Positions 1 through 64,000 of a DNA stretch of 64,000 nt are shown piece by piece. Positions within the stretch are counted from its first letter, which is position 1. Each line of letters opens with the position of its first letter. The stretch comes from Terriglobia bacterium. GTDB lineage: Bacteria > Acidobacteriota > Terriglobia > Terriglobales > Acidobacteriaceae. The stretch lies in the NCBI GenBank assembly GCA_020073495.1, contig JAIQFD010000005.1, positions 1-64,000 of the forward strand. Reading direction: 5' to 3'. The translations under genes were made by a program, and so were the position numbers. The notes below the pieces were generated by a model. That model made no database searches. It saw nothing but the letters and a program-made list of their open reading frames with translations, and was not told the origin of the DNA.

Positions 1-272
1 TCGTCGTCGGCACCCGCGCCGGTCACGATGATGCGCAGGTCGGGGCGGATGGCTTTGAGGCTGGCCATCGTGTCGAACAGGTTATGCCCGGCACGGCTTC
101 CCAGCAGGACCAGGTCGATGTTCTCGCGTCCGGTCAGCTCAGCGATGGAGGCCGACACCAGCTCGAATTCCGGCTCGGAATCGAACAGGGCGCGGAAGCC
201 GACGAAGCGCAACGGATCACTTTCCACGACGGCGATGCGGATGGCGGGGTTCTTTGCAGTAGCCGGGTTCAT
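1..272 (-). CDS. Response regulator receiver domain, NarL/LuxR-like (partial, C-terminus outside window)
   Basis: About 90 codons are visible, starting at an ATG with AGGA seven bases upstream. The N-terminus reads like a receiver domain: a hydrophobic first strand (IRIAVVESD) with acidic residues, then FRALF and the strand IDLVLLG, where the usual phospho-acceptor Asp is not obvious (LLGSRAG). A further strand, LRIIVTG, follows. NarL-type regulators normally add a LuxR helix-turn-helix, which would lie beyond the left edge. The receiver fold is inferred from spacing and strand pattern. Because the acceptor Asp seems replaced, this could be a pseudo-receiver. It cannot be said whether this gene is chromosomal or belongs to the accessory region. 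Confidence 0.6.
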   Translation of the reverse strand, partial: MNPATAKNPAIRIAVVESDPLRFVGFRALFDSEPEFELVSASIAELTGRENIDLVLLGSRAGHNLFDTMASLKAIRPDLRIIVTGAGADD

Positions 273-867
273 AAGCACGTCCTGAGATTTGCGCGTACCA
301 TATCGTTCTTTCGACCCCGCGCCAAGTGGCCAATCGCGTTATTGTCTCTCGTCAGCGTAAGTGGGACAGTTTGAGACTCCGGTGCTCTCGGCACCAGGTT
401 TGTCTAGTTACATACAGATTTGCTCTCGCAAGTTGACTCGAAGTGCTCGCAGGTTATCGAGAAAACGGGGACTTGTATTGCTGACACAAGCGCCAAGCCT
501 TAAGCGAAGAAGCTGCTTCGATGGTCTTCCTTACAGACCGTGAGTGACCACCTACCTCGTAAGGTCACCGATTCACTATGGACCTGGACGTAAGCCTTGT
601 GTGCGATCGACTACGCACCCGTTGCCAGGAAACCGCCAGTATTGGGCGGACCTCGGTTTCGTTACCAGATTCGCGCTGCCCGTTTTGATGCTGTTTCAGC
701 GCTGCAGTGCCCGTCGGCGCTTGGCGGTGGGGTTGTGGGAACAGGCCCGTTGCTTTTGCGGGAGCTCAGTGCCTGGAAGAAACCGTCGCATCACAGGGAT
801 GCGAATGTCATCAGTTCACGCCTTGGTGGATCGTTCAGGAAGGCCATCTTGTGGCTCGAGTGAGGTG
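273..867. other. No convincing gene
   Basis: About 600 bases with only short frames lacking ribosome sites or recognisable protein features. A small hairpin with arms GGTGC and GCACC lies near 382-397. The base composition is more even than in the core genes, as expected of accessory DNA. Confidence 0.5.
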
Positions 868-1227
868 TTACTCGGCTGGCGGCGGTTGCGTTGATGCCGA
901 GTTGTCCGGCACCACCGGGTGCTTGTAGCGGCACGATTTCCAAAGCACTGTAGCACCGCGAGTATGGGAATCGTTCCGACGTACGAGACCGCAGCTTTTG
1001 ATGATGCCCAGATCCCGGGCTTCGACCATGATCGGGCCGATAGCGCGGAGGTCGTGGGTCTTCGTCCGGGGGTACCTAGCGAGCTTTTGCAGCACGGTCC
1101 CAGTGGTGAAATGTTTTTGGTGCCGAGCGAGTCTCTTGACTACGGCAAGTGCAAGTTTCTTCCAGCGAGGGTTAGCATTGGCGCTAACGCGGTTAAGGTG
1201 AGGGGAGGCAAGACTTGCTGTGGACAT
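868..1227 (-). CDS. Small winged-helix-like protein of mobile-element type (119 aa)
   Basis: The reading frame continues further upstream, but this ATG is preceded by AGGAGA at a good distance and the upstream part has no protein-like character. The product is basic at the N-terminus. Its middle, roughly residues 35-95, has the pattern FTTGTVLQKL, then LRAIGPIMVEARDLGII, then a short segment ending in a Trp (VLWKS). That arrangement is seen in small winged-helix proteins of phages and integrated elements, which replace replication or restriction-alleviation genes. No partner gene is adjacent. The fold and the mobile-element link are inference; the coding call rests on the ribosome site and the plausible protein. 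Confidence 0.55.
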   Translation of the reverse strand: MSTASLASPHLNRVSANANPRWKKLALAVVKRLARHQKHFTTGTVLQKLARYPRTKTHDLRAIGPIMVEARDLGIIKSCGLVRRNDSHTRGATVLWKSCRYKHPVVPDNSASTQPPPAE

Positions 1228-1616
1228 GTTAGATGGTCTCCTGTACGCAATCGAAGATTGCGGTGATCGAGGCAGCTTTTGGCCTCTCCCCCTTTCTAGT
1301 ATAGGAATTCTCGACATCACAGGTGCCCGGCAGGTGAGATTCATACTGGCCACCCGTGAAACCCAACCCTCTTCGCAGTGTCCCGAAAGGTGCGGGTTCT
1401 TAGGCCCGAGTACCGCCACGCCGCCCGCTGTCATGATCGCCCGGTAACAGTTACTGGTGAGAAGAGGATTTGTCGCCAGTTATCGGCGAACATCGATTGC
1501 CGAATTATGCGACCTAGGGTTTCCTCAAGCGCAGCAGTTTCTCGCTGACATGCCCCGGCTGGTGTGTTAGAAGGGCACCGACCCCAAGAGCAATCTCGCG
1601 TGGCAAGGAGCTGTGT
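1228..1616. other. Intergenic, no gene seen
   Basis: The stretch separates the divergently transcribed small winged-helix gene and the PEGA protein gene, so it should hold promoters for both. No clear -10/-35 pair stands out. Confidence 0.4.
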
Positions 1617-2354
1617 ATGCGGAGAATCGCGTGCGGCGTCGCTTTGCTGTTCACATTCGTTGCATCAGTTTGTGCCCAGGACAAGCCTCGCGTGTTCATA
1701 ACCGACAGCCAATCTTGGGAAATGTCCGGGCACGCCGGTGGATCTGGAGGTGCCTTCGGTGCTGAGACGCATGGCGGAGCCAGGCCACAAACAGCCGAGA
1801 TCATCAAGACGTTTGGAGAGCGCTGCCCACAGGTCACGATTAACAACATCCAAGCGAAGGTGGATTACATCGTCCTCCTCGATCACGAAGGTGGCAAAGG
1901 GCTGCTGAGGCACAAGAACAAGGTCGCTGTCTTTGCAAAGCAAAGTGGCGACTCGGTCATGAGCAAATCGACAGTGTCCCTTGGCGGATCTGTCCAGGAA
2001 GCGTGCGGAGCAATTCAAAAGCACTGGAATGAAAACGGTGCCGCAATGCGGGCCGCTGCGGCTGCGGAGGTCGCGCCGCAGCCGAAACCAACTCCTTCCG
2101 TCGCGCCGGAACTCGCCAAGTCCGCTTCCCCAAAATTGTTTCTAGCATCGACGCCGGAAGGCGCCGATATCGAGATCGACGGAAACTTCATGGGTAGCAC
2201 GCCTTCCGCGATTGAACTCGCTTCCGGTGACCACCTGATCTCCATCAAGAAATCTGGCTACAAAACGTGGGAACGGAAGTTGAAGCTAACGGGCGGCGAA
2301 ATCAAGGTCAACGCCGAACTAGAAAAGAGCGCAGATACTCCCAAAGCCCCGTAG
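1617..2354 (+). CDS. Exported PEGA-domain protein (245 aa)
   Basis: The start is set by AAGGAG six bases before the ATG. Residues 1-20 form a signal peptide ending in VCAQ, so the protein is exported. The central part (about 25-150) has no family I recognise. An Ala/Pro linker follows, then a C-terminal PEGA domain around residues 173-235, visible as LFLASTPEGADIEIDGNFMG, TPSAIELASGDHLISIKKSGY and a closing strand. PEGA domains are small beta-sandwiches common in cell-envelope proteins of Acidobacteriota, Myxococcota and Planctomycetota, and are thought to bind other envelope components. It stands alone on its strand, just before the inverted repeat that opens the transposon region. Confidence 0.8.
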   Translation: MRRIACGVALLFTFVASVCAQDKPRVFITDSQSWEMSGHAGGSGGAFGAETHGGARPQTAEIIKTFGERCPQVTINNIQAKVDYIVLLDHEGGKGLLRHKNKVAVFAKQSGDSVMSKSTVSLGGSVQEACGAIQKHWNENGAAMRAAAAAEVAPQPKPTPSVAPELAKSASPKLFLASTPEGADIEIDGNFMGSTPSAIELASGDHLISIKKSGYKTWERKLKLTGGEIKVNAELEKSADTPKAP

Positions 2355-2390
2355 AACTGTTCCGTCGGGCGGGCGCGGGGCGTGCTCGAA

Positions 2391-2422
2391 AGGCGAATAA
2401 AAAGCGCACACTTGTGCTAAGG
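2391..2422 (+). repeat. Left arm of a 32-bp inverted repeat
   Basis: This arm matches the reverse complement of 8720-8751 with two mismatches; 23 bases in a row are identical. It contains the small palindrome GCACACTTGTGC. Before the two IS1595 elements landed, the right arm would have sat next to base 3646, so the repeats originally bounded about 1.25 kb holding the PEP-CTERM gene. Confidence 0.8.
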
Positions 2423-2624
2423 CGATTTCTCAACAACCATGGGGCGCGTTCGGCGACATGCCAGGACGCGGTCGTGGAACTTGGCGCCCGAGGCTGTGGG
2501 GCGTGGTTGCGTCGATCGGGATTTCGCGCTCGGCAGGCAGGTATTCAACGGTACGGTGGCGCTGAGAGATGTCTGGGCGATGGCTGAGAACGGCCGTAAG
2601 GCCCGCTAGCAAACGCTCTCGGGG

Positions 2625-2657
2625 AAAAAACTAGGCCCGAGCCTGAGACTCGGGCCT
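2625..2657 (-). terminator. Rho-independent terminator of the PEP-CTERM gene
   Basis: On the minus strand a stem AGGCCCGAG / CTCGGGCCT with a short loop is followed by AGTTTTTT. It lies 20 bases after the stop codon of the PEP-CTERM gene. Confidence 0.8.
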
Positions 2658-2677
2658 GTTCCCGCGGAACGAAATGA

Positions 2678-3340
2678 TTAAGCTTTGCGGCGGATCTTGC
2701 GCGCGATCCCCAGCAGGCCGGTGCCCAGCAGAACCATCGAAGCCGGTTCCGGAACGCCAGGAGTCGGAGTCTCGGAGCCCAAGGTGATGTTGTCGAAGCC
2801 GATCTGGTTGGCCGTGCCAGTGAATATCACGGACTGCGCTGTGCCGGCAAAGGTCACACCCACCGGGAACCAGGGGCAGAACGCGCCGTAGGTGCATTCC
2901 GGGGCGCCGCCCGAGGGGGTCACCGGCAGGAACAGCGAGGCCAGCAGAGAGCCGGTGCCATCCGGGCCCGACCACACCTCCACGGTGCCCGCATTGTTGA
3001 CCGCCGAGTAGAAGAACGAGAAACCGGTGGTAAAACCGGCTGCCACGTTCATGACGTCGCCCGGGCCGGTGAGGAAGAACGCGATGGTGGGCATCGTCGG
3101 AGAGCCGGAGAAGTTCCCATTGCCCCCGTTCGCGCCGGAGATGAGCGACAACGCGTCGGGACCAAAGGAGATCCCGAAGTTCGGGCCCGGCCCACTACCC
3201 AAATCACCCGTGCCACCGTTGTAAAAGTTGAGGATGTGCTCGCTATCCTTCAGCCCTTCGAAGGTCAGCGTGATGACATTGGCCGATGCCATCGCGCACA
3301 GAAGCAGAACAACAAGGGACGCTGTTAACAGTCGACGCAT
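2678..3340 (-). CDS. PEP-CTERM sorting-domain protein (220 aa)
   Basis: The ATG has GGGGAG five bases upstream; the frame extends further 5' but without signal-like sequence. Residues 1-20 are a signal peptide. The mature part is rich in Gly, Ser, Asn and Thr with alternating beta-type strands and reads like a secreted adhesion-type domain. The C-terminus carries the sorting signal: VPEPASMVLLGTGLLGIARK, that is a VPEP motif, a hydrophobic helix and a basic tail. PEP-CTERM proteins are exported, processed by exosortase and linked to exopolysaccharide production. No exosortase gene is in the window. A conserved 15-bp motif lies about 250 bp upstream. Confidence 0.9.
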   Translation of the reverse strand: MRRLLTASLVVLLLCAMASANVITLTFEGLKDSEHILNFYNGGTGDLGSGPGPNFGISFGPDALSLISGANGGNGNFSGSPTMPTIAFFLTGPGDVMNVAAGFTTGFSFFYSAVNNAGTVEVWSGPDGTGSLLASLFLPVTPSGGAPECTYGAFCPWFPVGVTFAGTAQSVIFTGTANQIGFDNITLGSETPTPGVPEPASMVLLGTGLLGIARKIRRKA

Positions 3341-3586
3341 ACACACTCCCCACGGTTCAAAGTTGAACACGATGTTGTGTGCACGCAAACGGCCAAAGTG
3401 CATCTCATTGAAAAACAATGACTTCCTACCGGTAGCTCGATTGAAAAGCTGCAACTTCTTGCACATTGGCAGAAGAGAATGTGCACTTCTTTTTCGGCGG
3501 CGGTTGGTCCGGACCAACCGAGGTGGCTTGCCCAGACGACCCGTGCTCGCCTGGCATGGTCCTAAGCTGCGTTCCACAAGAACATT

Positions 3587-3611
3587 CTGAAATCGTCCTC
3601 TAGGCCCGCCT
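3587..3611 (-). promoter_or_regulatory. Copy 3 of the CCTAGAGGACGATTT motif, upstream of the PEP-CTERM gene
   Basis: On the minus strand the core CCTAGAGGACGATTT is identical to two copies on the plus strand near 18,992 and 20,086, with weaker similarity on both sides. Here it lies in the leader region of the PEP-CTERM gene; the first of the other copies precedes the secreted protease gene. A shared regulatory or repeat role is inference. Confidence 0.45.
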
Positions 3612-3702
3612 GTCCGGACGATAACTGTTGATAACAGACCTTAGCACACGATTATTTACTTGACTCAAGATTCGCCTTCTGGTACATTCTCCTCATGGTT
3701 GG

Positions 3703-3846
3703 CTACCGTACTGGTTTCCGCCGTTCCTTTTCAGCGTTGAGCGTCGCGAGATGCTTCTTCGCGTGCTTCAGCACCTTGGGATGGAACACGTGCACCGCTA
3801 GTTCTTCGGTAGTCATCTTGCTCGGGTGTTTCTTCTTCTTCGCCAT
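3703..3846 (-). CDS. Small basic protein of IS1595-type element 1 (47 aa)
   Basis: The frame codes for a Lys- and His-rich protein beginning MAKKKKHPSKMTTEELAVHV, continuing FHPKVLKHAKKHLATLNAEK and ending in a basic tail. It has helix-forming character and no membrane segment. The start codon is only 11 bases from the transposase start on the other strand, and both genes must share or overlap their ribosome-site region (AGG on this strand). I do not recognise the function; a DNA-binding or transposition accessory role would fit its charge and place but is inference. Confidence 0.6.
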   Translation of the reverse strand: MAKKKKHPSKMTTEELAVHVFHPKVLKHAKKHLATLNAEKERRKPVR

Positions 3847-3857
3847 GAGGTAATCCT

Positions 3858-4760
3858 ATGCAGCCGACCAATCTTGTATCCGTAGTGGAGCAATACGCAA
3901 CTGACGACCGCTGCCGTGAGACGTTGACTCATCTGCGCTGGCCCAAGGGCGTTGAATGTCCACGCTGCCACAACAAGGGCATCTCTCGCGCTTATGACCG
4001 CAATGTGTTCGACTGCAATTCATGCCGCCACCAGTTCTCCGTGACGGCTGGCACGATGTTCCACGACTCGCACCTTCCGCTCACGAAATGGTTTCTGGTT
4101 ACGTATCTGATGTGCGAATCGCGCAAGGGAATTAGCGCGAATCAGATCAAGAGAATGCTTGGTATTTCGTACAAGACTGCATGGTATCTCTGCCACAGAA
4201 TCCGCGCAGCGATGGCTGCTGTGCCGCCCCAACCGCTGCTGCATGGCACCGTAGAAGTGGGTGAGACTTACGTTGGTGGCCGTGAGCGCGGCATGGGCAG
4301 CAAACGGAACAAGGAAATCGTAATCGGAATCCGTCAGCGCGGCGGAGAGTTGCGTTTCTTCCATGCCGAGGATGCCAAGAGCGGCACCCTGGCGAAGTAC
4401 ATCAGAGAGAACATCAGCACTGACGCGGTTGACGTGGTTATGACCGATGAGCTTCCCGCATATCCCAAGGCGATGATTGCCGCTGGAGTTCACGGCGATA
4501 AGCACAAGACGATCCGCCACAGAGACAGGGTGTACGTTCGCGGCGACATTCACACGAACACCGTGGAATCCGCGTTCTCGCTTCTCAAGCGCGGCATCAT
4601 GGGAACGTGGCATCGTGTTAGCGCGAAGCATCTTGAAGCCTACCTAAACGAGATGTGCTTCCGGTTCAACAATCGCAAGAACCCGTTCCTGTTTCGTGAC
4701 ACTCTCAAGCGGATGCTCAATTCCGAGAACCTCGAATTCAAGGAACTCATTGCGGCTTAG
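3858..4760 (+). CDS. IS1595-family transposase, catalytic Asp replaced by Gly (300 aa)
   Basis: The N-terminal zinc-ribbon is visible as CPRC at residues 34-37 and CNSC at 53-56. A helix-turn-helix-like stretch GISANQIKRMLGISYKTAW follows. The ISXO2-like catalytic domain then runs to the end. The family pattern VEVDETY appears as VEVGETY, so residue 135 is Gly where the first catalytic Asp is expected. The second Asp (VMTDELPAY, 197) and the NTxE block (HTNTVES, 232-238) are kept. The codon is GGT, one transition from GAT. The protein is otherwise full length. The start has GAGG seven bases upstream. The stop overlaps the convergent membrane protein gene by four bases. Confidence 0.92.
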   Translation: MQPTNLVSVVEQYATDDRCRETLTHLRWPKGVECPRCHNKGISRAYDRNVFDCNSCRHQFSVTAGTMFHDSHLPLTKWFLVTYLMCESRKGISANQIKRMLGISYKTAWYLCHRIRAAMAAVPPQPLLHGTVEVGETYVGGRERGMGSKRNKEIVIGIRQRGGELRFFHAEDAKSGTLAKYIRENISTDAVDVVMTDELPAYPKAMIAAGVHGDKHKTIRHRDRVYVRGDIHTNTVESAFSLLKRGIMGTWHRVSAKHLEAYLNEMCFRFNNRKNPFLFRDTLKRMLNSENLEFKELIAA

Positions 4761-5968
4761 AACCCCATTTTCTTTTCTAGCCCCGCAAATAGGCCGGTAG
4801 TCCACGCCACATATTCATCGGGGTCAAAATCATCAGTTTTGGTGCGAGTTATCTCGGCATTCATCGTCACCACGATTGTATAACTCTGAACCGTGGCGCC
4901 AGTCTGCGTCTGGAACTTCGCGGGCGGCATTCCGCGCCCAGATGCCCCGGATGGCTGGATTGACAGCTCCAAGGTGTAATGCGACGGGCTCTCCAGCCTC
5001 ACGATGCAGGTAAACAACTTGCCCTCTTTGGGGTCCGCTCCTATTTCAAGCAAACTTATGGTCGTGCCCACAGGTACGGTAAAAGGAGTACGCTCGAACA
5101 TCGATCTGGCACTCGGCGTCAAGAATTCATTGCCAGCCAACATCTCAAGCAACTTTCGAGGAGGATAGTTAGTGCTATCGGGAGGGGGGATTGCTTTCCT
5201 ATTGAGCGGGGTAGCACCCTCTCCAAGCGTCACTTTCATGCCGCCGCTGCTGCCAAGATGTAGTAATTGAATCTGTTGCAAGACATAGAACTGTATCAGC
5301 CGCGTCACAAAATTGAAGCGTTCACCCTCTGTACCGATTTTTCGTGGCTCGTGAACGGGCCACTTCGCCTCAACAGCATTGTCTGGAACACCCGAAATGC
5401 CTATCAGGTCAAAATAAAAATCCCGATGGGGATCGTCAAAGTTCTCATCCTGTGGCACCGGCATTTTAGGCGCTGCGGTATTAATCGGAACTAGAGTAGT
5501 GAAGGTGTCGGTTTTCTTAATGGCACGAATAACATTCACTTCCACTTTGGCCCGAGTGGGGATGTTTTCCTGGCGCTCCTTCTCAACATCCTTTGACCGT
5601 GGAAGGTGCTTTGCTAATTCTTCTGCAATCTCTGAAGCCGTCGGTTGGTGTGGTTGTGTGGTGGTCGTGGCCGACTCTGCTGGGGCTTCTCTTGGTCTTG
5701 GCGCGGAGCCTTTCTTTATAAGTAATAGCCACAGAGCAAGACCAACTATGGCAGGTATCAAGACAAAGGCGGCTACAGACATCTTGAGGTTCCCCCTCGC
5801 CCACGTCCCTAGCGTGTCCCAATTGTGGAGAACGGCTAGCAACAGGCCGCCGAATACAAATGTGAAGACCGCAGCCTCAAAGCTAAAAATGTGTTCCAGA
5901 ATGATAGCGAGGGCGGTCAAGACGACACCCTCGACAAGCCAGCGCACGAACTTCTCGGCGGCTGCCAT
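4757..5968 (-). CDS. Passenger membrane protein of element 1, function unknown (403 aa)
   Basis: The N-terminus has two or three membrane segments (about residues 10-27, 30-47 and 61-84) followed by a Pro/Thr-rich linker and a predicted coiled stretch (ASEIAEELAKHL). The rest, about 270 residues, is a soluble domain with mixed alpha/beta character that I do not recognise. Its stop codon overlaps that of the transposase, and the gene ends 41 bp short of the right inverted repeat, so it lies wholly inside the element. It is convergent to the transposase and probably has its own promoter near the element's right end. A role in host or element fitness is possible but unsupported. Confidence 0.8.
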   Translation of the reverse strand: MAAAEKFVRWLVEGVVLTALAIILEHIFSFEAAVFTFVFGGLLLAVLHNWDTLGTWARGNLKMSVAAFVLIPAIVGLALWLLLIKKGSAPRPREAPAESATTTTQPHQPTASEIAEELAKHLPRSKDVEKERQENIPTRAKVEVNVIRAIKKTDTFTTLVPINTAAPKMPVPQDENFDDPHRDFYFDLIGISGVPDNAVEAKWPVHEPRKIGTEGERFNFVTRLIQFYVLQQIQLLHLGSSGGMKVTLGEGATPLNRKAIPPPDSTNYPPRKLLEMLAGNEFLTPSARSMFERTPFTVPVGTTISLLEIGADPKEGKLFTCIVRLESPSHYTLELSIQPSGASGRGMPPAKFQTQTGATVQSYTIVVTMNAEITRTKTDDFDPDEYVAWTTGLFAGLEKKMGF

Positions 5969-6009
5969 TCCTCACTTATACTATACCTTGTGTGAAGGTA
6001 ACAATCCTG

Positions 6010-6018
6010 CCTTAGCAC
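6010..6018. repeat. Overlapping target duplications CCTTAGCA and CTTAGCAC between the two elements
   Basis: Bases 6010-6017 are the right duplication of element 1; bases 6011-6018 are the left duplication of element 2, whose right copy is 8721-8728. The nine bases thus record two successive insertions at nearly the same site. Confidence 0.85.
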
Positions 6019-6097
6019 GGTAATTATCCCTTGTGAACAAGTATAGAATAGAGAGGCCGTGACAGGGATGTGCGGTGACTCGGAAAAAGCGCAAGAT

Positions 6098-6371
6098 ATT
6101 GTGGTAGGCGAAACCTTTCGCCACAATTACGACCCCCATTTGCGCTTGTGTTCTCAGCGAGAATCGGTTATGTAGAAAGAGTGAAGCCCGCTCTGGTAAA
6201 GCGGGCTTCGGGACTTCGATCTTTTGACGGGTTGTGCGGTTTGGGAACCTACTCAGTCCCCATCCTAAGCACTTCTGAATTTCCCGTCAACTGAAAAGTC
6301 GAGGGAGATTCCTGTCTCCAATGGGAGGCGGGTCGTTTCTCCCGGCCTCGGTCTGATACACCGTGGCCGGG
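6098..6371 (+). ncRNA. Structured leader with five or more hairpins in element 2
   Basis: Several strong pairings can be read directly. GGCGAAA/TTTCGCC is at 6107-6122. GAAGCCCGCT/AGCGGGCTTC is at 6183-6209. The long-range stem TTGACGGG (6224-6231) pairs with CCCGTCAA (6283-6290). GGAGA/TCTCC is at 6304-6319. CCCGGCC (6341) pairs with GGCCGGG (ending 6371), extended by CGG/CCG. A second pairing, GGGAG (6323-6327) with CTCCC (6339-6343), would exclude the last one. The block ends about 30 bases before AAAGGAGG and the start of the 40-residue gene. A regulatory leader or a transposon RNA is inferred; no known riboswitch class is recognised. Confidence 0.45.
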
Positions 6372-6417
6372 AGGTCACCATCAACCTTTCACTCTAGCCG
6401 GAAAGGAGGCACCGTAG

Positions 6418-6540
6418 GTGGCGAAAAAAGTTATATACCGCCGCTCGGATACCGGTCAAATTACGACCGAACGATATGCGGACAAACACCCAAAGACAAC
6501 GGAACGCGAAGTAGTCTACGTTCCCAACAAAAACAAATAA
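6418..6540 (+). CDS. Small basic protein of element 2 (40 aa)
   Basis: A GTG start follows AAAGGAGG at eight bases, one of the best ribosome sites in the window. The protein begins MAKKVIYRRSDTGQITTERY and continues ADKHPKTTEREVVYV with a Lys/Asn tail. The pattern of a polar turn followed by YADKHPKTT is shared by many short uncharacterised bacterial proteins of 40-60 residues; I know of no established function. It lies 64 bases before the HNH-like gene and may be cotranscribed with it. It follows the structured leader, which could control it. Confidence 0.7.
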   Translation: MAKKVIYRRSDTGQITTERYADKHPKTTEREVVYVPNKNK

Positions 6541-6604
6541 CCGTACCCTCCCCCGCCGCACAGAACATCGTGCGGCGGGATCTAAGTCAGGCAAAGGAAC
6601 ACTT

Positions 6605-7411
6605 ATGAAGACATGCTGCTTTTGCCAGCGGCCAGCCGATTCCAAGGAACACATTTGGAGTAACTGGATTCTTAAGCTGCTGCCAGATGCCCAAGATGGC
6701 GTATTCACTAAGAGGTTTGCTGACGGAACCTCAAAGTCTTGGCACAAGAAGAAACCAGAATTGAAGGCCGGTGTCGTTTGCGAACGAGCCTGTAATAACG
6801 GATGGATGAGCACGCGGCTCGAACAGCCTATGAAGGCAGCTACCGAAGACATCATTCTGAATAACAAACAGAAGACATTTTTCCCGGAAGATTGCGCTGT
6901 AATTGCGGCGTGGGCATTCAAGACAACCGTGCTCGCCAATCATATTGAACTTAAGGGGGAACCATACTTTCCAGTAAATCAGCGTCATGCGTTTGCCCAC
7001 CACCTAACGATTCCGCCAGGTACACAGGTATGGATTGGGCGACGTAATGCCGGCCACCTGACAGCAAATTGGCGGTCAATTCACCGCATACAGCAACCAC
7101 CAACGCCGCTCAATCCCCACCTAGTTAAAGTCCCGGTGTCACCGTACCGCTTCGAGCATTACACGTGTACGTTTACCATCGGTTATCTTCTTTTGCAGGT
7201 CGTGACCGCACGCTGGACAGAACGGAAGGTCCGCGAGCGTCTCGACTTTCCGCCCATCCTTCAGGCGGAGGTCATCGACGACTACGCTATTCCGATATGG
7301 CCCAAGAGGGTCTCGTTTGGCTGGCCCCCTCCTGCCGCTGTCGGAAACGCGATGTTCGACCGCTTTTGGGATAGATTTGACACGATTAACCTTCCCGGTT
7401 GGATGCGGTGA
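6605..7411 (+). CDS. HNH-like zinc-motif protein, passenger of element 2 (268 aa)
   Basis: The N-terminus has CCFC at residues 4-7, then KEHIWSNWI, and near residue 59 VVCERACNNGWM. This Cys2...EH(I)...Cys...CNxGWM layout is that of HNH-like zinc proteins often found on mobile DNA and in defence regions, but the full HNH catalytic triad is not clearly present, so nuclease activity is uncertain. The remaining 190 residues have mixed secondary structure and no membrane segment. It is in the same direction as the 40-residue gene. Its start has a weak AGGA-like site (CAAAGGAACACTT). Confidence 0.7.
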   Translation: MKTCCFCQRPADSKEHIWSNWILKLLPDAQDGVFTKRFADGTSKSWHKKKPELKAGVVCERACNNGWMSTRLEQPMKAATEDIILNNKQKTFFPEDCAVIAAWAFKTTVLANHIELKGEPYFPVNQRHAFAHHLTIPPGTQVWIGRRNAGHLTANWRSIHRIQQPPTPLNPHLVKVPVSPYRFEHYTCTFTIGYLLLQVVTARWTERKVRERLDFPPILQAEVIDDYAIPIWPKRVSFGWPPPAAVGNAMFDRFWDRFDTINLPGWMR

Positions 7412-7522
7412 GGTTTGACGTTGCAATTTTGCGCGTGGCACGGCATTATCCCTTCTAGAAGGAATGTGCCGAATCGCCCCGGTCAGTCCGCCAAGAGTGT
7501 CGAGGGGATCGGAAGGAACTAA

Positions 7523-7666
7523 ATGTCTAGGCCCATGAGCAAAGCCAGCAGCGAGATTTCAAAGCCGATTACGAGGTCGGCATTTCACTCGCTGCTGCGG
7601 AAGGCAGCGTCACCCCAAAAGCCTGTGTCGCGTCTTCCGATGAAATCTGCCTCAAAAGAGAAGTAA
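7523..7666 (+). CDS. Small Ser/Lys-rich protein of element 2 (47 aa)
   Basis: The ATG is preceded by GGAAGGA at five bases. The product begins MSRPMSKASSEISKPITRSA and ends in KSASKEK, with a central FHSLLRKAASPQ helix. Its last 98 bases overlap the 3' end of the convergent transposase gene, which weakens the call, since the sequence is constrained by the other frame. The ribosome site lies outside that overlap. No family is recognised. Confidence 0.45.
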   Translation: MSRPMSKASSEISKPITRSAFHSLLRKAASPQKPVSRLPMKSASKEK

Positions 7667-8558
7667 ACATCGGCTGATCGTTTTCCCGCCTGTTGTACCT
7701 GAAAGCGTATTCGTCCAAGTAGCTCTGCAAATACTTTTGGCTCACTTGATGATACACGCCTCCAATCCCTCTCTTTACGAGGCTCCAGAATCCTTCAATC
7801 GTATTCGTGTGCACGTTGCCGCGAACATACACGCCAGCGGAGTGTTTGATTCTCCGATGCTTGTACCCGCGCTCCGTGATGCTGCGGATGCCTTCGTATG
7901 CTGTCAATTCGTCAGTGAAAATCACGGACGCTGGCAGCACATACTTACGGATGTTCGCCAGTAGCGTATTGCCGCGAGTATCGGGCACCGCGAGAGCAAC
8001 AATCTTCCCGCCGCGCTGGACAATTCCTTGTACTGGCGTTTTCTTCTTATCTCCGCGCATCGGGCGACCACGCCCATACTTGCGACTACCGCCCATGAAG
8101 GTTTCGTCGGATTCCACTGAGGAGCCCTCCAATCTGGTTCCAGGCTCACTCATTAGCTGGCGAATCTGTTTGAACATCCGCCATGCCGTTTTGTAGGTCA
8201 CGCCGACTTCGCGCTGTACCTGTTTCGCGGAAATGCCGCAGCGAGTGGAGCTAATCAGGAACATGGCGTGGAACCAGAGCCGAAGCGGAGTAGTGCTTTT
8301 CTCGAAGATCGTATCGGCCAGCGGGTAGATGTGCTTGCCGCAGTAATCGCAAGCCACAGCAGTGCGGCCAGTAACGCGGTGATGTTTCCGCATCTTCCGC
8401 TTGCACTCATCGCTATCGCACCGCGCCATTCCCTTAGGCCAACGCTGCTCAAACACAAATTCAAAGCACGCATCGTCATCCGGGAATTCGCGGTCGAAAT
8501 CAATCTTCGTGTATTTCCGTTCCGGCGGGATTGCTTGGTTGTATTTCTTCGGTTTCAT
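7569..8558 (-). CDS. IS1595-family transposase of element 2 (329 aa)
   Basis: The N-terminal part has the zinc-ribbon pairs CDSDEC (47-52) and CDYC (70-73) and the usual recognition segment GISAKQVQREVGVTYKTAW. The catalytic domain shows ESDETFMGG with Asp at 151, FTDELTAY with Asp at 216, and HTNTIEGFWSL with Asn 252 and Glu 255, matching the IS1595/ISXO2 pattern. It is full length. The start lies four bases after the stop of a 36-residue membrane peptide, with GAGG seven bases upstream, so the two are probably translated from one message. Only about 60% of the motifs resemble the transposase of element 1, so the two elements are distinct subgroups. Confidence 0.93.
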   Translation of the reverse strand: MKPKKYNQAIPPERKYTKIDFDREFPDDDACFEFVFEQRWPKGMARCDSDECKRKMRKHHRVTGRTAVACDYCGKHIYPLADTIFEKSTTPLRLWFHAMFLISSTRCGISAKQVQREVGVTYKTAWRMFKQIRQLMSEPGTRLEGSSVESDETFMGGSRKYGRGRPMRGDKKKTPVQGIVQRGGKIVALAVPDTRGNTLLANIRKYVLPASVIFTDELTAYEGIRSITERGYKHRRIKHSAGVYVRGNVHTNTIEGFWSLVKRGIGGVYHQVSQKYLQSYLDEYAFRYNRRENDQPMFTSLLRQISSEDATQAFGVTLPSAAASEMPTS

Positions 8559-8562
8559 GGCG

Positions 8563-8673
8563 CTACCTCAGCAAGAAATAGATCGCAAGACCAAGAGCCA
8601 CGGCTATCAGAAGCCACCCAATGATTACCCGCGCCTTGTTCTCAGCCTTAAATAGCTCGTCCGACCACTTCAT
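8563..8673 (-). CDS. 36-residue single-span membrane peptide before the transposase
   Basis: The frame codes for MKWSDELFKAENKARVIIGW followed by LLIAVALGLAIYFLLR. A charged N-terminus of about 15 residues leads into one membrane helix. It ends four bases before the transposase start. The ribosome site is weak. It could be a real small membrane protein or a leader that controls transposase translation by coupling. It lies inside the element, 48 bases from its right end. Confidence 0.5.
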   Translation of the reverse strand: MKWSDELFKAENKARVIIGWLLIAVALGLAIYFLLR

Positions 8674-8719
8674 GCTCAAATCTTCGCATAAGGCTTACTT
8701 GTTGTCAAGGGATAATTAC

Positions 8720-8751
8720 CCTTAGCACAAGTGTGCGCTTTTCCTTCGCCT
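8720..8751 (-). repeat. Right arm of the 32-bp inverted repeat
   Basis: It pairs with 2391-2422. Its first bases CCTTAGCAC are the target into which both IS1595 elements were inserted. Confidence 0.8.
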
Positions 8752-8955
8752 CGTCGACCCCAAAGGTCGTGCCGAAAACCTTTGATTTGGACTCGGGAAG
8801 ACTGTGGGGACTTTTGTGGGGACCCCGCGTACATTTCAGATCATCTAGCTACATCAGGGGAGAACTTGGCACAGGTCGCCAACTGACGGTGCAGAAAGGG
8901 GTTGCAGGGTTTTCTGCCGTCGATCCATACACTTCCAGAACTCTTCCGAAAAGGC

Positions 8956-9017
<62 letters not shown>

Positions 9018-9688
9018 GAGTTCTAGTCAGCATCCAATTCCAATGAGAGTGATGTCGGAGAAGGAAGGGCGGAGCCAGAGGTGTGGGCAACGCGGACAAA
9101 ATAGGAAGGGCTGCGACATTGGTTATGCTCTAGCCGCCGACTCTTGCGAGAGAGCCAACAGCGTGGAGGCATGTACCATCGCAGCCCCTGATGTGATTGC
9201 CGCTTTCGCGGTCTCGAACCCCAGCGGCCCCTCGCGAGGACTGCCGGATTTTTCGGGTCCGATCACCGAACGGGTCGCCCCGCCCGGCGAATCACTCGGT
9301 TTACTTCGGACTGACCAAGTTTCCCTGACCAACCCTTTCAACCGTCGACGCACACGAATGTAGATGCTTTGCGAATGCGAGTCAATGCCCGATTGTGGTG
9401 CAATGAAGTGGAAAACGACTCTCTAAAGTGGAAAAGCCGGTGATTCTTGCACGCGAAGAACCGCGGCGAAGGCATGCACGCTGTCCAGTGCAATCCGCGA
9501 CAATGCCCTCCCAATGCGGGTTTCAAGGGAAAATTGTTGGGTTCCACGGGCCGATTTCCACGTCCGGGTGGAAAACAGCGCGTGCGACCAAATCAACCGA
9601 GCGGGCGACTTGGAAGTGAGATACGCCCGCGCGCGATAGACTACTGTGAGATGGAGCGGGACTGCGGTGTCCGCGAGGTGAAGACGCG
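9018..9688. other. Intergenic stretch with repeats upstream of the kinase-regulator operon
   Basis: No frame has both a ribosome site and a convincing protein. Two identical AAGTGGAAAA repeats at 9406-9415 and 9426-9435 are exactly 20 bases apart, and TTTCCAC (9555-9561) faces GTGGAAA (9568-9574) as an inverted pair. These share the half-site GTGGAAA and could be operator sites for the operon that begins at 9689. Confidence 0.45.
9406..9574 (+). promoter_or_regulatory. Repeated GTGGAAA half-sites, possible operator
   Basis: Two direct copies are spaced by two helical turns and one inverted pair lies 120 bases downstream. The regulator encoded next is an NtrC-type activator, a class that often binds repeated upstream sites. 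The link is inference. Confidence 0.35.
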
Positions 9689-10954
9689 TTGAGCGAAAAG
9701 GGCGGCCAAGGCGTGAACTGGATGGACGTGGTCTGGCTGCTGTTCCTGGCCGGTCTCGCGGCCCTGCCGCCGGTGTCGGAGATCCACAAGCAGCTCACGC
9801 TGGTGGCCATCGGCGTAGTGCAGTTGGTGGAGAGCCGGGTGATCGTCCGGCTCCCGCGCAAGGGGCGCCACTACGTCGTACTCCTGAAAATTCTCCTGGC
9901 AACGCTGCTGATCGCCCACACCGGCGGGCCAGAGATCAACAGCAGCTACTACCCGATCTACTACCTGCCCATCGTCACCGCTGCCGTGTACTTCGGCCCC
10001 CGCTTAACGCTTTTCTGGACGTCTGTGGCATCCGCGATGTACTGCTCGTTCCTGTATCCGGCGCTCGAAGAATATGAGCTGACGCCGGACGGCATCGCGG
10101 AACTCGCCATCCGCATCCTGTTCTTCTTCCTGGCGGCGCTGGTCGTGAACCGCTTTGTCATGGAAAACCGCCGGCAGACGGAGCAGCTGGCGGAGACGAA
10201 TCGCCGGCTCCAACTGGCCCAGGCCGAGGCACAGCGCGCGGAGCGGCTGGCCGCGCTGGGCCAGCTTTCCGCCGGGCTGGCCCACGAAATCCGCAACCCG
10301 CTGGGCGTCATCAAGGGATCGGCGGAGATGTTGAACCAGAAGCTGCAAAGCTCGAACCCGCTGGCCAGCGAGCTGGCGGGTTACATTTCCATCGAGGTGA
10401 ACCGCCTGAGCGTGCTGGTGAGCCGGTTTCTGGATTTCGCGCGGCCGCTGCGCACCGAGACCCGGCCGCAGGCGATCCCGGAACTCCTCGATCGTGCGCT
10501 GAAGTCGGTGGCGGAGCAGTGGCGGGGCGGCGCAGTGAAAGTGGTGAGCGCCTACCAACACGACCTTCCTCTCGTACCCGTGGACGGAGACCTGTGTGAG
10601 CAGGCCTTCGTGAATCTCGTACAGAACTCCTACGAGGCGATGGGCAGCGAGGGTGGGACGCTGCGAGTGGAGGCATCGAGGGCGTTTTCGAATGGCCGCG
10701 GCGGAGTCGAGATCCGGCTCAAGGACACGGGCCCCGGAATCCCGCCGGAGCTCCGCGAACAGGTCTTCAATCCTTTCGTGACCACGAAGAAAACCGGGGT
10801 TGGGCTGGGGCTCTCGATCGTCTCCAATATCGTGGACGAGCACCGCGGTTCGCTTCGACTGGAGAGCGCAGCGGATGAAGGCGCTTGTTTCGTGGTCTTT
10901 CTTCCCATGGAAGAAGGAGCCGTGCAGCAGGAAGGAGCGCCGGCCTCGGGATGA
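9689..10954 (+). CDS. Membrane sensor histidine kinase, NtrB-like (421 aa)
   Basis: A TTG start follows GAGGTG at eight bases. Residues 12-150 hold about five membrane helices, with the typical charged end NRFVMENRRQ. A coiled linker leads into a HisKA domain with the phospho-acceptor in LSAGLAHEIRNPLG (His 199). The ATPase part shows the N box (NLVQNSYEAM), the G1 box DTGPGIP, an F box and the G2 box GLGLSI. It phosphorylates the NtrC-type regulator whose start overlaps its stop codon. The signal is unknown; the membrane domain has no periplasmic sensor domain of size. Confidence 0.92.
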   Translation: MSEKGGQGVNWMDVVWLLFLAGLAALPPVSEIHKQLTLVAIGVVQLVESRVIVRLPRKGRHYVVLLKILLATLLIAHTGGPEINSSYYPIYYLPIVTAAVYFGPRLTLFWTSVASAMYCSFLYPALEEYELTPDGIAELAIRILFFFLAALVVNRFVMENRRQTEQLAETNRRLQLAQAEAQRAERLAALGQLSAGLAHEIRNPLGVIKGSAEMLNQKLQSSNPLASELAGYISIEVNRLSVLVSRFLDFARPLRTETRPQAIPELLDRALKSVAEQWRGGAVKVVSAYQHDLPLVPVDGDLCEQAFVNLVQNSYEAMGSEGGTLRVEASRAFSNGRGGVEIRLKDTGPGIPPELREQVFNPFVTTKKTGVGLGLSIVSNIVDEHRGSLRLESAADEGACFVVFLPMEEGAVQQEGAPASG

Positions 10955-12327
10955 CCGCCAAAGCGAACATTTTGATCGTCGAGGACGAAGCGAAGATGCG
11001 GCGTCTGCTGGAGCTGAGCCTCGGGGAGGATGGGTTCGGGACGATGTCCGCTGCCGACGCCGAAGCTGGCTTGAAGCTGCTGAAGAGTGCGCCCGTGGAC
11101 CTGGTGGTCACGGACGTCAAGCTGCCCGGCATGGACGGGATGGAATTCCTGCAGGCGGTCAAGCGCTTCAGTGCCGCCCTGCCAGTGGTGGTCATGACCG
11201 CGTTCGGCACGGTGGAAACGGCCGTGGAGGCGATGAAAGCCGGAGCCAGCAACTACCTGCTCAAGCCGTTCTCGCTCGACGAGATGCGCATGGTGGTGCG
11301 CAAAGAGCTGGACGTCCGCCGTCTGCGGGACGAGAACGTTTCGCTGCGGGAGGCGTTACACAAACGCTTCGAGCACCCCAACATCGTGGCGCGCAGCGCC
11401 AGGATGCAGGAGGTGCTGGCCACGGTCGAGCGTGTCGCGCCCACGAACTCCACCGTCCTGCTGGGAGGCGAGAGCGGTGTGGGCAAAGACCTGATCGCGC
11501 GCGCCATCCACGAGAAGTCGCGGCGCGCGTCGGGGCCGTTCGTCAAGATCAACAGCACCGCGATTCCGGAAAACCTGCTGGAGAGCGAGCTGTTCGGCTA
11601 CGAAAAAGGAGCGTTCACCGGCGCGGTGGCCAGCAAGCCAGGCAAGTTCGAACTGGCGGACAAGGGGACGCTTTTCCTCGACGAGATCGGCGACGTGCCA
11701 GCCGCGACACAGGTGAAACTTTTGCGCGTGCTTCAGGAACGCGAGTTCGAGCGCCTGGGCGGAACGCGCACGCTGAAGGTGGACGTCAGGCTGGTGGCGG
11801 CGACCAATCGCGACCTGCGCGCGGCGCTCGAGCAAGGCACCTTCCGCGAAGATCTCTACTACCGCCTGAATGTCGTGCCCCTCGACATCCCGCCGCTGCG
11901 GGAGCACAAAGAAGATATCCCAGAGTTGGTGAACCTGTTCCTGGCGCGCGGGTCGGCGGAATCGGGGAAGGAGTTCACCGGCGTCAGCCCGGATGCGCTG
12001 AAGCTTCTTATGAGTCACCATTGGCCGGGGAATATCCGAGAGCTTCAGAACATCATGGAGCGCGCGTCGGCCCTGGCGAAGGGACCGGTGCTGGAAGCGT
12101 CCGATATCCAATTCGATGTCCAGCGCGGGAGGCCGGCGAATTCCGGAGCGGCAGTCCTGCCCGAGGGCATGACGCTCGAGCAGTGGGAAGACGAGATGAT
12201 CCGCGAGGCACTGCGGCGGGCCAATGGCAACAAGAGCCAGGCAGCGCGGATGCTGGGTCTATCGCGCAACGCGCTGCGCTATCGCCTCTCGAAGATCGGG
12301 ATCGAAGACGAGGAAAAAGAAAGTTAG
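10951..12327 (+). CDS. Sigma-54-dependent response regulator, NtrC family (458 aa)
   Basis: The ATG overlaps the kinase stop codon (ATGA). Residues 1-120 are a receiver with acceptor Asp 55 in VVTDVKLPGMDG and Lys in LLKPF. The AAA+ domain has Walker A GESGVGKD, the sigma-54 contact loop YEKGAFTGAV, a Walker B site LFLDEIGD and the arginine-finger region. The C-terminus is a Fis-type helix-turn-helix (NKSQAARMLGLSRNALRYRL). It opens promoters of the -24/-12 type with sigma-54 when phosphorylated. The target genes are not known; a palindrome downstream could be one of its sites. Confidence 0.95.
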   Translation: MTAKANILIVEDEAKMRRLLELSLGEDGFGTMSAADAEAGLKLLKSAPVDLVVTDVKLPGMDGMEFLQAVKRFSAALPVVVMTAFGTVETAVEAMKAGASNYLLKPFSLDEMRMVVRKELDVRRLRDENVSLREALHKRFEHPNIVARSARMQEVLATVERVAPTNSTVLLGGESGVGKDLIARAIHEKSRRASGPFVKINSTAIPENLLESELFGYEKGAFTGAVASKPGKFELADKGTLFLDEIGDVPAATQVKLLRVLQEREFERLGGTRTLKVDVRLVAATNRDLRAALEQGTFREDLYYRLNVVPLDIPPLREHKEDIPELVNLFLARGSAESGKEFTGVSPDALKLLMSHHWPGNIRELQNIMERASALAKGPVLEASDIQFDVQRGRPANSGAAVLPEGMTLEQWEDEMIREALRRANGNKSQAARMLGLSRNALRYRLSKIGIEDEEKES

Positions 12328-12465
12328 GCCACGTGGCTGAAAACCACCGCCCCTGGTCGAGGCCAGCCACTAACAGATCCTGCCTGCACTTCATCGGCCG
12401 GGGGGCCACCGGCGCCGCAAAGCGGGACGTTACCCCCGGGCATGGTCTTCCGGCATTTTGAGAAG

Positions 12466-12482
12466 TGCACCAATCTGGTGCA
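12466..12482. promoter_or_regulatory. 17-bp palindrome TGCACCAATCTGGTGCA
   Basis: The two six-base arms TGCACC and GGTGCA are perfect and separated by five bases, which equals the classical NtrC binding site layout of enteric bacteria. It lies between the NtrC-type gene and the PilZ gene, about 40 bases before the latter's start. No -24/-12 promoter is visible near it, so repression or a different regulator are also possible. Confidence 0.5.
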
Positions 12483-12519
12483 TCCTTCACTTCCTAGTCT
12501 GAACTGGAGGGCGCCAGCC

Positions 12520-12873
12520 GTGGCCTCGGTTCCTCAATCCGACCCGGCCAAAAAGACGTACGTGAAGCGCTTCCCCAAGCGCTCGGCGGACCTGCGGTTT
12601 GCCGTCCTGCGGGGCAATACCCGGGTGGCTCGAGGGCGCTGCACCAGCCTGAACGATACCGGGTTCGGCGCGGTGATCGCGGGCGCACTGCCGCTGGGGG
12701 AAACGCTCTCCATCGAGTTCATCCTGACCCCGACCAACACCCCGGTGCGCCTGATGGCCAGCGTGCGGCACCGCCAGGGCTTCCTGCACACCTTCGATTT
12801 CGTCGCACCCGGCGAAGCCCAGCGTCGCATGATCGCCGACTTCTGGTGTGAGCAGCTCGGCCAAAAGCTCTAG
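12520..12873 (+). CDS. PilZ-like protein (117 aa)
   Basis: The GTG at this position has GGAGG nine bases upstream; a longer frame starts 78 bases earlier without a site. The product is about the size of a PilZ domain. The second PilZ motif is visible in altered form as SLNDTGFGAVI (usual D/NxSxxG), and the barrel strands FILTPTNTP, LMASVRHRQ and HTFDFV follow. The first RxxxR motif is not clear, so binding of cyclic di-GMP is uncertain. It follows the kinase-regulator pair but has its own leader of about 190 bases with a palindrome. Confidence 0.6.
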   Translation: MASVPQSDPAKKTYVKRFPKRSADLRFAVLRGNTRVARGRCTSLNDTGFGAVIAGALPLGETLSIEFILTPTNTPVRLMASVRHRQGFLHTFDFVAPGEAQRRMIADFWCEQLGQKL

Positions 12874-12903
12874 GCCCGACTCCACCAATCCGGAATCCCA
12901 GCA

Positions 12904-13740
12904 CTAAGGTTGGCAGCGTCGCAGCACCTCGTCCGGCGAAAGCCCCAAAGCGCGAAGCGCGCGCAGGCTGAGCGGGTCGTGGCGCTTGGCCAGACGGACA
13001 CCCCGCTCGTCCTTGACCAGGTCACAGTGGTAGTAGGCGGGAACGGTTAGCTCAAGCGCACGGGCAAGAAGGAGCTGGCGGGCCGTGGACTTCAGCAGGT
13101 CGGCGCCGCGAACCACTTCGGTGATGCGCATGGCGTCGTCGTCCGCCACGACCGCGAGCTGGTACGCGGGGACGTCGTCACGACGCCAGACCACGAAGTC
13201 TCCAAAATCCTTTCCGGCGACGAATCGCTGCGGGCCCTGGCGCAGGTCGGAGAACGAGACCGCTTCGCCGTCTGGGACCCGGAAGCGCCAGTTCACGCCC
13301 GTAGGCGAGGAGTGATTTTTCGCCTCGGGCGCGTGCTGGCGGCAGCGCCCCGGGTACAAAGGTTCGTCATCGTCGTGGTGCGGTGCGCTGGCGGCCTGGG
13401 CCAGGTCCTTGCGCGAGCAGCTACAGGGATAGATGAAGCCGTGGTCGCGCAGCCTGCGCCACGCCGCCAGATGGTGATCGCGGCGTTGACTCTGCACGTA
13501 GGGCGCAAAAGGGCCGCCGGCGTCCGGGCCTTCCTGCCATTCGATCCCCAGCCAGCGGAGGTCTTCCACCATCGCACGGACGAATTCCGGCTTGCAGCGC
13601 TGCGGGTCGAGGTCCTCGTTCCGGAACACCAGCGTGCCGTGGAGCTGGCGCGCTCGCTGGAAAGCCGTCCAGAAGGTGCAGGCGTGGCCGATGTGCAGTA
13701 ACCCGGTGGGCGAAGGAGCGATGCGTCCGCGATAGGGCAT
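12904..13740 (-). CDS. gluQ: Glutamyl-Q tRNA(Asp) synthetase
   Basis: It adds glutamate to queuosine in tRNA-Asp. The class I signature is visible as RIAPSPTGLLHIGHA near the N-terminus, the zinc site as CSCSRKD followed by YPGRC, and the KMSKS equivalent as RLAKRHD. At 278 residues it has the length of GluQ-RS enzymes, which lack the anticodon-binding half of glutamyl-tRNA synthetase. The start MPYRG fits homologues; a GTG seven codons further upstream is possible, and neither has a good ribosome site. It is convergent with the PilZ gene. Confidence 0.9.
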   Translation of the reverse strand: MPYRGRIAPSPTGLLHIGHACTFWTAFQRARQLHGTLVFRNEDLDPQRCKPEFVRAMVEDLRWLGIEWQEGPDAGGPFAPYVQSQRRDHHLAAWRRLRDHGFIYPCSCSRKDLAQAASAPHHDDDEPLYPGRCRQHAPEAKNHSSPTGVNWRFRVPDGEAVSFSDLRQGPQRFVAGKDFGDFVVWRRDDVPAYQLAVVADDDAMRITEVVRGADLLKSTARQLLLARALELTVPAYYHCDLVKDERGVRLAKRHDPLSLRALRALGLSPDEVLRRCQP

Positions 13741-13773
13741 CGAAGAGATGGATTTAACCACAGACGAGCGGCC

Positions 13774-13860
13774 GGATTTGCGATTTGTGATTGCTCGGAA
13801 GCCCGTCAGCCACCGGATTGCTTATTACCTGCGAAATCACAAATCGCCAATCACAAATCC
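13774..13860. repeat. Imperfect inverted repeat between gluQ and hemE
   Basis: The arm GGATTTGCGATTTGTGATT (13774-13792) faces a right arm containing AATCACAAATCG and CAAATCC (13834-13860), which has an extra AATCA insertion. The unit ATTTGTGATT recurs. This looks like an interspersed palindromic repeat rather than a terminator, since no T-run follows. Confidence 0.6.
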
Positions 13861-13939
13861 GCGTTCTGTGATGGCAGTCACAATACGCCGTGCAATGGTC
13901 ACACCCCGAATTGCGGTGGTTTGGTAGAGTAAGACCCGA

Positions 13940-14986
13940 ATGTCCGCGCCCAACTCACGCTTCGTCCGGGCCTGCAAGCGGCAGCCGGTGGACGTCACCC
14001 CGCAGTGGTTCATGCGCCAGGCGGGGCGCTACATGGCCGAGTACCGCGCCATCCGCAAGCACCACTCGCTGGTCGAGATCTGCAAGCAGCCGGAGCTGGC
14101 CGCCCAGGTCACCATCGAGGCCGCCGAGATCCTGGGCGTGGACGCCGCTATCATGTTCGCAGACCTCCTGTTGCCGCTCGAGGTGATGGGCCTGCCGTTC
14201 CATTTCGCCGCCGGCGAAGGTCCCGTGATCGAGAAGCCCGTGCGCCAGGCCGCCGACGTGCGCGCGCTGCGCACCGACCGCTGGCAGGAACTAGGCTACG
14301 TGGCGGAGGGCATCAAGTCCGTGGTCAAGCATTTCGGCGAAAAGCTGCCGCTGATCGGCTTCTGCGGCGCCCCCTTCACCCTGGCCAGTTACATGATCGA
14401 GGGCGGCGGCTCGCGCAACTACGTGCACACAAAAAAGATGATGTACACCCAGCCGCGCGCCTGGGCCGAGCTGATGGAGAAGCTGGTCGCCGTGCTCGGC
14501 GCCTATTCCAAGGAGCAGGTGAAGGCCGGCGCCGACGCCTTCCAGGTGTTCGACTCATGGGTCGGGTGCCTGAGCGTCGAAGACTACCGCGAATACGTGC
14601 TGCCTTACGCCAGCCACCTGGTTCGGGAGCTGAAGACCACGGGTGCGCCCATCATCTATTTCGGCACCGACAGCGCAACGTTGCTGCCAGCCATGGCGGA
14701 AACCGGCGCCGAGGTCATCGGTGTGGACTGGCGCATCCCGCTGGACGAGGCCTGGAAGAGCATCGAGTACAAGGCGGCGGTGCAGGGAAACCTCGACCCG
14801 GTGCTGCTTTTCGCCGACCAGAAAACCCTCCGCCGCCGTGCCCACGAGGTGCTGCGGCGCGCCGGCGGGCGTCCGGGACACATCTTCAACCTGGGGCACG
14901 GCATCCTGCAGGAGACGCCGGTGGAAAACGTGAAGGCGCTGGTGGAGTTCGTGCGCGAGTTTTCCATGACGGAAGTAGTCCACTAG
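13940..14986 (+). CDS. hemE: Uroporphyrinogen decarboxylase
   Basis: It removes the four acetate carboxyls of uroporphyrinogen III to give coproporphyrinogen III in haem synthesis. The N-terminal substrate loop PQWFMRQAGRYMAEYR, the central GFCGAPFTLASYMIEGGGS and the C-terminal GHGILQETPVENV are classic. At 348 residues it is full length. It is the first gene of a same-strand set with hemH and hemY, the order also known from Bacillus. Only 43 bases separate it from hemH. Confidence 0.97.
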   Translation: MSAPNSRFVRACKRQPVDVTPQWFMRQAGRYMAEYRAIRKHHSLVEICKQPELAAQVTIEAAEILGVDAAIMFADLLLPLEVMGLPFHFAAGEGPVIEKPVRQAADVRALRTDRWQELGYVAEGIKSVVKHFGEKLPLIGFCGAPFTLASYMIEGGGSRNYVHTKKMMYTQPRAWAELMEKLVAVLGAYSKEQVKAGADAFQVFDSWVGCLSVEDYREYVLPYASHLVRELKTTGAPIIYFGTDSATLLPAMAETGAEVIGVDWRIPLDEAWKSIEYKAAVQGNLDPVLLFADQKTLRRRAHEVLRRAGGRPGHIFNLGHGILQETPVENVKALVEFVREFSMTEVVH

Positions 14987-15029
14987 GGATCGTCGACATC
15001 GCCGGGAACGCCAGGACTGGCAAAGTGAA

Positions 15030-15968
15030 TTGAACAATAAATCCAAACTCGCAATCCTGCTGCTGGCGCACGGCAGCCCCGAATCGCCGGAGGACGTTCC
15101 CGAATTCCTCAAGCGGATCACCGGCGGGCGGCCCATGCCGGACAACGTCGTCACCGAGGTCAAGCACCGCTACGGCCTCATCGGACGCTCGCCTCTGACC
15201 GAGATCACCTTGCGGCAGGGCGAGGCAGTGCAGAAGCTCACGGGGCTTCCTACGTACGTCGGCATGCGCAACTGGAAGCCGTTCGTCGGGGACGTGGTGG
15301 CGGAGATGGCGCGTGCGGGTGTGGGAAAGGCAATCACCATTTGCCTGGCGCCGCAGAACTCGCGCACCAGCGTGGGGCTTTACCGGCAGTCGCTGGGCGC
15401 GCCGCCCTTCGCGGTGGATTTCGTCGAGAACTGGCACGACCACCCGCTGCTGATCCAGGCCTTCGCGGAGAAGCTGGAGGCGGGCTGGAAGAAGGCCTGC
15501 GCCGAGGCAGGAGCGCGCGTGCCCATCATCTTTACGGCGCACTCGGTGCCAGTCCGCACGATCGAAGAGGGCGACCCCTACGAGGCGCAGGCGAAGGAGA
15601 CGGCGGCGATGGTCGCCATGCAGGCGCCGTCCATCCGCATCGACGACTGGCGCTTCGCCTTCCAAAGCCAGGGCATGAGCGGAGGCGAATGGCTCGGCCC
15701 GACGGTCGAGAGCACCATCGACAAACTGCACGACGAAGGGCACCGCGCAGTTTTCCTCCAGCCCATCGGCTTTGTCTGCGACCACGTCGAAGTGCTGTAC
15801 GACATCGACATCGCGTTCCGGGATCACGCAGCGAAGAGAGGCATGCGCCTGTGGCGGGCGGAATCGCTGAACGATTCGCCGACCTTCGCCGCGGCGGTCG
15901 CCGACGTGGTGCGGTCGCGGATGGCGAACGAAGAGCCGAAGCACGGGCCGCTGGTGCAGTTGCAGTGA
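15030..15968 (+). CDS. hemH: Ferrochelatase
   Basis: It inserts ferrous iron into a porphyrin. The metal-binding His is seen in IFTAHSVPVRTIEEGD, and the substrate end in PIGFVCDHVEVLYDIDIAF with its acidic residue. The start is a TTG with a weak GGACTGG upstream; no better start exists. The gene order hemE-hemH-hemY fits the coproporphyrin-dependent route, in which HemY works before the chelatase on coproporphyrin, but the sequence alone does not decide which porphyrin is used. The next gene starts four bases after its stop. Confidence 0.95.
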   Translation: MNNKSKLAILLLAHGSPESPEDVPEFLKRITGGRPMPDNVVTEVKHRYGLIGRSPLTEITLRQGEAVQKLTGLPTYVGMRNWKPFVGDVVAEMARAGVGKAITICLAPQNSRTSVGLYRQSLGAPPFAVDFVENWHDHPLLIQAFAEKLEAGWKKACAEAGARVPIIFTAHSVPVRTIEEGDPYEAQAKETAAMVAMQAPSIRIDDWRFAFQSQGMSGGEWLGPTVESTIDKLHDEGHRAVFLQPIGFVCDHVEVLYDIDIAFRDHAAKRGMRLWRAESLNDSPTFAAAVADVVRSRMANEEPKHGPLVQLQ

Positions 15969-15972
15969 GTCC

Positions 15973-17415
15973 ATGAAACGCGTTGCCATCGTCGGCGGTG
16001 GGATCAGCGGGCTGGCGGCGGCGTTCTACCTGGAGCGCGAGCGGCGGCGCGGCGCCGAGGTCGAGTACACGCTCTTCGAGAGCGCTCCACGGCTGGGCGG
16101 CGTCATGTGGTCGGACCGCGTCGAGGGCTGCCTGATCGAGGCCGGGCCCGATTCCTTCCTCACCGAGAAACCGTGGGCGAACACGCTCTGCCGCGACCTC
16201 GGCATCGAGGACCAGCTGGTTGGCTCCAACGACGACGCGCGCAAGACCTTCATCCTGCTGAAGGGCCGGCTGGTGCAGATGCCCGACGGCCTGATGTTCA
16301 TGGTCCCCACCAAGCTCCTGCCCACGCTGTTCACGCCGCTCTTCTCCTGGGCCGCCAAAATGCGCATGGCCGGCGAACTGCTTACCCGCCCGCGCGCCAT
16401 GGAGGGCGACGAGTCGGCGGCCGATTTCGTGGCGCGCCACTTTGGCGAAGAAGTTGTGGACCGGCTCGCGGACCCGCTGTTGTCGGGCGTCTATGGCGGC
16501 GACGCTGGATCCCTCAGCGTGAAGGCCGTGCTGCCCCGCTTCGTCGAGATGGAAGCCAAGTACGGCAGCCTGAGCCGCGGCATGTTGAAGGCGCGCAGCC
16601 GGATGAAAGCCGCGATGGCGCAGGCGCCGCCCTCCGAGCGCCGCGGCAAACCGCTGTTCACCTCCATGAAAGACGGCATGCAGCAGCTCGTGGATGCCGT
16701 CGTAGCGCAGCTCGATCCGCGGGCGCTGCGCCTCTCCACCGCGGTGCGCGGACTGCAATTTCGCGACGACCAGTGGCTGGTGCTGAACCAGGGCAGCGGC
16801 CCGGAGCCATTCGACCATGTCATCGTGGCCACGCCCGGGTACGCCGCAGGCGCTCTGTTACAGGAGGTCAGCCCCCGCCTGGCAAACGTCCTCAACGAGA
16901 TCCCGTACAGCTCTTCGGTCACAGTGGCACTGGGCTACAACGCCAACCAGTTCAAGCGCGAGCCCGAGGGCTTTGGCTTCCTGGTCCCCTGGAGCGAGAA
17001 GAAGCGCATGCGCGCCTGTACCTACGTCCACAACAAATTCCCACACCGCGCACCGCCGGAGAAGCGTCTGCTGCGCGTCTTCCTGGGCGGGACCCGCGAC
17101 AAGGAAGTGCTCGCGCTGAGCGACCTGGAGATTCTCAGCACTGTCCGCCGCGAGCTGAAAGAGATCACGGGCCTCGATGCCGAGCCGCGCTTCACTCGCG
17201 TCTATCGTTGGAACCGCGCCATGGCGCAGTATTCGGTCGGACACTTGGAACGAGTGGCGGAGATCGAACGCCTGCGCCGCGAGCTGCGTGGCCTAAGCCT
17301 GGCGGGAAACGCCTTCAAGGGCATCGGCGTGCCCGATTGCGTCCGCACCGGCATGGACGCCGCGGGCGAAGCTCTGGGCGTTTCCCTGACTGCAGAGGCT
17401 CCCGCTTCCCGCTAG
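15973..17415 (+). CDS. hemY: Coproporphyrinogen/protoporphyrinogen oxidase, HemY type
   Basis: This FAD enzyme takes six electrons from the porphyrinogen. The dinucleotide fold is plain at the N-terminus (VAIVGGGISGLAAAFYLER), and the family signature LFESAPRLGGVMWSD follows. The middle LSGVYGGDAGSLSVKAVLPRF and the C-terminal FAD contact (LAGNAFKGIGVPDCVRTG) are as in HemY. The length of 480 is normal. It overlaps the end region of hemH and is certainly in its operon. Start codon ATG has a weak site (GAGTCC). Confidence 0.95.
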   Translation: MKRVAIVGGGISGLAAAFYLERERRRGAEVEYTLFESAPRLGGVMWSDRVEGCLIEAGPDSFLTEKPWANTLCRDLGIEDQLVGSNDDARKTFILLKGRLVQMPDGLMFMVPTKLLPTLFTPLFSWAAKMRMAGELLTRPRAMEGDESAADFVARHFGEEVVDRLADPLLSGVYGGDAGSLSVKAVLPRFVEMEAKYGSLSRGMLKARSRMKAAMAQAPPSERRGKPLFTSMKDGMQQLVDAVVAQLDPRALRLSTAVRGLQFRDDQWLVLNQGSGPEPFDHVIVATPGYAAGALLQEVSPRLANVLNEIPYSSSVTVALGYNANQFKREPEGFGFLVPWSEKKRMRACTYVHNKFPHRAPPEKRLLRVFLGGTRDKEVLALSDLEILSTVRRELKEITGLDAEPRFTRVYRWNRAMAQYSVGHLERVAEIERLRRELRGLSLAGNAFKGIGVPDCVRTGMDAAGEALGVSLTAEAPASR

Positions 17416-17454
17416 GAGCCTGATTCTGCGTGCCAGTCCAGCAGCTGCATCAGG

Positions 17455-17488
17455 TATAGTGGGCGGCGCCAGACCGCGTGAGGACTTT
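17455..17488 (+). promoter_or_regulatory. -10 hexamer TATAGT and ribosome site GAGG before the SYLF gene
   Basis: TATAGT lies 34 bases before the ATG and TGAGGACTTT just before it. A matching -35 is not obvious. This suggests the SYLF gene has its own promoter. Confidence 0.35.
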
Positions 17489-18178
17489 ATGAAAAGAACT
17501 TTACCTTGTTTTCTCGCTTGTCTAGTCGTCATCGTCTTGTCCCTGCCCGCCTGGGGCGGCGACAAGGAGAAGGACGATGAGACCATCAAGAACGCCACTG
17601 CGGTGTTGCAGGAAATGCTCAACAGCAATGCCGTGCCCGCGAGCTTGCTGGCGAAGGCCGACTGCGTCATCGTTCTGCCCAACGTCAAGAAGTTCGGGAT
17701 CGGCATCGGCGGCAGCGGCGGACGCGGCCCGATGAGCTGCCGCACGGGAAAGAAGTTCGACGGCAAGTGGTCGGCCCCGGCGATGTTCAAGATCGGGGGC
17801 GTCAGCGCGGGACTCCAACTGGGCGGCTCGTCCAGCGATTTCGTTCTCTTAGTGATGTCGGAGAAGGGCGTGAACGCCATCCTGGATCACAAGACCAAGC
17901 TGGGCAGCGACGCCACCGCCGCGGCCGGACCCAGCGGCGCCACCGCATCGTCTGTGGCAAATGCCGATGTGCTGACCTACGGACGAGCTAAAGGGCTGTT
18001 CGCCGGCGTGTCGTTGGGCGGCGCCTCGTTGGAGGCGGACAACGACGCCAACAAGCGGATGTACGGGAAACAGCTGGGCGCGCGCGACATCGTGCTCGGC
18101 AACGCCGTTCAAACGCCGGCTGCCGATCAGGGATTGATCACGCTGCTCGACAGCAAGGCCGGAAAGCGCAGTAACTGA
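17489..18178 (+). CDS. Exported SYLF (Ysc84-type) lipid-binding protein (229 aa)
   Basis: A signal peptide occupies residues 1-24, ending in LPAWGG. The SYLF domain then runs to the C-terminus: ATAVLQEMLNSNAVPASLLAKADCVIVLPN, followed by a glycine-rich GIGIGGSGGRGPMSCR, GKWSAPAMFKIGGVSAGLQLGG and the final YGRAKGLFAGVSLGGASLEADNDANKRMYG. SYLF domains bind phosphoinositides in eukaryotes; in bacteria they are secreted, abundant and of unknown role. The protein is full length. It has its own start signals and no operon partner. Confidence 0.9.
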   Translation: MKRTLPCFLACLVVIVLSLPAWGGDKEKDDETIKNATAVLQEMLNSNAVPASLLAKADCVIVLPNVKKFGIGIGGSGGRGPMSCRTGKKFDGKWSAPAMFKIGGVSAGLQLGGSSSDFVLLVMSEKGVNAILDHKTKLGSDATAAAGPSGATASSVANADVLTYGRAKGLFAGVSLGGASLEADNDANKRMYGKQLGARDIVLGNAVQTPAADQGLITLLDSKAGKRSN

Positions 18179-18387
18179 GAAGCCGCACCGCGAACCCGGG
18201 CCCAGCCGTGGCTGTGACGGCGCAGGTCCGCAACGTGTGCCTCTGGAAGGCCGGGACCGCCCGCACCTGGGGTGGAGCGGCTTTGCGGGCGGGAGCCTGC
18301 CGACGAGACCCTGACGCTGAACTTAGAGCAGCGGAAAGATCTCAGAGGACAGGCCGTTCCTGACCTGAACCGCAAGCGCAATCGTAC
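18179..18387. other. Intergenic between two convergent exported-protein genes
   Basis: The only structure is CCGCCCGCA (18257-18265) facing TGCGGGCGG (18284-18292) without a T-run. No gene is seen. Confidence 0.45.
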
Positions 18388-18801
18388 TTACTCTGCCTTA
18401 GTCGTCAGCGGCTTGCCCTTCTCGGCAACGAATACGACTGCCAGCTTCGCCGTGACGTTGCCCTTGTTGATCGCCTGATGGACTTGGCCGGGAGCGACAT
18501 AGAAAATGTCACCGGCCTTCAGAGTCGCATCGGGCTTGCCCGCGAGCTCGAGCAGGATCGTGCCTTCCTGCACGAATACGTACACTTCCGCCGGGTGAGT
18601 ATGTTTCCCCTCGGCAGAGCCAGGGGGCAGTTCGACCGAAGCCATGACCGCCTCGTACCCCGGGGTCTTCATGTCCTGCTTCAATAGAATATTTCTCTTC
18701 ACGGTGGGAGCTTGTGGCGCGTTCTGGGCCTGGATCGCGAATGTTCCCACCAGGACCGCGACGACAAATGCTGCGGCGAATGCTGCTCTCGGCTTTCTCA
18801 T
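18388..18801 (-). CDS. Exported cupin-domain protein (137 aa)
   Basis: The ATG has AAGGAAG five bases before it. Residues 1-26 are a signal peptide ending in IQAQ. The remaining 110 residues form one cupin barrel: motif 1 is GKHTHPAEVYVFVQEG (two His and a Glu as metal ligands) and motif 2 is GDIFYVAPGQVHQAINKG. Such small secreted cupins are frequent in Acidobacteriota and Bacteroidota; the bound metal and substrate are not known. It is a single gene convergent to the SYLF gene. Confidence 0.9.
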   Translation of the reverse strand: MRKPRAAFAAAFVVAVLVGTFAIQAQNAPQAPTVKRNILLKQDMKTPGYEAVMASVELPPGSAEGKHTHPAEVYVFVQEGTILLELAGKPDATLKAGDIFYVAPGQVHQAINKGNVTAKLAVVFVAEKGKPLTTKAE

Positions 18802-18983
18802 GGTTGCTTCCTTGTCTGGATGATCGTGATGCGGAGTCAGGAACGATATGCTCTGGTTCTGTGACTGTCAATGATTTCGCCGCGGCAGCGGAAGGCTGAC
18901 CCGAATACTGTCGGGAAGGCTGGATCGGAACTTGGGCTGCTTTGCGGACGTCAAGAGCGATGGAGAAGGGCTTGAAAAAAAGC

Positions 18984-19014
18984 TGGTCGGCCCTAGAGGA
19001 CGATTTTCGAACTT
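18984..19014 (+). repeat. 31-bp direct repeat, copy 1, before the protease gene
   Basis: It differs from copy 2 at 20078-20108 by one base. The core CCTAGAGGACGATTT also occurs upstream of the PEP-CTERM gene. The reverse complement ends in CCGACCA and contains TTCGAAA, so it faintly resembles a tRNA 3' end. Confidence 0.75.
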
Positions 19015-19130
19015 GGGTAGCTGACGCGGCCTAAAGTCAGCAACGGTGGGTGTCCTGGCCTATTGCATGTGCTTACCCAGTGCTTCGGTGTCAGGTACAA
19101 TCCGGCATGGATTTGCGAACGCGATGCCTA

Positions 19131-20048
19131 ATGAGTGTCAAGCCCTCTTTTCGTGCCATGCGGACCGCTTGGATCGTGGTCGTCGCTCTCGCGTTTGGTG
19201 TCGGCCGCGCGGACGCCACGCTTCAACTCGACACTAAGCACATCCAACGTGCCGTCGGTTTCTTCTATGGGTCGGACGCAAGCGGCCACCCCAACCCTAC
19301 GGCTGAACTGGGAACGGGTTTTCTCCTGCACATACCTAGTGCTCAAAAAATGGGTGCATTTCATGTGGTTTTGGTGACTGCCCGACATGTTGTCGATCCT
19401 GTTTGGGCCTGCGATGGACCTGTAAATCCCGATTTTCTGTTTTTTAGAGTGAACCGGCGAGTTCCGGTTAATGGGATTTCGGTTGAATACATTAAGATTC
19501 AACTCACAAATGAAGGACGTCGACTGTGGTCGCATCATTCCGACGATGCGGTAGACGTGGCAGTGATACAGGTGACGACCGAGCAGTTTCAACCACAGAC
19601 AAACGACGTCGAACCGATAAGATTTCGAGATTTGGCGACACAAGAAGAGCTGGATTCACTGGAAATTGGGGACGCTGTCGTCTCCGCCGGTCTAGTCCCG
19701 CAACTATTTGCTAGATCCGCAAAGAACGTAGCCTTTTTCAAGTTTGGGAACATTTCAGCGATTGGAGAAGAGGAGGTGCAGCGTCCGTGCCGATTGGGCC
19801 GGGGCAGTCGACAGGCGCGCTTGTGGTTCCTTTCAGGTATCTTCATACCTGGCAATAGCGGTTCTCCCATATTCCTCAACCCGGGACTGGCTGGCGTCTC
19901 ATTTTCTAATGCTAGACCAATGGTAATCGGACTTATTTCCGGATCTGTCGAGGGGGCTGCAATCGGAGCCGTCACCTCGTCACAAAGAATATTTGAAGCA
20001 GTCGAGTCTGCGCATGTCTCTGATGTGGATTTGTCGCGTGGCCGATGA
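19131..20048 (+). CDS. Exported trypsin-like serine protease (305 aa)
   Basis: Several in-frame ATGs are possible; this one gives a normal signal peptide with a basic start (SVKPSFRAMR) and the hydrophobic run TAWIVVVALAFGVG. The catalytic triad of a chymotrypsin-type fold can be read: His in VTARHVVD, Asp in DDAVDVAVIQ, and Ser in PGNSGSPIF. The protein probably acts in the periplasm. Base composition is clearly lower in GC than the neighbours, and the gene sits between two 31-bp direct repeats, which suggests acquisition. No partner gene is next to it. Confidence 0.8.
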   Translation: MSVKPSFRAMRTAWIVVVALAFGVGRADATLQLDTKHIQRAVGFFYGSDASGHPNPTAELGTGFLLHIPSAQKMGAFHVVLVTARHVVDPVWACDGPVNPDFLFFRVNRRVPVNGISVEYIKIQLTNEGRRLWSHHSDDAVDVAVIQVTTEQFQPQTNDVEPIRFRDLATQEELDSLEIGDAVVSAGLVPQLFARSAKNVAFFKFGNISAIGEEEVQRPCRLGRGSRQARLWFLSGIFIPGNSGSPIFLNPGLAGVSFSNARPMVIGLISGSVEGAAIGAVTSSQRIFEAVESAHVSDVDLSRGR

Positions 20049-20077
20049 CACGTTTCCGAATCATGAATGCAGGTAAG

Positions 20078-20108
20078 TGGTCGGCCCTAGAGGACGATTT
20101 TAGAACTT
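20078..20108 (+). repeat. 31-bp direct repeat, copy 2, after the protease gene
   Basis: Identical to copy 1 except for one base. The two copies are 1,094 bases apart and enclose only the protease gene. Confidence 0.75.
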
Positions 20109-20247
20109 TCTTCGGTGCGGCAGCTTAGACCCGTTCCCAGACGAGCAACAAGGAATGGCGTGATCATCGATGGTTTGGGTAAGAAAACTCTAACAGGTGA
20201 TCCGGGGAAGTATGGAACAGTTCCCGATCAAGGATCGATCCACTTTG

Positions 20248-20640
20248 TTACAAGGAACGCTCACTCGGTCCCGTGCGCCCCCGACGCGATTTCCACATCC
20301 CAATAGCCACCGCGACAAAAGTGAGGAGCAAACATATGATCCATGCGCTTCCAATGCCGTACCTATCCAGCATTGGTCTGACGCTGAAGTCGTAAAGATA
20401 TAGCGTGATTAGTAGCAAAGTGTAGGCTACAGCAACTAGAACACCGTTCCTGCTTTCGTGCGTTCTCCTGCTTGGCGGAATCCACCGCGTGAAAAGATAG
20501 GAACCGCTCACTAACGCAAAGAGAATCAGCCACCACAGCCAAGTCTTTCCCACCAGGACCAACTTTGGACCAAGATAGTCGGCAAGGAGGAAGTATGCTG
20601 CTATGAACACAAAATCCACGAGTGCAATTAGGAACTTCAT
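20248..20640 (-). CDS. Four-helix membrane protein, unknown (130 aa)
   Basis: The ATG has GGGAG seven bases upstream. Hydropathy shows four helices, at about residues 4-22, 31-50, 68-85 and 97-115, separated by short charged loops, and a basic tail (KSRRGRTGPSERSL). It resembles no family I can name. Its composition is AT-richer than the core. The nearest neighbours are tRNA-Pro upstream and the direct repeat downstream. Confidence 0.65.
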   Translation of the reverse strand: MKFLIALVDFVFIAAYFLLADYLGPKLVLVGKTWLWWLILFALVSGSYLFTRWIPPSRRTHESRNGVLVAVAYTLLLITLYLYDFSVRPMLDRYGIGSAWIICLLLTFVAVAIGMWKSRRGRTGPSERSL

Positions 20641-20753
20641 TCGGGAACTCCCGGAACAAGATTCTGCATCACGCACTGTTGAACATCCTGCATGTACTGT
20701 GGGCGGGTGGCCCAGACAACGCCAGAATGTTACACCTCTCCATGATGGGGGTG

Positions 20754-20784
20754 CCCCACCCAACGCGGTGTTCGTTGGGTGGGC
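20754..20784. repeat. Perfect hairpin CCCACCCAACG/CGTTGGGTGGG
   Basis: The arms are 11 bases with a seven-base loop. It lies just after tRNA-Pro in the direction of transcription, but without a T-run, so it may be an interspersed palindromic repeat as well as a processing or termination hairpin. Confidence 0.6.
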
Positions 20785-20830
20785 GTGATTGTACCTTTGC
20801 GCGACCGCGGTTGATTTACAAAGAAATGAA

Positions 20831-20907
20831 TGGTCGGGACGGCCGGATTTGAACCGGCGACCCCCTGCACCCCAAGCAGGTGCGCTACCAGGCTGCGCTA
20901 CGTCCCG
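20831..20907 (-). tRNA. tRNA-Pro (GGG)
   Basis: On the minus strand the acceptor CGGGACG pairs with CGTCCCG, then discriminator A and an encoded CCA. The D arm GCGCAGCCTGGTAGCGC, the anticodon stem CCTGC/GCAGG with loop TTGGGGT (anticodon GGG) and the T arm GCCGG-TTCAAAT-CCGGC all pair. Confidence 0.95.
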
Positions 20908-20966
20908 ACAGAAGAGGGAGGAAAGACCGCCGGTGTTGCGGTCTGGGGTAACTCTTATTCTACCAG

Positions 20967-21314
20967 CTACAACGCGGCTCCGCCGGGGGAGCGGAAGCCC
21001 TCGATGGCCTCGTCGTCGATGCCGAGCTTCTTGCGGCCTTCGGCGCTGATGCGGCTGGGATGCCAGGGCGGGTCCCACACCACGCGCACGTCGGCCTTCT
21101 CCACGCCGGGCATATTGAGCAGGCTCGTGCGCACGTCGCGGCTGATCTCGGAATGCGAGGGGCAGCCCTGCGCGGTCAGAGTCATTTCCACCGTGACCTC
21201 GCGGCCCTCGAAGACCTCGACGTTGTACACCAGGCCGAGGTCCACGATGTTCAGCGGGATCTCCGGGTCGTAGCAGAAGCGGAGCCGCTCCATGACGTCT
21301 TCTTTGGTCGGCAT
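20967..21314 (-). CDS. SufT/MIP18-family iron-sulfur assembly factor (115 aa)
   Basis: This is a single DUF59 domain: the beginning MERLRFCYDPEIPLNIVDLG with its conserved DPE(I)P and DLGL, a strand VTVEMTLTAQGCPSH with the conserved Cys, and VRVVWDPPWHPSRIS near the end. Such proteins help iron-sulfur cluster delivery; the Cys is the functional residue. The family is widespread as a single gene. The start has no clear ribosome site. The gene runs in the same direction as tRNA-Pro, 60 bases upstream of it. Confidence 0.88.
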   Translation of the reverse strand: MPTKEDVMERLRFCYDPEIPLNIVDLGLVYNVEVFEGREVTVEMTLTAQGCPSHSEISRDVRTSLLNMPGVEKADVRVVWDPPWHPSRISAEGRKKLGIDDEAIEGFRSPGGAAL

Positions 21315-21526
21315 AGACGTACGATTTTACAACGCATGGGGTGGAAGAGCAGCCCTCCGGGTCCGCGGGCGATGACCTTCCTGCAGGAGTGGGGTGCTAT
21401 CGCGGCGCGGGAAGCAAACTCAAGTGACGTTACGCCGGCGCGGGCATCGCCGAATTTCGGATTTGACCTTTTCCACGGGATAGTGAAAACTGCCCGTGGT
21501 TTGCCCCCGCGACACCAACGACATCC

Positions 21527-22219
21527 ATGACGCCACCCGTTGCTCCCAAATCCAAGCCCGTCCCCAAAGTGGCGCTGATCGGGATCGAGCGACCGGCGGC
21601 AGAATTGCTGCGTTCCACCTTCCTACAGTTCAAGATCGAATCGCACGTGCTTACGACCGATCCCGCCGAAGCCATGCACAAGAAGAAATATGAGGGCTGC
21701 GTGGTGCGTCTGGATGACCAAGCGGGGCCGGTGCTGGAGGCGGTGCGGACTTCGGCGCGCAATCGCCAGATCACCATCCTGGGCCTCTGCCACAACCACG
21801 AGGAAGCGATCCGCTATTCGAAGTTCGGCATCAACGCCGTGCTCAAGCTCCCCCTCGACCGCCAGGAAACCATGAAGGCGGTCCGTTCCACGCACCTGCT
21901 GATCCTGCACGAACTGCGGCGGTACGTGCGCCTGCCCATCGTGCTCGAGGTCGTGATGGAAACCTCGACCGGGGTGAAGATCAATGGCATGACGCGGGAC
22001 ATCAGCTACGGCGGCATGTCGGTGAAGGTGCCGACCAAGGTCGGCCCCGACACCGCGATGGAGATCAGGTTCACGCTGCCCAGCGGCGACGCCGTGAAGA
22101 TGCCCGCCAACGTGCTGTGGTTCCATCCCCCGGAACTGGTCGGCCTCCGCTTCGAGTCCACCGACGAGCCGCGCCAGATGGTGCGCCGCTGGATCGACGC
22201 ATACCTGGAAATCGCCTGA
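21527..22219 (+). CDS. Degenerate receiver fused to a PilZ domain (230 aa)
   Basis: Residues 12-118 follow a receiver-like strand pattern (VALIGIER, CVVRLDD, ITILGLCHN, NAVLKLPLD), but the acceptor Asp position is in an altered setting and the Lys near the end is followed by LPLD, so phosphotransfer is doubtful. Residues 123-225 are a PilZ domain: RRYVR fits RxxxR and TRDISYGGM fits D/NxSxxG, the cyclic-di-GMP pocket. It is common in Acidobacteriota and Myxococcota. Effect and partner are not known. It is a single gene. Confidence 0.8.
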   Translation: MTPPVAPKSKPVPKVALIGIERPAAELLRSTFLQFKIESHVLTTDPAEAMHKKKYEGCVVRLDDQAGPVLEAVRTSARNRQITILGLCHNHEEAIRYSKFGINAVLKLPLDRQETMKAVRSTHLLILHELRRYVRLPIVLEVVMETSTGVKINGMTRDISYGGMSVKVPTKVGPDTAMEIRFTLPSGDAVKMPANVLWFHPPELVGLRFESTDEPRQMVRRWIDAYLEIA

Positions 22220-22282
22220 ACAAAGCAGTTAGCATGCAGCGCCCAGCCGCATGCGTTGTCTGGCTGACTGCTGAGTGCTTCT

Positions 22283-22684
22283 TCAGTGCCTCGCCGACAG
22301 GATGCCGAGGATCTCCTTGAGCCCGGCGCGCAGTTGCTTGAGCGAGCCGTGATCGGAGGGGAGGAGAAAGGGGAGCGCGGCCTGCGGTTTGGGCGAGCGC
22401 GATTCCCGGGTCATGAACTGCCGCGCGCCTGCGATGGTGAATCCCTGGTCGTAGAGGAGCTGCTTGATGCGCAGCACGCTCTCCACGTCGCGGCGCCGGT
22501 ACATGCGCTGCCCGGTGCTCGACTTGGTGGGCTTCAGTTGCGGGAACTCCGTCTCCCAGAAGCGCAGCACGTACGCCGGGAGCCGGCTCAGACGCGCCAC
22601 CTCGCCGATCCGGAAATAGAGCTTGTCGGGGATGACGACTTCGGCGGCTTTCTTCTTTGCGCGGGACTTGGTAGCGGTTGCCAT
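22283..22684 (-). CDS. MerR-family transcriptional regulator (133 aa)
   Basis: A basic leader precedes the winged helix-turn-helix: FRIGEVARLSRLPAYVLRFW, then ETEFPQLKPTKSSTGQRMYR and RRDVESVLRIKQLLYDQGFT, the usual MerR pattern. The last 35 residues have no cysteines or dimerisation helix of normal length, so the effector domain is missing or short. Similar proteins occur singly in Acidobacteriota and Deltaproteobacteria. The target is unknown. Confidence 0.9.
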   Translation of the reverse strand: MATATKSRAKKKAAEVVIPDKLYFRIGEVARLSRLPAYVLRFWETEFPQLKPTKSSTGQRMYRRRDVESVLRIKQLLYDQGFTIAGARQFMTRESRSPKPQAALPFLLPSDHGSLKQLRAGLKEILGILSARH

Positions 22685-22870
22685 ACGAAAGCGACGACGA
22701 GGCGTAGCGGGATAGTAGTGCCAGACGCGCGCACGCGCAAGAGAGAAGTCACGGCGAAGGTCGGAGGAGACAAGGGAAAAAGTCGGATGTCGGTAAAGTG
22801 AATGAGGGAAAGCGGGATCGGTCAGCGAGTTCCCGCGCGGGGAGCGGATCCTCGTAGCTTCAATAAACCC

Positions 22871-22902
22871 GCTGAGTACTGAGTACCGAGTGCTGAGTAC
22901 TG
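22871..22902. repeat. Tandem GAGTACT-like repeats
   Basis: Four close copies of GAGTACT/GAGTACC/GAGTGCT follow each other, giving several palindromic GTAC centres. It lies between the MerR gene and the DinB-like gene. Confidence 0.6.
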
Positions 22903-22980
22903 CAATGAAAACGGCCGCCTGGTCGGCGGCCGCGTGGAATTCTCAACAGGCTCCCTGGAACCGCGAGGTCTCGCCTCGCG

Positions 22981-23028
22981 TCAGTGTTTCTTTTTCTTTG
23001 CTTTCTTCTTTTTCACCATTCTCGGCAT
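22981..23028 (-). CDS. Possible Lys-rich mini-protein (15 aa or 12 aa)
   Basis: The frame reads MPRMVKKKKAKKKKH. GGAGGA stands nine bases before the second Met, a good distance, and directly against the first. Such a frame could be a real mini-protein or a chance A-rich run. No more can be said. Confidence 0.25.
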   Translation of the reverse strand: MPRMVKKKKAKKKKH

Positions 23029-23197
23029 TCCTCCGTTGGGACGATCTCCCTGGATTTTCCTGCGGGGCCGCGCCTCGATACCCAATATCTAGTAGGTACG
23101 AGGACTTCTATCCAAGATATTGCGGCGCAATTGCAATCGTGTCAACAGAAAACTTCGCCCCCGCGTTGTGGGAGACGAGTCGGGTAGACTCACGTTC

Positions 23198-23752
23198 GTG
23201 ACAGACGACATCGGAGCACGCTACCTAGACGAAGCGCGGCGCAGCCTGCGCGGAAACAAGCGCCTGGCGGAGGGCGCGCTGGCGCAGATCAGCGATGAAG
23301 AGTTCTTCCGCGCGCCGGACCAGGAGTCGAACAGCATCGCGGTGATCGTGAAGCATATCGCCGGGAATGCGCGCGCGCGCTTCACCGATTTCCTGAGCAC
23401 GGACGGCGAAAAGCCGTGGCGACACCGCGACACCGAGTTCGAGATCGACAAGGACGATACCCGCGCCAGCCTGATGGAGTTCTGGGAGGCGGGCTACAAG
23501 ATCGCCTTCGACACCATCGCCTCGCTCAAGCCCGAGGACCTGAAACGTACGGTGACCATCCGCGGCGCCGAACATTCGGTCCTCCAGGCCATCCACCGCG
23601 CGACGGCGCACTACGCCTACCACATCGGGCAGATCGTCTTTCTGGCCAAGCACTGGCGTGGCAGGGAGTGGAAGACGCTCAGCATCCCGCGCGGTAAGTC
23701 GGACGAGGCGGGGCAGGAGATGGAGCAAAAGCTGCGCGAGCGGGCCAAGTGA
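23198..23752 (+). CDS. DinB/DUF1572-family protein (184 aa)
   Basis: The GTG here gives the length usual for the family; upstream codons of the same frame do not look like protein. A four-helix bundle is expected: RSLRGNKRLAEGALAQISDEEF, a His at VIVKHIAGN, and HRATAHYAYHIGQIVFLAKH with the other metal His residues. DinB-like proteins bind a metal through three His; many are thiol-dependent transferases. The substrate is unknown. The gene lies 67 bases before tdh, on the same strand, perhaps with a shared message. Confidence 0.85.
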   Translation: MTDDIGARYLDEARRSLRGNKRLAEGALAQISDEEFFRAPDQESNSIAVIVKHIAGNARARFTDFLSTDGEKPWRHRDTEFEIDKDDTRASLMEFWEAGYKIAFDTIASLKPEDLKRTVTIRGAEHSVLQAIHRATAHYAYHIGQIVFLAKHWRGREWKTLSIPRGKSDEAGQEMEQKLRERAK

Positions 23753-23819
23753 GGCAAGGCTTGTGGCGAGTGCTAAAATCAGGAGTTTGGCACTCATAAC
23801 GCGCACTTATAGGTGACCG

Positions 23820-24875
23820 ATGGCTGGAACGATGATGGCGGTGGTGAAGCCGAAGCCCGCCCCGGGGACAGAGATCCGCGAGGTCAAGATCCCGAAATTC
23901 GGCCGCACCGACGTGCTGGTGAAGGTGAAAGTAGCGTCCGTCTGCGGCACCGACCTCCACATCTATAACTGGGACCGCTGGGCGCAGCACCGCATCCATC
24001 CGCCGCTCATCCCCGGCCACGAGTTCTGTGGCGAAGTGTTTGCCTACGGCGACGAGGTCACGGCCGTGAAGGAAGGCGACTTCGTCTCGGCCGAGATGCA
24101 CGTGGCCTGCGGCAAGTGCTTGCAGTGCCGCACTGGCGAGGCGCACATCTGCCAGCACGTGAAGATCATCGGCGTCGACGCCGACGGCGCGTTCGCCGAG
24201 TACGTCTGCATCCCCGAATCGAACATCTGGAAGCTCGGTCCCGAGATTCCGCAGGAGTACGCTTCGATCCTCGACCCGCTGGGCAACGCGGTGCACACCG
24301 TGCTAGCGGGCGAGATCGCGGCCAAGACGGTGGCCATCACCGGCTGCGGGCCGATCGGGCTGTTCGCCATCGCGGTGGCGCGTGCCTGCGGCGCAACGAA
24401 AGTATTCGCCATCGAGGTCAACGAGTACCGCCGCAAGGTGGCGAAGAAGATGCACGCCGACTTCGTGCTCGATCCATCCTCTCAGGACGTGCGCAAGATC
24501 GTGCACGATGAGACCGACGGCGTGGGCGTGGACGTGGTTTGCGAGATGGCCGGGCACCCGGACGCGATCCGAACAGGATTCGACATCGTGCGTCGCGGCG
24601 GTCGTATTTCCCTCCTGGGCCTGACCTCCAAGCCGATCTCGCTGAACTTTTCCGAAGACATCATCTTCAAGGGCATCACCATCCAGGGCATCAACGGCCG
24701 GCGCATGTATCAGACGTGGTACCAGATGACCGCGCTACTCAAGGCCGGCAAGCTCGACCTGCATCCGGTCATCACCGACCGCCTCGCCATGAAGGATTTC
24801 TCCAAGGGCATGGACCGGCTGAAGACCGGCGAGGCCAGCAAGATCCTGCTGTACCCGAACGGCGTGAAGAGCTGA
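23820..24875 (+). CDS. tdh: L-threonine 3-dehydrogenase
   Basis: It oxidises threonine to 2-amino-3-ketobutyrate with NAD. It is a zinc alcohol-dehydrogenase: catalytic zinc ligands in SVCGTDLH and GHEF, the structural zinc loop CGKCLQCRTGEAHIC, and the NAD fold TVAITGCGPIGLFAIAVARA. The specific Tdh pattern KIIGVDADGAFAEYV and the end MDRLKTGEASKILLYP fit. Length 351 is normal. The gene faces kbl, which codes for the next enzyme of the pathway, across a shared terminator. Confidence 0.95.
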   Translation: MAGTMMAVVKPKPAPGTEIREVKIPKFGRTDVLVKVKVASVCGTDLHIYNWDRWAQHRIHPPLIPGHEFCGEVFAYGDEVTAVKEGDFVSAEMHVACGKCLQCRTGEAHICQHVKIIGVDADGAFAEYVCIPESNIWKLGPEIPQEYASILDPLGNAVHTVLAGEIAAKTVAITGCGPIGLFAIAVARACGATKVFAIEVNEYRRKVAKKMHADFVLDPSSQDVRKIVHDETDGVGVDVVCEMAGHPDAIRTGFDIVRRGGRISLLGLTSKPISLNFSEDIIFKGITIQGINGRRMYQTWYQMTALLKAGKLDLHPVITDRLAMKDFSKGMDRLKTGEASKILLYPNGVKS

Positions 24876-24879
24876 CGAG

Positions 24880-24909
24880 AAAAAATCAGGCCCGCCGCTG
24901 GGCGGGCCT
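24880..24909. terminator. Bidirectional terminator between tdh and kbl
   Basis: The stem AGGCCCGCC/GGGCGGGCCT with loop GCT has AAAAAA on its left, giving a T-run for the minus strand, and GTCGTTTGTTG on its right for the plus strand. Confidence 0.8.
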
Positions 24910-24927
24910 GTCGTTTGTTGGGCAGGT

Positions 24928-26175
24928 TCATGCCGCGAACTTCGCCATCAGTTCTTTCTTCCCCATTCCCAGGATCCCGTACTTGTTCCCGACCTTCTTG
25001 AACGCCTCGATGGCAGCGTCGAGGTGATGCCTCTCGTGCGCGGCGGAGAGTTGGGTGCGGATGCGCGCCTGTTCCCTGGGCACGACCGGGAAGAAGAACC
25101 CGACCGCGTAGATCCCCTCGGCAAACAGGTCGCGGGCGAAGTCCTGGGCCAGCTTGGCGTCGTAGAGCATGACGGGCACGATCGGGCTTTCGCCTAGCTT
25201 GATGTCGAAGCCCGCATCCTTGAGCAGGCCGCGCCAGTACTTGGCGTTCCACTCCAGCTTGTCGCGCCGCTCGGTGTTGCGGCTGATCAGCTCCATGACT
25301 TTCAGCGCCCCCGCCACGATCACCGGCGCGACGGCATTGGAGAAAAGGTAGGGACGCGCGCGCTGGCGGCACATCTCGACCAGCTCGCGTCGCCCGCTGA
25401 CCACGCCGCCGGAGGCGCCGCCCAGCGCCTTGCCCAGCGTGGTGGTGATGACGTCGATCTTCCCGAAAACGCCGCAGTGCTCGTGCGTTCCCCGCCCGGT
25501 CTTGCCGATGAATCCGGTGGCGTGAGAGTCATCCACGAACACCATGGCGCTGTATTTCTCAGCCAGCGCGACCATCTGGTCGAGCTTGGCCAGATCGCCG
25601 TCCATGGAGAAGACACCGTCGGTGACGATCATGCGGAAGCGCTTGTCCTGGTGCTCCTGAAGCTTTTCCTCCAGGTGGCCCATATCCGAATGCTTGTACG
25701 TGTCCTGGGTCGCCTTGCAGAGGCGCATGCCGTCCACCACGGAGGCGTGCACCAGCCGGTCGGCGATCATGACGTCCTGCTCCCCCAGGCAGGCCTCGAA
25801 GAAGCCGGCGTTCGCGTCCATGCAGGAGGGGAACAGGAGGGTGTCTTCGGTGCCAAGAAATTCCGTCAAGCGCTTCTCCAGTTCGCGATGGATGTCCTGC
25901 GTGCCGCAGATGAAGCGCACCGACGACATGCCATAGCCGCGAGAATCCAGCCCAGCATGCGCCGCGGCGATGACCTCGGGATGGCTGGACAGGCCCAGGT
26001 AGTTGTTGGCGCAGATGTTGATCACCTTCTTGGTCTGCGCGCCGACGGGGAATTCCACCTCGATCTCCGACGACTGAGGCGAGTGGATGAAGCGTTCTTC
26101 TTTGAAAAGACCGGCGGTTCTGATCCCGCTGATCTCGGATAAGTATGAATTGCGGACTACGTCGCTATATGCCAT
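24928..26175 (-). CDS. kbl: Glycine C-acetyltransferase (2-amino-3-ketobutyrate CoA ligase)
   Basis: It cleaves 2-amino-3-ketobutyrate with CoA to glycine and acetyl-CoA. It is a PLP enzyme of the alpha-oxoamine synthase family; the PLP Lys is in TTTLGKALGGASGG and the Asp/His pair in FVDDSHATGF. The start and the blocks NICANNYLGLSSHP, SVRFICGTQD and FFFPVVPREQARIRTQ agree closely with E. coli Kbl. At 415 residues it is full length. It is the last gene of an operon that begins with acpS and contains an acyl carrier protein, which is not usual for Kbl. Confidence 0.93.
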   Translation of the reverse strand: MAYSDVVRNSYLSEISGIRTAGLFKEERFIHSPQSSEIEVEFPVGAQTKKVINICANNYLGLSSHPEVIAAAHAGLDSRGYGMSSVRFICGTQDIHRELEKRLTEFLGTEDTLLFPSCMDANAGFFEACLGEQDVMIADRLVHASVVDGMRLCKATQDTYKHSDMGHLEEKLQEHQDKRFRMIVTDGVFSMDGDLAKLDQMVALAEKYSAMVFVDDSHATGFIGKTGRGTHEHCGVFGKIDVITTTLGKALGGASGGVVSGRRELVEMCRQRARPYLFSNAVAPVIVAGALKVMELISRNTERRDKLEWNAKYWRGLLKDAGFDIKLGESPIVPVMLYDAKLAQDFARDLFAEGIYAVGFFFPVVPREQARIRTQLSAAHERHHLDAAIEAFKKVGNKYGILGMGKKELMAKFAA

Positions 26176-26241
26176 GACTCCCCCCGACTATGAATTTGTT
26201 ATCAAATGGGGCGCCCTCGATCGTAGGCGTGCCGCGCTGTC

Positions 26242-26508
26242 TCATGCGGCGGCGCCCTTTGCCTTTTGAAACCGTTGCACCAGAGCGACGATGCTGCGCA
26301 CCGTGTCGAAGGCTTGCGGCGTGGCATCGGCGTCCGGGATCTGGATCGCGCACTTCTTTTCCAGGAAACGCTTGAGCGAGACCATGGAGAAGGAATCCAC
26401 GATCCCGCCGGAGATCAGCGGCGTGGTCTCGGTGATCTGCCGGTCGTCGCCTTCCTCCAGGTATTCCCGGATCACGTAATTGCGAACCATCTCACTGAGT
26501 TCGTCCAT
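26242..26508 (-). CDS. Acyl carrier protein (88 aa)
   Basis: The predicted four-helix fold has the phosphopantetheine Ser at residue 39 in GGIVDSFSM. The usual DSL is DSF here, which marks it as a specialised ACP and not the fatty acid synthase AcpP. GAGG stands just before the ATG. It is 15 bases downstream of the ligase gene and 66 bases upstream of kbl, so the three should be cotranscribed. It probably carries the acyl group activated by the ligase. Confidence 0.88.
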   Translation of the reverse strand: MDELSEMVRNYVIREYLEEGDDRQITETTPLISGGIVDSFSMVSLKRFLEKKCAIQIPDADATPQAFDTVRSIVALVQRFQKAKGAAA

Positions 26509-26523
26509 TGGCGGCCTCGTTGT

Positions 26524-28239
<1,716 letters not shown>

Positions 28240-28270
28240 AAGGCTCGTCCGATCCTGGTGCGGTGCGTCT

Positions 28271-28639
28271 TCAGGTTTCCAGGATGACCATCGCACCCGT
28301 AAGGTCTCTGCTGACCGTGGTTGACAGCCTGATGCGCCTCACCCCCAGTTGTTCGGATTGGTTTTTGAGCCGGCTGTGGAGAGCGATGCTGCTGGACTCG
28401 AGCCCGACTTCCACTTCCCGGAATACGGCCAGGTCCCTGGCCGGGACGCCCAGGGCCTTCAGGGTCGCCTCTTTGGCGGCGAAGCAGGCGGCGTAACGCA
28501 GCGCGGGCTTGCGCGTGGAGGTGCAATAGCGGATCTCCTCCGGGCTGAACACGCCGTCGCCCATCCGCCACTCGCCGCGCGCCAGTTCCCGCTCTACGCG
28601 GCGGTTTTCCACCAGATCGATCCCGATACCGAGAATCAC
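28271..28639 (-). CDS. acpS: Holo-[acyl-carrier-protein] synthase
   Basis: It transfers phosphopantetheine from CoA to ACP. The short protein (122 residues) has the Mg-binding GIGIDLVENRRVERE at the N-terminus and CFAAKEATLKALG in the middle, both diagnostic. A GTG start gives the family's normal N-terminus; the frame continues upstream without matching sequence. As the first gene of the operon with an ACP, it can modify that ACP, but it may also be the general enzyme of the cell. Confidence 0.93.
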   Translation of the reverse strand: MILGIGIDLVENRRVERELARGEWRMGDGVFSPEEIRYCTSTRKPALRYAACFAAKEATLKALGVPARDLAVFREVEVGLESSSIALHSRLKNQSEQLGVRRIRLSTTVSRDLTGAMVILET

Positions 28640-28746
28640 GGCAATGCCTGTACCGCCAACTGGACACAAGCGTGCGCCTGAGAAGGAGAAGAGTGCGGTG
28701 ACGCGGGTCACAGCACCGGATGACGTGGAGAGCTTAGGGTAAGCGG

Positions 28747-29229
28747 ATGGCGAAAACCGACCGCTACGTTCACCCCCGCCTGCGCAATGCAAAAAACCGG
28801 GGTGTATGGGCAGAATCTGCTTTCATGACCAAAGCCCTGGGCCTGGGGCTTACGGTTTGCAAGCCCGTGGGTGACAACGATCCCTTTGACTTCGTGGTTT
28901 TCAACATGCGGCGGGCGGTCAATCGGGTTCAGGTGAAGTCGGTGTGGGCCCATTGGGGCCGGAGGTACTTTGCGGGAGGGACGCGAGGACGCGTTTACAA
29001 GCCGTCCGAGGTCGATTTCCTAGTGGTGGTGATCCCGCGAGTGGACGCTTGGTACATCATTCCAATCGATGCTATCAAGAACGTGAGACTCCCGTCCTTC
29101 TCACCGCATATTCCCAACAGCAAGGGCCGTTTCGAGAAGTACCGCGATGCCTGGCACCTGCTGACCGGCGACGAGCCGGGCGCGTGGGCAAGGTACCAGC
29201 GCTTCACCATCCACGCGGAGGCCGAGTAA
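28747..29229 (+). CDS. PD-(D/E)XK nuclease-like protein (160 aa)
   Basis: The nuclease core is visible: Glu in GVWAESAFM, Asp in NDPFDFVVFN, and the QVK in VNRVQVKSVW, spaced as in small PD-(D/E)XK proteins related to intron-encoded or archaeal-type nucleases. The rest (FLVVVIPRVDAWYIIPIDAI) fits the following strands. It starts close to acpS on the other strand and precedes the restriction-modification set, though its GC content is closer to the core. A role in DNA repair or in defence cannot be decided here. Confidence 0.7.
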   Translation: MAKTDRYVHPRLRNAKNRGVWAESAFMTKALGLGLTVCKPVGDNDPFDFVVFNMRRAVNRVQVKSVWAHWGRRYFAGGTRGRVYKPSEVDFLVVVIPRVDAWYIIPIDAIKNVRLPSFSPHIPNSKGRFEKYRDAWHLLTGDEPGAWARYQRFTIHAEAE

Positions 29230-29334
29230 CCTGCATCTACTCACCGTTTGCCGCCCAAAGGCGGCGCGGCAAAGACGGGGGCCACGGCCCATTGACATTG
29301 GCCGTCAGGCCGACCTTTTGTTAAATCGCAATTC

Positions 29335-30264
29335 GTGACAGAATTGCTTGTCACTGAAATCCAAATGGCTACTTCCGAACAAAGGCTCCGGACTAAAATT
29401 CCGCCCGAGATTTCCCGACTCCAGTCAGCAAAACTGATCCCATTCGGATGGTATGGCGGAAAGTTTTCACTCCTTGAATGGCTGCTTCCGCTTTTGCCAG
29501 AGTGCCACCATTACTGCGAACCCTTTGCCGGGTCAGGCGTGATTCTGTTGAACCGGCAACCATCGCCAATCGAGACTTATAACGACCTCGACGGTGAGGT
29601 CTGCAATTTCTTTCGAGTTCTTCGGGATCAACGGGAAGCGTTGGTCCAAGCCATTGGTCTAACGCCATTTTCTCGTGAGGAGTTTGCGTTAGCCTGTAAA
29701 CTCGAACCGACCGCCAGTGAATTGGAACGCGCCCGGCGCTTCTATGTCCGGGCACGTCAGGTTAGAACTGGGCTTGCTCAGACTGCTTCTCTCGGTAGAT
29801 GGGCCAATTGTAAGAATACAAGTCGAGCTGGAATGAGCGGAGTCATAAGTAGGTGGCTCGGAGCAGTTGATGCCTTGCCACAGATCGCCGAGCGGCTAAT
29901 CCGAGTACAAATTGAGAATCGCCCAGCAGTTGACGTCATTCGCCTATACGACTCAAGAGAAACCCTCTTCTACTGCGATCCCCCGTACATCCATGAAACA
30001 CGCGGTGATTCCAAAGCTTACTCGAACGAGATGACTGATGAACAGCACGAAGAGTTGGCTGACGTGTTGAACCGGGTGAAAGGCCAAGTCGCTCTCAGCA
30101 ACTACGATTGCGGCTTAATGAACCGCCTATACCCATCGAAGAGGTGGATAAAGACTGTTAGCTCCTTGCGTACAATTCATTCTACGAAAGACAAACGAAG
30201 GGAAGTTCTCTGGACAAATTACGACCCGCACCAACAGAAGCACACAACGGCTAACCTATTTTGA
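29335..30264 (+). CDS. D12-class DNA adenine N6-methyltransferase (309 aa)
   Basis: The SAM site is at FGWYGGK (37-43) and CEPFAGSGVIL (61-71), and the catalytic motif is DPPY at 215-218, the order of Dam-like (alpha-class) enzymes. It is the modification half of a type II system: the restriction gene overlaps its end by nine bases on the opposite strand. The GTG start has no ribosome site; an in-frame ATG ten codons on is as likely. GC content is well below the neighbours. Confidence 0.92.
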   Translation: MTELLVTEIQMATSEQRLRTKIPPEISRLQSAKLIPFGWYGGKFSLLEWLLPLLPECHHYCEPFAGSGVILLNRQPSPIETYNDLDGEVCNFFRVLRDQREALVQAIGLTPFSREEFALACKLEPTASELERARRFYVRARQVRTGLAQTASLGRWANCKNTSRAGMSGVISRWLGAVDALPQIAERLIRVQIENRPAVDVIRLYDSRETLFYCDPPYIHETRGDSKAYSNEMTDEQHEELADVLNRVKGQVALSNYDCGLMNRLYPSKRWIKTVSSLRTIHSTKDKRREVLWTNYDPHQQKHTTANLF

Positions 30265-31308
30265 CTGAATGTTGTTCCACAGTTGTGCAGCTTCATCAGC
30301 GCAGTTGAATTCCCTCATTTTTCGGAGTAACTCAACCACACATTGACCGAGCTTTTGCCGGCGGTGTGGGCCGATTAGCTTAAGAATTGGTACAAAGTCC
30401 CTGCTCGCATCCACCAGGGAGACATCGGCCAGTTCCGATGCCGCTGCGATGCGTTTTCTGATTGCTTCCTCTTGGCCGGTCTGTAGTCCAGCTGCAACGA
30501 CAAAAATGTACTCTGCCCCAAGAGTATTCTTGTGCAACCCGTGCTCGACGTCATCCAGATTAAGTGGCCGGTGCTTACACTCAGATGCCGAGATCACGGA
30601 ATCCGCGACATGAACCTCGACATCGCCTAGTGTCCCCGAATACTCATCGGATTGATTTGGGTTGTAAACCTTTACTTCAGCTTCCTCATTGCTAAGTGTC
30701 AGCAGCGCACCCCATACCGCCACAAGCCGCGCGCCACCGTCTGCTTTCAGCAAGAATCGTGTGACAAACTCGATGCTGAGTCCCAGCGTTCGTTCTCCAC
30801 CTACAATCGCCGACTTGGTTGCATCCGCACGCACCTTGCCCATTCGCAAAATCTGAACAAGCGTCGCGTACACTTCTGATTCTGGCGCTTGCCGGACCAG
30901 TTCCAAGGCCTCATGAAGATCTCGCGCGGCCTTTTTGTTTCTTAGTTGAGGATTGTTCTTGTCGTGTTCGGGGTGTCGGAGTGGTTTGCTCAAGAAGGGT
31001 TCGTTGGACAGACCAAACAAATTCCCCTTCGTTTTTTCGAAGCCTACGACAACTTTGTGACATAGGCTTCTTGCATCATAGGCACCCGGCAAATCACTGC
31101 CAGCTTGGATCGCTCTCGGATGAGCATCTGGATCCACACAGCGAGCTAGAGTCCCGGTCACCAACAGGTATCGGAAGCCTTTCGCCCCCTCCGCCTGCAT
31201 GACCCTGTCAATCAAAGCTTTAATCTTCGGAGGTGCTGCGATCCGCCCGTTTGCGACGTCACCCCAAGCGCGCTCTAAGATCGCTTTAGCATCCTCATGG
31301 TCCACCAA
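30256..31308 (-). CDS. Type II restriction endonuclease, possibly SacI-like (350 aa)
   Basis: The protein has blocks I associate with SacI-type enzymes: LCHKVVVGFEKTKGNLFGLS, NEPFLSKPLRHPEHDKNNPQ and a nuclease core with Asp in GDVEVHVADS and ECK in SASECKHRPL. The site of SacI is GAGCTC, which holds an A that the neighbouring m6A methylase could protect; the specificity here is not proven. It follows the controller-like HTH gene by 20 bases on the same strand. Convergent placement with the methylase is a common way to arrange such systems. Confidence 0.75.
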   Translation of the reverse strand: MVDHEDAKAILERAWGDVANGRIAAPPKIKALIDRVMQAEGAKGFRYLLVTGTLARCVDPDAHPRAIQAGSDLPGAYDARSLCHKVVVGFEKTKGNLFGLSNEPFLSKPLRHPEHDKNNPQLRNKKAARDLHEALELVRQAPESEVYATLVQILRMGKVRADATKSAIVGGERTLGLSIEFVTRFLLKADGGARLVAVWGALLTLSNEEAEVKVYNPNQSDEYSGTLGDVEVHVADSVISASECKHRPLNLDDVEHGLHKNTLGAEYIFVVAAGLQTGQEEAIRKRIAAASELADVSLVDASRDFVPILKLIGPHRRQKLGQCVVELLRKMREFNCADEAAQLWNNIQSK

Positions 31309-31328
31309 CGCGTCACTCCCCGCACTGC

Positions 31329-31544
31329 CTAAAGCCCCTTAAGCAAACGATCGATCGGCACATCAAACGCCTTAGAAATTCGCAACAGCGTTCTAAGAGT
31401 GATCGGACGGCCTCTCTCAATCTGCTGCCAATGCCGTGCGGAGAACCCAAACGAAATCATGTCCTCTTGGCTATAGCCGCGCTGCTGCCTGAGAGCTCGA
31501 ATGCGTCTGCCGAGTGCTGTGAAAAAACGTTGTTCGCTTTTCAC
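31329..31544 (-). CDS. Controller-like HTH protein of the R-M system (71 aa)
   Basis: A single XRE-type helix-turn-helix covers the whole protein: LGRRIRALRQQRGYSQEDM, then FSARHWQQIERGRP and LLRISKAFDVPIDRLLKG. Size and position before the restriction gene are those of C proteins, which delay nuclease expression until methylation is done. The GTG start has no ribosome site, which is frequent for C genes with leaderless messages. An upstream near-palindrome GAAACGTTCC could be its operator. Confidence 0.85.
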   Translation of the reverse strand: MKSEQRFFTALGRRIRALRQQRGYSQEDMISFGFSARHWQQIERGRPITLRTLLRISKAFDVPIDRLLKGL

Positions 31545-31797
31545 TGGGAACGTTTCTAGAGGCCCACAAGCAAAAACACCACGAGCAGATTAGCTTGGTT
31601 GCCAATAAAATCCGAACCCGCAGGGACGACCGAACTACTTCAACCGAAGCGACGTCTCCGCCGAGGGCTCAAGCTTCCCCAGGGCAATTGACGGAAGCGA
31701 CTGCAAACTCGCATCATAGCCGGTACGGCTGTGGGGGATTCTTGCCGCTGATGTGCCCCCCACCCGACTGCCCCGGCTTCCCGAGGAAGGTCCGTTG
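31545..31797. other. Intergenic, probable edge of the acquired R-M segment
   Basis: No gene is seen. The GC content rises again from about 31,750 on. The start of the next gene has GAGGAAGG. Confidence 0.35.
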
Positions 31798-33012
31798 ATG
31801 ACCACGACTGCGCGCACCAATCCGCTTTCCTACCTCACCGAGACGCTGAACGAGCTCAAGCAGAAGGGCACGCACTTCAAGCTGCGGGTGCTCGACGACG
31901 AGCAGGCCCCGGTGTGCACCTTCGACGGCAAGAAGGTCATCAACCTGGCGTCGAACAATTACCTGGGGCTGACCACGCACCCCAAGCTGCGCGAGGCGGC
32001 GCTGGCGGCGACCAGGAAGTACGGCGTGGGCTCGGGCGCGGTGCGCACCATCGCCGGCACCATGAAGATCCACATGGAGCTGGAAGAGAAGATCGCGCGC
32101 TTCAAGAACGTGGAGGCGTGCGTGGTCTTCCAGTCGGGCTTCGCGGCCAATGCGGGGACGGTCTCGGCGGTGCTGGGCAAGGGAGACTTCATCATCTCCG
32201 ACCAGCTCAATCACGCCAGCATCATCGACGGCGCGCGCCTCTCGCGGGCCAACATCAAGGTTTTTCGCCACAAGGACATGGCCGAAGCCGAGGAGCTGCT
32301 CAAGGAAATCGAGGGCGAGCCCGGGCGCAAGCTGCTGATCACCGACGGCGTCTTCTCCATGGACGGCGACATCGGGCCGCTGCCCGCGCTGTGCGCCCTG
32401 GCGGAAAAGTACGGCGCCATCATGATGGTGGACGACGCGCACGCCTCGGGCGTCCTGGGGCGCAACGGCCGCGGCACCGTGGACCACTTCAACGTCCACG
32501 GGCGCGTGGACATCCAGGTAGGCACGCTCTCCAAAGCGATCGGCGCGCTGGGCGGATACGTGTGCGGCACCCGCGACCTGATCGACTTCCTCTTCCACCG
32601 CGCGCGGCCCTTCCTGTTCTCCACTTCGCACCCGCCGTCGGTCGCCGCCACCTGCATCGCCGCCTTCGACGTGCTGGAGCAGGAGCCGGAGCGCATGGAA
32701 AAGCTGTGGGAGAACACGCGTTACTGGAAGAAGGAGCTGGGCAACCTGGGCTTCGACATCGGCGGCAAGACCACACCGGCCAGCGAGACCCCCATCACCC
32801 CCATCATCATCGGCGACGGCAAGCTGACGATGGACTTCTCCCGCGAGCTGTTCAAGGAAGGCGTCTTCGGCACCGGCATCACCTATCCCACTGTGCCCGA
32901 GGGCAAGGCCCGCATCCGCACCATCATGACCGCTACCCACACCCGCGACGAACTCGATCGCGCGCTGGACGTGCTGAAGCGCGTCGGGAAGCGGATGGGG
33001 ATCCTCTCCTGA
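31798..33012 (+). CDS. Alpha-oxoamine synthase, Kbl/AONS-like (404 aa)
   Basis: A second PLP enzyme of the same family as kbl. The PLP Lys is in GTLSKAIGALGGY, and the Asp/His pair in MVDDAHASGVL. Blocks NLASNNYLGLTTHP and AGTMKIHMELEEKIA place it nearer to the Bacillus-type Kbl/8-amino-7-oxononanoate synthases than to E. coli Kbl. The substrate could be acetyl-CoA or a longer acyl group with glycine or alanine; the sequence alone does not decide. GAGGAAGG stands seven bases before the ATG. It is a single gene followed by a Tat-exported hydrolase. Confidence 0.88.
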   Translation: MTTTARTNPLSYLTETLNELKQKGTHFKLRVLDDEQAPVCTFDGKKVINLASNNYLGLTTHPKLREAALAATRKYGVGSGAVRTIAGTMKIHMELEEKIARFKNVEACVVFQSGFAANAGTVSAVLGKGDFIISDQLNHASIIDGARLSRANIKVFRHKDMAEAEELLKEIEGEPGRKLLITDGVFSMDGDIGPLPALCALAEKYGAIMMVDDAHASGVLGRNGRGTVDHFNVHGRVDIQVGTLSKAIGALGGYVCGTRDLIDFLFHRARPFLFSTSHPPSVAATCIAAFDVLEQEPERMEKLWENTRYWKKELGNLGFDIGGKTTPASETPITPIIIGDGKLTMDFSRELFKEGVFGTGITYPTVPEGKARIRTIMTATHTRDELDRALDVLKRVGKRMGILS

Positions 33013-33070
33013 TTTTTCTGGGCGTGCCATGTGCTACGATGCCGCTCCATCGCTGATCTTGGGGGAAGAG

Positions 33071-34174
33071 ATGGATCGTTCTGCAGGCATTTCCCGCCGC
33101 CGCTTTCTTGCCGCCACGTCGTGTTTCGGGGCGGCTTACGCTGTCGCCCGACTGATCCCGTTGCCCGCGCTTGCGCAAACTGTCGCGCAAGATTCCCGCG
33201 TTGCGGCGGCGCCGCTGGCTGACAAAGGTTTTGCTTCGGTCCGCAGGATCGGCAACGGCGTGTACGCCAACGTCGCCGATACTTCGAAAGGGCTGCAGAG
33301 CATGTGTAACGCCGGGTTCCTCGTCGGACGCGACGCCGCCTTCCTGATCGAGGGATTTTGCACGCCCACCGGCGCCATGTTCCAGATGGACACCCTGCGC
33401 ATGGTCAGCCCGGTCCCGGTGCGCGCCGCACTCGACACCCACTACCACTTCGATCACTCGATGGGGAACGCGGTTTACGGCGCTCACGAGATTTCCCTGT
33501 GGGGCCACGCGAAAGTCGCGTCGCGCATGATGGAAAGCTACGGCTCTTTGCAGGGGACCGATCGCGCTGCGTTCGTGGCCGACTTCGAGAAGCGTGTGCG
33601 CGACGCCCGCACCGACACCGAGCGCCAGCACGCGGAATCCGACCTGGGCGCCGCGGGCCTGATCTTCGACACCGCCAACTCGACTGTACTGGCTCTGCCC
33701 AACCATCCGCTTGATCCGGCGAAGCTGCCCCTGACGGTCGATCTTGGCGGCCTCTCCGCCGTGCTGGAGAGCTATCCCGGCCATTCCGGGACCGACCTCA
33801 TCGTGCGCGTCCCCGAGCAGAACATCGTTTTCACCGGCGACCTGCTGTTCAACGCCTTCTACCCCGTCACCTTCGACGCCTCGATCTCCGCCTGGCGCAA
33901 GACGCTGGCGCACTTCGCCTCCCTCGGCAAGGACACGCTCTTCGTCCCCGGCCATGGACAGATCTGCGGCCAGGAAGGCGTCTCGCTTTTTGCCTCGACC
34001 TTCGACGACCTCGCCGAATATGCCGAGAAGACTTACAAGGCCGGCGTGCCCGCCGCCGAGAGCATCGCGCGCTACACGGTCCCCGAGAAGTTCAAGAACC
34101 TGATCGTGTTCGCCTGGAGTTTGACCGTCGGCTCGACCATCACCAAACTCTACGAGGAGTGGAGCGGCAGGTAG
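33071..34174 (+). CDS. Tat-exported metallo-beta-lactamase-fold hydrolase (367 aa)
   Basis: The start has GGGGG five bases before the ATG. A twin-arginine signal is present (ISRRRFLAATS followed by a hydrophobic run), so the enzyme folds in the cytoplasm and is exported. The metal site is read as THYHFDHS (HxHxDH), a further His in YPGHSGTD, the Asp in FTGDLLFN and the last His in VPGHG. Such enzymes include quinoprotein-relay and beta-lactamase-like hydrolases; the substrate is not known. It follows the AONS gene by 58 bases. Confidence 0.9.
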   Translation: MDRSAGISRRRFLAATSCFGAAYAVARLIPLPALAQTVAQDSRVAAAPLADKGFASVRRIGNGVYANVADTSKGLQSMCNAGFLVGRDAAFLIEGFCTPTGAMFQMDTLRMVSPVPVRAALDTHYHFDHSMGNAVYGAHEISLWGHAKVASRMMESYGSLQGTDRAAFVADFEKRVRDARTDTERQHAESDLGAAGLIFDTANSTVLALPNHPLDPAKLPLTVDLGGLSAVLESYPGHSGTDLIVRVPEQNIVFTGDLLFNAFYPVTFDASISAWRKTLAHFASLGKDTLFVPGHGQICGQEGVSLFASTFDDLAEYAEKTYKAGVPAAESIARYTVPEKFKNLIVFAWSLTVGSTITKLYEEWSGR

Positions 34175-34189
34175 GCGCCGGGCATTTCC

Positions 34190-35497
34190 TTAGCCGTTGC
34201 GGTGGACGAAGTGGCCACTGACGATGGTGGCCACGACCTTGCCCACGAGCTGCCAGCCGTCGAAGGGCGTGTTCCGCGATTTGGACAGCGACTTCGAGGC
34301 TTCAAAGGTCCAGCGCTTGGCGGGATCGAAGATGGTGACGTCGGCGTAGGAGCCTTTCACCAGCGATCCGCGCCCGCGAAGGTTGTAGATGCGCGCCGGA
34401 TTCGTCGCCAGCAGCTGCACGATGCGCGCCAGCGCCATCCTGCGCTCGCGGTGCAGCTTGGTGATGGCCAGCGCCAGCGCGGTCTCCAAGCCGGTGATGC
34501 CGAAGGGCGCGCGGTCGAACTCCACGTTCTTCTCGTGCGCGGCGTGGGGCGCGTGATCGCTCGCGATGGCATCGATGGAGCCATCGTCAAGCGCGGCCAG
34601 CACGGCCTCGCGGTCGGCGGCCGAGCGCAGCGGCGGGTTCATCTTGCAGTTCGTGTTGTAATCTCCGACGTGTTCGTCCACCAGGGTGAAATGGTGCGGG
34701 GTGACCTCGCAGGTGACGCGGGCGCGGCCTTTCTTGCCGCGCCGGATGGCTTTCAAGGCCGCCGCGGTCGAGATGTGGGCCACGTGCAGGTGTCCGTTCG
34801 TGTTCTTCGCGAAGTTGACGTCACGATCGACGATGTTGGCCTCGGCGTCGGCGCTCATGCCGCGCAGCCCGAGGCGGAACGCGGTCGGCCCGTCGTGCAT
34901 CGAGCAATGAAAGGTGAAGCGCGTGTCTTCGGCGTGCTGCACGACGGGCATGCCCAGCGCGCCCGCCAGGCGCAGGGCGTCGCGCATGTTGGTATCGTCC
35001 AGGATGGGTTTCCCATCGTCGGTGACGGCAACAGCGCCGGCCTTCTGGAGCGCGGCGTAATCGCTCAGCAGTTTGCCCTCGCTGCCCAGCGTCGCCGCGG
35101 CGACCGGGAAGACGTTCACCACGGCGCCGCGCGCGGGATCGAGTATCCACGAGGTGATCCTGGCGGAATCGTTCACCGGCGCGGTGTTGGGCATGCAGCA
35201 GACGGAGGTGAACCCGCCGGCGGCAGCGGCGCGCGTGCCGGTGGCGATGGTCTCCTTGTGCGACTGGCCGGGCTCGCGCAGGTGGACGTGCAGATCGATG
35301 AAGCCGGGCGCGACGATGAGTCCGCGCGCGTCGAAGGTCTCCTCCGCCGAGCCGCGGGTCTTGCCCTTGGGGGCAAGTTCGGCAACGAAGGCGTCGCGCA
35401 ACAGAACGTCCATCTCGGCGTCGATGTTCTGCGCCGGGTCGATGACGCGCCCGCCCTTCAGAAGGATCGAGCCGTTCTTACGCACCGCGGTCATCAT
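34190..35497 (-). CDS. pyrC: Dihydroorotase
   Basis: It closes carbamoyl-aspartate to dihydroorotate in pyrimidine synthesis. The metal-binding FIDLHVHLREPGQ, the middle His residues and the ASDHAPH motif near residue 310 are as in the larger (type I) dihydroorotases. Length 435 is normal. It is the last gene of pyrR-pyrB-pyrC and overlaps pyrB by four bases, so translation is coupled. Confidence 0.97.
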   Translation of the reverse strand: MMTAVRKNGSILLKGGRVIDPAQNIDAEMDVLLRDAFVAELAPKGKTRGSAEETFDARGLIVAPGFIDLHVHLREPGQSHKETIATGTRAAAAGGFTSVCCMPNTAPVNDSARITSWILDPARGAVVNVFPVAAATLGSEGKLLSDYAALQKAGAVAVTDDGKPILDDTNMRDALRLAGALGMPVVQHAEDTRFTFHCSMHDGPTAFRLGLRGMSADAEANIVDRDVNFAKNTNGHLHVAHISTAAALKAIRRGKKGRARVTCEVTPHHFTLVDEHVGDYNTNCKMNPPLRSAADREAVLAALDDGSIDAIASDHAPHAAHEKNVEFDRAPFGITGLETALALAITKLHRERRMALARIVQLLATNPARIYNLRGRGSLVKGSYADVTIFDPAKRWTFEASKSLSKSRNTPFDGWQLVGKVVATIVSGHFVHRNG

Positions 35498-36402
35498 GCC
35501 ACCCCCGCGGTGGTGGCCAGGATGGCCATGCGGACCGGGACGCCGTTGGCGACCTGCTCGCGGATGACCGACTGCGGCCCGTCCGCGACCTCGTCGGTCA
35601 GCTCCAGGCCGCGGACGAGGGGGCCGGGATGCATGACGATGGCGTCGCGCTTGGCGATCTTGAGGCGCTCGCTGGTGAGCTGGTAGGCGGCGGCGTAGTC
35701 CTCGAGGTTCATGTGGCGGTGCACCAGGCGCTCTTTCTGGATGCGCAGCATCATGACCACGTCGGCGCCGCGGATGGCCTCGTCCAAGTGGCGGGTGATG
35801 TGCACGCCCCTGGCCAGCGTGGTGGCGATCTCGGGCAGCAACTCGGGGGGGCCGCAGAGCGTGACCTGCGCTCCAAGCTTGGTCAGCAGGAAGACGTTGG
35901 AGCGGGCCACGCGCGAGTGGTAGATATCGCCCACGATGGCGACCTTCAGCCCGCGCAGGGTCTTCTTGTGGCGCAGGATGGTGAAGGCGTCGAGGAGAGC
36001 CTGGGAAGGGTGCTCGTGCATGCCGTCACCGGCGTTGACCACGGGGATGTCGAGAAAACGCGCGAGGGTGCTGGGCGCACCCGCAGACGAATGCCGCAAG
36101 ATGATCAGGCTGGCACCGAGAGCCTGAAGGGTGTAGCCGGTATCCACCAGCGATTCGCCCTTTTCGATGCTGGAAGAGGCGGAGCTGATAAGGGCCGTCT
36201 GCGCGCCCAGAGCCTTGGCAGCATATTCAAATGAGGTACGCGTGCGGGTGGACGATTCATAAAAGAGCAGCGCGATCCGCTTGTTGCGCAGCAGGGGACG
36301 TGGACGTCCCGCCTGCATGCGCCTGGCCAGCCGGAGGAGGGACGTGATCTCGTCCGGCTGCAGGTGTTCGATGCCCAATAGGGATTGCGGGCGTTTCGCC
36401 AT
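35494..36402 (-). CDS. pyrB: Aspartate carbamoyltransferase catalytic chain
   Basis: It joins carbamoyl phosphate and aspartate. The carbamoyl-phosphate site YESSTRTRTSFE, the HPSQALLD block and the late MHPGPLVRGLE are typical. At 302 residues it is full length. Together with pyrC, with which it overlaps, it may form a non-covalent complex as in other bacteria. No pyrI regulatory chain is present. Confidence 0.97.
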   Translation of the reverse strand: MAKRPQSLLGIEHLQPDEITSLLRLARRMQAGRPRPLLRNKRIALLFYESSTRTRTSFEYAAKALGAQTALISSASSSIEKGESLVDTGYTLQALGASLIILRHSSAGAPSTLARFLDIPVVNAGDGMHEHPSQALLDAFTILRHKKTLRGLKVAIVGDIYHSRVARSNVFLLTKLGAQVTLCGPPELLPEIATTLARGVHITRHLDEAIRGADVVMMLRIQKERLVHRHMNLEDYAAAYQLTSERLKIAKRDAIVMHPGPLVRGLELTDEVADGPQSVIREQVANGVPVRMAILATTAGVA

Positions 36403-36405
36403 CGG

Positions 36406-36978
36406 CTAGACGTTCCTCTCGACCAGCATGACCTGTTCCGTCTGATCGGTCTCTTTGAGCCTGACTTCGATGCTCTGGTCGCGCGTGGTCTGGAAGCTGC
36501 GGCCGACGAAAGAGGCTTCGATGGGCAGCTCGCGGTGACCGCGATCCACCAGGACGCAGAGCTGCACGCGGCGCGGGCGGCCGTGATCCATGAGCGCATC
36601 GAGAGCGGCGCGGGTCGTGCGCCCCGTGTAAAGGACGTCGTCCACCAGAATCACCTTCTTGTCGACGATGGGGCACCCGATGGCGCTCTTCTGCACCACC
36701 GGCTTGGGCCCCACGGTGGAAAGATCGTCGCGGTAGAGGGCGATGTCGAGGGTGCCGATGGAGACGGCCTTCTTCTCGATTTTGGCGATCAGGGCGGCGA
36801 GGCGCTGCGCCAGGGGAACACCACGGCGGCGGATCCCGATGAGCGCCACGTCCTCCACGCCGTTGCTCTTCTCGATGATCTCGTGGGCGAGGCGGACGAG
36901 GGTGCGCTCGATCTCGGAAGCCGACATCAACTGCTTTTCGCGCGGATTCGCCGTGCGGCTCATGGGCTGCGAACTCAT
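36406..36978 (-). CDS. pyrR: PyrR, pyrimidine operon regulator / uracil phosphoribosyltransferase
   Basis: The phosphoribosyltransferase fold has the PRPP loop VILVDDVLYTGRTTRAA and the N-terminal block LIGIRRRGVPLAQRL. In Gram-positive bacteria PyrR binds the operon leader RNA; here the 58 bases between it and the upstream gene hold no visible anti-terminator, so it may act only as an enzyme or control at another site. It starts with AGG six bases before the ATG and is four bases from pyrB. Confidence 0.94.
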   Translation of the reverse strand: MSSQPMSRTANPREKQLMSASEIERTLVRLAHEIIEKSNGVEDVALIGIRRRGVPLAQRLAALIAKIEKKAVSIGTLDIALYRDDLSTVGPKPVVQKSAIGCPIVDKKVILVDDVLYTGRTTRAALDALMDHGRPRRVQLCVLVDRGHRELPIEASFVGRSFQTTRDQSIEVRLKETDQTEQVMLVERNV

Positions 36979-37035
36979 GGAAAACCTGCTTCAGGAACTC
37001 GGCATGATACTTGGCGGCCCGTGCAGCGGCAAGGA

Positions 37036-37710
37036 CTAGCGGGGTTCCTTGCTGAATACGGCCCCAGCCACGGCTCCTCCGAGGAGGCCGCAAGCTACAG
37101 AAAAGACGAGGAAAAGGACCACCGTGAGGGTGACAAAAAGGGCGAATCCGGCGGGCGAACTGATGAACTCGATGACCTGCGCCGACTGCGGGGTGGGGTA
37201 GCGGGTGGCGGCTTCCTGCATGGACTTGAGTACGAACTCACGGAGCTGCGGGCCTTGTCTCAAGCCCACGATGGCGATGACAAACAGCGCCGCCCAGGTG
37301 ACGAAGCTTGCCAGCCCGGTGGCAGCCCCAAGACGGGCGCCTTGCGCCCAGTTCAGGCGCACCGCCGGCCGGCGCGAGTAGATGCGTACGACCACGAAGG
37401 TCGCGATGAATGTCCAGAGCAGGGCACCGATGCCGCCCAGCGGCGCGACAATGGCGGCGAATCCGGCGAGGGTGCCGGCCACGACGATGCTGGCGCGAGC
37501 CGCCCGCCAATCGATCCCCGCTGGGAGCGAAGCAGCGTATGACACGGGCTGAGCCGGGGGTTGGATCTCGTCCGGAGTTCCCGGAGGCATGGGGGCGGTG
37601 GCGGAGTGGGATACCGGGACGCTGACGCGTATCTGCGGAGCGCCGCACTGGGAGCAGAAAAGCGCGCCTTCGGTGACCTGCGCGCCGCAACGATGACAGG
37701 GATGTTCCAC
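37036..37710 (-). CDS. Zinc-ribbon membrane protein, unknown (224 aa)
   Basis: A zinc-ribbon is at the N-terminus (HPCHRCGAQVTEGALFCSQC; two CxxC pairs). A Pro-rich linker of about 45 residues leads to four membrane helices near residues 75-95, 96-111, 125-148 and 188-216. Many Acidobacteriota have such proteins with a cytoplasmic zinc-ribbon and a membrane part; the role is not known. It lies upstream of pyrR on the same strand. Confidence 0.75.
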   Translation of the reverse strand: MEHPCHRCGAQVTEGALFCSQCGAPQIRVSVPVSHSATAPMPPGTPDEIQPPAQPVSYAASLPAGIDWRAARASIVVAGTLAGFAAIVAPLGGIGALLWTFIATFVVVRIYSRRPAVRLNWAQGARLGAATGLASFVTWAALFVIAIVGLRQGPQLREFVLKSMQEAATRYPTPQSAQVIEFISSPAGFALFVTLTVVLFLVFSVACGLLGGAVAGAVFSKEPR

Positions 37711-37753
37711 CGCGATTCAAGGTACAGCAGGGATCAGGAAGCGCGCAACCGCG

Positions 37754-38338
37754 CTACATCGTCTGCTGGTTCTTGCCACGGGTCTGAAGGTAAATGAGAC
37801 CAAACTGTGTGCCCTTGCCCTTGGGCCTGACGGAAACCATGTGCTGGGCAGACTCGTCGCCCGCGCCAAGTTCAGTCTTGTCCTGGTCGCTGCTGGATGA
37901 CGAGCAACCGATCTTTTTTCCGTCCTTGCCGACGTGGAGGTCGATATTCCCCCTGCACTCGGTCACCGCACCATACTTCGTTAGCGCCTTGCGGTAGAAC
38001 TCGATGAGCTTTTCGGGGGCGTCATCGGACTCGTACTTGGCGGCGACCACTTTCAGGCCGAAGCCCGCGAACCCCATGCTGATGTTCGCACTCTGGCTGT
38101 CATGCTCGGCGTCCGGCGGGGCGGGGCGCGCGCCAGGATAGACGGGCAACCCCGTGTCATGCACTTTCACGTGCTCGTCGGTCTCAACGTGGAGCGAGCC
38201 GAGAGGCGATTGGATGTCTACCTTCTTGCCGGTCTTTTCGTCGCTGTTCGTATTCCGAATGTTGCAGCCGGGGAGGAACAACGAGGCAAACAGCACCGGA
38301 ATGGCGAAGAGGAGCGAACGCTTAGTAACGGTTTTCAT
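37754..38338 (-). CDS. Lipoprotein, unknown (194 aa)
   Basis: The ATG has GGAGGGT six bases before it. A lipoprotein signal is plain: a basic start, a hydrophobic run and lipobox LPGC at 25-28. The mature part has VYPGARPAPPDAEHDS and the motif VVAAKYESDDAPEKLIEFYRKAL, a pattern often seen in secreted Acidobacteriota proteins with a conserved short domain. Its start lies inside the 3' end of the GH3 gene (17 bases overlap), so both are probably translated from one message. Confidence 0.75.
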   Translation of the reverse strand: MKTVTKRSLLFAIPVLFASLFLPGCNIRNTNSDEKTGKKVDIQSPLGSLHVETDEHVKVHDTGLPVYPGARPAPPDAEHDSQSANISMGFAGFGLKVVAAKYESDDAPEKLIEFYRKALTKYGAVTECRGNIDLHVGKDGKKIGCSSSSSDQDKTELGAGDESAQHMVSVRPKGKGTQFGLIYLQTRGKNQQTM

Positions 38339-40217
38339 GATGACGCAACCCTCCATTCAGGCCGACGAGCGCGGGGCGGTCGAGGCCGGCGCCACGCGCG
38401 GCGATACTGGGGATGGTGACGGGAAGACGGCCGTGGATAGGGATCTCGCCGAAAAGCGCCTTGACCGCCGCGGCCTCCGAAACCGTCGAACTGGAGAAGG
38501 TGCAGAGGTAGTTCTCGACCCCGGTGAGATGCGAAGCCACGTAGGGGCTGCCGAGGGAGACCACGACGGTCTTCTGCGCGGCGCGGTCGAGCAACTGCTG
38601 AAGCAGCGCCGCGGTGGCGTCGCTCATGGAGACCGAGTTGGTCAGTTTACCCTGCACCCTGATCATCTTTCCCGCCGTCGGAAAGGAAACGACGCCGACA
38701 ATCACCGTCCGTGCCTGCTGGGCCCATTCGAGGATGGAGGAAGTCATGCCGGCCGCAGTGCCCGGATCCACATAAACCACGCGGGCGTCGGGCGCGCGGG
38801 CCTTCAATTCCGGCTCGAAGCGGCTGTCACTCTGATTGCGCGTGTCGTCGGAAATGACCACGGCAAGTACACGGCTCCCCGCCTCCTCCCCTTGTTGGTA
38901 CGCGGAGACGGCCTGCCGGGTTCCGCTTTTCTTGAGGGGGAGGATCTGGCCGTTGTCGCGGACCAGAGTGACCGCCTCGTCGGCCACCTGCTGCCCGAAG
39001 ACAACGTTCTCGTGGCGGGCGACTGCGGTCGCCAGGACGTTGAGGTCGACCAGGCGGTCCTGGTACAAGCCGACCGAGGCTTTTGCGCGCAGGATCTTGA
39101 GGACCGAGGCGTCGATCTGCGATTCGGAGATTTCGCCGCTGCGAACGGCAGCGAGCACGGCGTGGTAGCCGGCATCGAGATCGGCGGGGAGCAGCACCAT
39201 GTCGTTGCCGGCCTTCAGGGCCTCGACCGCGGCGTGGCCGGACCGCGGGCCGGGGAAGGAACGCGTGATGGCGCCCATGTCCATGGCATCGGTGACGACA
39301 AGTCCCTGGAAGCCAAGCTGTTCCTTGAGCAGGCCAGTCACGATCGGCCGGGACAGGGTGGCCACGCGATTGGGCTCGGGATCGAGTGCGGGCACGGTGA
39401 CATGGGCGGTCATGACGGAGTCCACGCCCGCCTCGATCGCGGTGCGGAAGGGCGGGAGTTCGATGCGGTCGAGATGCTCGCGGTCGGCGTCGACCTGGGA
39501 GACGCCGAGATGAGTGTCGGTGTTCACGTCGCCGTGCCCGGGAAAATGCTTGGCCGTGCTCAGGATTCCGAACTCGCGCGAGGCGTCGATGTAAGCGGCG
39601 ACGAAATCACTGACCTGTCCTGGGTCCTCGCCAAAGGCGCGGGTATTGATGATGGGATTCGCGGGCACGGAGTTCACGTCGGCGACGGGGAACAAGTTCC
39701 AATGCACCCCGATGGCGCGCGCCTCCTGGGCGATGATGCGGGCCAGACCGCGCACGTACGCCGGCTTGCCGGTGGCGGCAAAGGCCATAGCGTGCGGAAA
39801 GACGGTGGTGCCGTAGAAGCGCATGGAAAGGCCGCGCTCGAAATCGGCGGCGACGATCAGCGGCAGCTCGGAGTCGGCCTGGAGTTGGTTGGTGAACATC
39901 GCCGCTTCGTACGGCTGGCTCTTGTAAACGACCGGGCCGTCGGAGGGGATGGTCAGCAACACGCCGCCCAGGTGGTAGCGGCGGATCTGGTCGCGGAAGC
40001 GGATGTAGTCCGGATTGGTCACGTTGAAGAACTGGGTGAGCACCCGGATCATGAACAACTGGCCGACCTTCTCTTCGAGGGAGAGCTTTTTCAGGGTCTT
40101 CTCGGCCCATCTGTTGCCGTCCTGGGTGAGCTGCACCGGGCCGGGCTTCTGGGACTTGTCTTCGGCGGCACAGAAAGAAACCAGGAGCAGCAGGACCGCC
40201 GTGAGCCGGAAAAGCAT
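38322..40217 (-). CDS. Exported GH3 beta-N-acetylhexosaminidase-like glycosidase (631 aa)
   Basis: A signal peptide covers residues 1-18. The GH3 catalytic barrel has the N-acetylglucosaminidase loop AKHFPGHGDVNTDTH and the nucleophile Asp in VVTDAMDMGAI. A second (alpha/beta) domain of about 200 residues follows. NagZ enzymes that recycle peptidoglycan are shorter and cytoplasmic; this longer, exported form is common in Bacteroidota and Acidobacteriota and should act on murein or chitin fragments in the periplasm. The lipoprotein gene overlaps its end. Confidence 0.9.
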   Translation of the reverse strand: MLFRLTAVLLLLVSFCAAEDKSQKPGPVQLTQDGNRWAEKTLKKLSLEEKVGQLFMIRVLTQFFNVTNPDYIRFRDQIRRYHLGGVLLTIPSDGPVVYKSQPYEAAMFTNQLQADSELPLIVAADFERGLSMRFYGTTVFPHAMAFAATGKPAYVRGLARIIAQEARAIGVHWNLFPVADVNSVPANPIINTRAFGEDPGQVSDFVAAYIDASREFGILSTAKHFPGHGDVNTDTHLGVSQVDADREHLDRIELPPFRTAIEAGVDSVMTAHVTVPALDPEPNRVATLSRPIVTGLLKEQLGFQGLVVTDAMDMGAITRSFPGPRSGHAAVEALKAGNDMVLLPADLDAGYHAVLAAVRSGEISESQIDASVLKILRAKASVGLYQDRLVDLNVLATAVARHENVVFGQQVADEAVTLVRDNGQILPLKKSGTRQAVSAYQQGEEAGSRVLAVVISDDTRNQSDSRFEPELKARAPDARVVYVDPGTAAGMTSSILEWAQQARTVIVGVVSFPTAGKMIRVQGKLTNSVSMSDATAALLQQLLDRAAQKTVVVSLGSPYVASHLTGVENYLCTFSSSTVSEAAAVKALFGEIPIHGRLPVTIPSIAARGAGLDRPALVGLNGGLRHHENRY

Positions 40218-40260
40218 GCGGCGAACATAGCAGAAGGAGTCGCGAGTTGGAAAGGCGAGG

Positions 40261-41190
40261 TCAGAGCTCCGACTGGACTAAAGCAATGGCCTGTGATTGC
40301 GCCGCGGGATCGTCGCCAAAGTTCTTGAGCCAGCGGACGCCGGGCTCACGGCGAAACCAGGTCATCTGGCGCTTGGCGTAGTTGCGGTGCGCCTGCTGTG
40401 CGGCCCAGACTGCGAGTTTGCGGTCGATCTCACCGCGCAGGTGCTGGACGGCCTGCTTGTAGCCCAGCGATTGCAGCGGGCGGGCGGTGTCACCGTACTT
40501 GTCGAGTATCGCCCGGGTCTCCTCGAGCAATCCTTCCTCGAACATGGTTGCCGCGCGCTGGTTGATGCGGGTGTAGAGCGCGTTGCGGTCGGGATCAAGG
40601 CCGAGTCGCAGGACGCGAAAGCCGGTGAGCGGGTCGCGGCCGCGCTTCCAGAGTTCCGACATGCGGGTGCGGGCGAGCAGGCAGACCTCGATGGCGCGGA
40701 TGAGCTTGGGGTCGTCGTTCCCGTGGATGTTCTCCGCGGCGGCCGGATCGAGGCGGCGCAGGATATTGTGCAGGTGGCTGGAACCGCGCTCGGAGGCACT
40801 GGTGCGCAAGCGCTCGCGGAGATCTTCGGAGCGCGGCGGGCCGGAGAAGAGACCTTCGAGCAGCGCCCGGAGATAGAGGCCGGTTCCGCCAACGACGATG
40901 GGCAAACAGCCGCGTTTCCGGATGTCGCTCAGGACCTCGCGGGCGGCGCGGGAGTAGTCGCCGGCGGTGAAAACGTCGGTGGGGCCGAGGATATCGAGCA
41001 AGTGATGCGGCGCACGCGCGCGCGCTTCACGCGAGGGTTTCGCGGTGCCGATCTCGAATTCGCGGTAAAGGGCGACGGAATCGCAATTGACGATCTCGCC
41101 GCCGAATCGCCCGGCGAGGGCAAGGGAGAGGGCGGTCTTGCCGCTGGCGGTCGGGCCCACGACAGCCACCAGCAGGGGATCCCGGGACAT
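40261..41190 (-). CDS. miaA: tRNA dimethylallyltransferase
   Basis: It adds an isopentenyl group to A37 of tRNAs. The P-loop AVVGPTASGKTALS, the DSVALYREFEIGTAKPS block and the middle GGTGLYLRALLEG are characteristic. The length of 309 is normal. Its start overlaps the stop of the preceding 50-residue frame (TGATG). The frame extends upstream without further MiaA-like sequence. Confidence 0.95.
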   Translation of the reverse strand: MSRDPLLVAVVGPTASGKTALSLALAGRFGGEIVNCDSVALYREFEIGTAKPSREARARAPHHLLDILGPTDVFTAGDYSRAAREVLSDIRKRGCLPIVVGGTGLYLRALLEGLFSGPPRSEDLRERLRTSASERGSSHLHNILRRLDPAAAENIHGNDDPKLIRAIEVCLLARTRMSELWKRGRDPLTGFRVLRLGLDPDRNALYTRINQRAATMFEEGLLEETRAILDKYGDTARPLQSLGYKQAVQHLRGEIDRKLAVWAAQQAHRNYAKRQMTWFRREPGVRWLKNFGDDPAAQSQAIALVQSEL

Positions 41191-41342
41191 CAGCGGGGGC
41201 TCCAATGCAGGAACCGGCCGTAGCGGACTACGACCAGGACGAGAATGAGGAGCGCGATGAGAAGCGCCCCGAGGATCTGTTGGCGTGGCGCGCGCACGGC
41301 CATCATTGTATCGGCAAGGCCGGTGATAAACTCGCGATCCAT
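41190..41342 (-). CDS. 50-residue single-span membrane protein upstream of miaA
   Basis: The product begins MDREFITGLADTMMAVRAPR and has one strong helix, ILGALLIALLILVLVVVRYG, then a short tail. The stop codon overlaps the miaA start. Its start codon lies in CCATGG, where the other strand's ATG begins the winged-helix regulator, so the two start codons overlap. There is no clear ribosome site on either strand. It could be a true small membrane protein coupled to miaA. Confidence 0.5.
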   Translation of the reverse strand: MDREFITGLADTMMAVRAPRQQILGALLIALLILVLVVVRYGRFLHWSPR

Positions 41343-42183
41343 GGCGGAACCGAGCCGAAAACCGATCCGCTTCGGCTTGTACGAAGTGGATGTCGCCAGC
41401 GGAGAGCTGCGCAAGAGCGGGGTTAAGGTCCGCTTGCAGGAACAGCCGTTTCAGGTGCTGGTGGCCCTGCTGGAGCGTCCGGGCGAGGTGGTGACGCGGG
41501 AAGACCTGCGGCAGCGCCTCTGGCCGGCGGACACTTTCGTGGATTTCGATCACAGCCTGAACACCGCCATCAACAAGCTGCGCGACGCGCTGGGAGACAC
41601 AGCCAGCAACGCGCGGTTCATCGAGACCCTGGCGCGTCGTGGATACCGCTTCATTGCGCCCGTGCAGAGCGGGATCGGGGAAGCAGCGGCGAGTGCGCCG
41701 GTCGCCGAAACTCCTGCGAGTGCCGAGCTCCCGGCGGACGAGCTGCCGCGGCCGCATCGCGGGATGGTGCGCACACTGTTCCTGCTGATCCAGGTCATGT
41801 ACCTGGTGTTCTACATTGTGGCGCTGGCCCGGCTCGAGCGCGTTTATGAGATCGCGGCACTGGAGATGGGAAACGGAACGGTCGTGGTGGTGGTGGCGGT
41901 GATCTCGGCGGTAATCGCCATCCCCATGCGGCTCTACCTGTGGACCGCGGTGGCATTCGACTACCGGCTGCTGGGAGAGAAGTTCCGCCGGTTGTTTCCG
42001 GTGGTCTTCGTCGTGGACGAGATCTGGGCGCTTTCGCCCTTGCTCATCGGGCACAAGATCGGGCTGGGGCTGGCGCTGGCCGCCTGCGCCGCCTTGCTCT
42101 ACCTCCCGTTTTCGCAACGGACGCTGATGAGGATGGGATATCCAGTCGCCCGTCGCCAGCCGGCAGTCGTCAGCCAGGTTTAG
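41341..42183 (+). CDS. CadC/ToxR-like winged-helix regulator with membrane domain (280 aa)
   Basis: Residues 8-100 form an OmpR-type winged helix: FGLYEVDVASGELRKSGVKV, LQEQPFQVLVALLERPGEVV, TREDLRQRLWP and the wing RRGYRFIAPV. An acidic linker leads to four membrane helices at about 140-160, 178-198, 220-240 and 245-262. Such membrane-anchored regulators are abundant in Acidobacteriota. Unlike CadC, there is no large periplasmic sensing domain. The stop overlaps the convergent TonB-like gene by four bases. Confidence 0.85.
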   Translation: MAEPSRKPIRFGLYEVDVASGELRKSGVKVRLQEQPFQVLVALLERPGEVVTREDLRQRLWPADTFVDFDHSLNTAINKLRDALGDTASNARFIETLARRGYRFIAPVQSGIGEAAASAPVAETPASAELPADELPRPHRGMVRTLFLLIQVMYLVFYIVALARLERVYEIAALEMGNGTVVVVVAVISAVIAIPMRLYLWTAVAFDYRLLGEKFRRLFPVVFVVDEIWALSPLLIGHKIGLGLALAACAALLYLPFSQRTLMRMGYPVARRQPAVVSQV

Positions 42184-43202
42184 CGCAGTTCGCCGCGCTC
42201 CGGGTTGTAGTAGAAGCGGCAGCGGATGGCCAGGTACTGGCCGGGGAATTCCGATGGAAGAGGCGGGAACGGATTGGACCCGGTGATGCCGCCCCAGGCG
42301 GCACGGTCGAGGGAAACATCTCCCGAAGGCCCGTAAAGCTTCATGCCGGCGACGCTGCCGTCCTTCAGGATCGCGAAATCGATGGCGACCTTGCCATGTT
42401 TCCGCAAGGGCGGATAGGCGCCTTCCGGGATCAGATTGTTCCAGTTTGTTTGAATGATGTGTTGGATACGCTTCAGATAGGGTGCGAAGTCGACCCCCAT
42501 CGTGTCACTGAGGATGTCAACACCCCCGCCGAGGCTCGCGCCGCTCTTGCCTAAGCCAAGGCCGTAGTCGCCGGCATCGCCCGCGGCGCCACCGCCTGAG
42601 GAGCGGGCGGCCGCCGCAGCACGAGCCGCCTGATCGATGGCCGAACCAGCCGAGCCTGAACCAGTGGAGAAATTCGGGGTGGTCGGCCGGGGACGTCCGA
42701 TCGGCGGCGCCTCCAGATGGGCAAGTTGGTTCGCCGGAGAGCTCTGCTGTGGCTGCTGTTGCGGAGGTTGTCCCTGCATCGGTGGGGCGGCGGGAGCGTC
42801 TGATCCTGGAGCTCCAGGCCGGCGGCTATCCCTGAGCTCGTCGAGCGTTTTGCGGTCGATGGTGGGCCGCCGCGACATGGCGACGCGGTCCTTGTCGGAG
42901 ATGACGTTGGTCTGGGGCGGCTTGGCGGGCTTCTGGGTGTCGTGGGGCAGGTCGAGGAAGGTGAGCTGGCGGTCGCGCATCATGTCTGCAGCCGTGGCCA
43001 GCAGGATGGGATGCAGCTTCGGCAACCACTTGGGGGAGAGCAGCAGGACGATGAAAACCACCAAATGGAAGATGACGGAGAGGAAGGCCGCTTCGCGCAG
43101 GCGGGAGCGCGAGCGTTCGTCGTCGAACTCGACCACGAACACCGGCACCACGTGGAGCTCGGGCGCGCTCTGTTCTGCGCGCGGTACTTCGCTGGTTGCC
43201 AT
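42180..43202 (-). CDS. TonB-like protein (340 aa)
   Basis: One membrane helix is near residues 40-58 with a cytoplasmic N-terminus. A long Pro/Gln/Ser-rich and then Gly-rich segment spans about 110-230. The C-terminus has the TonB-type pattern: YLKRIQHIIQTNWNNLIPEG, then VAIDFAILKDGSVAGMKLYG and SNPFPPLPSEFPGQYLAIRC. Such proteins link the inner-membrane proton motive force to outer-membrane receptors; no exbB/exbD is adjacent, so the energy source is not shown. Confidence 0.8.
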   Translation of the reverse strand: MATSEVPRAEQSAPELHVVPVFVVEFDDERSRSRLREAAFLSVIFHLVVFIVLLLSPKWLPKLHPILLATAADMMRDRQLTFLDLPHDTQKPAKPPQTNVISDKDRVAMSRRPTIDRKTLDELRDSRRPGAPGSDAPAAPPMQGQPPQQQPQQSSPANQLAHLEAPPIGRPRPTTPNFSTGSGSAGSAIDQAARAAAAARSSGGGAAGDAGDYGLGLGKSGASLGGGVDILSDTMGVDFAPYLKRIQHIIQTNWNNLIPEGAYPPLRKHGKVAIDFAILKDGSVAGMKLYGPSGDVSLDRAAWGGITGSNPFPPLPSEFPGQYLAIRCRFYYNPERGELR

Positions 43203-43311
43203 CCGTACTCGTTCCGCCCGCGCCGGGAAACACTTCTGCCCGGGCAGATGCGGTAAGCGGAATTCTGGTTACTATTTTCTCACTAAACGCAGAATCGCGC
43301 CGGAAGTTGCG

Positions 43312-44340
43312 TCATTTTCGCGGCACCTGCGGGGAGAGGACGTCAAGACGCAGGCGGCGGCTGTGCTCGCGGATGGCGGCAAGCACGTCGAGAGCCACGG
43401 CCAAGGCGCGGCGGCCATCTTCGAGCGCGACCAGGGGGCGGGAGCGCGTCCGCACCGCGTCAAGGAAGGAGCGCAGCTCCGCCCTCAGCGGCTCCTCGGA
43501 GGTCACCGGCGGCTTCTGCATGCCGATGCCGGGATTGGCCGAGGGGAGCAGTTCTCCGGGGACCTCCGCAGCCTTGGCCGGATCCACGCTGAACACCATC
43601 AGATCCTGTCGCGTGTAATCGATGGAAATGTACTGGTGCGGCTGGAAGAAGCGCAGCTTGCGCACGCGCTCGGTGGAGACGCGGCTGGCGGTGAAGTTGG
43701 CCACGCAGCCGGAGTCGAATTCCATGCGCACGTTGGCGATGTCCACCTTGTCGGAGAGGATGGGCAGGCCGACGGCGCGGATCTCCTTGACCGGCGAATC
43801 CACGAAGGAGAGCACCACGTCGAGGTCGTGGATCATGAGGTCGAGCACCACGTCCACGTCGAGTGAGCGCGGGGTGAAGACGCTGAGACGGTGCACCTCG
43901 AAGAACAGCGGCCGCGTGAGAAGCGGTACGGTGGCGCGGACGGCCGGGTTGAAGCGCTCGAGATGGCCGACCTGGACGATGCGGCCGGTGCGCTGCGCCA
44001 GGCGGATGAGCTCGTCGGCCTCCGCCAGCGAGGAGGCGAGAGGCTTCTCGATGAGCACGTCGATGCCGGCTTCCATCAGCTCGCGGGCGACGGCGAGATG
44101 CTCGACCGTGGGAACGGCGATGGAGACGGCATCCACGCTGCCCTTCAGCGCGGCGAGCGAAGAGACGACGGGCGCGTCGAACTGCTTGCCGGCGGCCGCG
44201 GCGGCGGCGGGATCGGCGTCCACGACTGCGGCGAGCTGCACGCCGCCCTGCTGCGCCAGCTCGCGGTAGACCCGGGCATGGTTGCGTCCGAAGGCGCCCA
44301 CCCCGACCACGCCCACGCGGATTGTTCCCGATTCCGGCAA
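43312..44340 (-). CDS. Gfo/Idh/MocA oxidoreductase, possible UDP-GlcNAc 3-dehydrogenase (342 aa)
   Basis: The NAD fold is at the N-terminus (RVGVVGVGAFGRNHARVY), the EKP motif is VLIEKPLAS, and the C-terminal alpha/beta domain runs to the end. In many bacteria, a protein of this type follows lpxA and acts as GnnA, oxidising UDP-GlcNAc for the 3-amino form of lipid A; the gene lies on the same strand as lpxA-lpxI, but sod is inserted between. No transaminase GnnB is in the window, so the role remains an inference. Confidence 0.82.
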   Translation of the reverse strand: MPESGTIRVGVVGVGAFGRNHARVYRELAQQGGVQLAAVVDADPAAAAAAGKQFDAPVVSSLAALKGSVDAVSIAVPTVEHLAVARELMEAGIDVLIEKPLASSLAEADELIRLAQRTGRIVQVGHLERFNPAVRATVPLLTRPLFFEVHRLSVFTPRSLDVDVVLDLMIHDLDVVLSFVDSPVKEIRAVGLPILSDKVDIANVRMEFDSGCVANFTASRVSTERVRKLRFFQPHQYISIDYTRQDLMVFSVDPAKAAEVPGELLPSANPGIGMQKPPVTSEEPLRAELRSFLDAVRTRSRPLVALEDGRRALAVALDVLAAIREHSRRLRLDVLSPQVPRK

Positions 44341-44459
44341 AGGAGGATTCTACCAGCCGATTTGTACAATCCGGGGTCCGGGCGGGCGCATCTAAGAGAC
44401 GTAGCCCCATACGAAGAGCAGCAACGCGCATCGCGCATGCTATGTAAGTCGCCTCACGA

Positions 44460-44465
44460 TATAAT
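44460..44465 (+). promoter_or_regulatory. -10 hexamer TATAAT before sod
   Basis: A perfect TATAAT lies 28 bases before the start of sod. A -35 is weak. AAGGAGG is nine bases before the ATG. Confidence 0.45.
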
Positions 44466-44492
44466 TACCAGCCGCACCACAAGGAGGAATCC

Positions 44493-45128
44493 ATGGCGCA
44501 CACATTGCCTGAACTACCCTATGCATTTTCGGCTCTCGAGCCCCATATCGATGCCAAGACGATGGAGATCCATCACGACAAGCACCACGCGGCGTACGTA
44601 AACAATCTGAACGCCGCCCTCGAAAAACATCCCGAGCTGCAGAAGGAGACGGTCGAAGAACTGCTGCGCAACCTCAACAGCGTCCCCGAGGATATCCGCA
44701 CCGCCGTGCGAAATAACGCCGGTGGTCACTCCAACCATTCGATGTTCTGGACCATCATGGCGCCCCAGGCGGGCGGCCCGGCCAGCGGTAGGGTCGCGGA
44801 CGCAGTCAAGGAGACCTTCGGCGAGTTCGGCCAATTCCAGGAAAAATTCAACGATGCCGGCGCCAAACGCTTCGGCAGCGGCTGGGTATGGCTGGTGGGC
44901 AACAAGAGCGGGAAGATCGAGATCATCTCCACCGCCAACCAGGACAGCCCGCTCATGGATGGCCTGTTCCCGATTATGGGCAACGACGTCTGGGAGCACG
45001 CTTACTACCTCAAGTACCAGAACCGGCGTCCCGACTACCTGAAAGCGTGGTGGAGCGTTGTGAACTGGGAGGCGGTGAACAAGCGCTTCGAGGAGTTCCT
45101 GCGGCAGGCGAAGCAAGCTGCGGCGTAA
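44493..45128 (+). CDS. sodA: Superoxide dismutase, Mn/Fe type
   Basis: It turns superoxide into oxygen and hydrogen peroxide. All four metal ligands are visible: His in [12 protein letters not shown], His in [10 protein letters not shown], and Asp and His in [15 protein letters not shown]. The GGHSNH/GPxxxG context suggests manganese, though this family cannot be fully sorted by eye. The start follows AAGGAGG. A strong terminator follows it. Its strand is opposite to the lipid A genes on both sides, so it seems inserted between them. Confidence 0.96.
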
Positions 45129-45141
45129 GGCCTGCCATCAC

Positions 45142-45217
45142 ACCACGGATTCGCACGGACGACACGCATCAGAAGACAGGGATGCGTGAAGAGCCCTGCG
45201 AACCCGTGGTTTTTTTT
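45142..45217 (+). terminator. Terminator after sod
   Basis: The outer stem ACCACGG/CCGTGGT encloses the inner stem ACGCATC/GATGCGT; a run of eight T follows at 45210-45217. The distance to the sod stop is 13 bases. Confidence 0.85.
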
Positions 45218-46053
45218 CACTCAGCGACTATGGAGATGCCGGCGTCATTGGCGGCGCGGAGCATCGCGTCTCCGTCGAGCAGGAGGCACTGGCCGGCATC
45301 AAGGGCGAGGCAGGTGGCGCCGGAGTCGCGCATGACCCCGATGGTGGGCAGGCCGACCACGGGCACATCGAAGCGCATATCCTGGTTCGGCTTGGCGACT
45401 TTTACCACAGTGAGCTCGCGGGTGAGGGTCGAGGCGGGCTCGCTGAGAGTCTTCATCAATTCGCCGGCGCGGCGGATGGTGTCGTCGGTCCCTTCCATCG
45501 CTTCGACGGCGACACAGGCGGATTCGGCAATCACGACGGTCTGGCCGATGTCGTATTGCGCGAGGTGGCGGGCGACGGCACGTCCGTACTCGATGCTCTT
45601 GCGCTCCTGCTCCGTGGGCACGCGCTGGGTGAGCACGCCCGGCCTGGCCAGCAGCGGCTCGAGATACGTGGTGGAGCTGAGGAGGGTGATGCCTTCGTCG
45701 GCCAGCACCTTGGCGACGCCCCCGATCAGAGAATCGGTATTGCGCGTGCCAAGAGACATCAGCAGCTTGGCCAGGCGCCAGTCCGGCCGGATGGACGAGA
45801 AGATCTGCTTGTGCTTCACCTGGCCGGCCATGATGGCCTGGGTCACACCTTCTTTTTTGAATGTGTCGATCAGCTTGGAAAGTTCGCCCAGGGATAGCCA
45901 GTAGACGGCCTTGGCGCCACGACGCTCGATCTCAGGCCAGGTCTCTTCCTTGATGGCGGCTACGATGACCTCTGCGCCGCGAGACCTGGCGGCGTCGAGA
46001 AGGAGCAGCGGGAAATTGCCGTTGCCCGCGATCAAGCCAAGTTTTTCGGACAT
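45217..46053 (-). CDS. lpxI: UDP-2,3-diacylglucosamine pyrophosphatase, LpxI type
   Basis: It splits UDP-2,3-diacylglucosamine to lipid X and UMP for lipid A. The N-terminus LGLIAGNGNFPLLLLDAAR and blocks MAGQVKHKQIF, VVIAESACVAVEAMEGTD and VVKVAKPNQDMRFDVPVVG are those of LpxI, the isozyme that replaces LpxH in many bacteria. Length 278 fits. It follows lpxA by 16 bases in the same operon. Confidence 0.94.
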   Translation of the reverse strand: MSEKLGLIAGNGNFPLLLLDAARSRGAEVIVAAIKEETWPEIERRGAKAVYWLSLGELSKLIDTFKKEGVTQAIMAGQVKHKQIFSSIRPDWRLAKLLMSLGTRNTDSLIGGVAKVLADEGITLLSSTTYLEPLLARPGVLTQRVPTEQERKSIEYGRAVARHLAQYDIGQTVVIAESACVAVEAMEGTDDTIRRAGELMKTLSEPASTLTRELTVVKVAKPNQDMRFDVPVVGLPTIGVMRDSGATCLALDAGQCLLLDGDAMLRAANDAGISIVAE

Positions 46054-46069
46054 AAGTGGCCACTGTCCA

Positions 46070-46843
46070 CTACTTAATCACACCGCGTTCTGAGCTTTCA
46101 ATGAAACGGATCAGCATATCCACGTCTTCGCCGCGGTCGGCTTCGGACTTCAGTTTCTCCAGCGCCTGCGAGGTGTTCAGTTTCGACGCCAGCAGGAGCT
46201 TGTAGGCGTGGTGGATCTTGCGGATGCGCTCCCTGGAGAAGCCGCGGCGCTCCAGTCCGAGGGCGTTGACGCCATAGGCGTGGGTATCCCGGTAGGCGAC
46301 CGTCTTGGAGAACGGCAGGACGTCCTTGGTGACGGTGGTTCCGCCGCCGATATAGGAATGCGCGCCGATGCGGGTGTACTGGTGCACCGGGCAGAGGGCG
46401 CCCACCACGGCCCATTCCTCGACCGTAACGTGGCCGCCGAGGGTAGCGGCGTTGGCCATGATCACGTGGTCCCCGATGTGGCAATCGTGGGCGATGTGGG
46501 TGTAGGCCATGATCAGGCAATGGCTGCCCACGCGCGTAAGACCGCCTCCGCCCGCGGTGCCCCGGTTGATGGTGACGTACTCGCGGATGTCGTTGTGGTC
46601 GCCGATCTCCAGGCGCGTTGGCTCTCCGGCGTACTTCAGGTCCTGGGGCGCCAGCCCGACGGCGGCGAACGGGAAAAACCTGTTATCCGCGCCGATCTTT
46701 GCCGGCCCGCCAATATGCACGTGGGAGACTAGCTCGCAGTGCTCGCCCAGCTCCACGTCCGCATCGATGACACAGAAGGGGCCGATCTGGCAGGAGTCGG
46801 GGACGCGGGCGCCTACGTCGACGATCGCCGTGCTGTGGATCAT
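46070..46843 (-). CDS. lpxA: UDP-N-acetylglucosamine acyltransferase
   Basis: It adds the first acyl chain in lipid A synthesis. A left-handed beta helix of hexapeptide repeats fills the N-terminal two thirds (for example IDADVELGEHCELVSHVHIG), the catalytic His is in YTHIAHDCHIGDH, and the C-terminal helices with YKLLLASKLNTSQAL complete the fold. Length 257 is normal. It overlaps fabZ by four bases and is close to lpxI. A 3-amino preference cannot be read from the sequence. Confidence 0.96.
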   Translation of the reverse strand: MIHSTAIVDVGARVPDSCQIGPFCVIDADVELGEHCELVSHVHIGGPAKIGADNRFFPFAAVGLAPQDLKYAGEPTRLEIGDHNDIREYVTINRGTAGGGGLTRVGSHCLIMAYTHIAHDCHIGDHVIMANAATLGGHVTVEEWAVVGALCPVHQYTRIGAHSYIGGGTTVTKDVLPFSKTVAYRDTHAYGVNALGLERRGFSRERIRKIHHAYKLLLASKLNTSQALEKLKSEADRGEDVDMLIRFIESSERGVIK

Positions 46844-47328
46844 GGGGTGGCGGCGGGCCGGTCGACGAGCTGGCAGGTCACGATCGCCTCGCAGCAGAGC
46901 TTGTCGCCGACGAAGGCCTTGCCCTGCATGCGCACGGCGTTCTGGCGCCAGACCAGGACGTCCACCTCGAGGCGGAGCTGGTCGCCGGGAACGACCGGCT
47001 TGCGGAACTTGGCGCGCTCGATGCCGGTAAAGAACAGCAGCTTGCCGTCGCGGCCCGCGACTTCGGTCAGCAGCAATGCGCCTCCGGCCTGGGCGAGGGC
47101 TTCCACGATGAGTACGCCCGGCATGATGGGATAGCCGGGAAAATGTCCGGCGAAGAACGGCTCGTTGATGGTTACGTTCTTCAGTGCGACAATGCGCTGC
47201 TTGCGCCTCAGGTCGATGACGCGGTCGATGAGCAGGAACGGATAGCGGTGGGGCAGGATGCGCTGGATCTCGTTCACGTCCAGCGTCGTCTTGCCCGCCA
47301 GTGGCGGTGCGGTCGTTTCAGTACTCAT
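46840..47328 (-). CDS. fabZ: 3-hydroxyacyl-ACP dehydratase FabZ
   Basis: It removes water from beta-hydroxyacyl-ACP. The core VNEIQRILPHRYPFLLIDRV and the active-site helix FFAGHFPGYPIMPGVLIVEA with catalytic His and Glu are plain. The frame runs further upstream, but this ATG fits the family. FabZ competes with LpxA for the same hydroxyacyl-ACP, which is why the two are often linked. It is the first gene of the operon in this window. Confidence 0.96.
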   Translation of the reverse strand: MSTETTAPPLAGKTTLDVNEIQRILPHRYPFLLIDRVIDLRRKQRIVALKNVTINEPFFAGHFPGYPIMPGVLIVEALAQAGGALLLTEVAGRDGKLLFFTGIERAKFRKPVVPGDQLRLEVDVLVWRQNAVRMQGKAFVGDKLCCEAIVTCQLVDRPAATP

Positions 47329-47398
47329 GCGTTTTATGGGCCGCGCCTGCGGGCGCGGCAAGTGCCGGGGAAAGCCGTAATTATAGAGGAAAGATCGC

Positions 47399-48556
47399 TT
47401 GCAGAGGACAAAGCAGGAAAGACGATCGCAGGAGCTGCTGGCGGCGCTGAGGCCGCAGCAGGCGCACATGCTGGAAACGCTGCGCGGCCTGGTGGAGCTG
47501 GAGTCGCCGAGCCACGACAAGGCGGCGCTGGAGCGGCTGGCGCAGCGCCTGGCGAGGGAGTTCGCCCACCGTGGCGGCAAGGCCCAGTTCCACGACCGGG
47601 ACAAGAATGGTCCCCACGTGCAGCTGGATTTCACCGGCGGGAGCGGCAAGCCGGTGCTCTTGCTCGGGCATTACGACACCGTATGGGCGGTCGGGACATT
47701 GGGAAAGATGCCGTTCCACGTCGACAAGGTGCGCGCCTGGGGGCCCGGCATCTTCGACATGAAGGCCGGGATCGTGATGATGATGTGCGCGCTGGAGGCA
47801 CTCGCACACGGCGGCGGTCTGCCCCGTCCGGTGACCGTGTTGCTGGTGAGCGACGAGGAGATCGGGAGCGAGTCCTCGCGCGCGGTGACTGAATCGCTGG
47901 CCAGGACGTCGGCGGCTGTCCTGGTGCTGGAGCCGGCGTACGGGCCGAAAGGCGCTTGCAAGACGGCGCGGAAGGGCGTCGGAGACTTCGCCGTAAGGGT
48001 CACCGGCGTGGCCGCCCACTCCGGCCTGGATTTCGAGAAGGGGCACAATGCGGTGCTGGAGCTGGCGCGGCAGATCGAGCGCGTGGCCGGGTTCACCGAC
48101 TTGAAACGAGGGATCACGGTGAGCGCGAACATCGTCCGCGGAGGCGCGCGCCGGAACGTGGTGCCGGCGGAAGCCGAGGCAGAGATCGACGTGCGCATCG
48201 CGCACGCAAAAGACGGCGCCACCATCGGGAAGAAGTTCCGTTCGCTGAAGCCTTTCGACCCCAAGTGCAGGATCGAGGTCAGGGGCGGGATCAACCGGCC
48301 GCCGTTGGAGCGGACTCGGGAGGTCGCGCGCCTGTACGGGCAGGCCCGAGAGATCGCCCGCGAACTCGGATTCGAACTGAAGGAAGCGGCGGTGGGTGGC
48401 GGCTCGGACGGCAATTTCACCGCCGGGCTCGGCATCCCGACGCTGGACGGACTAGGGGCCGTCGGCGACGGCGCTCACGCCACCACGGAGCACGTCCTGA
48501 TCGCGGAGTTGCCTCGGCGGGCGGCCATGCTGGCGCGGCTGATCGAAACCGTGTAG
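47399..48556 (+). CDS. M20-family zinc peptidase (385 aa)
   Basis: The TTG start follows GAGGAAAG. The dizinc site can be read: LLLGHYDTVW (His, Asp), WGPGIFDMKAGIV (Asp), VSDEEIGSESS (catalytic Glu and Glu) and the last His in DGAHATTEHV. The middle dimerisation domain starts about residue 190. It resembles carboxypeptidase G2 and related amidases that split terminal amino acids; the substrate is not known. A single gene divergent from fabZ. Confidence 0.92.
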   Translation: MQRTKQERRSQELLAALRPQQAHMLETLRGLVELESPSHDKAALERLAQRLAREFAHRGGKAQFHDRDKNGPHVQLDFTGGSGKPVLLLGHYDTVWAVGTLGKMPFHVDKVRAWGPGIFDMKAGIVMMMCALEALAHGGGLPRPVTVLLVSDEEIGSESSRAVTESLARTSAAVLVLEPAYGPKGACKTARKGVGDFAVRVTGVAAHSGLDFEKGHNAVLELARQIERVAGFTDLKRGITVSANIVRGGARRNVVPAEAEAEIDVRIAHAKDGATIGKKFRSLKPFDPKCRIEVRGGINRPPLERTREVARLYGQAREIARELGFELKEAAVGGGSDGNFTAGLGIPTLDGLGAVGDGAHATTEHVLIAELPRRAAMLARLIETV

Positions 48557-48631
48557 CCTCGTTTTGCGTTCGCCCGTGCGCTGACCTACAATTGGGGCAG
48601 GCGAAGGGTTATCGCACCCTGTGGAGGCCTT

Positions 48632-48796
48632 ATGTTTGGCAAATTAGGGTTGCCGGAGCTGCTCGTCATCATGGCCATCGCTCTGCTCATCTTCGGCCCG
48701 GGAAAGCTCGCCGAACTGGGCAAAGGCATGGGCGAAGGCATCAAGGGTTTCAAGGCAGCGATCAAGGACGACAAAGAGCCGGAAAAGAAGCCGTAG
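48632..48796 (+). CDS. tatA: Sec-independent translocase TatA (54 aa)
   Basis: The product begins MFGKLGLPELLVIMAIALLI with its single helix, then FGPGKLAELGKGMGEGIKGF, an amphipathic helix, and a short acidic/basic tail. These are the TatA hallmarks. GGAGG stands four bases before the ATG. It lies 75 bases after the M20 gene. With no tatC nearby, it serves a Tat system encoded elsewhere; the window has at least one Tat substrate. Confidence 0.93.
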   Translation: MFGKLGLPELLVIMAIALLIFGPGKLAELGKGMGEGIKGFKAAIKDDKEPEKKP

Positions 48797-48809
48797 TCTG
48801 GGTGTCCGC

Positions 48810-49391
48810 CTAAATAGCTCTTCTCTCCCGCAGCATCCTGTACACCAGCGGCACCGGCAATCCCACGACATTGAAGTAGCAGCCGTCGATGCGCGTTACC
48901 CAGCGCGAGGCGATGCCCTGGATGGCGTAGGCGCCAGCCTTGTCCAAGGGCTCGCCGGTAGCGACGTAGGCGCGAATCTCATCTTCTGAAATCACGCTCA
49001 TGACGACCTCGGTGGTCTCGGTTGCGGTGTCTTCCACGCCGGGGCCGATGAGGCCCACGGCGGTCGTGACCTGGTGGGTGCGTCCGGAGAGCAGGCGAAG
49101 CATGCGCGCGGCGTCGGCGGAGTCGGCGGGCTTCTCCAGAACGTGTTCGTCGGCGACGACGATGGTGTCGGCGCCGAGGACGAATGCGCCGGGGTTCTGG
49201 GCTGCGACGGCGCGGGCCTTGTCTCGCGCCAGACGGATGGCATACTCGCGCGGCGGCTCCGAGTCCTGGCGCTGCTCGGGGATGTGCGCGGGACGGACCA
49301 CGAAATCCAGTCCCGCATTGCGCAACAGCTCGGCGCGGCGCGGTGAGGCCGAAGCAAGAATCAGGTTCGAGTTCCGGGGTCCGAGTTTCAA
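48810..49391 (-). CDS. maf: Nucleoside triphosphate pyrophosphatase Maf
   Basis: It hydrolyses dTTP/UTP or modified nucleotides to remove them from the pool. The start [20 protein letters not shown], the VLGADTIV block with the catalytic Asp and the C-terminal [16 protein letters not shown] are typical. Length 193 is normal. It is convergent with tatA, only 13 bases away. Confidence 0.95.
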
Positions 49392-49486
49392 AGTGGAATC
49401 ATTCTAGCGGACGCACTAGCGTCCCCGGCTGCGCTCCCGGTTCCACGCGCTTCCGGATGCTAGAATCAGAGATCACCCCATCCGAA

Positions 49487-51286
<1,800 letters not shown>

Positions 51287-51383
51287 CGCGCTTGTCGGCG
51301 TCGCTCAACCAGCCCGCCAGCCGTTGTTTATCGAATTGCAATATGTGCAAAAGTGCGCTTTGGAGGCTAGTTCTGCCCCAGGC

Positions 51384-51491
51384 ATGTTAAAAGTTTGTAC
51401 AGACATCCCTAAGCGCCTGAAATGGGAAGAGTTAAGCCTGCTGCGAGAGCTAGGCAAAGAGCGTAAGTCATTGAATCTAAGTAATCTCTGA
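51384..51491 (+). CDS. Possible 35-residue protein
   Basis: A frame reads MLKVCTDIPKRLKWEELSLL followed by a basic, helix-like stretch. The ribosome site is weak (CAGG) and there is no homologue I know. It lies in the 268-base gap between lepA and rnr. Confidence 0.25.
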   Translation: MLKVCTDIPKRLKWEELSLLRELGKERKSLNLSNL

Positions 51492-51517
51492 TTAATTCAC
51501 CCGCGTATTCCACAGGG

Positions 51518-51526
51518 TTATCCACA
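51518..51526 (+). other. Single DnaA box TTATCCACA
   Basis: A perfect match to the consensus, with a poorer copy TATTCCACA 12 bases before it. One box is common by chance in intergenic DNA and does not make an origin. Confidence 0.2.
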
Positions 51527-51554
51527 GAGCTTTGGAAAAAGGTCGGACCAGGGG

Positions 51555-54038
51555 CTAGCGGCCCTTGTGATGCCGCTTTTGCGCGCGGCTGGGCGCGGGC
51601 TCCACGACCGCGAAGTTGATCTTGTGCTGCACCGGGTCGATGCGATCCACCAGCACGCGCACGCGCTCGCCGAGCGAGTAAGTCTTGCGCGAGCGCTCGC
51701 CGATGATCTGCTTGGTGTTCTCGCGGAAGGTGTAGCGGTCGTCGGTGAGGGTCGCGAGCGGCACCAGACCCTCGATGAACATGTCCATCAGCTCGACGAA
51801 GAAACCGAACTTGGTGACGCTGATGATCAGGCCGTCGAACTCTTCGCCGACCTTGTCCTGCATGAACTTCACTTTCTTCCATTCCACCAGCTCGCGCTCG
51901 GCCTCGTCGGCGCGGCGCTCGGTGTCGCTGGAGGATTCGGCGATCTCGTGCAGTTCGTCGAGGTCGATGGGACCGGAGACGGCCTGACGGCCGTCTCTAC
52001 CGGATGTCCGAGATCCTTTGGTAGAGACGCCCGTCAGGGCGTCTCTCCGTTTGGACCATGGTGACGACGTCTCCGAATGTGCTGGCACGCCGCGCCCGCT
52101 CCCTTCTTCCTCCGCCAGGACCTCTTTCAGGATGCGGTGCACGATCAGGTCGGGGTAGCGCCGGATGGGCGAGGTGAAATGCGTGTACGTGGTCGCCGCC
52201 AGCGCGAAGTGTCCCTCGTTTTTCTCGGAATAGCGGGCCTGCTTGAGCGAGCGCAGCATGAGATACGACAGGATGCGCTCCTCCGGCTTGCCTTCGATCT
52301 TCTGCACCAGCTTCTGGTACATGCGCGGCGTGATGTGGACGTCTTCGGGGATCTCGATCATGGGCGCGCGGCGGCCGGTGCCGTAGCGCTCGCGGCGGTC
52401 GCTCTTCATCTGCACGCGCTTGATGGGAAGCGCCCCCACGCCCAGCGAGTAGCCAAAGCTCGCGGCGATGGTCTCGAAGTCGTAGACCTTCTTCGGGTCC
52501 GGCTTCTCGTGGATGCGGTAGAGCGAGGCGACGCCCTTCTGCTCCAGGTACGAGGCCACGCACTCGTTGGCCGAGAGCATGAACTCTTCGATCAGGCGAT
52601 GCGCCCAGTTACGCTCGGAGCGCGTGATGCCGGTCATCAGGCCTTCCTCGAATTCGATGACCGGCTCGGGCAGATCGAAGTCGATCGAGCCGCGCCGCTG
52701 CCGCTTGTGGTTCAGAATGCCGGCCAGCTCGCGCATCAGCTCGAAGGCCGAGACCAGCGGATAGTAGCGCTCGCGCAGGCTGCGGTCGCCCTCGAGCACC
52801 GCATTCACCGCCGTGTAGGTCATACGCTCGGCGGAGCGGATCACGCCCGGGTGCAGCTCGTAGGCAACGATCTCGCCCTGGTGGTCGATCTCCATCACGC
52901 AGGACATCACCAGCCGGTCCACGCGCGGGCGCAGCGAGCAGATGTCGGTCGAAAGCTCGATCGGCAGCATGGGCACGGCACGGTCGGGGAAATAAACCGA
53001 TGTGCCACGGAGGCGGGCCTCCTGGTCGAGCGCCGAGCCGTCGCTGACGTAATGCGCGACATCGGCGATGTGCACCTGGAGTTCGTAATTGCCGTTCGAG
53101 AGGCGGCGGGCGATGACCGCATCGTCGAAGTCGCGCGCGGTCTCGCCGTCGATGGTGACAATGGGCAGATTGCGGTAATCGCGCCGTCCGTGCACTTCGC
53201 GCGCCGTGATGATGGGCTCGATGGACTGGGCCTCCTCGATCACGTCGGCCGGGAACCGGTGCGGCAAGTGGTACTTGCGGATGATGATCTCGACGTCCAC
53301 GCCGAAATCGTCTTCGTAACCGAGGACCTCGACCACGCGGCCGCGAGGGTTCTGGGTGGGCGTGGGCCAATCGGTGATCTCCAGGTCCACGACCACGCCT
53401 TCGAGATCGTCCCATTGGGACGTCCGCTTCGCTTCATCGCCGATCACGCGGTGCTGAGCGTGTTTCTTTGGTCTTGGTCCCTGCGCGTCCCCAGAGTCCT
53501 CCGCGGCCGGAATTTCGGCTCCGCGCGGGATGATCACGTCCTGCGTGATCTTCGCGTCGATGGGGGTGACGTAGTTGTAGCGGTCCCCGTAGTGAAAGGT
53601 TCCGACCACGGTCTCGTGGGCACGTCCCACCACGCGCAGGATGCGCCCTTCGCCTTTTCCGTCGGAGCGGACGGAGGTGAGCTCGACCAGCACGCGGTCG
53701 CCGTGCATGGCGGAGCCGATGGCTTGCGGGTTGATGAAGATGTCGCCGGTCAGGCCGCGCGGCGCTTCAGACTCGGGGGTGACGAAGCCGTAGCCGTCGC
53801 GGTGCATGCTGAGGCGTCCGACCACCGCGTTCCGGCTGGCGGCGGACTTGGGGATGGCGTAGCGGTCGCCGGGCATCGCGATCAGTTCGCCCCGTTTGAC
53901 CAGCTTTTCCAGCCGTTCGCCCAGTTCCCGCCGTTCCTGGCCCCCTCGGACACCCAGTTCGTGCACCAACTGCTTGTACTTGGCGGTGGACTTGGGCTGT
54001 TGCCCGATTTTCTTCAGGATGTCGTTGTCGGAGATCAT
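51555..54038 (-). CDS. rnr: Ribonuclease R (RNB-family 3'-5' exonuclease, 827 aa)
   Basis: It degrades structured RNA from the 3' end. An N-terminal winged helix is followed by cold-shock-like domains (SMHRDGYGFVTPE), the RNB domain with the four-Asp site DGETARDFDDAV, and a C-terminal S1 domain (FDGLIISVTKFGFFVELMDM) with a basic tail. The end of the RNB domain has an extra, low-complexity stretch of about 45 residues, coded by two palindromes, between LAEEEGS and GPIDLDELHEIAE. murJ lies 29 bases upstream on the same strand. Confidence 0.93.
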   Translation of the reverse strand: MISDNDILKKIGQQPKSTAKYKQLVHELGVRGGQERRELGERLEKLVKRGELIAMPGDRYAIPKSAASRNAVVGRLSMHRDGYGFVTPESEAPRGLTGDIFINPQAIGSAMHGDRVLVELTSVRSDGKGEGRILRVVGRAHETVVGTFHYGDRYNYVTPIDAKITQDVIIPRGAEIPAAEDSGDAQGPRPKKHAQHRVIGDEAKRTSQWDDLEGVVVDLEITDWPTPTQNPRGRVVEVLGYEDDFGVDVEIIIRKYHLPHRFPADVIEEAQSIEPIITAREVHGRRDYRNLPIVTIDGETARDFDDAVIARRLSNGNYELQVHIADVAHYVSDGSALDQEARLRGTSVYFPDRAVPMLPIELSTDICSLRPRVDRLVMSCVMEIDHQGEIVAYELHPGVIRSAERMTYTAVNAVLEGDRSLRERYYPLVSAFELMRELAGILNHKRQRRGSIDFDLPEPVIEFEEGLMTGITRSERNWAHRLIEEFMLSANECVASYLEQKGVASLYRIHEKPDPKKVYDFETIAASFGYSLGVGALPIKRVQMKSDRRERYGTGRRAPMIEIPEDVHITPRMYQKLVQKIEGKPEERILSYLMLRSLKQARYSEKNEGHFALAATTYTHFTSPIRRYPDLIVHRILKEVLAEEEGSGRGVPAHSETSSPWSKRRDALTGVSTKGSRTSGRDGRQAVSGPIDLDELHEIAESSSDTERRADEAERELVEWKKVKFMQDKVGEEFDGLIISVTKFGFFVELMDMFIEGLVPLATLTDDRYTFRENTKQIIGERSRKTYSLGERVRVLVDRIDPVQHKINFAVVEPAPSRAQKRHHKGR
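51976..52046. repeat. Two palindromes inserted in frame in rnr
   Basis: GAGACGGCC/GGCCGTCTC (51976-51997) and AGAGACGCCC/GGGCGTCTCT (52023-52046) are separated by 25 bases and face each other with GTAGAGAC ends. The unit GTAGAGACGCC is a type of interspersed repeat found between genes in many GC-rich bacteria. Here it adds about 25 codons inside a gene without breaking the frame. Confidence 0.8.
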
Positions 54039-54067
54039 CGCTTGGCGGTCAGGGGCTTGCGGCCCCC

Positions 54068-55714
54068 CTACGGCTTCTCTTCTTCACGATACTCCGAAGG
54101 CAGCGGCGGCAGAGGGCCGCCTCCTCCGTTGTGCCGTTTCCGTTGCAGTACCTGCGGGAGTTCCGACCGGGTCGCCCACAGCCCGAAGGCCACCGCCGCC
54201 CCCCACGCCAGCGACACCACGACGACCGCTCCGAGGTCCGCACGCCGGCTGCCGTCCACGAACACGAACTGCACCGCGAAGAAGGTCACCGCCAGGGCGA
54301 AGACGCCGGTCAGCAGCGCTTTTCCGAGTTCCAGCCAGCGCATGCTGCCCAGGGGGACGAGTTTCTTCCGATGGAGGAGGATGGCGAGCGCGACCGTGTT
54401 GGCGAAGATGCCGATGTCGGAGGCGATGGCCAGTCCGATGACGTGATAGGTGCGAAACAGCCACGAGTACAGAGGCAACGAGGCCACGGTGATGATAGTG
54501 CCGGCGACCATGGGAGTGACCGTGTCGCCGGCAGCGTAAAACCCACGCGCATACAGGCCTTGCGCCGCCCAGAAAGCGAGCGACAGGGCGAACCAAAAAA
54601 AGTAGAGCGCGGTCTCACGCGAATCGGTGAAGTGGAATCGCCCGCGGCGATAGACCAGGTCCACGAGGGGCAGTGCGGCGGCCATCATCCAGGCGGTGAT
54701 CAGGAATGCCACCGCGGTGACGCGGTACACGGAGTCGTTCACTGTCCTGGCAAACTCCTCGAGGCGCTTCTCGCCGAAGAGGCGCGCAAAGAACGGGAGC
54801 GAGGCTTGACCGGTGGCCTGGCCCAGCACCGCGATCGGCACGGCGAAGAGGCGCTTGGCGTAGTTCAGGCGAGTAATGTCGCCGGCGCCGCCGGAGGCGA
54901 AGTAGCGCAGGATCCAGTCGTCGGCCGTGACCAGAGTGACGCCCAGCATGAGCGGGATGGTCAGGGCCACCCACTCGCGGAAGCCGGGATCTCGGTGGTC
55001 GAAAGTCAGGCGATAGCCGATGCCGGTCTTCGAAGCTCCGAAGGCATTGACCAGGAACGGTCCGACGAAGCCGCCGGCGACCGCGCCCACCGCCAGCGAG
55101 GCGATACCCATGCGCCCGGATAGCACCACGCCGCCCAGAATGATGAAAACGTTGTAGAGGATGGGCCCCAGGGCGGGGAAGAGGAACAAGCGGCGCGAGA
55201 GCAGCACCGCCGAGACGATGCCGCCGACATAAAAAAAGATCTGCGCCGGCAGCAGGATGCGCGTCAGATACACGCAGAGCTCGAGTTGCTGAGTCGAGAA
55301 ATGCGGGAAGATGACGCGCTCGATCTGGGGCGTGAACACTTCCAGCAGGCCGATGCCGATGACCAGCGTCGAGGTCATCAGGGTGATCACGACGGAGAAG
55401 GCCTTGCGCGCTTCCACTTCGCGGCCTTCGGAGGTGTAGCGGGTGAAGATGGAGATGAAGGTGATGGAGGCCGTGCCGCCGGCCACGATGTAGTTCAGCC
55501 AGTCGGGAAGGGTGAAGGCGGCGACGTAGGCGTCCGTCTGGAGGCCCGCGCCGAAGGCCCAGGCGATGTAGGCCTCCCGCACGTACCCCACGACGCGGGA
55601 GAGCATGACGGCGGCCATGAGCAGCACAGTCGCCGAAAGGGCGGAGTGCTGGTGCGACGGGCGGAGAAAACGTCCCAGCCCGCCCTGCGTGGGTGCCTGC
55701 TCGCCGGTGCCCAT
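54068..55714 (-). CDS. murJ: Lipid II flippase MurJ
   Basis: It moves lipid II across the inner membrane for peptidoglycan synthesis. Fourteen membrane helices are predicted over 548 residues. Typical blocks include MLSRVVGYVREAYIAWAFGA, the conserved Arg/Asp residues of the central cavity, and the late FYAAGDTVTPM. The start at this ATG gives a short cytoplasmic leader. It shares direction with rnr, whose start is 29 bases on. Confidence 0.94.
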   Translation of the reverse strand: MGTGEQAPTQGGLGRFLRPSHQHSALSATVLLMAAVMLSRVVGYVREAYIAWAFGAGLQTDAYVAAFTLPDWLNYIVAGGTASITFISIFTRYTSEGREVEARKAFSVVITLMTSTLVIGIGLLEVFTPQIERVIFPHFSTQQLELCVYLTRILLPAQIFFYVGGIVSAVLLSRRLFLFPALGPILYNVFIILGGVVLSGRMGIASLAVGAVAGGFVGPFLVNAFGASKTGIGYRLTFDHRDPGFREWVALTIPLMLGVTLVTADDWILRYFASGGAGDITRLNYAKRLFAVPIAVLGQATGQASLPFFARLFGEKRLEEFARTVNDSVYRVTAVAFLITAWMMAAALPLVDLVYRRGRFHFTDSRETALYFFWFALSLAFWAAQGLYARGFYAAGDTVTPMVAGTIITVASLPLYSWLFRTYHVIGLAIASDIGIFANTVALAILLHRKKLVPLGSMRWLELGKALLTGVFALAVTFFAVQFVFVDGSRRADLGAVVVVSLAWGAAVAFGLWATRSELPQVLQRKRHNGGGGPLPPLPSEYREEEKP

Positions 55715-56012
55715 CCGCCGCGATTCTACACGACGCGCGCATCGTGCCGGCCCTTGCGCAGCAGAGAGGCCGGCGCGTACCCGGCGCAAACGCTACCCTG
55801 CGAGCAATCCTTGCATCCAGACTGTAAAATCTTCAGGTTCGTGGCTAGGCGGCTCGATTACAAAACTTTACACCGGGTCGGGATGCCGGTTCGTCTAAGC
55901 TGAGTTGGTAACATATTTTGCGGGCTCGTGTTTCTGTGGAGTGATGGGTGTGCCGCGCAGACCGGAAACTGCCCACACTCGGCCTTTCATCTGCTCATCA
56001 GGGGGACGAAGA

Positions 56013-57278
56013 TTGCGAACACCCATACTAGCTGCATGCGCCGTACTGCTGACGCTTGTCTGCGCCGGCTGTGGGAAGTCGAATCCAAGCCAGGCGAAAG
56101 CGGCGCCTGCCCTGCGGGCCACGCCGGTGGGCGTCTCCGAGGTCCGGCAACGGGACGTGCCCATCGTGCTGGAGGGCCTTGGCACGGTGACCGCCTACAA
56201 CACGGTCACGATTCGCAGCCGCGTGGACGGCGAGATCATGAAGGTCAACTTCCGCGAAGGGCAGGAAGTCCGCGCGGGAGACCTGCTGGCGATCATCGAT
56301 CCCCGCCCCTTCGACGTGGCCCTGCAGCAGGCGCAGGCGACGCTGGCGCGCGACCAGGGGCAGTACGACACCGCGCGCATCAATGCCCAGCGCGACGAGA
56401 CCCTGGCCAAAGAGGGCATCGTCGCGCAGCAGCAAGCGGACCAGTCGCGCGCCCTCTACGAACAGTTCCAGGGCGCCGTGCAGATGGACAAGGCGTCCAT
56501 CGAGAACGCCAAGTTGAATCTGGTGTACACGCGCATCACGGCCCCGGTGAGCGGGCGCATCGGCTTGCGCCTGATCGATGCCGGGAACATCGTGCACGCC
56601 AACGATCAGAACGGCATGCTGGTCATCACGCAGATGGAGCCGATCGCGGTGGTGTTCACGCTCCCCGAGGACAACTTGCCCGTGGTGGTCGGCAGGATGA
56701 AGACGGGCGTGCTCCCGGTGGACGCCTTCAGCCGCGACGATCGGACGAAGATTGCAAGTGGGAAGCTGGAGACCATCGACAACCAGATCGACACGACTAC
56801 GGGCACGGTGCGGCTGAAGACCGTCTTCGACAACAAGGACCGCGCGCTGTGGCCGAACCAGTTCGTCAATGTACACCTGCAACTGGAGACGCGTAAGAAC
56901 GCCATCGTGGCGCCCGCCAGCGCCGTCCAGCGCGGACCGCAGAACAGCACCTTCGCCTATGTGGTAGGCGGCGACAGCACGGTGCAGGTCCGCACCATCC
57001 AGGTGGAGCTTACGCAGGGCCACACCGCCCTTATCGCCAGCGGACTTCAGCCCGGCGAGCGGGTGGTGACCGACGGGCAGGAGAAGCTGCAAGCGGGCAT
57101 GAAGGTCGAGCCGCAAGCCGCGCAGCGCAACGCAGCGCAAGAGGATTCGGTGGGAAAACCTCTTCAGGGAACCCCGCCGAGGGCGGAAAACGCGGCACAA
57201 ACCCCGGCTGCATCGCGCAGCCAGGGTGGAACACGGGGTGACGGCAGTGGGCCCGGTTCTGCCGGGACACGGCGATGA
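56013..57278 (+). CDS. mdtA: RND pump periplasmic adaptor, MdtA type (421 aa)
   Basis: The start is a TTG after AGGGGG at seven bases, which gives a perfect lipoprotein signal ([20 protein letters not shown], lipobox VCAGC); the frame runs 36 codons further up without a better site. The adaptor has the barrel-sandwich start [20 protein letters not shown], a coiled hairpin about residues 120-170, the beta-barrel and a membrane-proximal domain. The last 45 residues are low complexity. It forms a tripartite pump with the two permeases that follow and a TolC-like channel encoded elsewhere. Confidence 0.92.
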
Positions 57279-60200
57279 GCATCTCCCGTCCGTTCATTGA
57301 GCGGCCCATCGCCACCTCGTTGCTGATGGTGGGGCTGCTGCTGGTGGGGATGGTGGCGTATCGCGAGCTGCCGATCTCCGCTTTGCCTCAGGTCGATTAT
57401 CCGACCATCCAGATCATGACGTTTTATCCCGGCGCGGCGCCGGACGTCGTGGGCTCCTCGATCACGGCCCCTCTGGAGCGGCAGTTCGGACAATTACCGG
57501 GCCTGAGCCAGATGACCTCCACCAGTTCCTTCGGCAGCTCGGTCATCACGCTTCAATTCACCCTCACCGAGAACATCGACGTCGCAGAGCAGGAGGTACA
57601 GGCCGCGATCAACGCCGCGGGCTCCTTCCTGCCGCGCGACCTGCCCAACCCGCCGCTCTACAGCAAAGTGAATCCGGCTGACGCTCCCATCCTGACCTTG
57701 GGACTGACGTCCACCACGACGCCGCTGCCGGAGGTGGAAGACCTCGCCGATACCACGCTGGCGCAGAAGATCTCGCAATTGCCGGGCGTGGGGCTGGTGA
57801 CCATCAGCGGCGGGCAGAAGCCAGCGGTGCGGATCCAAGCCAATCCCGTTGCGCTGGCGTCGTACGGCATGAGCCTGGAGCAGTTGCGCGCCATGGTCGC
57901 GCAGGTGAACGTGGACCAGGCAAAGGGCCAGATCGACGGTCCGCGTCAGTCATTCACCATCGGCGCCAACGACCAGATCATGTCCAGCCAGGACTACGCC
58001 AACATCGTGGTGGCCTACAAGAGCGGCCACCCGGTCCGGCTGAAAGACGTGGCCACCGTCATTGACGGCGCCGAGAACGCCAACCAGGCGGCGTGGATGG
58101 GCAAGGACGGCCAATCCGTGCCGGCCGTGATCGTGAACATCCAGCGACAGCCGGGAGCGAACATCATCGCCGTGGTGGACAGCATCAAGCGGCTGCTGCC
58201 GCGGCTGCAGGCCACGCTTCCGGGGTCGGTGAAGGTCAGCATCCTCACCGACCGCACCGAGACCATCCGCGCCTCGGTCAACGACGTGCAGTTCGAGATG
58301 GCTCTGACCGTCGCGCTGGTGGTGATGGTCATCTTCCTGTTCCTGCGCAATCTCTCCGCCACCACCATACCCAGCGTCGCCGTGCCGCTCTCGCTGATCG
58401 GGACCTTCGGGGTCATGTACCTGCTGGGGTATTCGCTCGACAACCTGTCGCTGATGGCGCTGACCATCTCGACCGGCTTCGTGGTGGACGATGCCATCGT
58501 CATGATCGAGAACATCGACCGCTACCTGGAGGCGGGCGACTCGCCCTTCGAGGCTGCGATCAAGGGCGCGGGACAGATCGGCTTCACCATCGTGTCCCTT
58601 ACGGTTTCGCTGATCGCTGTGCTCATTCCGCTGCTGTTCATGGGCGACATCGTGGGCCGGTTGTTCCGCGAGTTCGCGGTCACGCTGGCTTCGGCCATCA
58701 TCATGTCCGCGCTGATCTCGCTGACCTTGACCCCGATGATGGCTTCGAAGCTTCTACGGGCCCAGCATGGCCGGAAGCAGTCCAGGCTGTACGAGATCAC
58801 GGAACGGATCTGGAAACGGACGCTCGACTTTTACGCGCGGACGCTGAAGTTCGTCCTGCAGCACCAGACCACCACGCTGCTGGTCACGCTGGGCACGCTG
58901 CTGGCCACGTTCGTGATGTACTACTTCGTCCCCAAGGGCTTTTTCCCGGTGCAGGACACGGGCGTGATCCTGGGGATCGCGGATGCGCCGCAGTCCATCT
59001 CCTTCGCGGCCATGGCGCAGCGCCAGCAGCAGCTCGCCTCGGTGATCCTGAAGGACCCGGACGTCGCCAGCCTGTCGTCGTTCATCGGCGTGGACGGCAC
59101 GAACATGACGCCGAACAGCGGCCGCATCCAGATCAACCTGAAGCCGCGCGACGAGCGCAGCTCCGACGCGACCGAGATCATCAACCGTTTGCAGCAGAAC
59201 CTTGCGCAGGTATCGGGCATCACGCTCTACATGCAGTCGGTACAGGACTTGACGGTGGAAGACCGCGTCAGCCGCACGCAGTACCAGTATTCCCTGGAGG
59301 ACGCGGACGTCCGGGAACTCGGTGTGTGGGTCCCGAAGGTGGTGGCAAAACTGCAGACCATCCCCGAACTCAAGGACGTGGCCAGCGACCAGCAGAACAA
59401 CGGGCTCCAGGCACACCTGGTGATCGACCGGGACACCGCCTCCCGCCTGGGCGTGACCATGCAGGCGATCGACGACACGCTATACGACGCTTTCGGCCAG
59501 CGCCAGGTCTCCACCATGTTCACGCAGTTGAACCAGTATCACGTGATCCTGGAGGTGGACCCGCAGTTCCGCACCGACCCTGACGTGCTTAAGAGCATCT
59601 ACGTGCCGGCGCAGGGCGGAGGAGCGGCCGGTCAGGCGCTGACCTTCCAGGGCAGCGGGATCCCGGTGCAGGGCGCCAGCACGTCCACGCAGGGTGGGAC
59701 GCAGGTTCCTCTGTCGGCATTCGCACACTTCGAGACCGGGACCGCGTCGCTCGCGCTCACCCACCAGGGACAGTTCCCGGCGGTGACCATCTCGTTCAAC
59801 CTGGTGCGCGGCGAGTCACTGGGCGCGGCGGTGAAGGCCATCCAGAATGCGGAACAGGAGATCGGGATGCCAGCCAGCGTCCATACCACGTTCCAGGGCA
59901 CGGTGCGGGCGTTCCAGGCCTCGCTGGCCAACGAAGGCTGGCTGATCCTGGCCGCGATCATCACCGTCTATATCGTGCTCGGGGTGCTGTACGAGAGCTA
60001 CATCCATCCGGTCACCATTCTCTCGACCCTGCCATCGGCCGGTGTCGGCGCCATTCTCGCCCTCACGATCTTCCGCATGGACTTGGGGGTGATGGCGCTG
60101 ATCGGCATCATCCTGCTGATCGGCATCGTGAAGAAGAACGCCATCATGATGATCGACTTCGCCCTGGACGCAGAACGCAATGAAGGCAAGAAGCCGCTGG

Positions 60201-60469
60201 ACGCGATCTACGAGGCGTCACTGCTGCGCTTCCGGCCCATCATGATGACCACCTTCGCGGCCCTGTTCGGCGCGGTGCCGCTGGCGTTCGGCAGTGGCGC
60301 AGGGTCGGAGTTGCGCCGGCCGCTGGGCGTCACCATCATCGGCGGTTTGATCTTCAGCCAGGTGCTCACGCTTTACACCACGCCCGTCGTCTACCTCTGG
60401 TTTGACCGGCTGGGACGGGTCTTGCAGCGCTGGCGCGCGCCCAGCCCGGAACCGGCCGTGGGGGATTAG
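57275..60469 (+). CDS. mdtB: RND multidrug permease, MdtB type (1,064 aa)
   Basis: It is a proton-driven inner-membrane pump subunit. Twelve helices and two large periplasmic loops are arranged as usual; the start [20 protein letters not shown], the porter loop ANTPLERQ-like [12 protein letters not shown], and the TM4 proton relay [13 protein letters not shown] are all visible. It overlaps mdtA by four bases. As in E. coli, two different permeases may form a mixed trimer. The substrate is not known. Confidence 0.95.
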
Positions 60470-60470
60470 C

Positions 60471-63400
60471 GTGAGCGTCTCCACTCCATTCATCCAACGG
60501 CCGGTCGCGACCACTCTGCTCACCATCGGCCTGTTGCTCGCCGGCAGCCTCGCTTACAGGCAACTGCCGGTAGCTCCGCTGCCGCGAGTGGATTACCCCG
60601 TCATTTCGATCGGGGCCGGACTGCCGGGAGCCAGCGCGGAGACCATGGCGTCGGCGGTGGCAACGCCTCTCGAGCGGCAGTTCGGACGCATTGCCGGCGT
60701 GAACCAGATGACGTCGGTGAGCTCGCTCGGTTCCACCAGTGTCACGCTGCAATTCGATCTCAACCGGAACATCGACGCAGCGGCGCGCGACGTGCAGGCG
60801 GCCATCAACGCGGCCCGCGGGCAGCTGCCCAGCAACCTGCCCAACAACCCCACCTACCGCAAGGTGAACCCCGCCGATGCCCCTATCCTGATCCTCGCGC
60901 TCACCTCCGACACCACGCCCACCCCGCGCGTGTATGACGTGGCCGACTCCATCCTGGCGCAAAAGCTGTCGCAGGTGGAAGGCATCGGGCAGGTGTTCGT
61001 GGGCGGCTCCGCTCCTCCCGCCGTGCGCATCGAGGCCAATCCGCTGCAGTTGAATGCGCTGGGCATCGGGCTGGACCAGGTGCGGACCGCGGTCGCGGCG
61101 GCCAACGTCAATCGCCCCAAGGGCATGCTGGCGGACAAGGACCAGAGCTTCACGGTGACGGCCAACGACCAGTTGAAGACCGCCAGCGACTATCGGCCCA
61201 TCATCGTCGCCTATTCCAAGGGTGCGCCGGTCCGCGTGGGCGACGTGGCGACGGTGGAAGACTCGCTGCAGGACATCCGCAACGCGGGCGGGTACAACGG
61301 CAAACGCGCGGTGATGATGATCCTGTTCCGGCAGCCCGGCGCGAACATCATCGCCACCGTGGACCGGGTACGCGCCGTGCTGCCCCAGTTGCAGGCCTCG
61401 GTCCCTCCCGCAATCAATGTCCAGATCGTCCTGGACCGCACCACCACCATCCGGGCTTCGGTGCAGGACGTGCAGCGCACTCTGATGCTGTCGGTGTGCC
61501 TGGTGGTGATGGTGGTATTCCTGTTCCTGCGAAACGTGCGCGCGACGCTGATCCCCGGCCTGGCCGTGCCGCTCGCCATCGTGGGCACGTTCGGCGTCAT
61601 GTACCTGCTCGACTATTCCATCGACAATCTATCGCTGATGGCGCTGACCATCTCGACCGGCTTCGTGGTGGATGACGCCATCGTCGTCATCGAGAACATC
61701 ATGCGGCACATCGAAGCCGGTATGAAGCCGTACGAGGCGGCGCTGCTGGGCGCGAAAGAGATCGGCTTCACCGTGGTCTCCATAAGCATCTCTCTGGTGG
61801 CGGTTTTCATCCCCATCCTGCTGATGGGCGGGCTGGTCGGGCGGCTGTTCCGCGAATTCGCCGTGACCATCAGCACTGCCATCGTCGTCTCCATGGTCGT
61901 TTCGCTGACCACCACTGCGATGATGTGCGCCAAGTTTCTCCAGCCGCTGAAGAAGCAGCCCGGGAAGCTCTATCGCTGGAGTGAGCGGGCCTTCGAATCC
62001 ATCCATCACACCTACCGGGTCGGCCTGAGCTGGATCCTGAATCACCGCGGGATCGGACTGGCGCTGACTCTCCTGATCATCGCGCTGAACGTCGTGCTCT
62101 ACATCGTGATGCCGAAAGGGTTCTTCCCGCAGCAGGACACCGGCCGCCTCATGGGCAGCATCCAGGCCGAGCAGGACATCGCCTTCGACACCCTCAATAC
62201 CAAGGTGCAACAGTTCGCGGCCATCGTGAGAAGCGACCCGGCGGTCGAAGGTGTTGCCGCTTTCGCCGGCGGAGGATTGAACGCCTCGAACTCGGGCCGG
62301 ATGTTCGTCACGTTGAAGCCATTGCAGGAGAGGAAGGTGTCGTCGGACCAGGTCATCAACCGGCTGCGCCCGAAGCTGGCGCGCATCCCGGGCGCGACCT
62401 TGTTCCTCCAGACCGCGCAGGAGCTGAACGTGGGCGGGCGATTCGCCGCCGCGCAGTTCCAGTACACGCTTCAGGGAGAGGACCTGGCGCAGTTGAACGA
62501 GTGGGCGCCCCGATTGCTGGAGAAGATGCGAGCCATGCCGGTCCTGCGCGACGTCAACACCGACCAGCAGATCAAAGGCCTGCAGCAGGAAGTCGTCATC
62601 GACCGGAGCACCGCGTCGCGGCTGGGCATCACCCCGCTGCTGATCGACAACGCGCTCTACGACGCCTTTGGCCAGCGCCAGATCTCGACCATCTACCAGC
62701 AGCTGAACCAGTACCACGTGGTGCTGGAGGCCGATCCCGCGTACCGCAACAGTCCCGATTCCCTCAAGAACATCTACGTGCGCTCCAATGCGGGCCAGGC
62801 GGTGCCGCTGGCGAGCTTCGTGCGATTCGGTCCGGCCAACGCTCCGCTGGCTGTAAACCACCAGGGACAGTTCCCATCCATCACCATCTCGTTCAATCTG
62901 GCGCCGGGGACCTCGCTGGGCCAGGCGACCCAGGCGATCGAGTCTGCCGAGCGCGACATCGCTTTCCCGGGCACCATCCACGGAAGTTTTCAGGGCACTG
63001 CCGCCGCTTTCCAGGAATCCCTGAAAAACGAACCCTACCTGATCCTGGCTGCACTGGTCGCCGTGTACCTCGTCCTGGGCGTGCTCTACGAAAGCTACAT
63101 CCACCCCATCACGATCCTATCGACGCTGCCGTCGGCGGGCCTGGGGGCGCTGCTGGCGCTGCTCATCACGGGGATTGACCTTAACGTCATCGCGCTGATC
63201 GGCATATTCCTGCTCATCGGCATCGTGAAGAAGAACGCCATCATGATGATCGACTTTGCGCTGGAAGCCGAGCGCAAGCACGGCAAGTCGTCGGAGGAGT
63301 CGATCTTCGAAGCGGCGCTGCTGCGCTTCCGCCCCATCACTATGACCACCATGGCGGCGTTGCTGGGTGCCACGCCGCTGGCGTTCGGCGGCGGGACCGG

Positions 63401-63572
63401 CTCGGAACTGCGGCGGCCGCTGGGTGTCGCCATCGTCGGCGGACTGATCGTCAGCCAGATGATCACGCTCTTCACCACACCTGTCATCTACCTGTACATG
63501 GATCGCCTGCAGATGTGGTGGCTGCGGCGGAAGACGCACGCACCCGCGGCACGACCGGTACAAGTCCACTAG
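60471..63572 (+). CDS. mdtC: RND multidrug permease, MdtC type (1,033 aa)
   Basis: The GTG start follows GGGGG at six bases and is one base after the mdtB stop. The protein has the same layout as mdtB: VSTPFIQRPVATTLLTIG, ATPLERQFGRIAG, the relay [13 protein letters not shown], and [13 protein letters not shown] near the end. The two permeases share about half their residues by inspection, typical of the MdtB/MdtC or MuxB/MuxC pair. No TolC-type gene follows, so the outer channel is shared with other pumps. Confidence 0.95.
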   Translation: MSVSTPFIQRPVATTLLTIGLLLAGSLAYRQLPVAPLPRVDYPVISIGAGLPGASAETMASAVATPLERQFGRIAGVNQMTSVSSLGSTSVTLQFDLNRNIDAAARDVQAAINAARGQLPSNLPNNPTYRKVNPADAPILILALTSDTTPTPRVYDVADSILAQKLSQVEGIGQVFVGGSAPPAVRIEANPLQLNALGIGLDQVRTAVAAANVNRPKGMLADKDQSFTVTANDQLKTASDYRPIIVAYSKGAPVRVGDVATVEDSLQDIRNAGGYNGKRAVMMILFRQPGANIIATVDRVRAVLPQLQASVPPAINVQIVLDRTTTIRASVQDVQRTLMLSVCLVVMVVFLFLRNVRATLIPGLAVPLAIVGTFGVMYLLDYSIDNLSLMALTISTGFVVDDAIVVIENIMRHIEAGMKPYEAALLGAKEIGFTVVSISISLVAVFIPILLMGGLVGRLFREFAVTISTAIVVSMVVSLTTTAMMCAKFLQPLKKQPGKLYRWSERAFESIHHTYRVGLSWILNHRGIGLALTLLIIALNVVLYIVMPKGFFPQQDTGRLMGSIQAEQDIAFDTLNTKVQQFAAIVRSDPAVEGVAAFAGGGLNASNSGRMFVTLKPLQERKVSSDQVINRLRPKLARIPGATLFLQTAQELNVGGRFAAAQFQYTLQGEDLAQLNEWAPRLLEKMRAMPVLRDVNTDQQIKGLQQEVVIDRSTASRLGITPLLIDNALYDAFGQRQISTIYQQLNQYHVVLEADPAYRNSPDSLKNIYVRSNAGQAVPLASFVRFGPANAPLAVNHQGQFPSITISFNLAPGTSLGQATQAIESAERDIAFPGTIHGSFQGTAAAFQESLKNEPYLILAALVAVYLVLGVLYESYIHPITILSTLPSAGLGALLALLITGIDLNVIALIGIFLLIGIVKKNAIMMIDFALEAERKHGKSSEESIFEAALLRFRPITMTTMAALLGATPLAFGGGTGSELRRPLGVAIVGGLIVSQMITLFTTPVIYLYMDRLQMWWLRRKTHAPAARPVQVH

Positions 63573-63614
63573 CGCGCAAGACGGCCCGGGCGGGCATCGT
63601 GTAGTCTGTCGCGC

Positions 63615-64000
63615 ATGAGATTCCGCGTCCTCTGCCTCTTTTTGCTGATCGCCGTTTCCGCGGCGGCGCAGCACCTGGTCAAGCAAGACGTCTTTCAGGC
63701 TGTCTCGCGGGAATACTCCGGCGAGAACGCGCAAGAGAACATCCGCGCCATCATCGAATACCACCGCATCCAAGGCAGCCCCATGATGGCGGACGTGGCC
63801 GGGAAGGTGGTGCTCGCGAAACTGCACAGCTACGGGATCGAAGCCATGATCGAGCAGCTTCCATCCGACGGCGCCAGGAAGTACGCCACTTTCCTATCGC
63901 CCATGGGATGGGACATGCGCGGCGGCGAGCTCTGGGTGGAAGCGGCGCCTGGCGCTGACTTCAAGCCCTACCGCCTTTGCCGTTACTCCGACGCGCCCAT
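63615..64000 (+). CDS. Exported peptidase-like protein, M28-type (partial, cut by window end)
   Basis: A signal peptide covers about residues 1-16 (MRFRVLCLFLLIAVSAAA). The next 110 residues (HLVKQDVFQAVSREYSGE, HRIQGSPMMADVAGKVVLAK, GIEAMIEQLPSDG) resemble the lead part of exported M28-like aminopeptidases that carry a PA domain. No catalytic residues are reached, so the family is a guess. It starts 42 bases after mdtC on the same strand. Confidence 0.55.
   Translation, partial: MRFRVLCLFLLIAVSAAAQHLVKQDVFQAVSREYSGENAQENIRAIIEYHRIQGSPMMADVAGKVVLAKLHSYGIEAMIEQLPSDGARKYATFLSPMGWDMRGGELWVEAAPGADFKPYRLCRYSDAP

Follow-up and report, generated by a model that had tools for sequence, protein, structure and literature searches.

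The IS1595 family is characterised by a DDE_Tnp_IS1595 domain and 8-bp target duplications, carries an N-terminal zinc ribbon in all its groups except IS1016, and is related to the eukaryotic Merlin transposons, according to the accessible part of PMC8101967. Targeting of REP repeats has been described in five insertion sequence families, IS3, IS110, IS4, IS256 and IS5, and IS1595 is not named in the accessible part of that 2006 survey (PMC1525189); in the part of the Tobes and Pareja tables available there, the association of IS1016 with REP is weak (2/17, and 1/3 for IS1016C2). In the accessible portions of the literature we found no account of IS1595 elements choosing their targets sharply. 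The placement of the two elements described here, E1 and E2, points to precise landing-site choice in this family. Both lie in the window, by which we mean the whole stretch of 64,000 nucleotides that was analysed, and their features are as follows.

3622-3646, plus strand: TAACTGTTGATAACAGACCTTAGCA, the left half of the repeat copy in which the elements sit; it ends with the left E1 duplication and matches dispersed repeat copies
3639-3646, plus strand: left E1 target duplication CCTTAGCA, read from the sequence
3647-6009, plus strand: element E1, IS1595 family, 2363 bp, delimited by its ends, duplications and transposase
3858-4760, plus strand: E1 transposase, 300 aa, from profile matches
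4757-5968, minus strand: E1 passenger gene, 403 aa, an open reading frame
6010-6017, plus strand: right copy of the E1 target duplication, read from the sequence
6011-6018, plus strand: left E2 target duplication CTTAGCAC, one base off that of E1, read from the sequence
6019-8720, minus strand: element E2 of the IS1595 family, 2702 bp long, with inverted ends of 25 bp that agree at 92%, delimited by its ends and duplications
6605-7411, plus strand: E2 passenger gene, 268 aa, with a CxxC...EHI start, an open reading frame
7569-8558, minus strand: E2 transposase, 329 aa, D-D-E triad intact, from profile matches and alignment
8720-8750, plus strand: right half of the occupied repeat, with the core CCTTAGCACAAGTGTGCGCTTTT at 8720-8742, the first C of the core being the final base of E2
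8721-8728, plus strand: right copy of the E2 target duplication, read from the sequence

Both elements belong to the IS1595 family, as the earlier note had claimed: their transposases scored 186 (E1) and 198 bits (E2) against NF033547 (cut-off 75) and 106 and 130 bits against DDE_Tnp_IS1595 (cut-off 27), and are 40% identical to each other. The zinc ribbon profile scored 44.7 bits at the N-terminus of the E1 transposase and 22.7 bits at that of E2, against a cut-off of 25.4. The pair shares with the family the DDE_Tnp_IS1595 domain, 8-bp duplications, inverted ends and passenger genes, the carriage of such genes beside the transposase being a habit of IS1595 elements. A Pfam search returned no match for the 403-aa E1 passenger protein and nothing over the cut-off for the 268-aa protein of E2, whose CxxC...EHI start we take to be suggestive of an HNH-type protein. 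A PADLOC search for a defence function of the passenger genes gave nothing convincing (a single match at E=0.023).

Clear inverted ends had been reported for both elements, which stood for E2 (termini GGTAATTATCCCTTGTGA / GGTAATTATCCCTTGACA) and not for E1, whose ends are degenerate (CACGATTATTTACTTGAC against CAGGATTGTTACCTTCAC as reverse complement, 13/18 positions alike). E1 was passed over by an inverted-end finder tolerating 4 mismatches and its ends were taken by reading the sequence; 21 of its first 22 bases were found again at both ends of L015, an E1-type element of the same genome. Residue 135 of the E1 transposase, at the position of the first catalytic Asp, is Gly in E1 alone and Asp in 49/50 aligned sequences. 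As judged from this alignment, the D-D-E triad of E1 is broken and E1 is a decayed member of the IS1595 family.

The duplications of E1 and E2 are 8 bp each, have 7 bases in common and jointly span 9, and the insertion point of E2 lies one base beyond that of E1 within the same repeat copy. The single 9-bp target proposed earlier thus survives as two overlapping 8-bp duplications. Insertion of E1 first or of E2 first gives an identical final sequence and the order is therefore unreadable from the duplications; the claim that E2 had landed in the duplication left by E1 goes further than the sequence shows. We nevertheless consider that E1 probably inserted before E2, because its transposase and right end are decayed and because E2 would then have found the core still whole. 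The upstream flank of the locus, searched in 61 genomes, matched its own genome alone, and no orthologous empty site was found in relatives.

The target of E1 and E2 is a dispersed REP-like palindromic repeat. An uninterrupted copy was identified within the window:

2391-2435, minus strand: uninterrupted repeat copy (empty paralogous site) with an exact core, sharing 84% identity with the rejoined E1/E2 site across a 45-base alignment

The alignment of this copy to the rejoined site crosses the insertion point, and the empty paralogous copies have the junction predicted for the rejoined site. The sequence CCTTAGCACAAGTGTGC occurs twice in the window against 0.10 expected, empty at 2406-2422 (minus strand) and occupied at 8720-8736. 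Across the 3.7-Mb genome the core was found 13 times when as many as 3 mismatches were allowed, against 0 for the reversed control, ten of these copies being empty and three forming the right-hand junctions of occupied sites (C5, C4 and C7). Matches to the whole unit or to portions of it numbered 39 at E<=1. At up to 2 mismatches the core was present in 6/300 genomes of the family. The repeat resembles REP/REPIN repeats in consisting of short dispersed palindromes, single or in inverted doublets (TAACTGTTGATAA...TTATCAACAGTTA), and may differ from them in its surroundings, as the eight Y1_Tnp transposase genes of the genome have within about 1.5 kb a single half-copy of it (near L088, 81% over 31 bases). 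Other inverted repeats were present at the two Y1_Tnp loci inspected. These observations did not show a RAYT origin for the target repeat. Some copies stand in same-strand clusters with a spacing of several hundred bases, and the ends of some resemble GCCTAAC...GTTAG, as might be expected if the repeats were attC sites of an integron cassette array targeted by the elements. This reading was rejected as very improbable: no integron integrase reached the TIGR02249 cut-off of 265 bits, the highest score being 71, and the halves of the repeat also occur singly; moreover, copies lie on at least 7 of the 8 contigs.

As the genome holds three complete E1-type elements (E1, L015 on C4 and L016 on C7), we compared their positions in the repeat. 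All 3/3 split different repeat copies at one and the same base, whichever way round the element lies, which bears out the suggestion that a repeated sequence serves as target; an end-less E1-type fragment on C3, with no repeat copy detected in its 9-kb surroundings, was left out of this count. The three transposases are 70-86% identical, and L015 and L016 have perfect 18-bp inverted ends. L016 is flanked by CCTTAGCA, the same 8 bases as E1, and L015 by CCTGAGCA; the C4 repeat copy is a variant, and the presence of the variant on both sides of L015 signifies insertion into that very copy. Relative to the repeat, the E1 transposase runs opposite to those of L015 and L016 and the DNA of the three elements is 72-81% identical where alignable, so these were separate insertions and not one copied block. 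The remaining two complete IS1595 elements of the genome sit outside the repeat, with duplications TACGGATA and, within a heptamer array, CAGTACTC. The E1 type is thereby like the REP-targeting insertion sequences IS1397, ISKpn1, IS621, ISPpu9, ISPpu10, ISRm22 and others, in which every copy occupies a single position within a dispersed palindromic repeat. Those elements belong to the IS3, IS110, IS4, IS256 and IS5 families in the accessible part of the source, whereas E1 and E2 belong to IS1595, from whose known traits the fixed-position insertion of the E1 type into a dispersed host repeat sets it apart.

We regard it as probable that the distantly related E1 and E2 landed independently, one base apart, in one copy of this repeat, and that the repeat core is read by the transposase. 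Such recognition of the core by the transposase itself would let the site be reused repeatedly: the first insertion would keep the full core CCTTAGCACAAGTGTGCGC whole on its right side, where it could serve as the entry point for a second element.

The earlier note had placed the target inside a small palindrome and had proposed a hairpin, or else a repeated sequence, as its determinant. The palindrome is real, a hairpin GCACA-AG-TGTGC at 8725-8736 that reads GCACAAGTGTGC on the plus strand with 10/12 bases pairing; however, it covers just the final four bases of the E2 duplication and is off-centre to both insertion points. The insertion point is off-centre in both small palindromes of the site. 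For a wider view we drew on 80 related loci, 46 of which passed the thresholds (duplication 8/8, ends >=13/18, score >=22) and 45 of which were analysed, L123 being left out for its short flank. Some relatives lie exactly in hairpin loops (GGCACGAC(TGAA)GTCGTGCC in L098 and L110, GGCACGAC(TTGA)GTCGTGCC in L115, and a 10-bp stem in L163), stem scores of at least 8 were reached at 6/45 sites against 0.8 expected, and base-pair symmetry about the duplication was strong over the 45 elements (p=4e-10; 0.44-0.60 at distances 1-6 from the duplication centre against 0.25-0.26 in control DNA). These observations would suit a transposase that attacks extruded hairpins or cruciforms regardless of sequence. 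Such structure-guided insertion appears unlikely, since hairpins were not enriched over the duplications of the 45 elements (p=0.42), and the best hairpin over the duplication at the E1/E2 site and at its two sister sites scored 3-4, no better than control DNA. Symmetry at the duplication can also be given by a dimeric DDE transposase. The hairpin was not supported as a general determinant.

Recognition of the repeat core by the transposase, the reading that we favour, can be set beside the behaviour of relatives elsewhere. In four other genomes relatives occupy the loop of GGCACG[ACTnnAGT]CGTGCC (CGTGCT in L097); the duplication is ACTGAAGT in three genomes and ACTTGAGT in the fourth, inside these arms and with differing outer flanks. 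These genomes hold further copies of the target too, of which one or two empty ones were read per genome. The four elements form a single transposase clade (SH-aLRT 99), as do L105, L111 and L114 (SH-aLRT 100). With tree support given by SH-aLRT alone and with target classes defined after seeing the sites, 2/4 classes each corresponded to one transposase clade, and the four taken jointly were clustered on the tree.

The shared target of E1 and E2 could also arise if a repeat-bound host protein, for instance gyrase or a REP-binding protein, recruited different IS1595 transposases. Two elements that are just 40% identical at one site are in keeping with this, and in genome G454, a case that also speaks for the reading that we favour, the elements L108 and L147, from distant IS1595 clades, have like duplications on the same strand (CTAAAAGG and CTCAAAGG), preceded by a like G-rich run and followed by TAAA. 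The two likely share one repeat on the evidence of these bases; the L147 site aligns with empty copies in G454 in the G-rich part alone and not across the insertion point. Recruitment by a host factor nonetheless seems improbable to us in view of the clustering of target classes on the transposase tree and of the E2-like elements elsewhere, which are mostly at unrepeated targets. Among the five E2-like elements tested, L186, L188, L190 and L193 had no further target copy in their own genome and L189 had two, including a weak one (E=0.035); of the ten E2-like regions, L187, L191 and L195 lacked credible ends, and L192 (heptamer array) and L194 (large palindrome) were inspected visually and excluded from the five. 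E2 itself is present in a single copy, so its placement in a repeat rests on one case.

For the E1-type relatives, targets had further genome copies at 10/18 loci and control stretches (taken 150-210 bp to the side of the element) at 7/18 at E<0.001, among the matches listed (Fisher p=0.51). A looser count that added the L120 half-site and a weak L114 control match gave 11 against 8 (Fisher p=0.51). The main target search scored no more than 25 candidates per genome, and its counts are lower bounds; the second target search, which took in the E2-like elements, was limited to 21 scored and the control search to 25. L111 was excluded from the 18 loci as it shares a genome with L105, and L147, L149 and L163 were searched outside the count. 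As 7/18 control stretches were also repeated, part of the repeat association comes from the elements living in repeat-rich DNA. General repeat-targeting by all relatives, its excess not being significant, was set aside and retained where single-base recurrence was seen. The repeat-rich surroundings would agree with near-random insertion followed by selection that spares copies in non-coding repeats alone. We hold this to be very improbable, as it fails to account for one base being hit in three copies of a 13-copy repeat in 3.7 Mb, or for the identical duplication in three genomes with a near match in a fourth.

Tentatively, the IS1595 transposases of Acidobacteria might comprise clades that each read a different palindromic repeat of the host at a fixed base, some of them in a hairpin loop; the repeats would then serve as shared docking sites on which unrelated IS1595 lineages accumulate, and structure may contribute in part to recognition. 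A series of related transposases whose natural targets differ and are sharply defined would offer a test bed for the target-reading part of a DDE transposase. A target core that survives the first insertion and stays available to the next would also provide a route by which composite islands may grow at one spot.

Reading of positions 3301-9300 of the window together with its repeats bore out the earlier note's proposal that two complete IS1595 elements, here E1 and E2, lie in this stretch, the transposases of both being assigned to this family.

3647-6009: E1, IS1595-family element, with duplications CCTTAGCA at 3639-3646 and 6010-6017
6019-8720: E2, IS1595-family element, with duplications CTTAGCAC at 6011-6018 and 8721-8728

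The two transposases are 40% identical. The triad of the E2 transposase is intact. E1 is a decayed element, because its ends agree at 13 of 18 bases only and the first catalytic aspartate of its transposase is replaced by glycine, the sole case among 50 aligned transposases. Each of five IS1595 elements of this genome carries one passenger ORF, every one of a different length: 403 aa in E1 (4757-5968), 268 aa in E2 (6605-7411), 394 aa in L015 (4478-5662 of that locus), 324 aa in L016 (4889-5863) and 287 aa in L018 (4503-5366). The product of the L015 ORF shows a sub-threshold resemblance to proteasome-type hydrolases (PF00227, E=4e-4).

When the upstream flank of the insertion was used as query, further matches were found within the same genome, and the rejoined E1/E2 site aligned with copies that carry no insertion, including one in the window (2391-2435). 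The core of this repeat, CCTTAGCACAAGTGTGCGCTTTT, has 13 copies at up to three mismatches in the 3.7 million bases of the genome, against none for the reversed control, and 10 of the 13 are empty. The full unit of about 90 bases consists of TAACTGTTGATAA-N6-TTAGCACAAGTGTGCGCTTTTCCTTCGCC, a spacer and, arranged inversely, a further palindrome, TAACTGGTGATATGGTCTGTTATCAACAGTTA; the unit and its parts gave 39 matches at E<=1 in this genome, single halves among them. With a 22-base core and two mismatches, 12 copies were present here, three in the one congener examined and one or two in each of four genomes among the remaining 298 of the family; two genomes gave matches with the reversed control. 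The repeat is thus largely restricted to the genus. Besides, the DNA 5' of the insertion (3252-3642) shares 80% identity across 391 bases with positions 177151-177541 of contig C4, and a nearby ORF on the minus strand (2678-3577) resembles a PEP-CTERM protein by eye. Two Y1-type transposase genes (C5:192486 and C1:358919) have other inverted repeats alongside, GCCCAGGAC... and GCCCCTTCAGGGGC, which suggests that several families of palindromic repeats coexist in this genome.

Six IS1595 transposases of the genome are complete, and a seventh is a fragment. Three complete elements are of the E1 type, E1 on C5, L015 on C4 and L016 on C7, and all of them split the repeat at the identical base. They are independent insertions, since L015 is inserted in a variant copy of the repeat and has the variant in both its duplications, E1 is oriented the other way round from L015 and L016, and the DNA identity among the three is 72-81% in alignable parts. 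The probability that one random insertion hits the exact site is a few per million (13 sites in 3.7 million bases). E2 is inserted one base beyond the E1-type position. The remaining two complete elements occupy other targets, TACGGATA on C1 and, for L018 (4441-6630), an AGTACTC heptamer array on C4; no repeat copy was detected around the E1-type fragment on C3.

The earlier note had placed E2 in the duplication left by E1. The two target duplications have seven bases in common, and this order is one of two readings, with the sequence being the same either way. An E1-type insertion rebuilds the whole core from the right duplication and the right half of the repeat, and the rebuilt core can accept a second element. 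Had E2 come first, E1 would have needed a copy with its right half replaced by the end of E2. Insertion of E1 before E2 is the likelier order, as the reverse would demand such an altered copy and E1 is decayed. Further downstream, at 8926-9017, lies a tRNA gene that has its 3' portion but no 5' half, apparently for serine as judged by eye; its T arm and acceptor close with CTCTCTCCGCCA (8990-9017), which occurs once in the window; ARAGORN reported only a tRNA-Pro in the window. The partial gene is possibly the scar of an integrated element.

We scanned genome contigs and obtained 80 related loci, 46 with clear ends and duplications and 45 of these with full flanks. Base pairing was symmetrical about the duplication centre at frequencies of 0.44-0.60 at distances 1-6 against 0.25-0.26 in the control (45 elements; p=4e-10, optimistic because the elements are related), and the two innermost bases fell below the control (0.16). 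Symmetry of this sort is usual with dimeric transposases. A stem score of at least 8 was reached at 6 of the 45 duplication sites against 0.8 expected, and hairpins covering the duplication, wherever centred, were not enriched among the 45 (p=0.42). Of the suggestion that a hairpin or repeated sequence is chosen, the repeat held, and recurring targets were found among relatives once flanks were collected elsewhere, but a general hairpin preference was not supported. Residence in repeat-rich DNA explains part of the repeat association: further copies in the own genome were found for 10 of 18 targets and for 7 of the 18 control stretches taken at a distance of 150-210 bp (E<0.001); less strict counting gave 11 and 8, and Fisher's test p=0.51 in both cases. 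As these counts are alike, the argument for targeting rests on recurrence at a single base.

Recurring targets were seen in other genomes. The duplication ACTGAAGT is shared by three genomes and a fourth has ACTTGAGT; both lie inside GGCACG...CGTGCC (CGTGCT in L097), with outer flanks differing between genomes. In another genome two elements, L105 and L111 (87% identical in alignable parts), both have CCATTTCT, within a longer repeat of at least about 270 bases that matches in the control stretch too, and here element and repeat may have been duplicated together; the similar site of L114 has empty copies that begin 2-3 bases inside the duplication. In genome G454, the duplications of two elements from distant IS1595 clades are CTAAAAGG in L108 and, read on the opposite strand, CTCAAAGG in L147; in both cases a G-rich run comes before the duplication and TAAA after it. 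The two likely use one common repeat, graded no higher because the empty copies span the L108 insertion point and align with the L147 site solely in the G-rich part. Empty copies spanning the insertion point were also read for L097, L098, L100, L107, L110 and L115. For E2-like elements, one of five targets tested had further copies; one such element, L192, has a TTACC-rich array as its site. A Phycisphaerales element (L163, 3471-5403) lies in a near-perfect palindrome of 24 bases, ATATGTGACTACATAGTCACATAT, with the duplication at the centre.

Five families of REP-specific IS elements, IS3, IS110, IS4, IS256 and IS5, are named in the parts consulted of Tobes and Pareja (2006, PMC1525189), whose table gives a weak REP association for IS1016, an element now classed within IS1595 (PMC8101967). 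Among the matches listed for IS1595 or IS1016 targets, palindromes and Acidobacteria, in a search covering few subscription journals, none described IS1595 elements as targeting REPs, and publications mentioning both drew, in the text available, no connection between them.

On a transposase tree built by a quick method with SH-aLRT support only, the GGCACG group forms a single clade (99) and so does the CATTTCT group (100); two changes have to be assumed for the own-genome group and three for the TTAC...GTAA group. Jointly, the four target classes, defined after the sites had been inspected, need 4 changes against 8.6 when shuffled. Because target classes cluster on this tree, we infer that the transposase itself would recognise the target.
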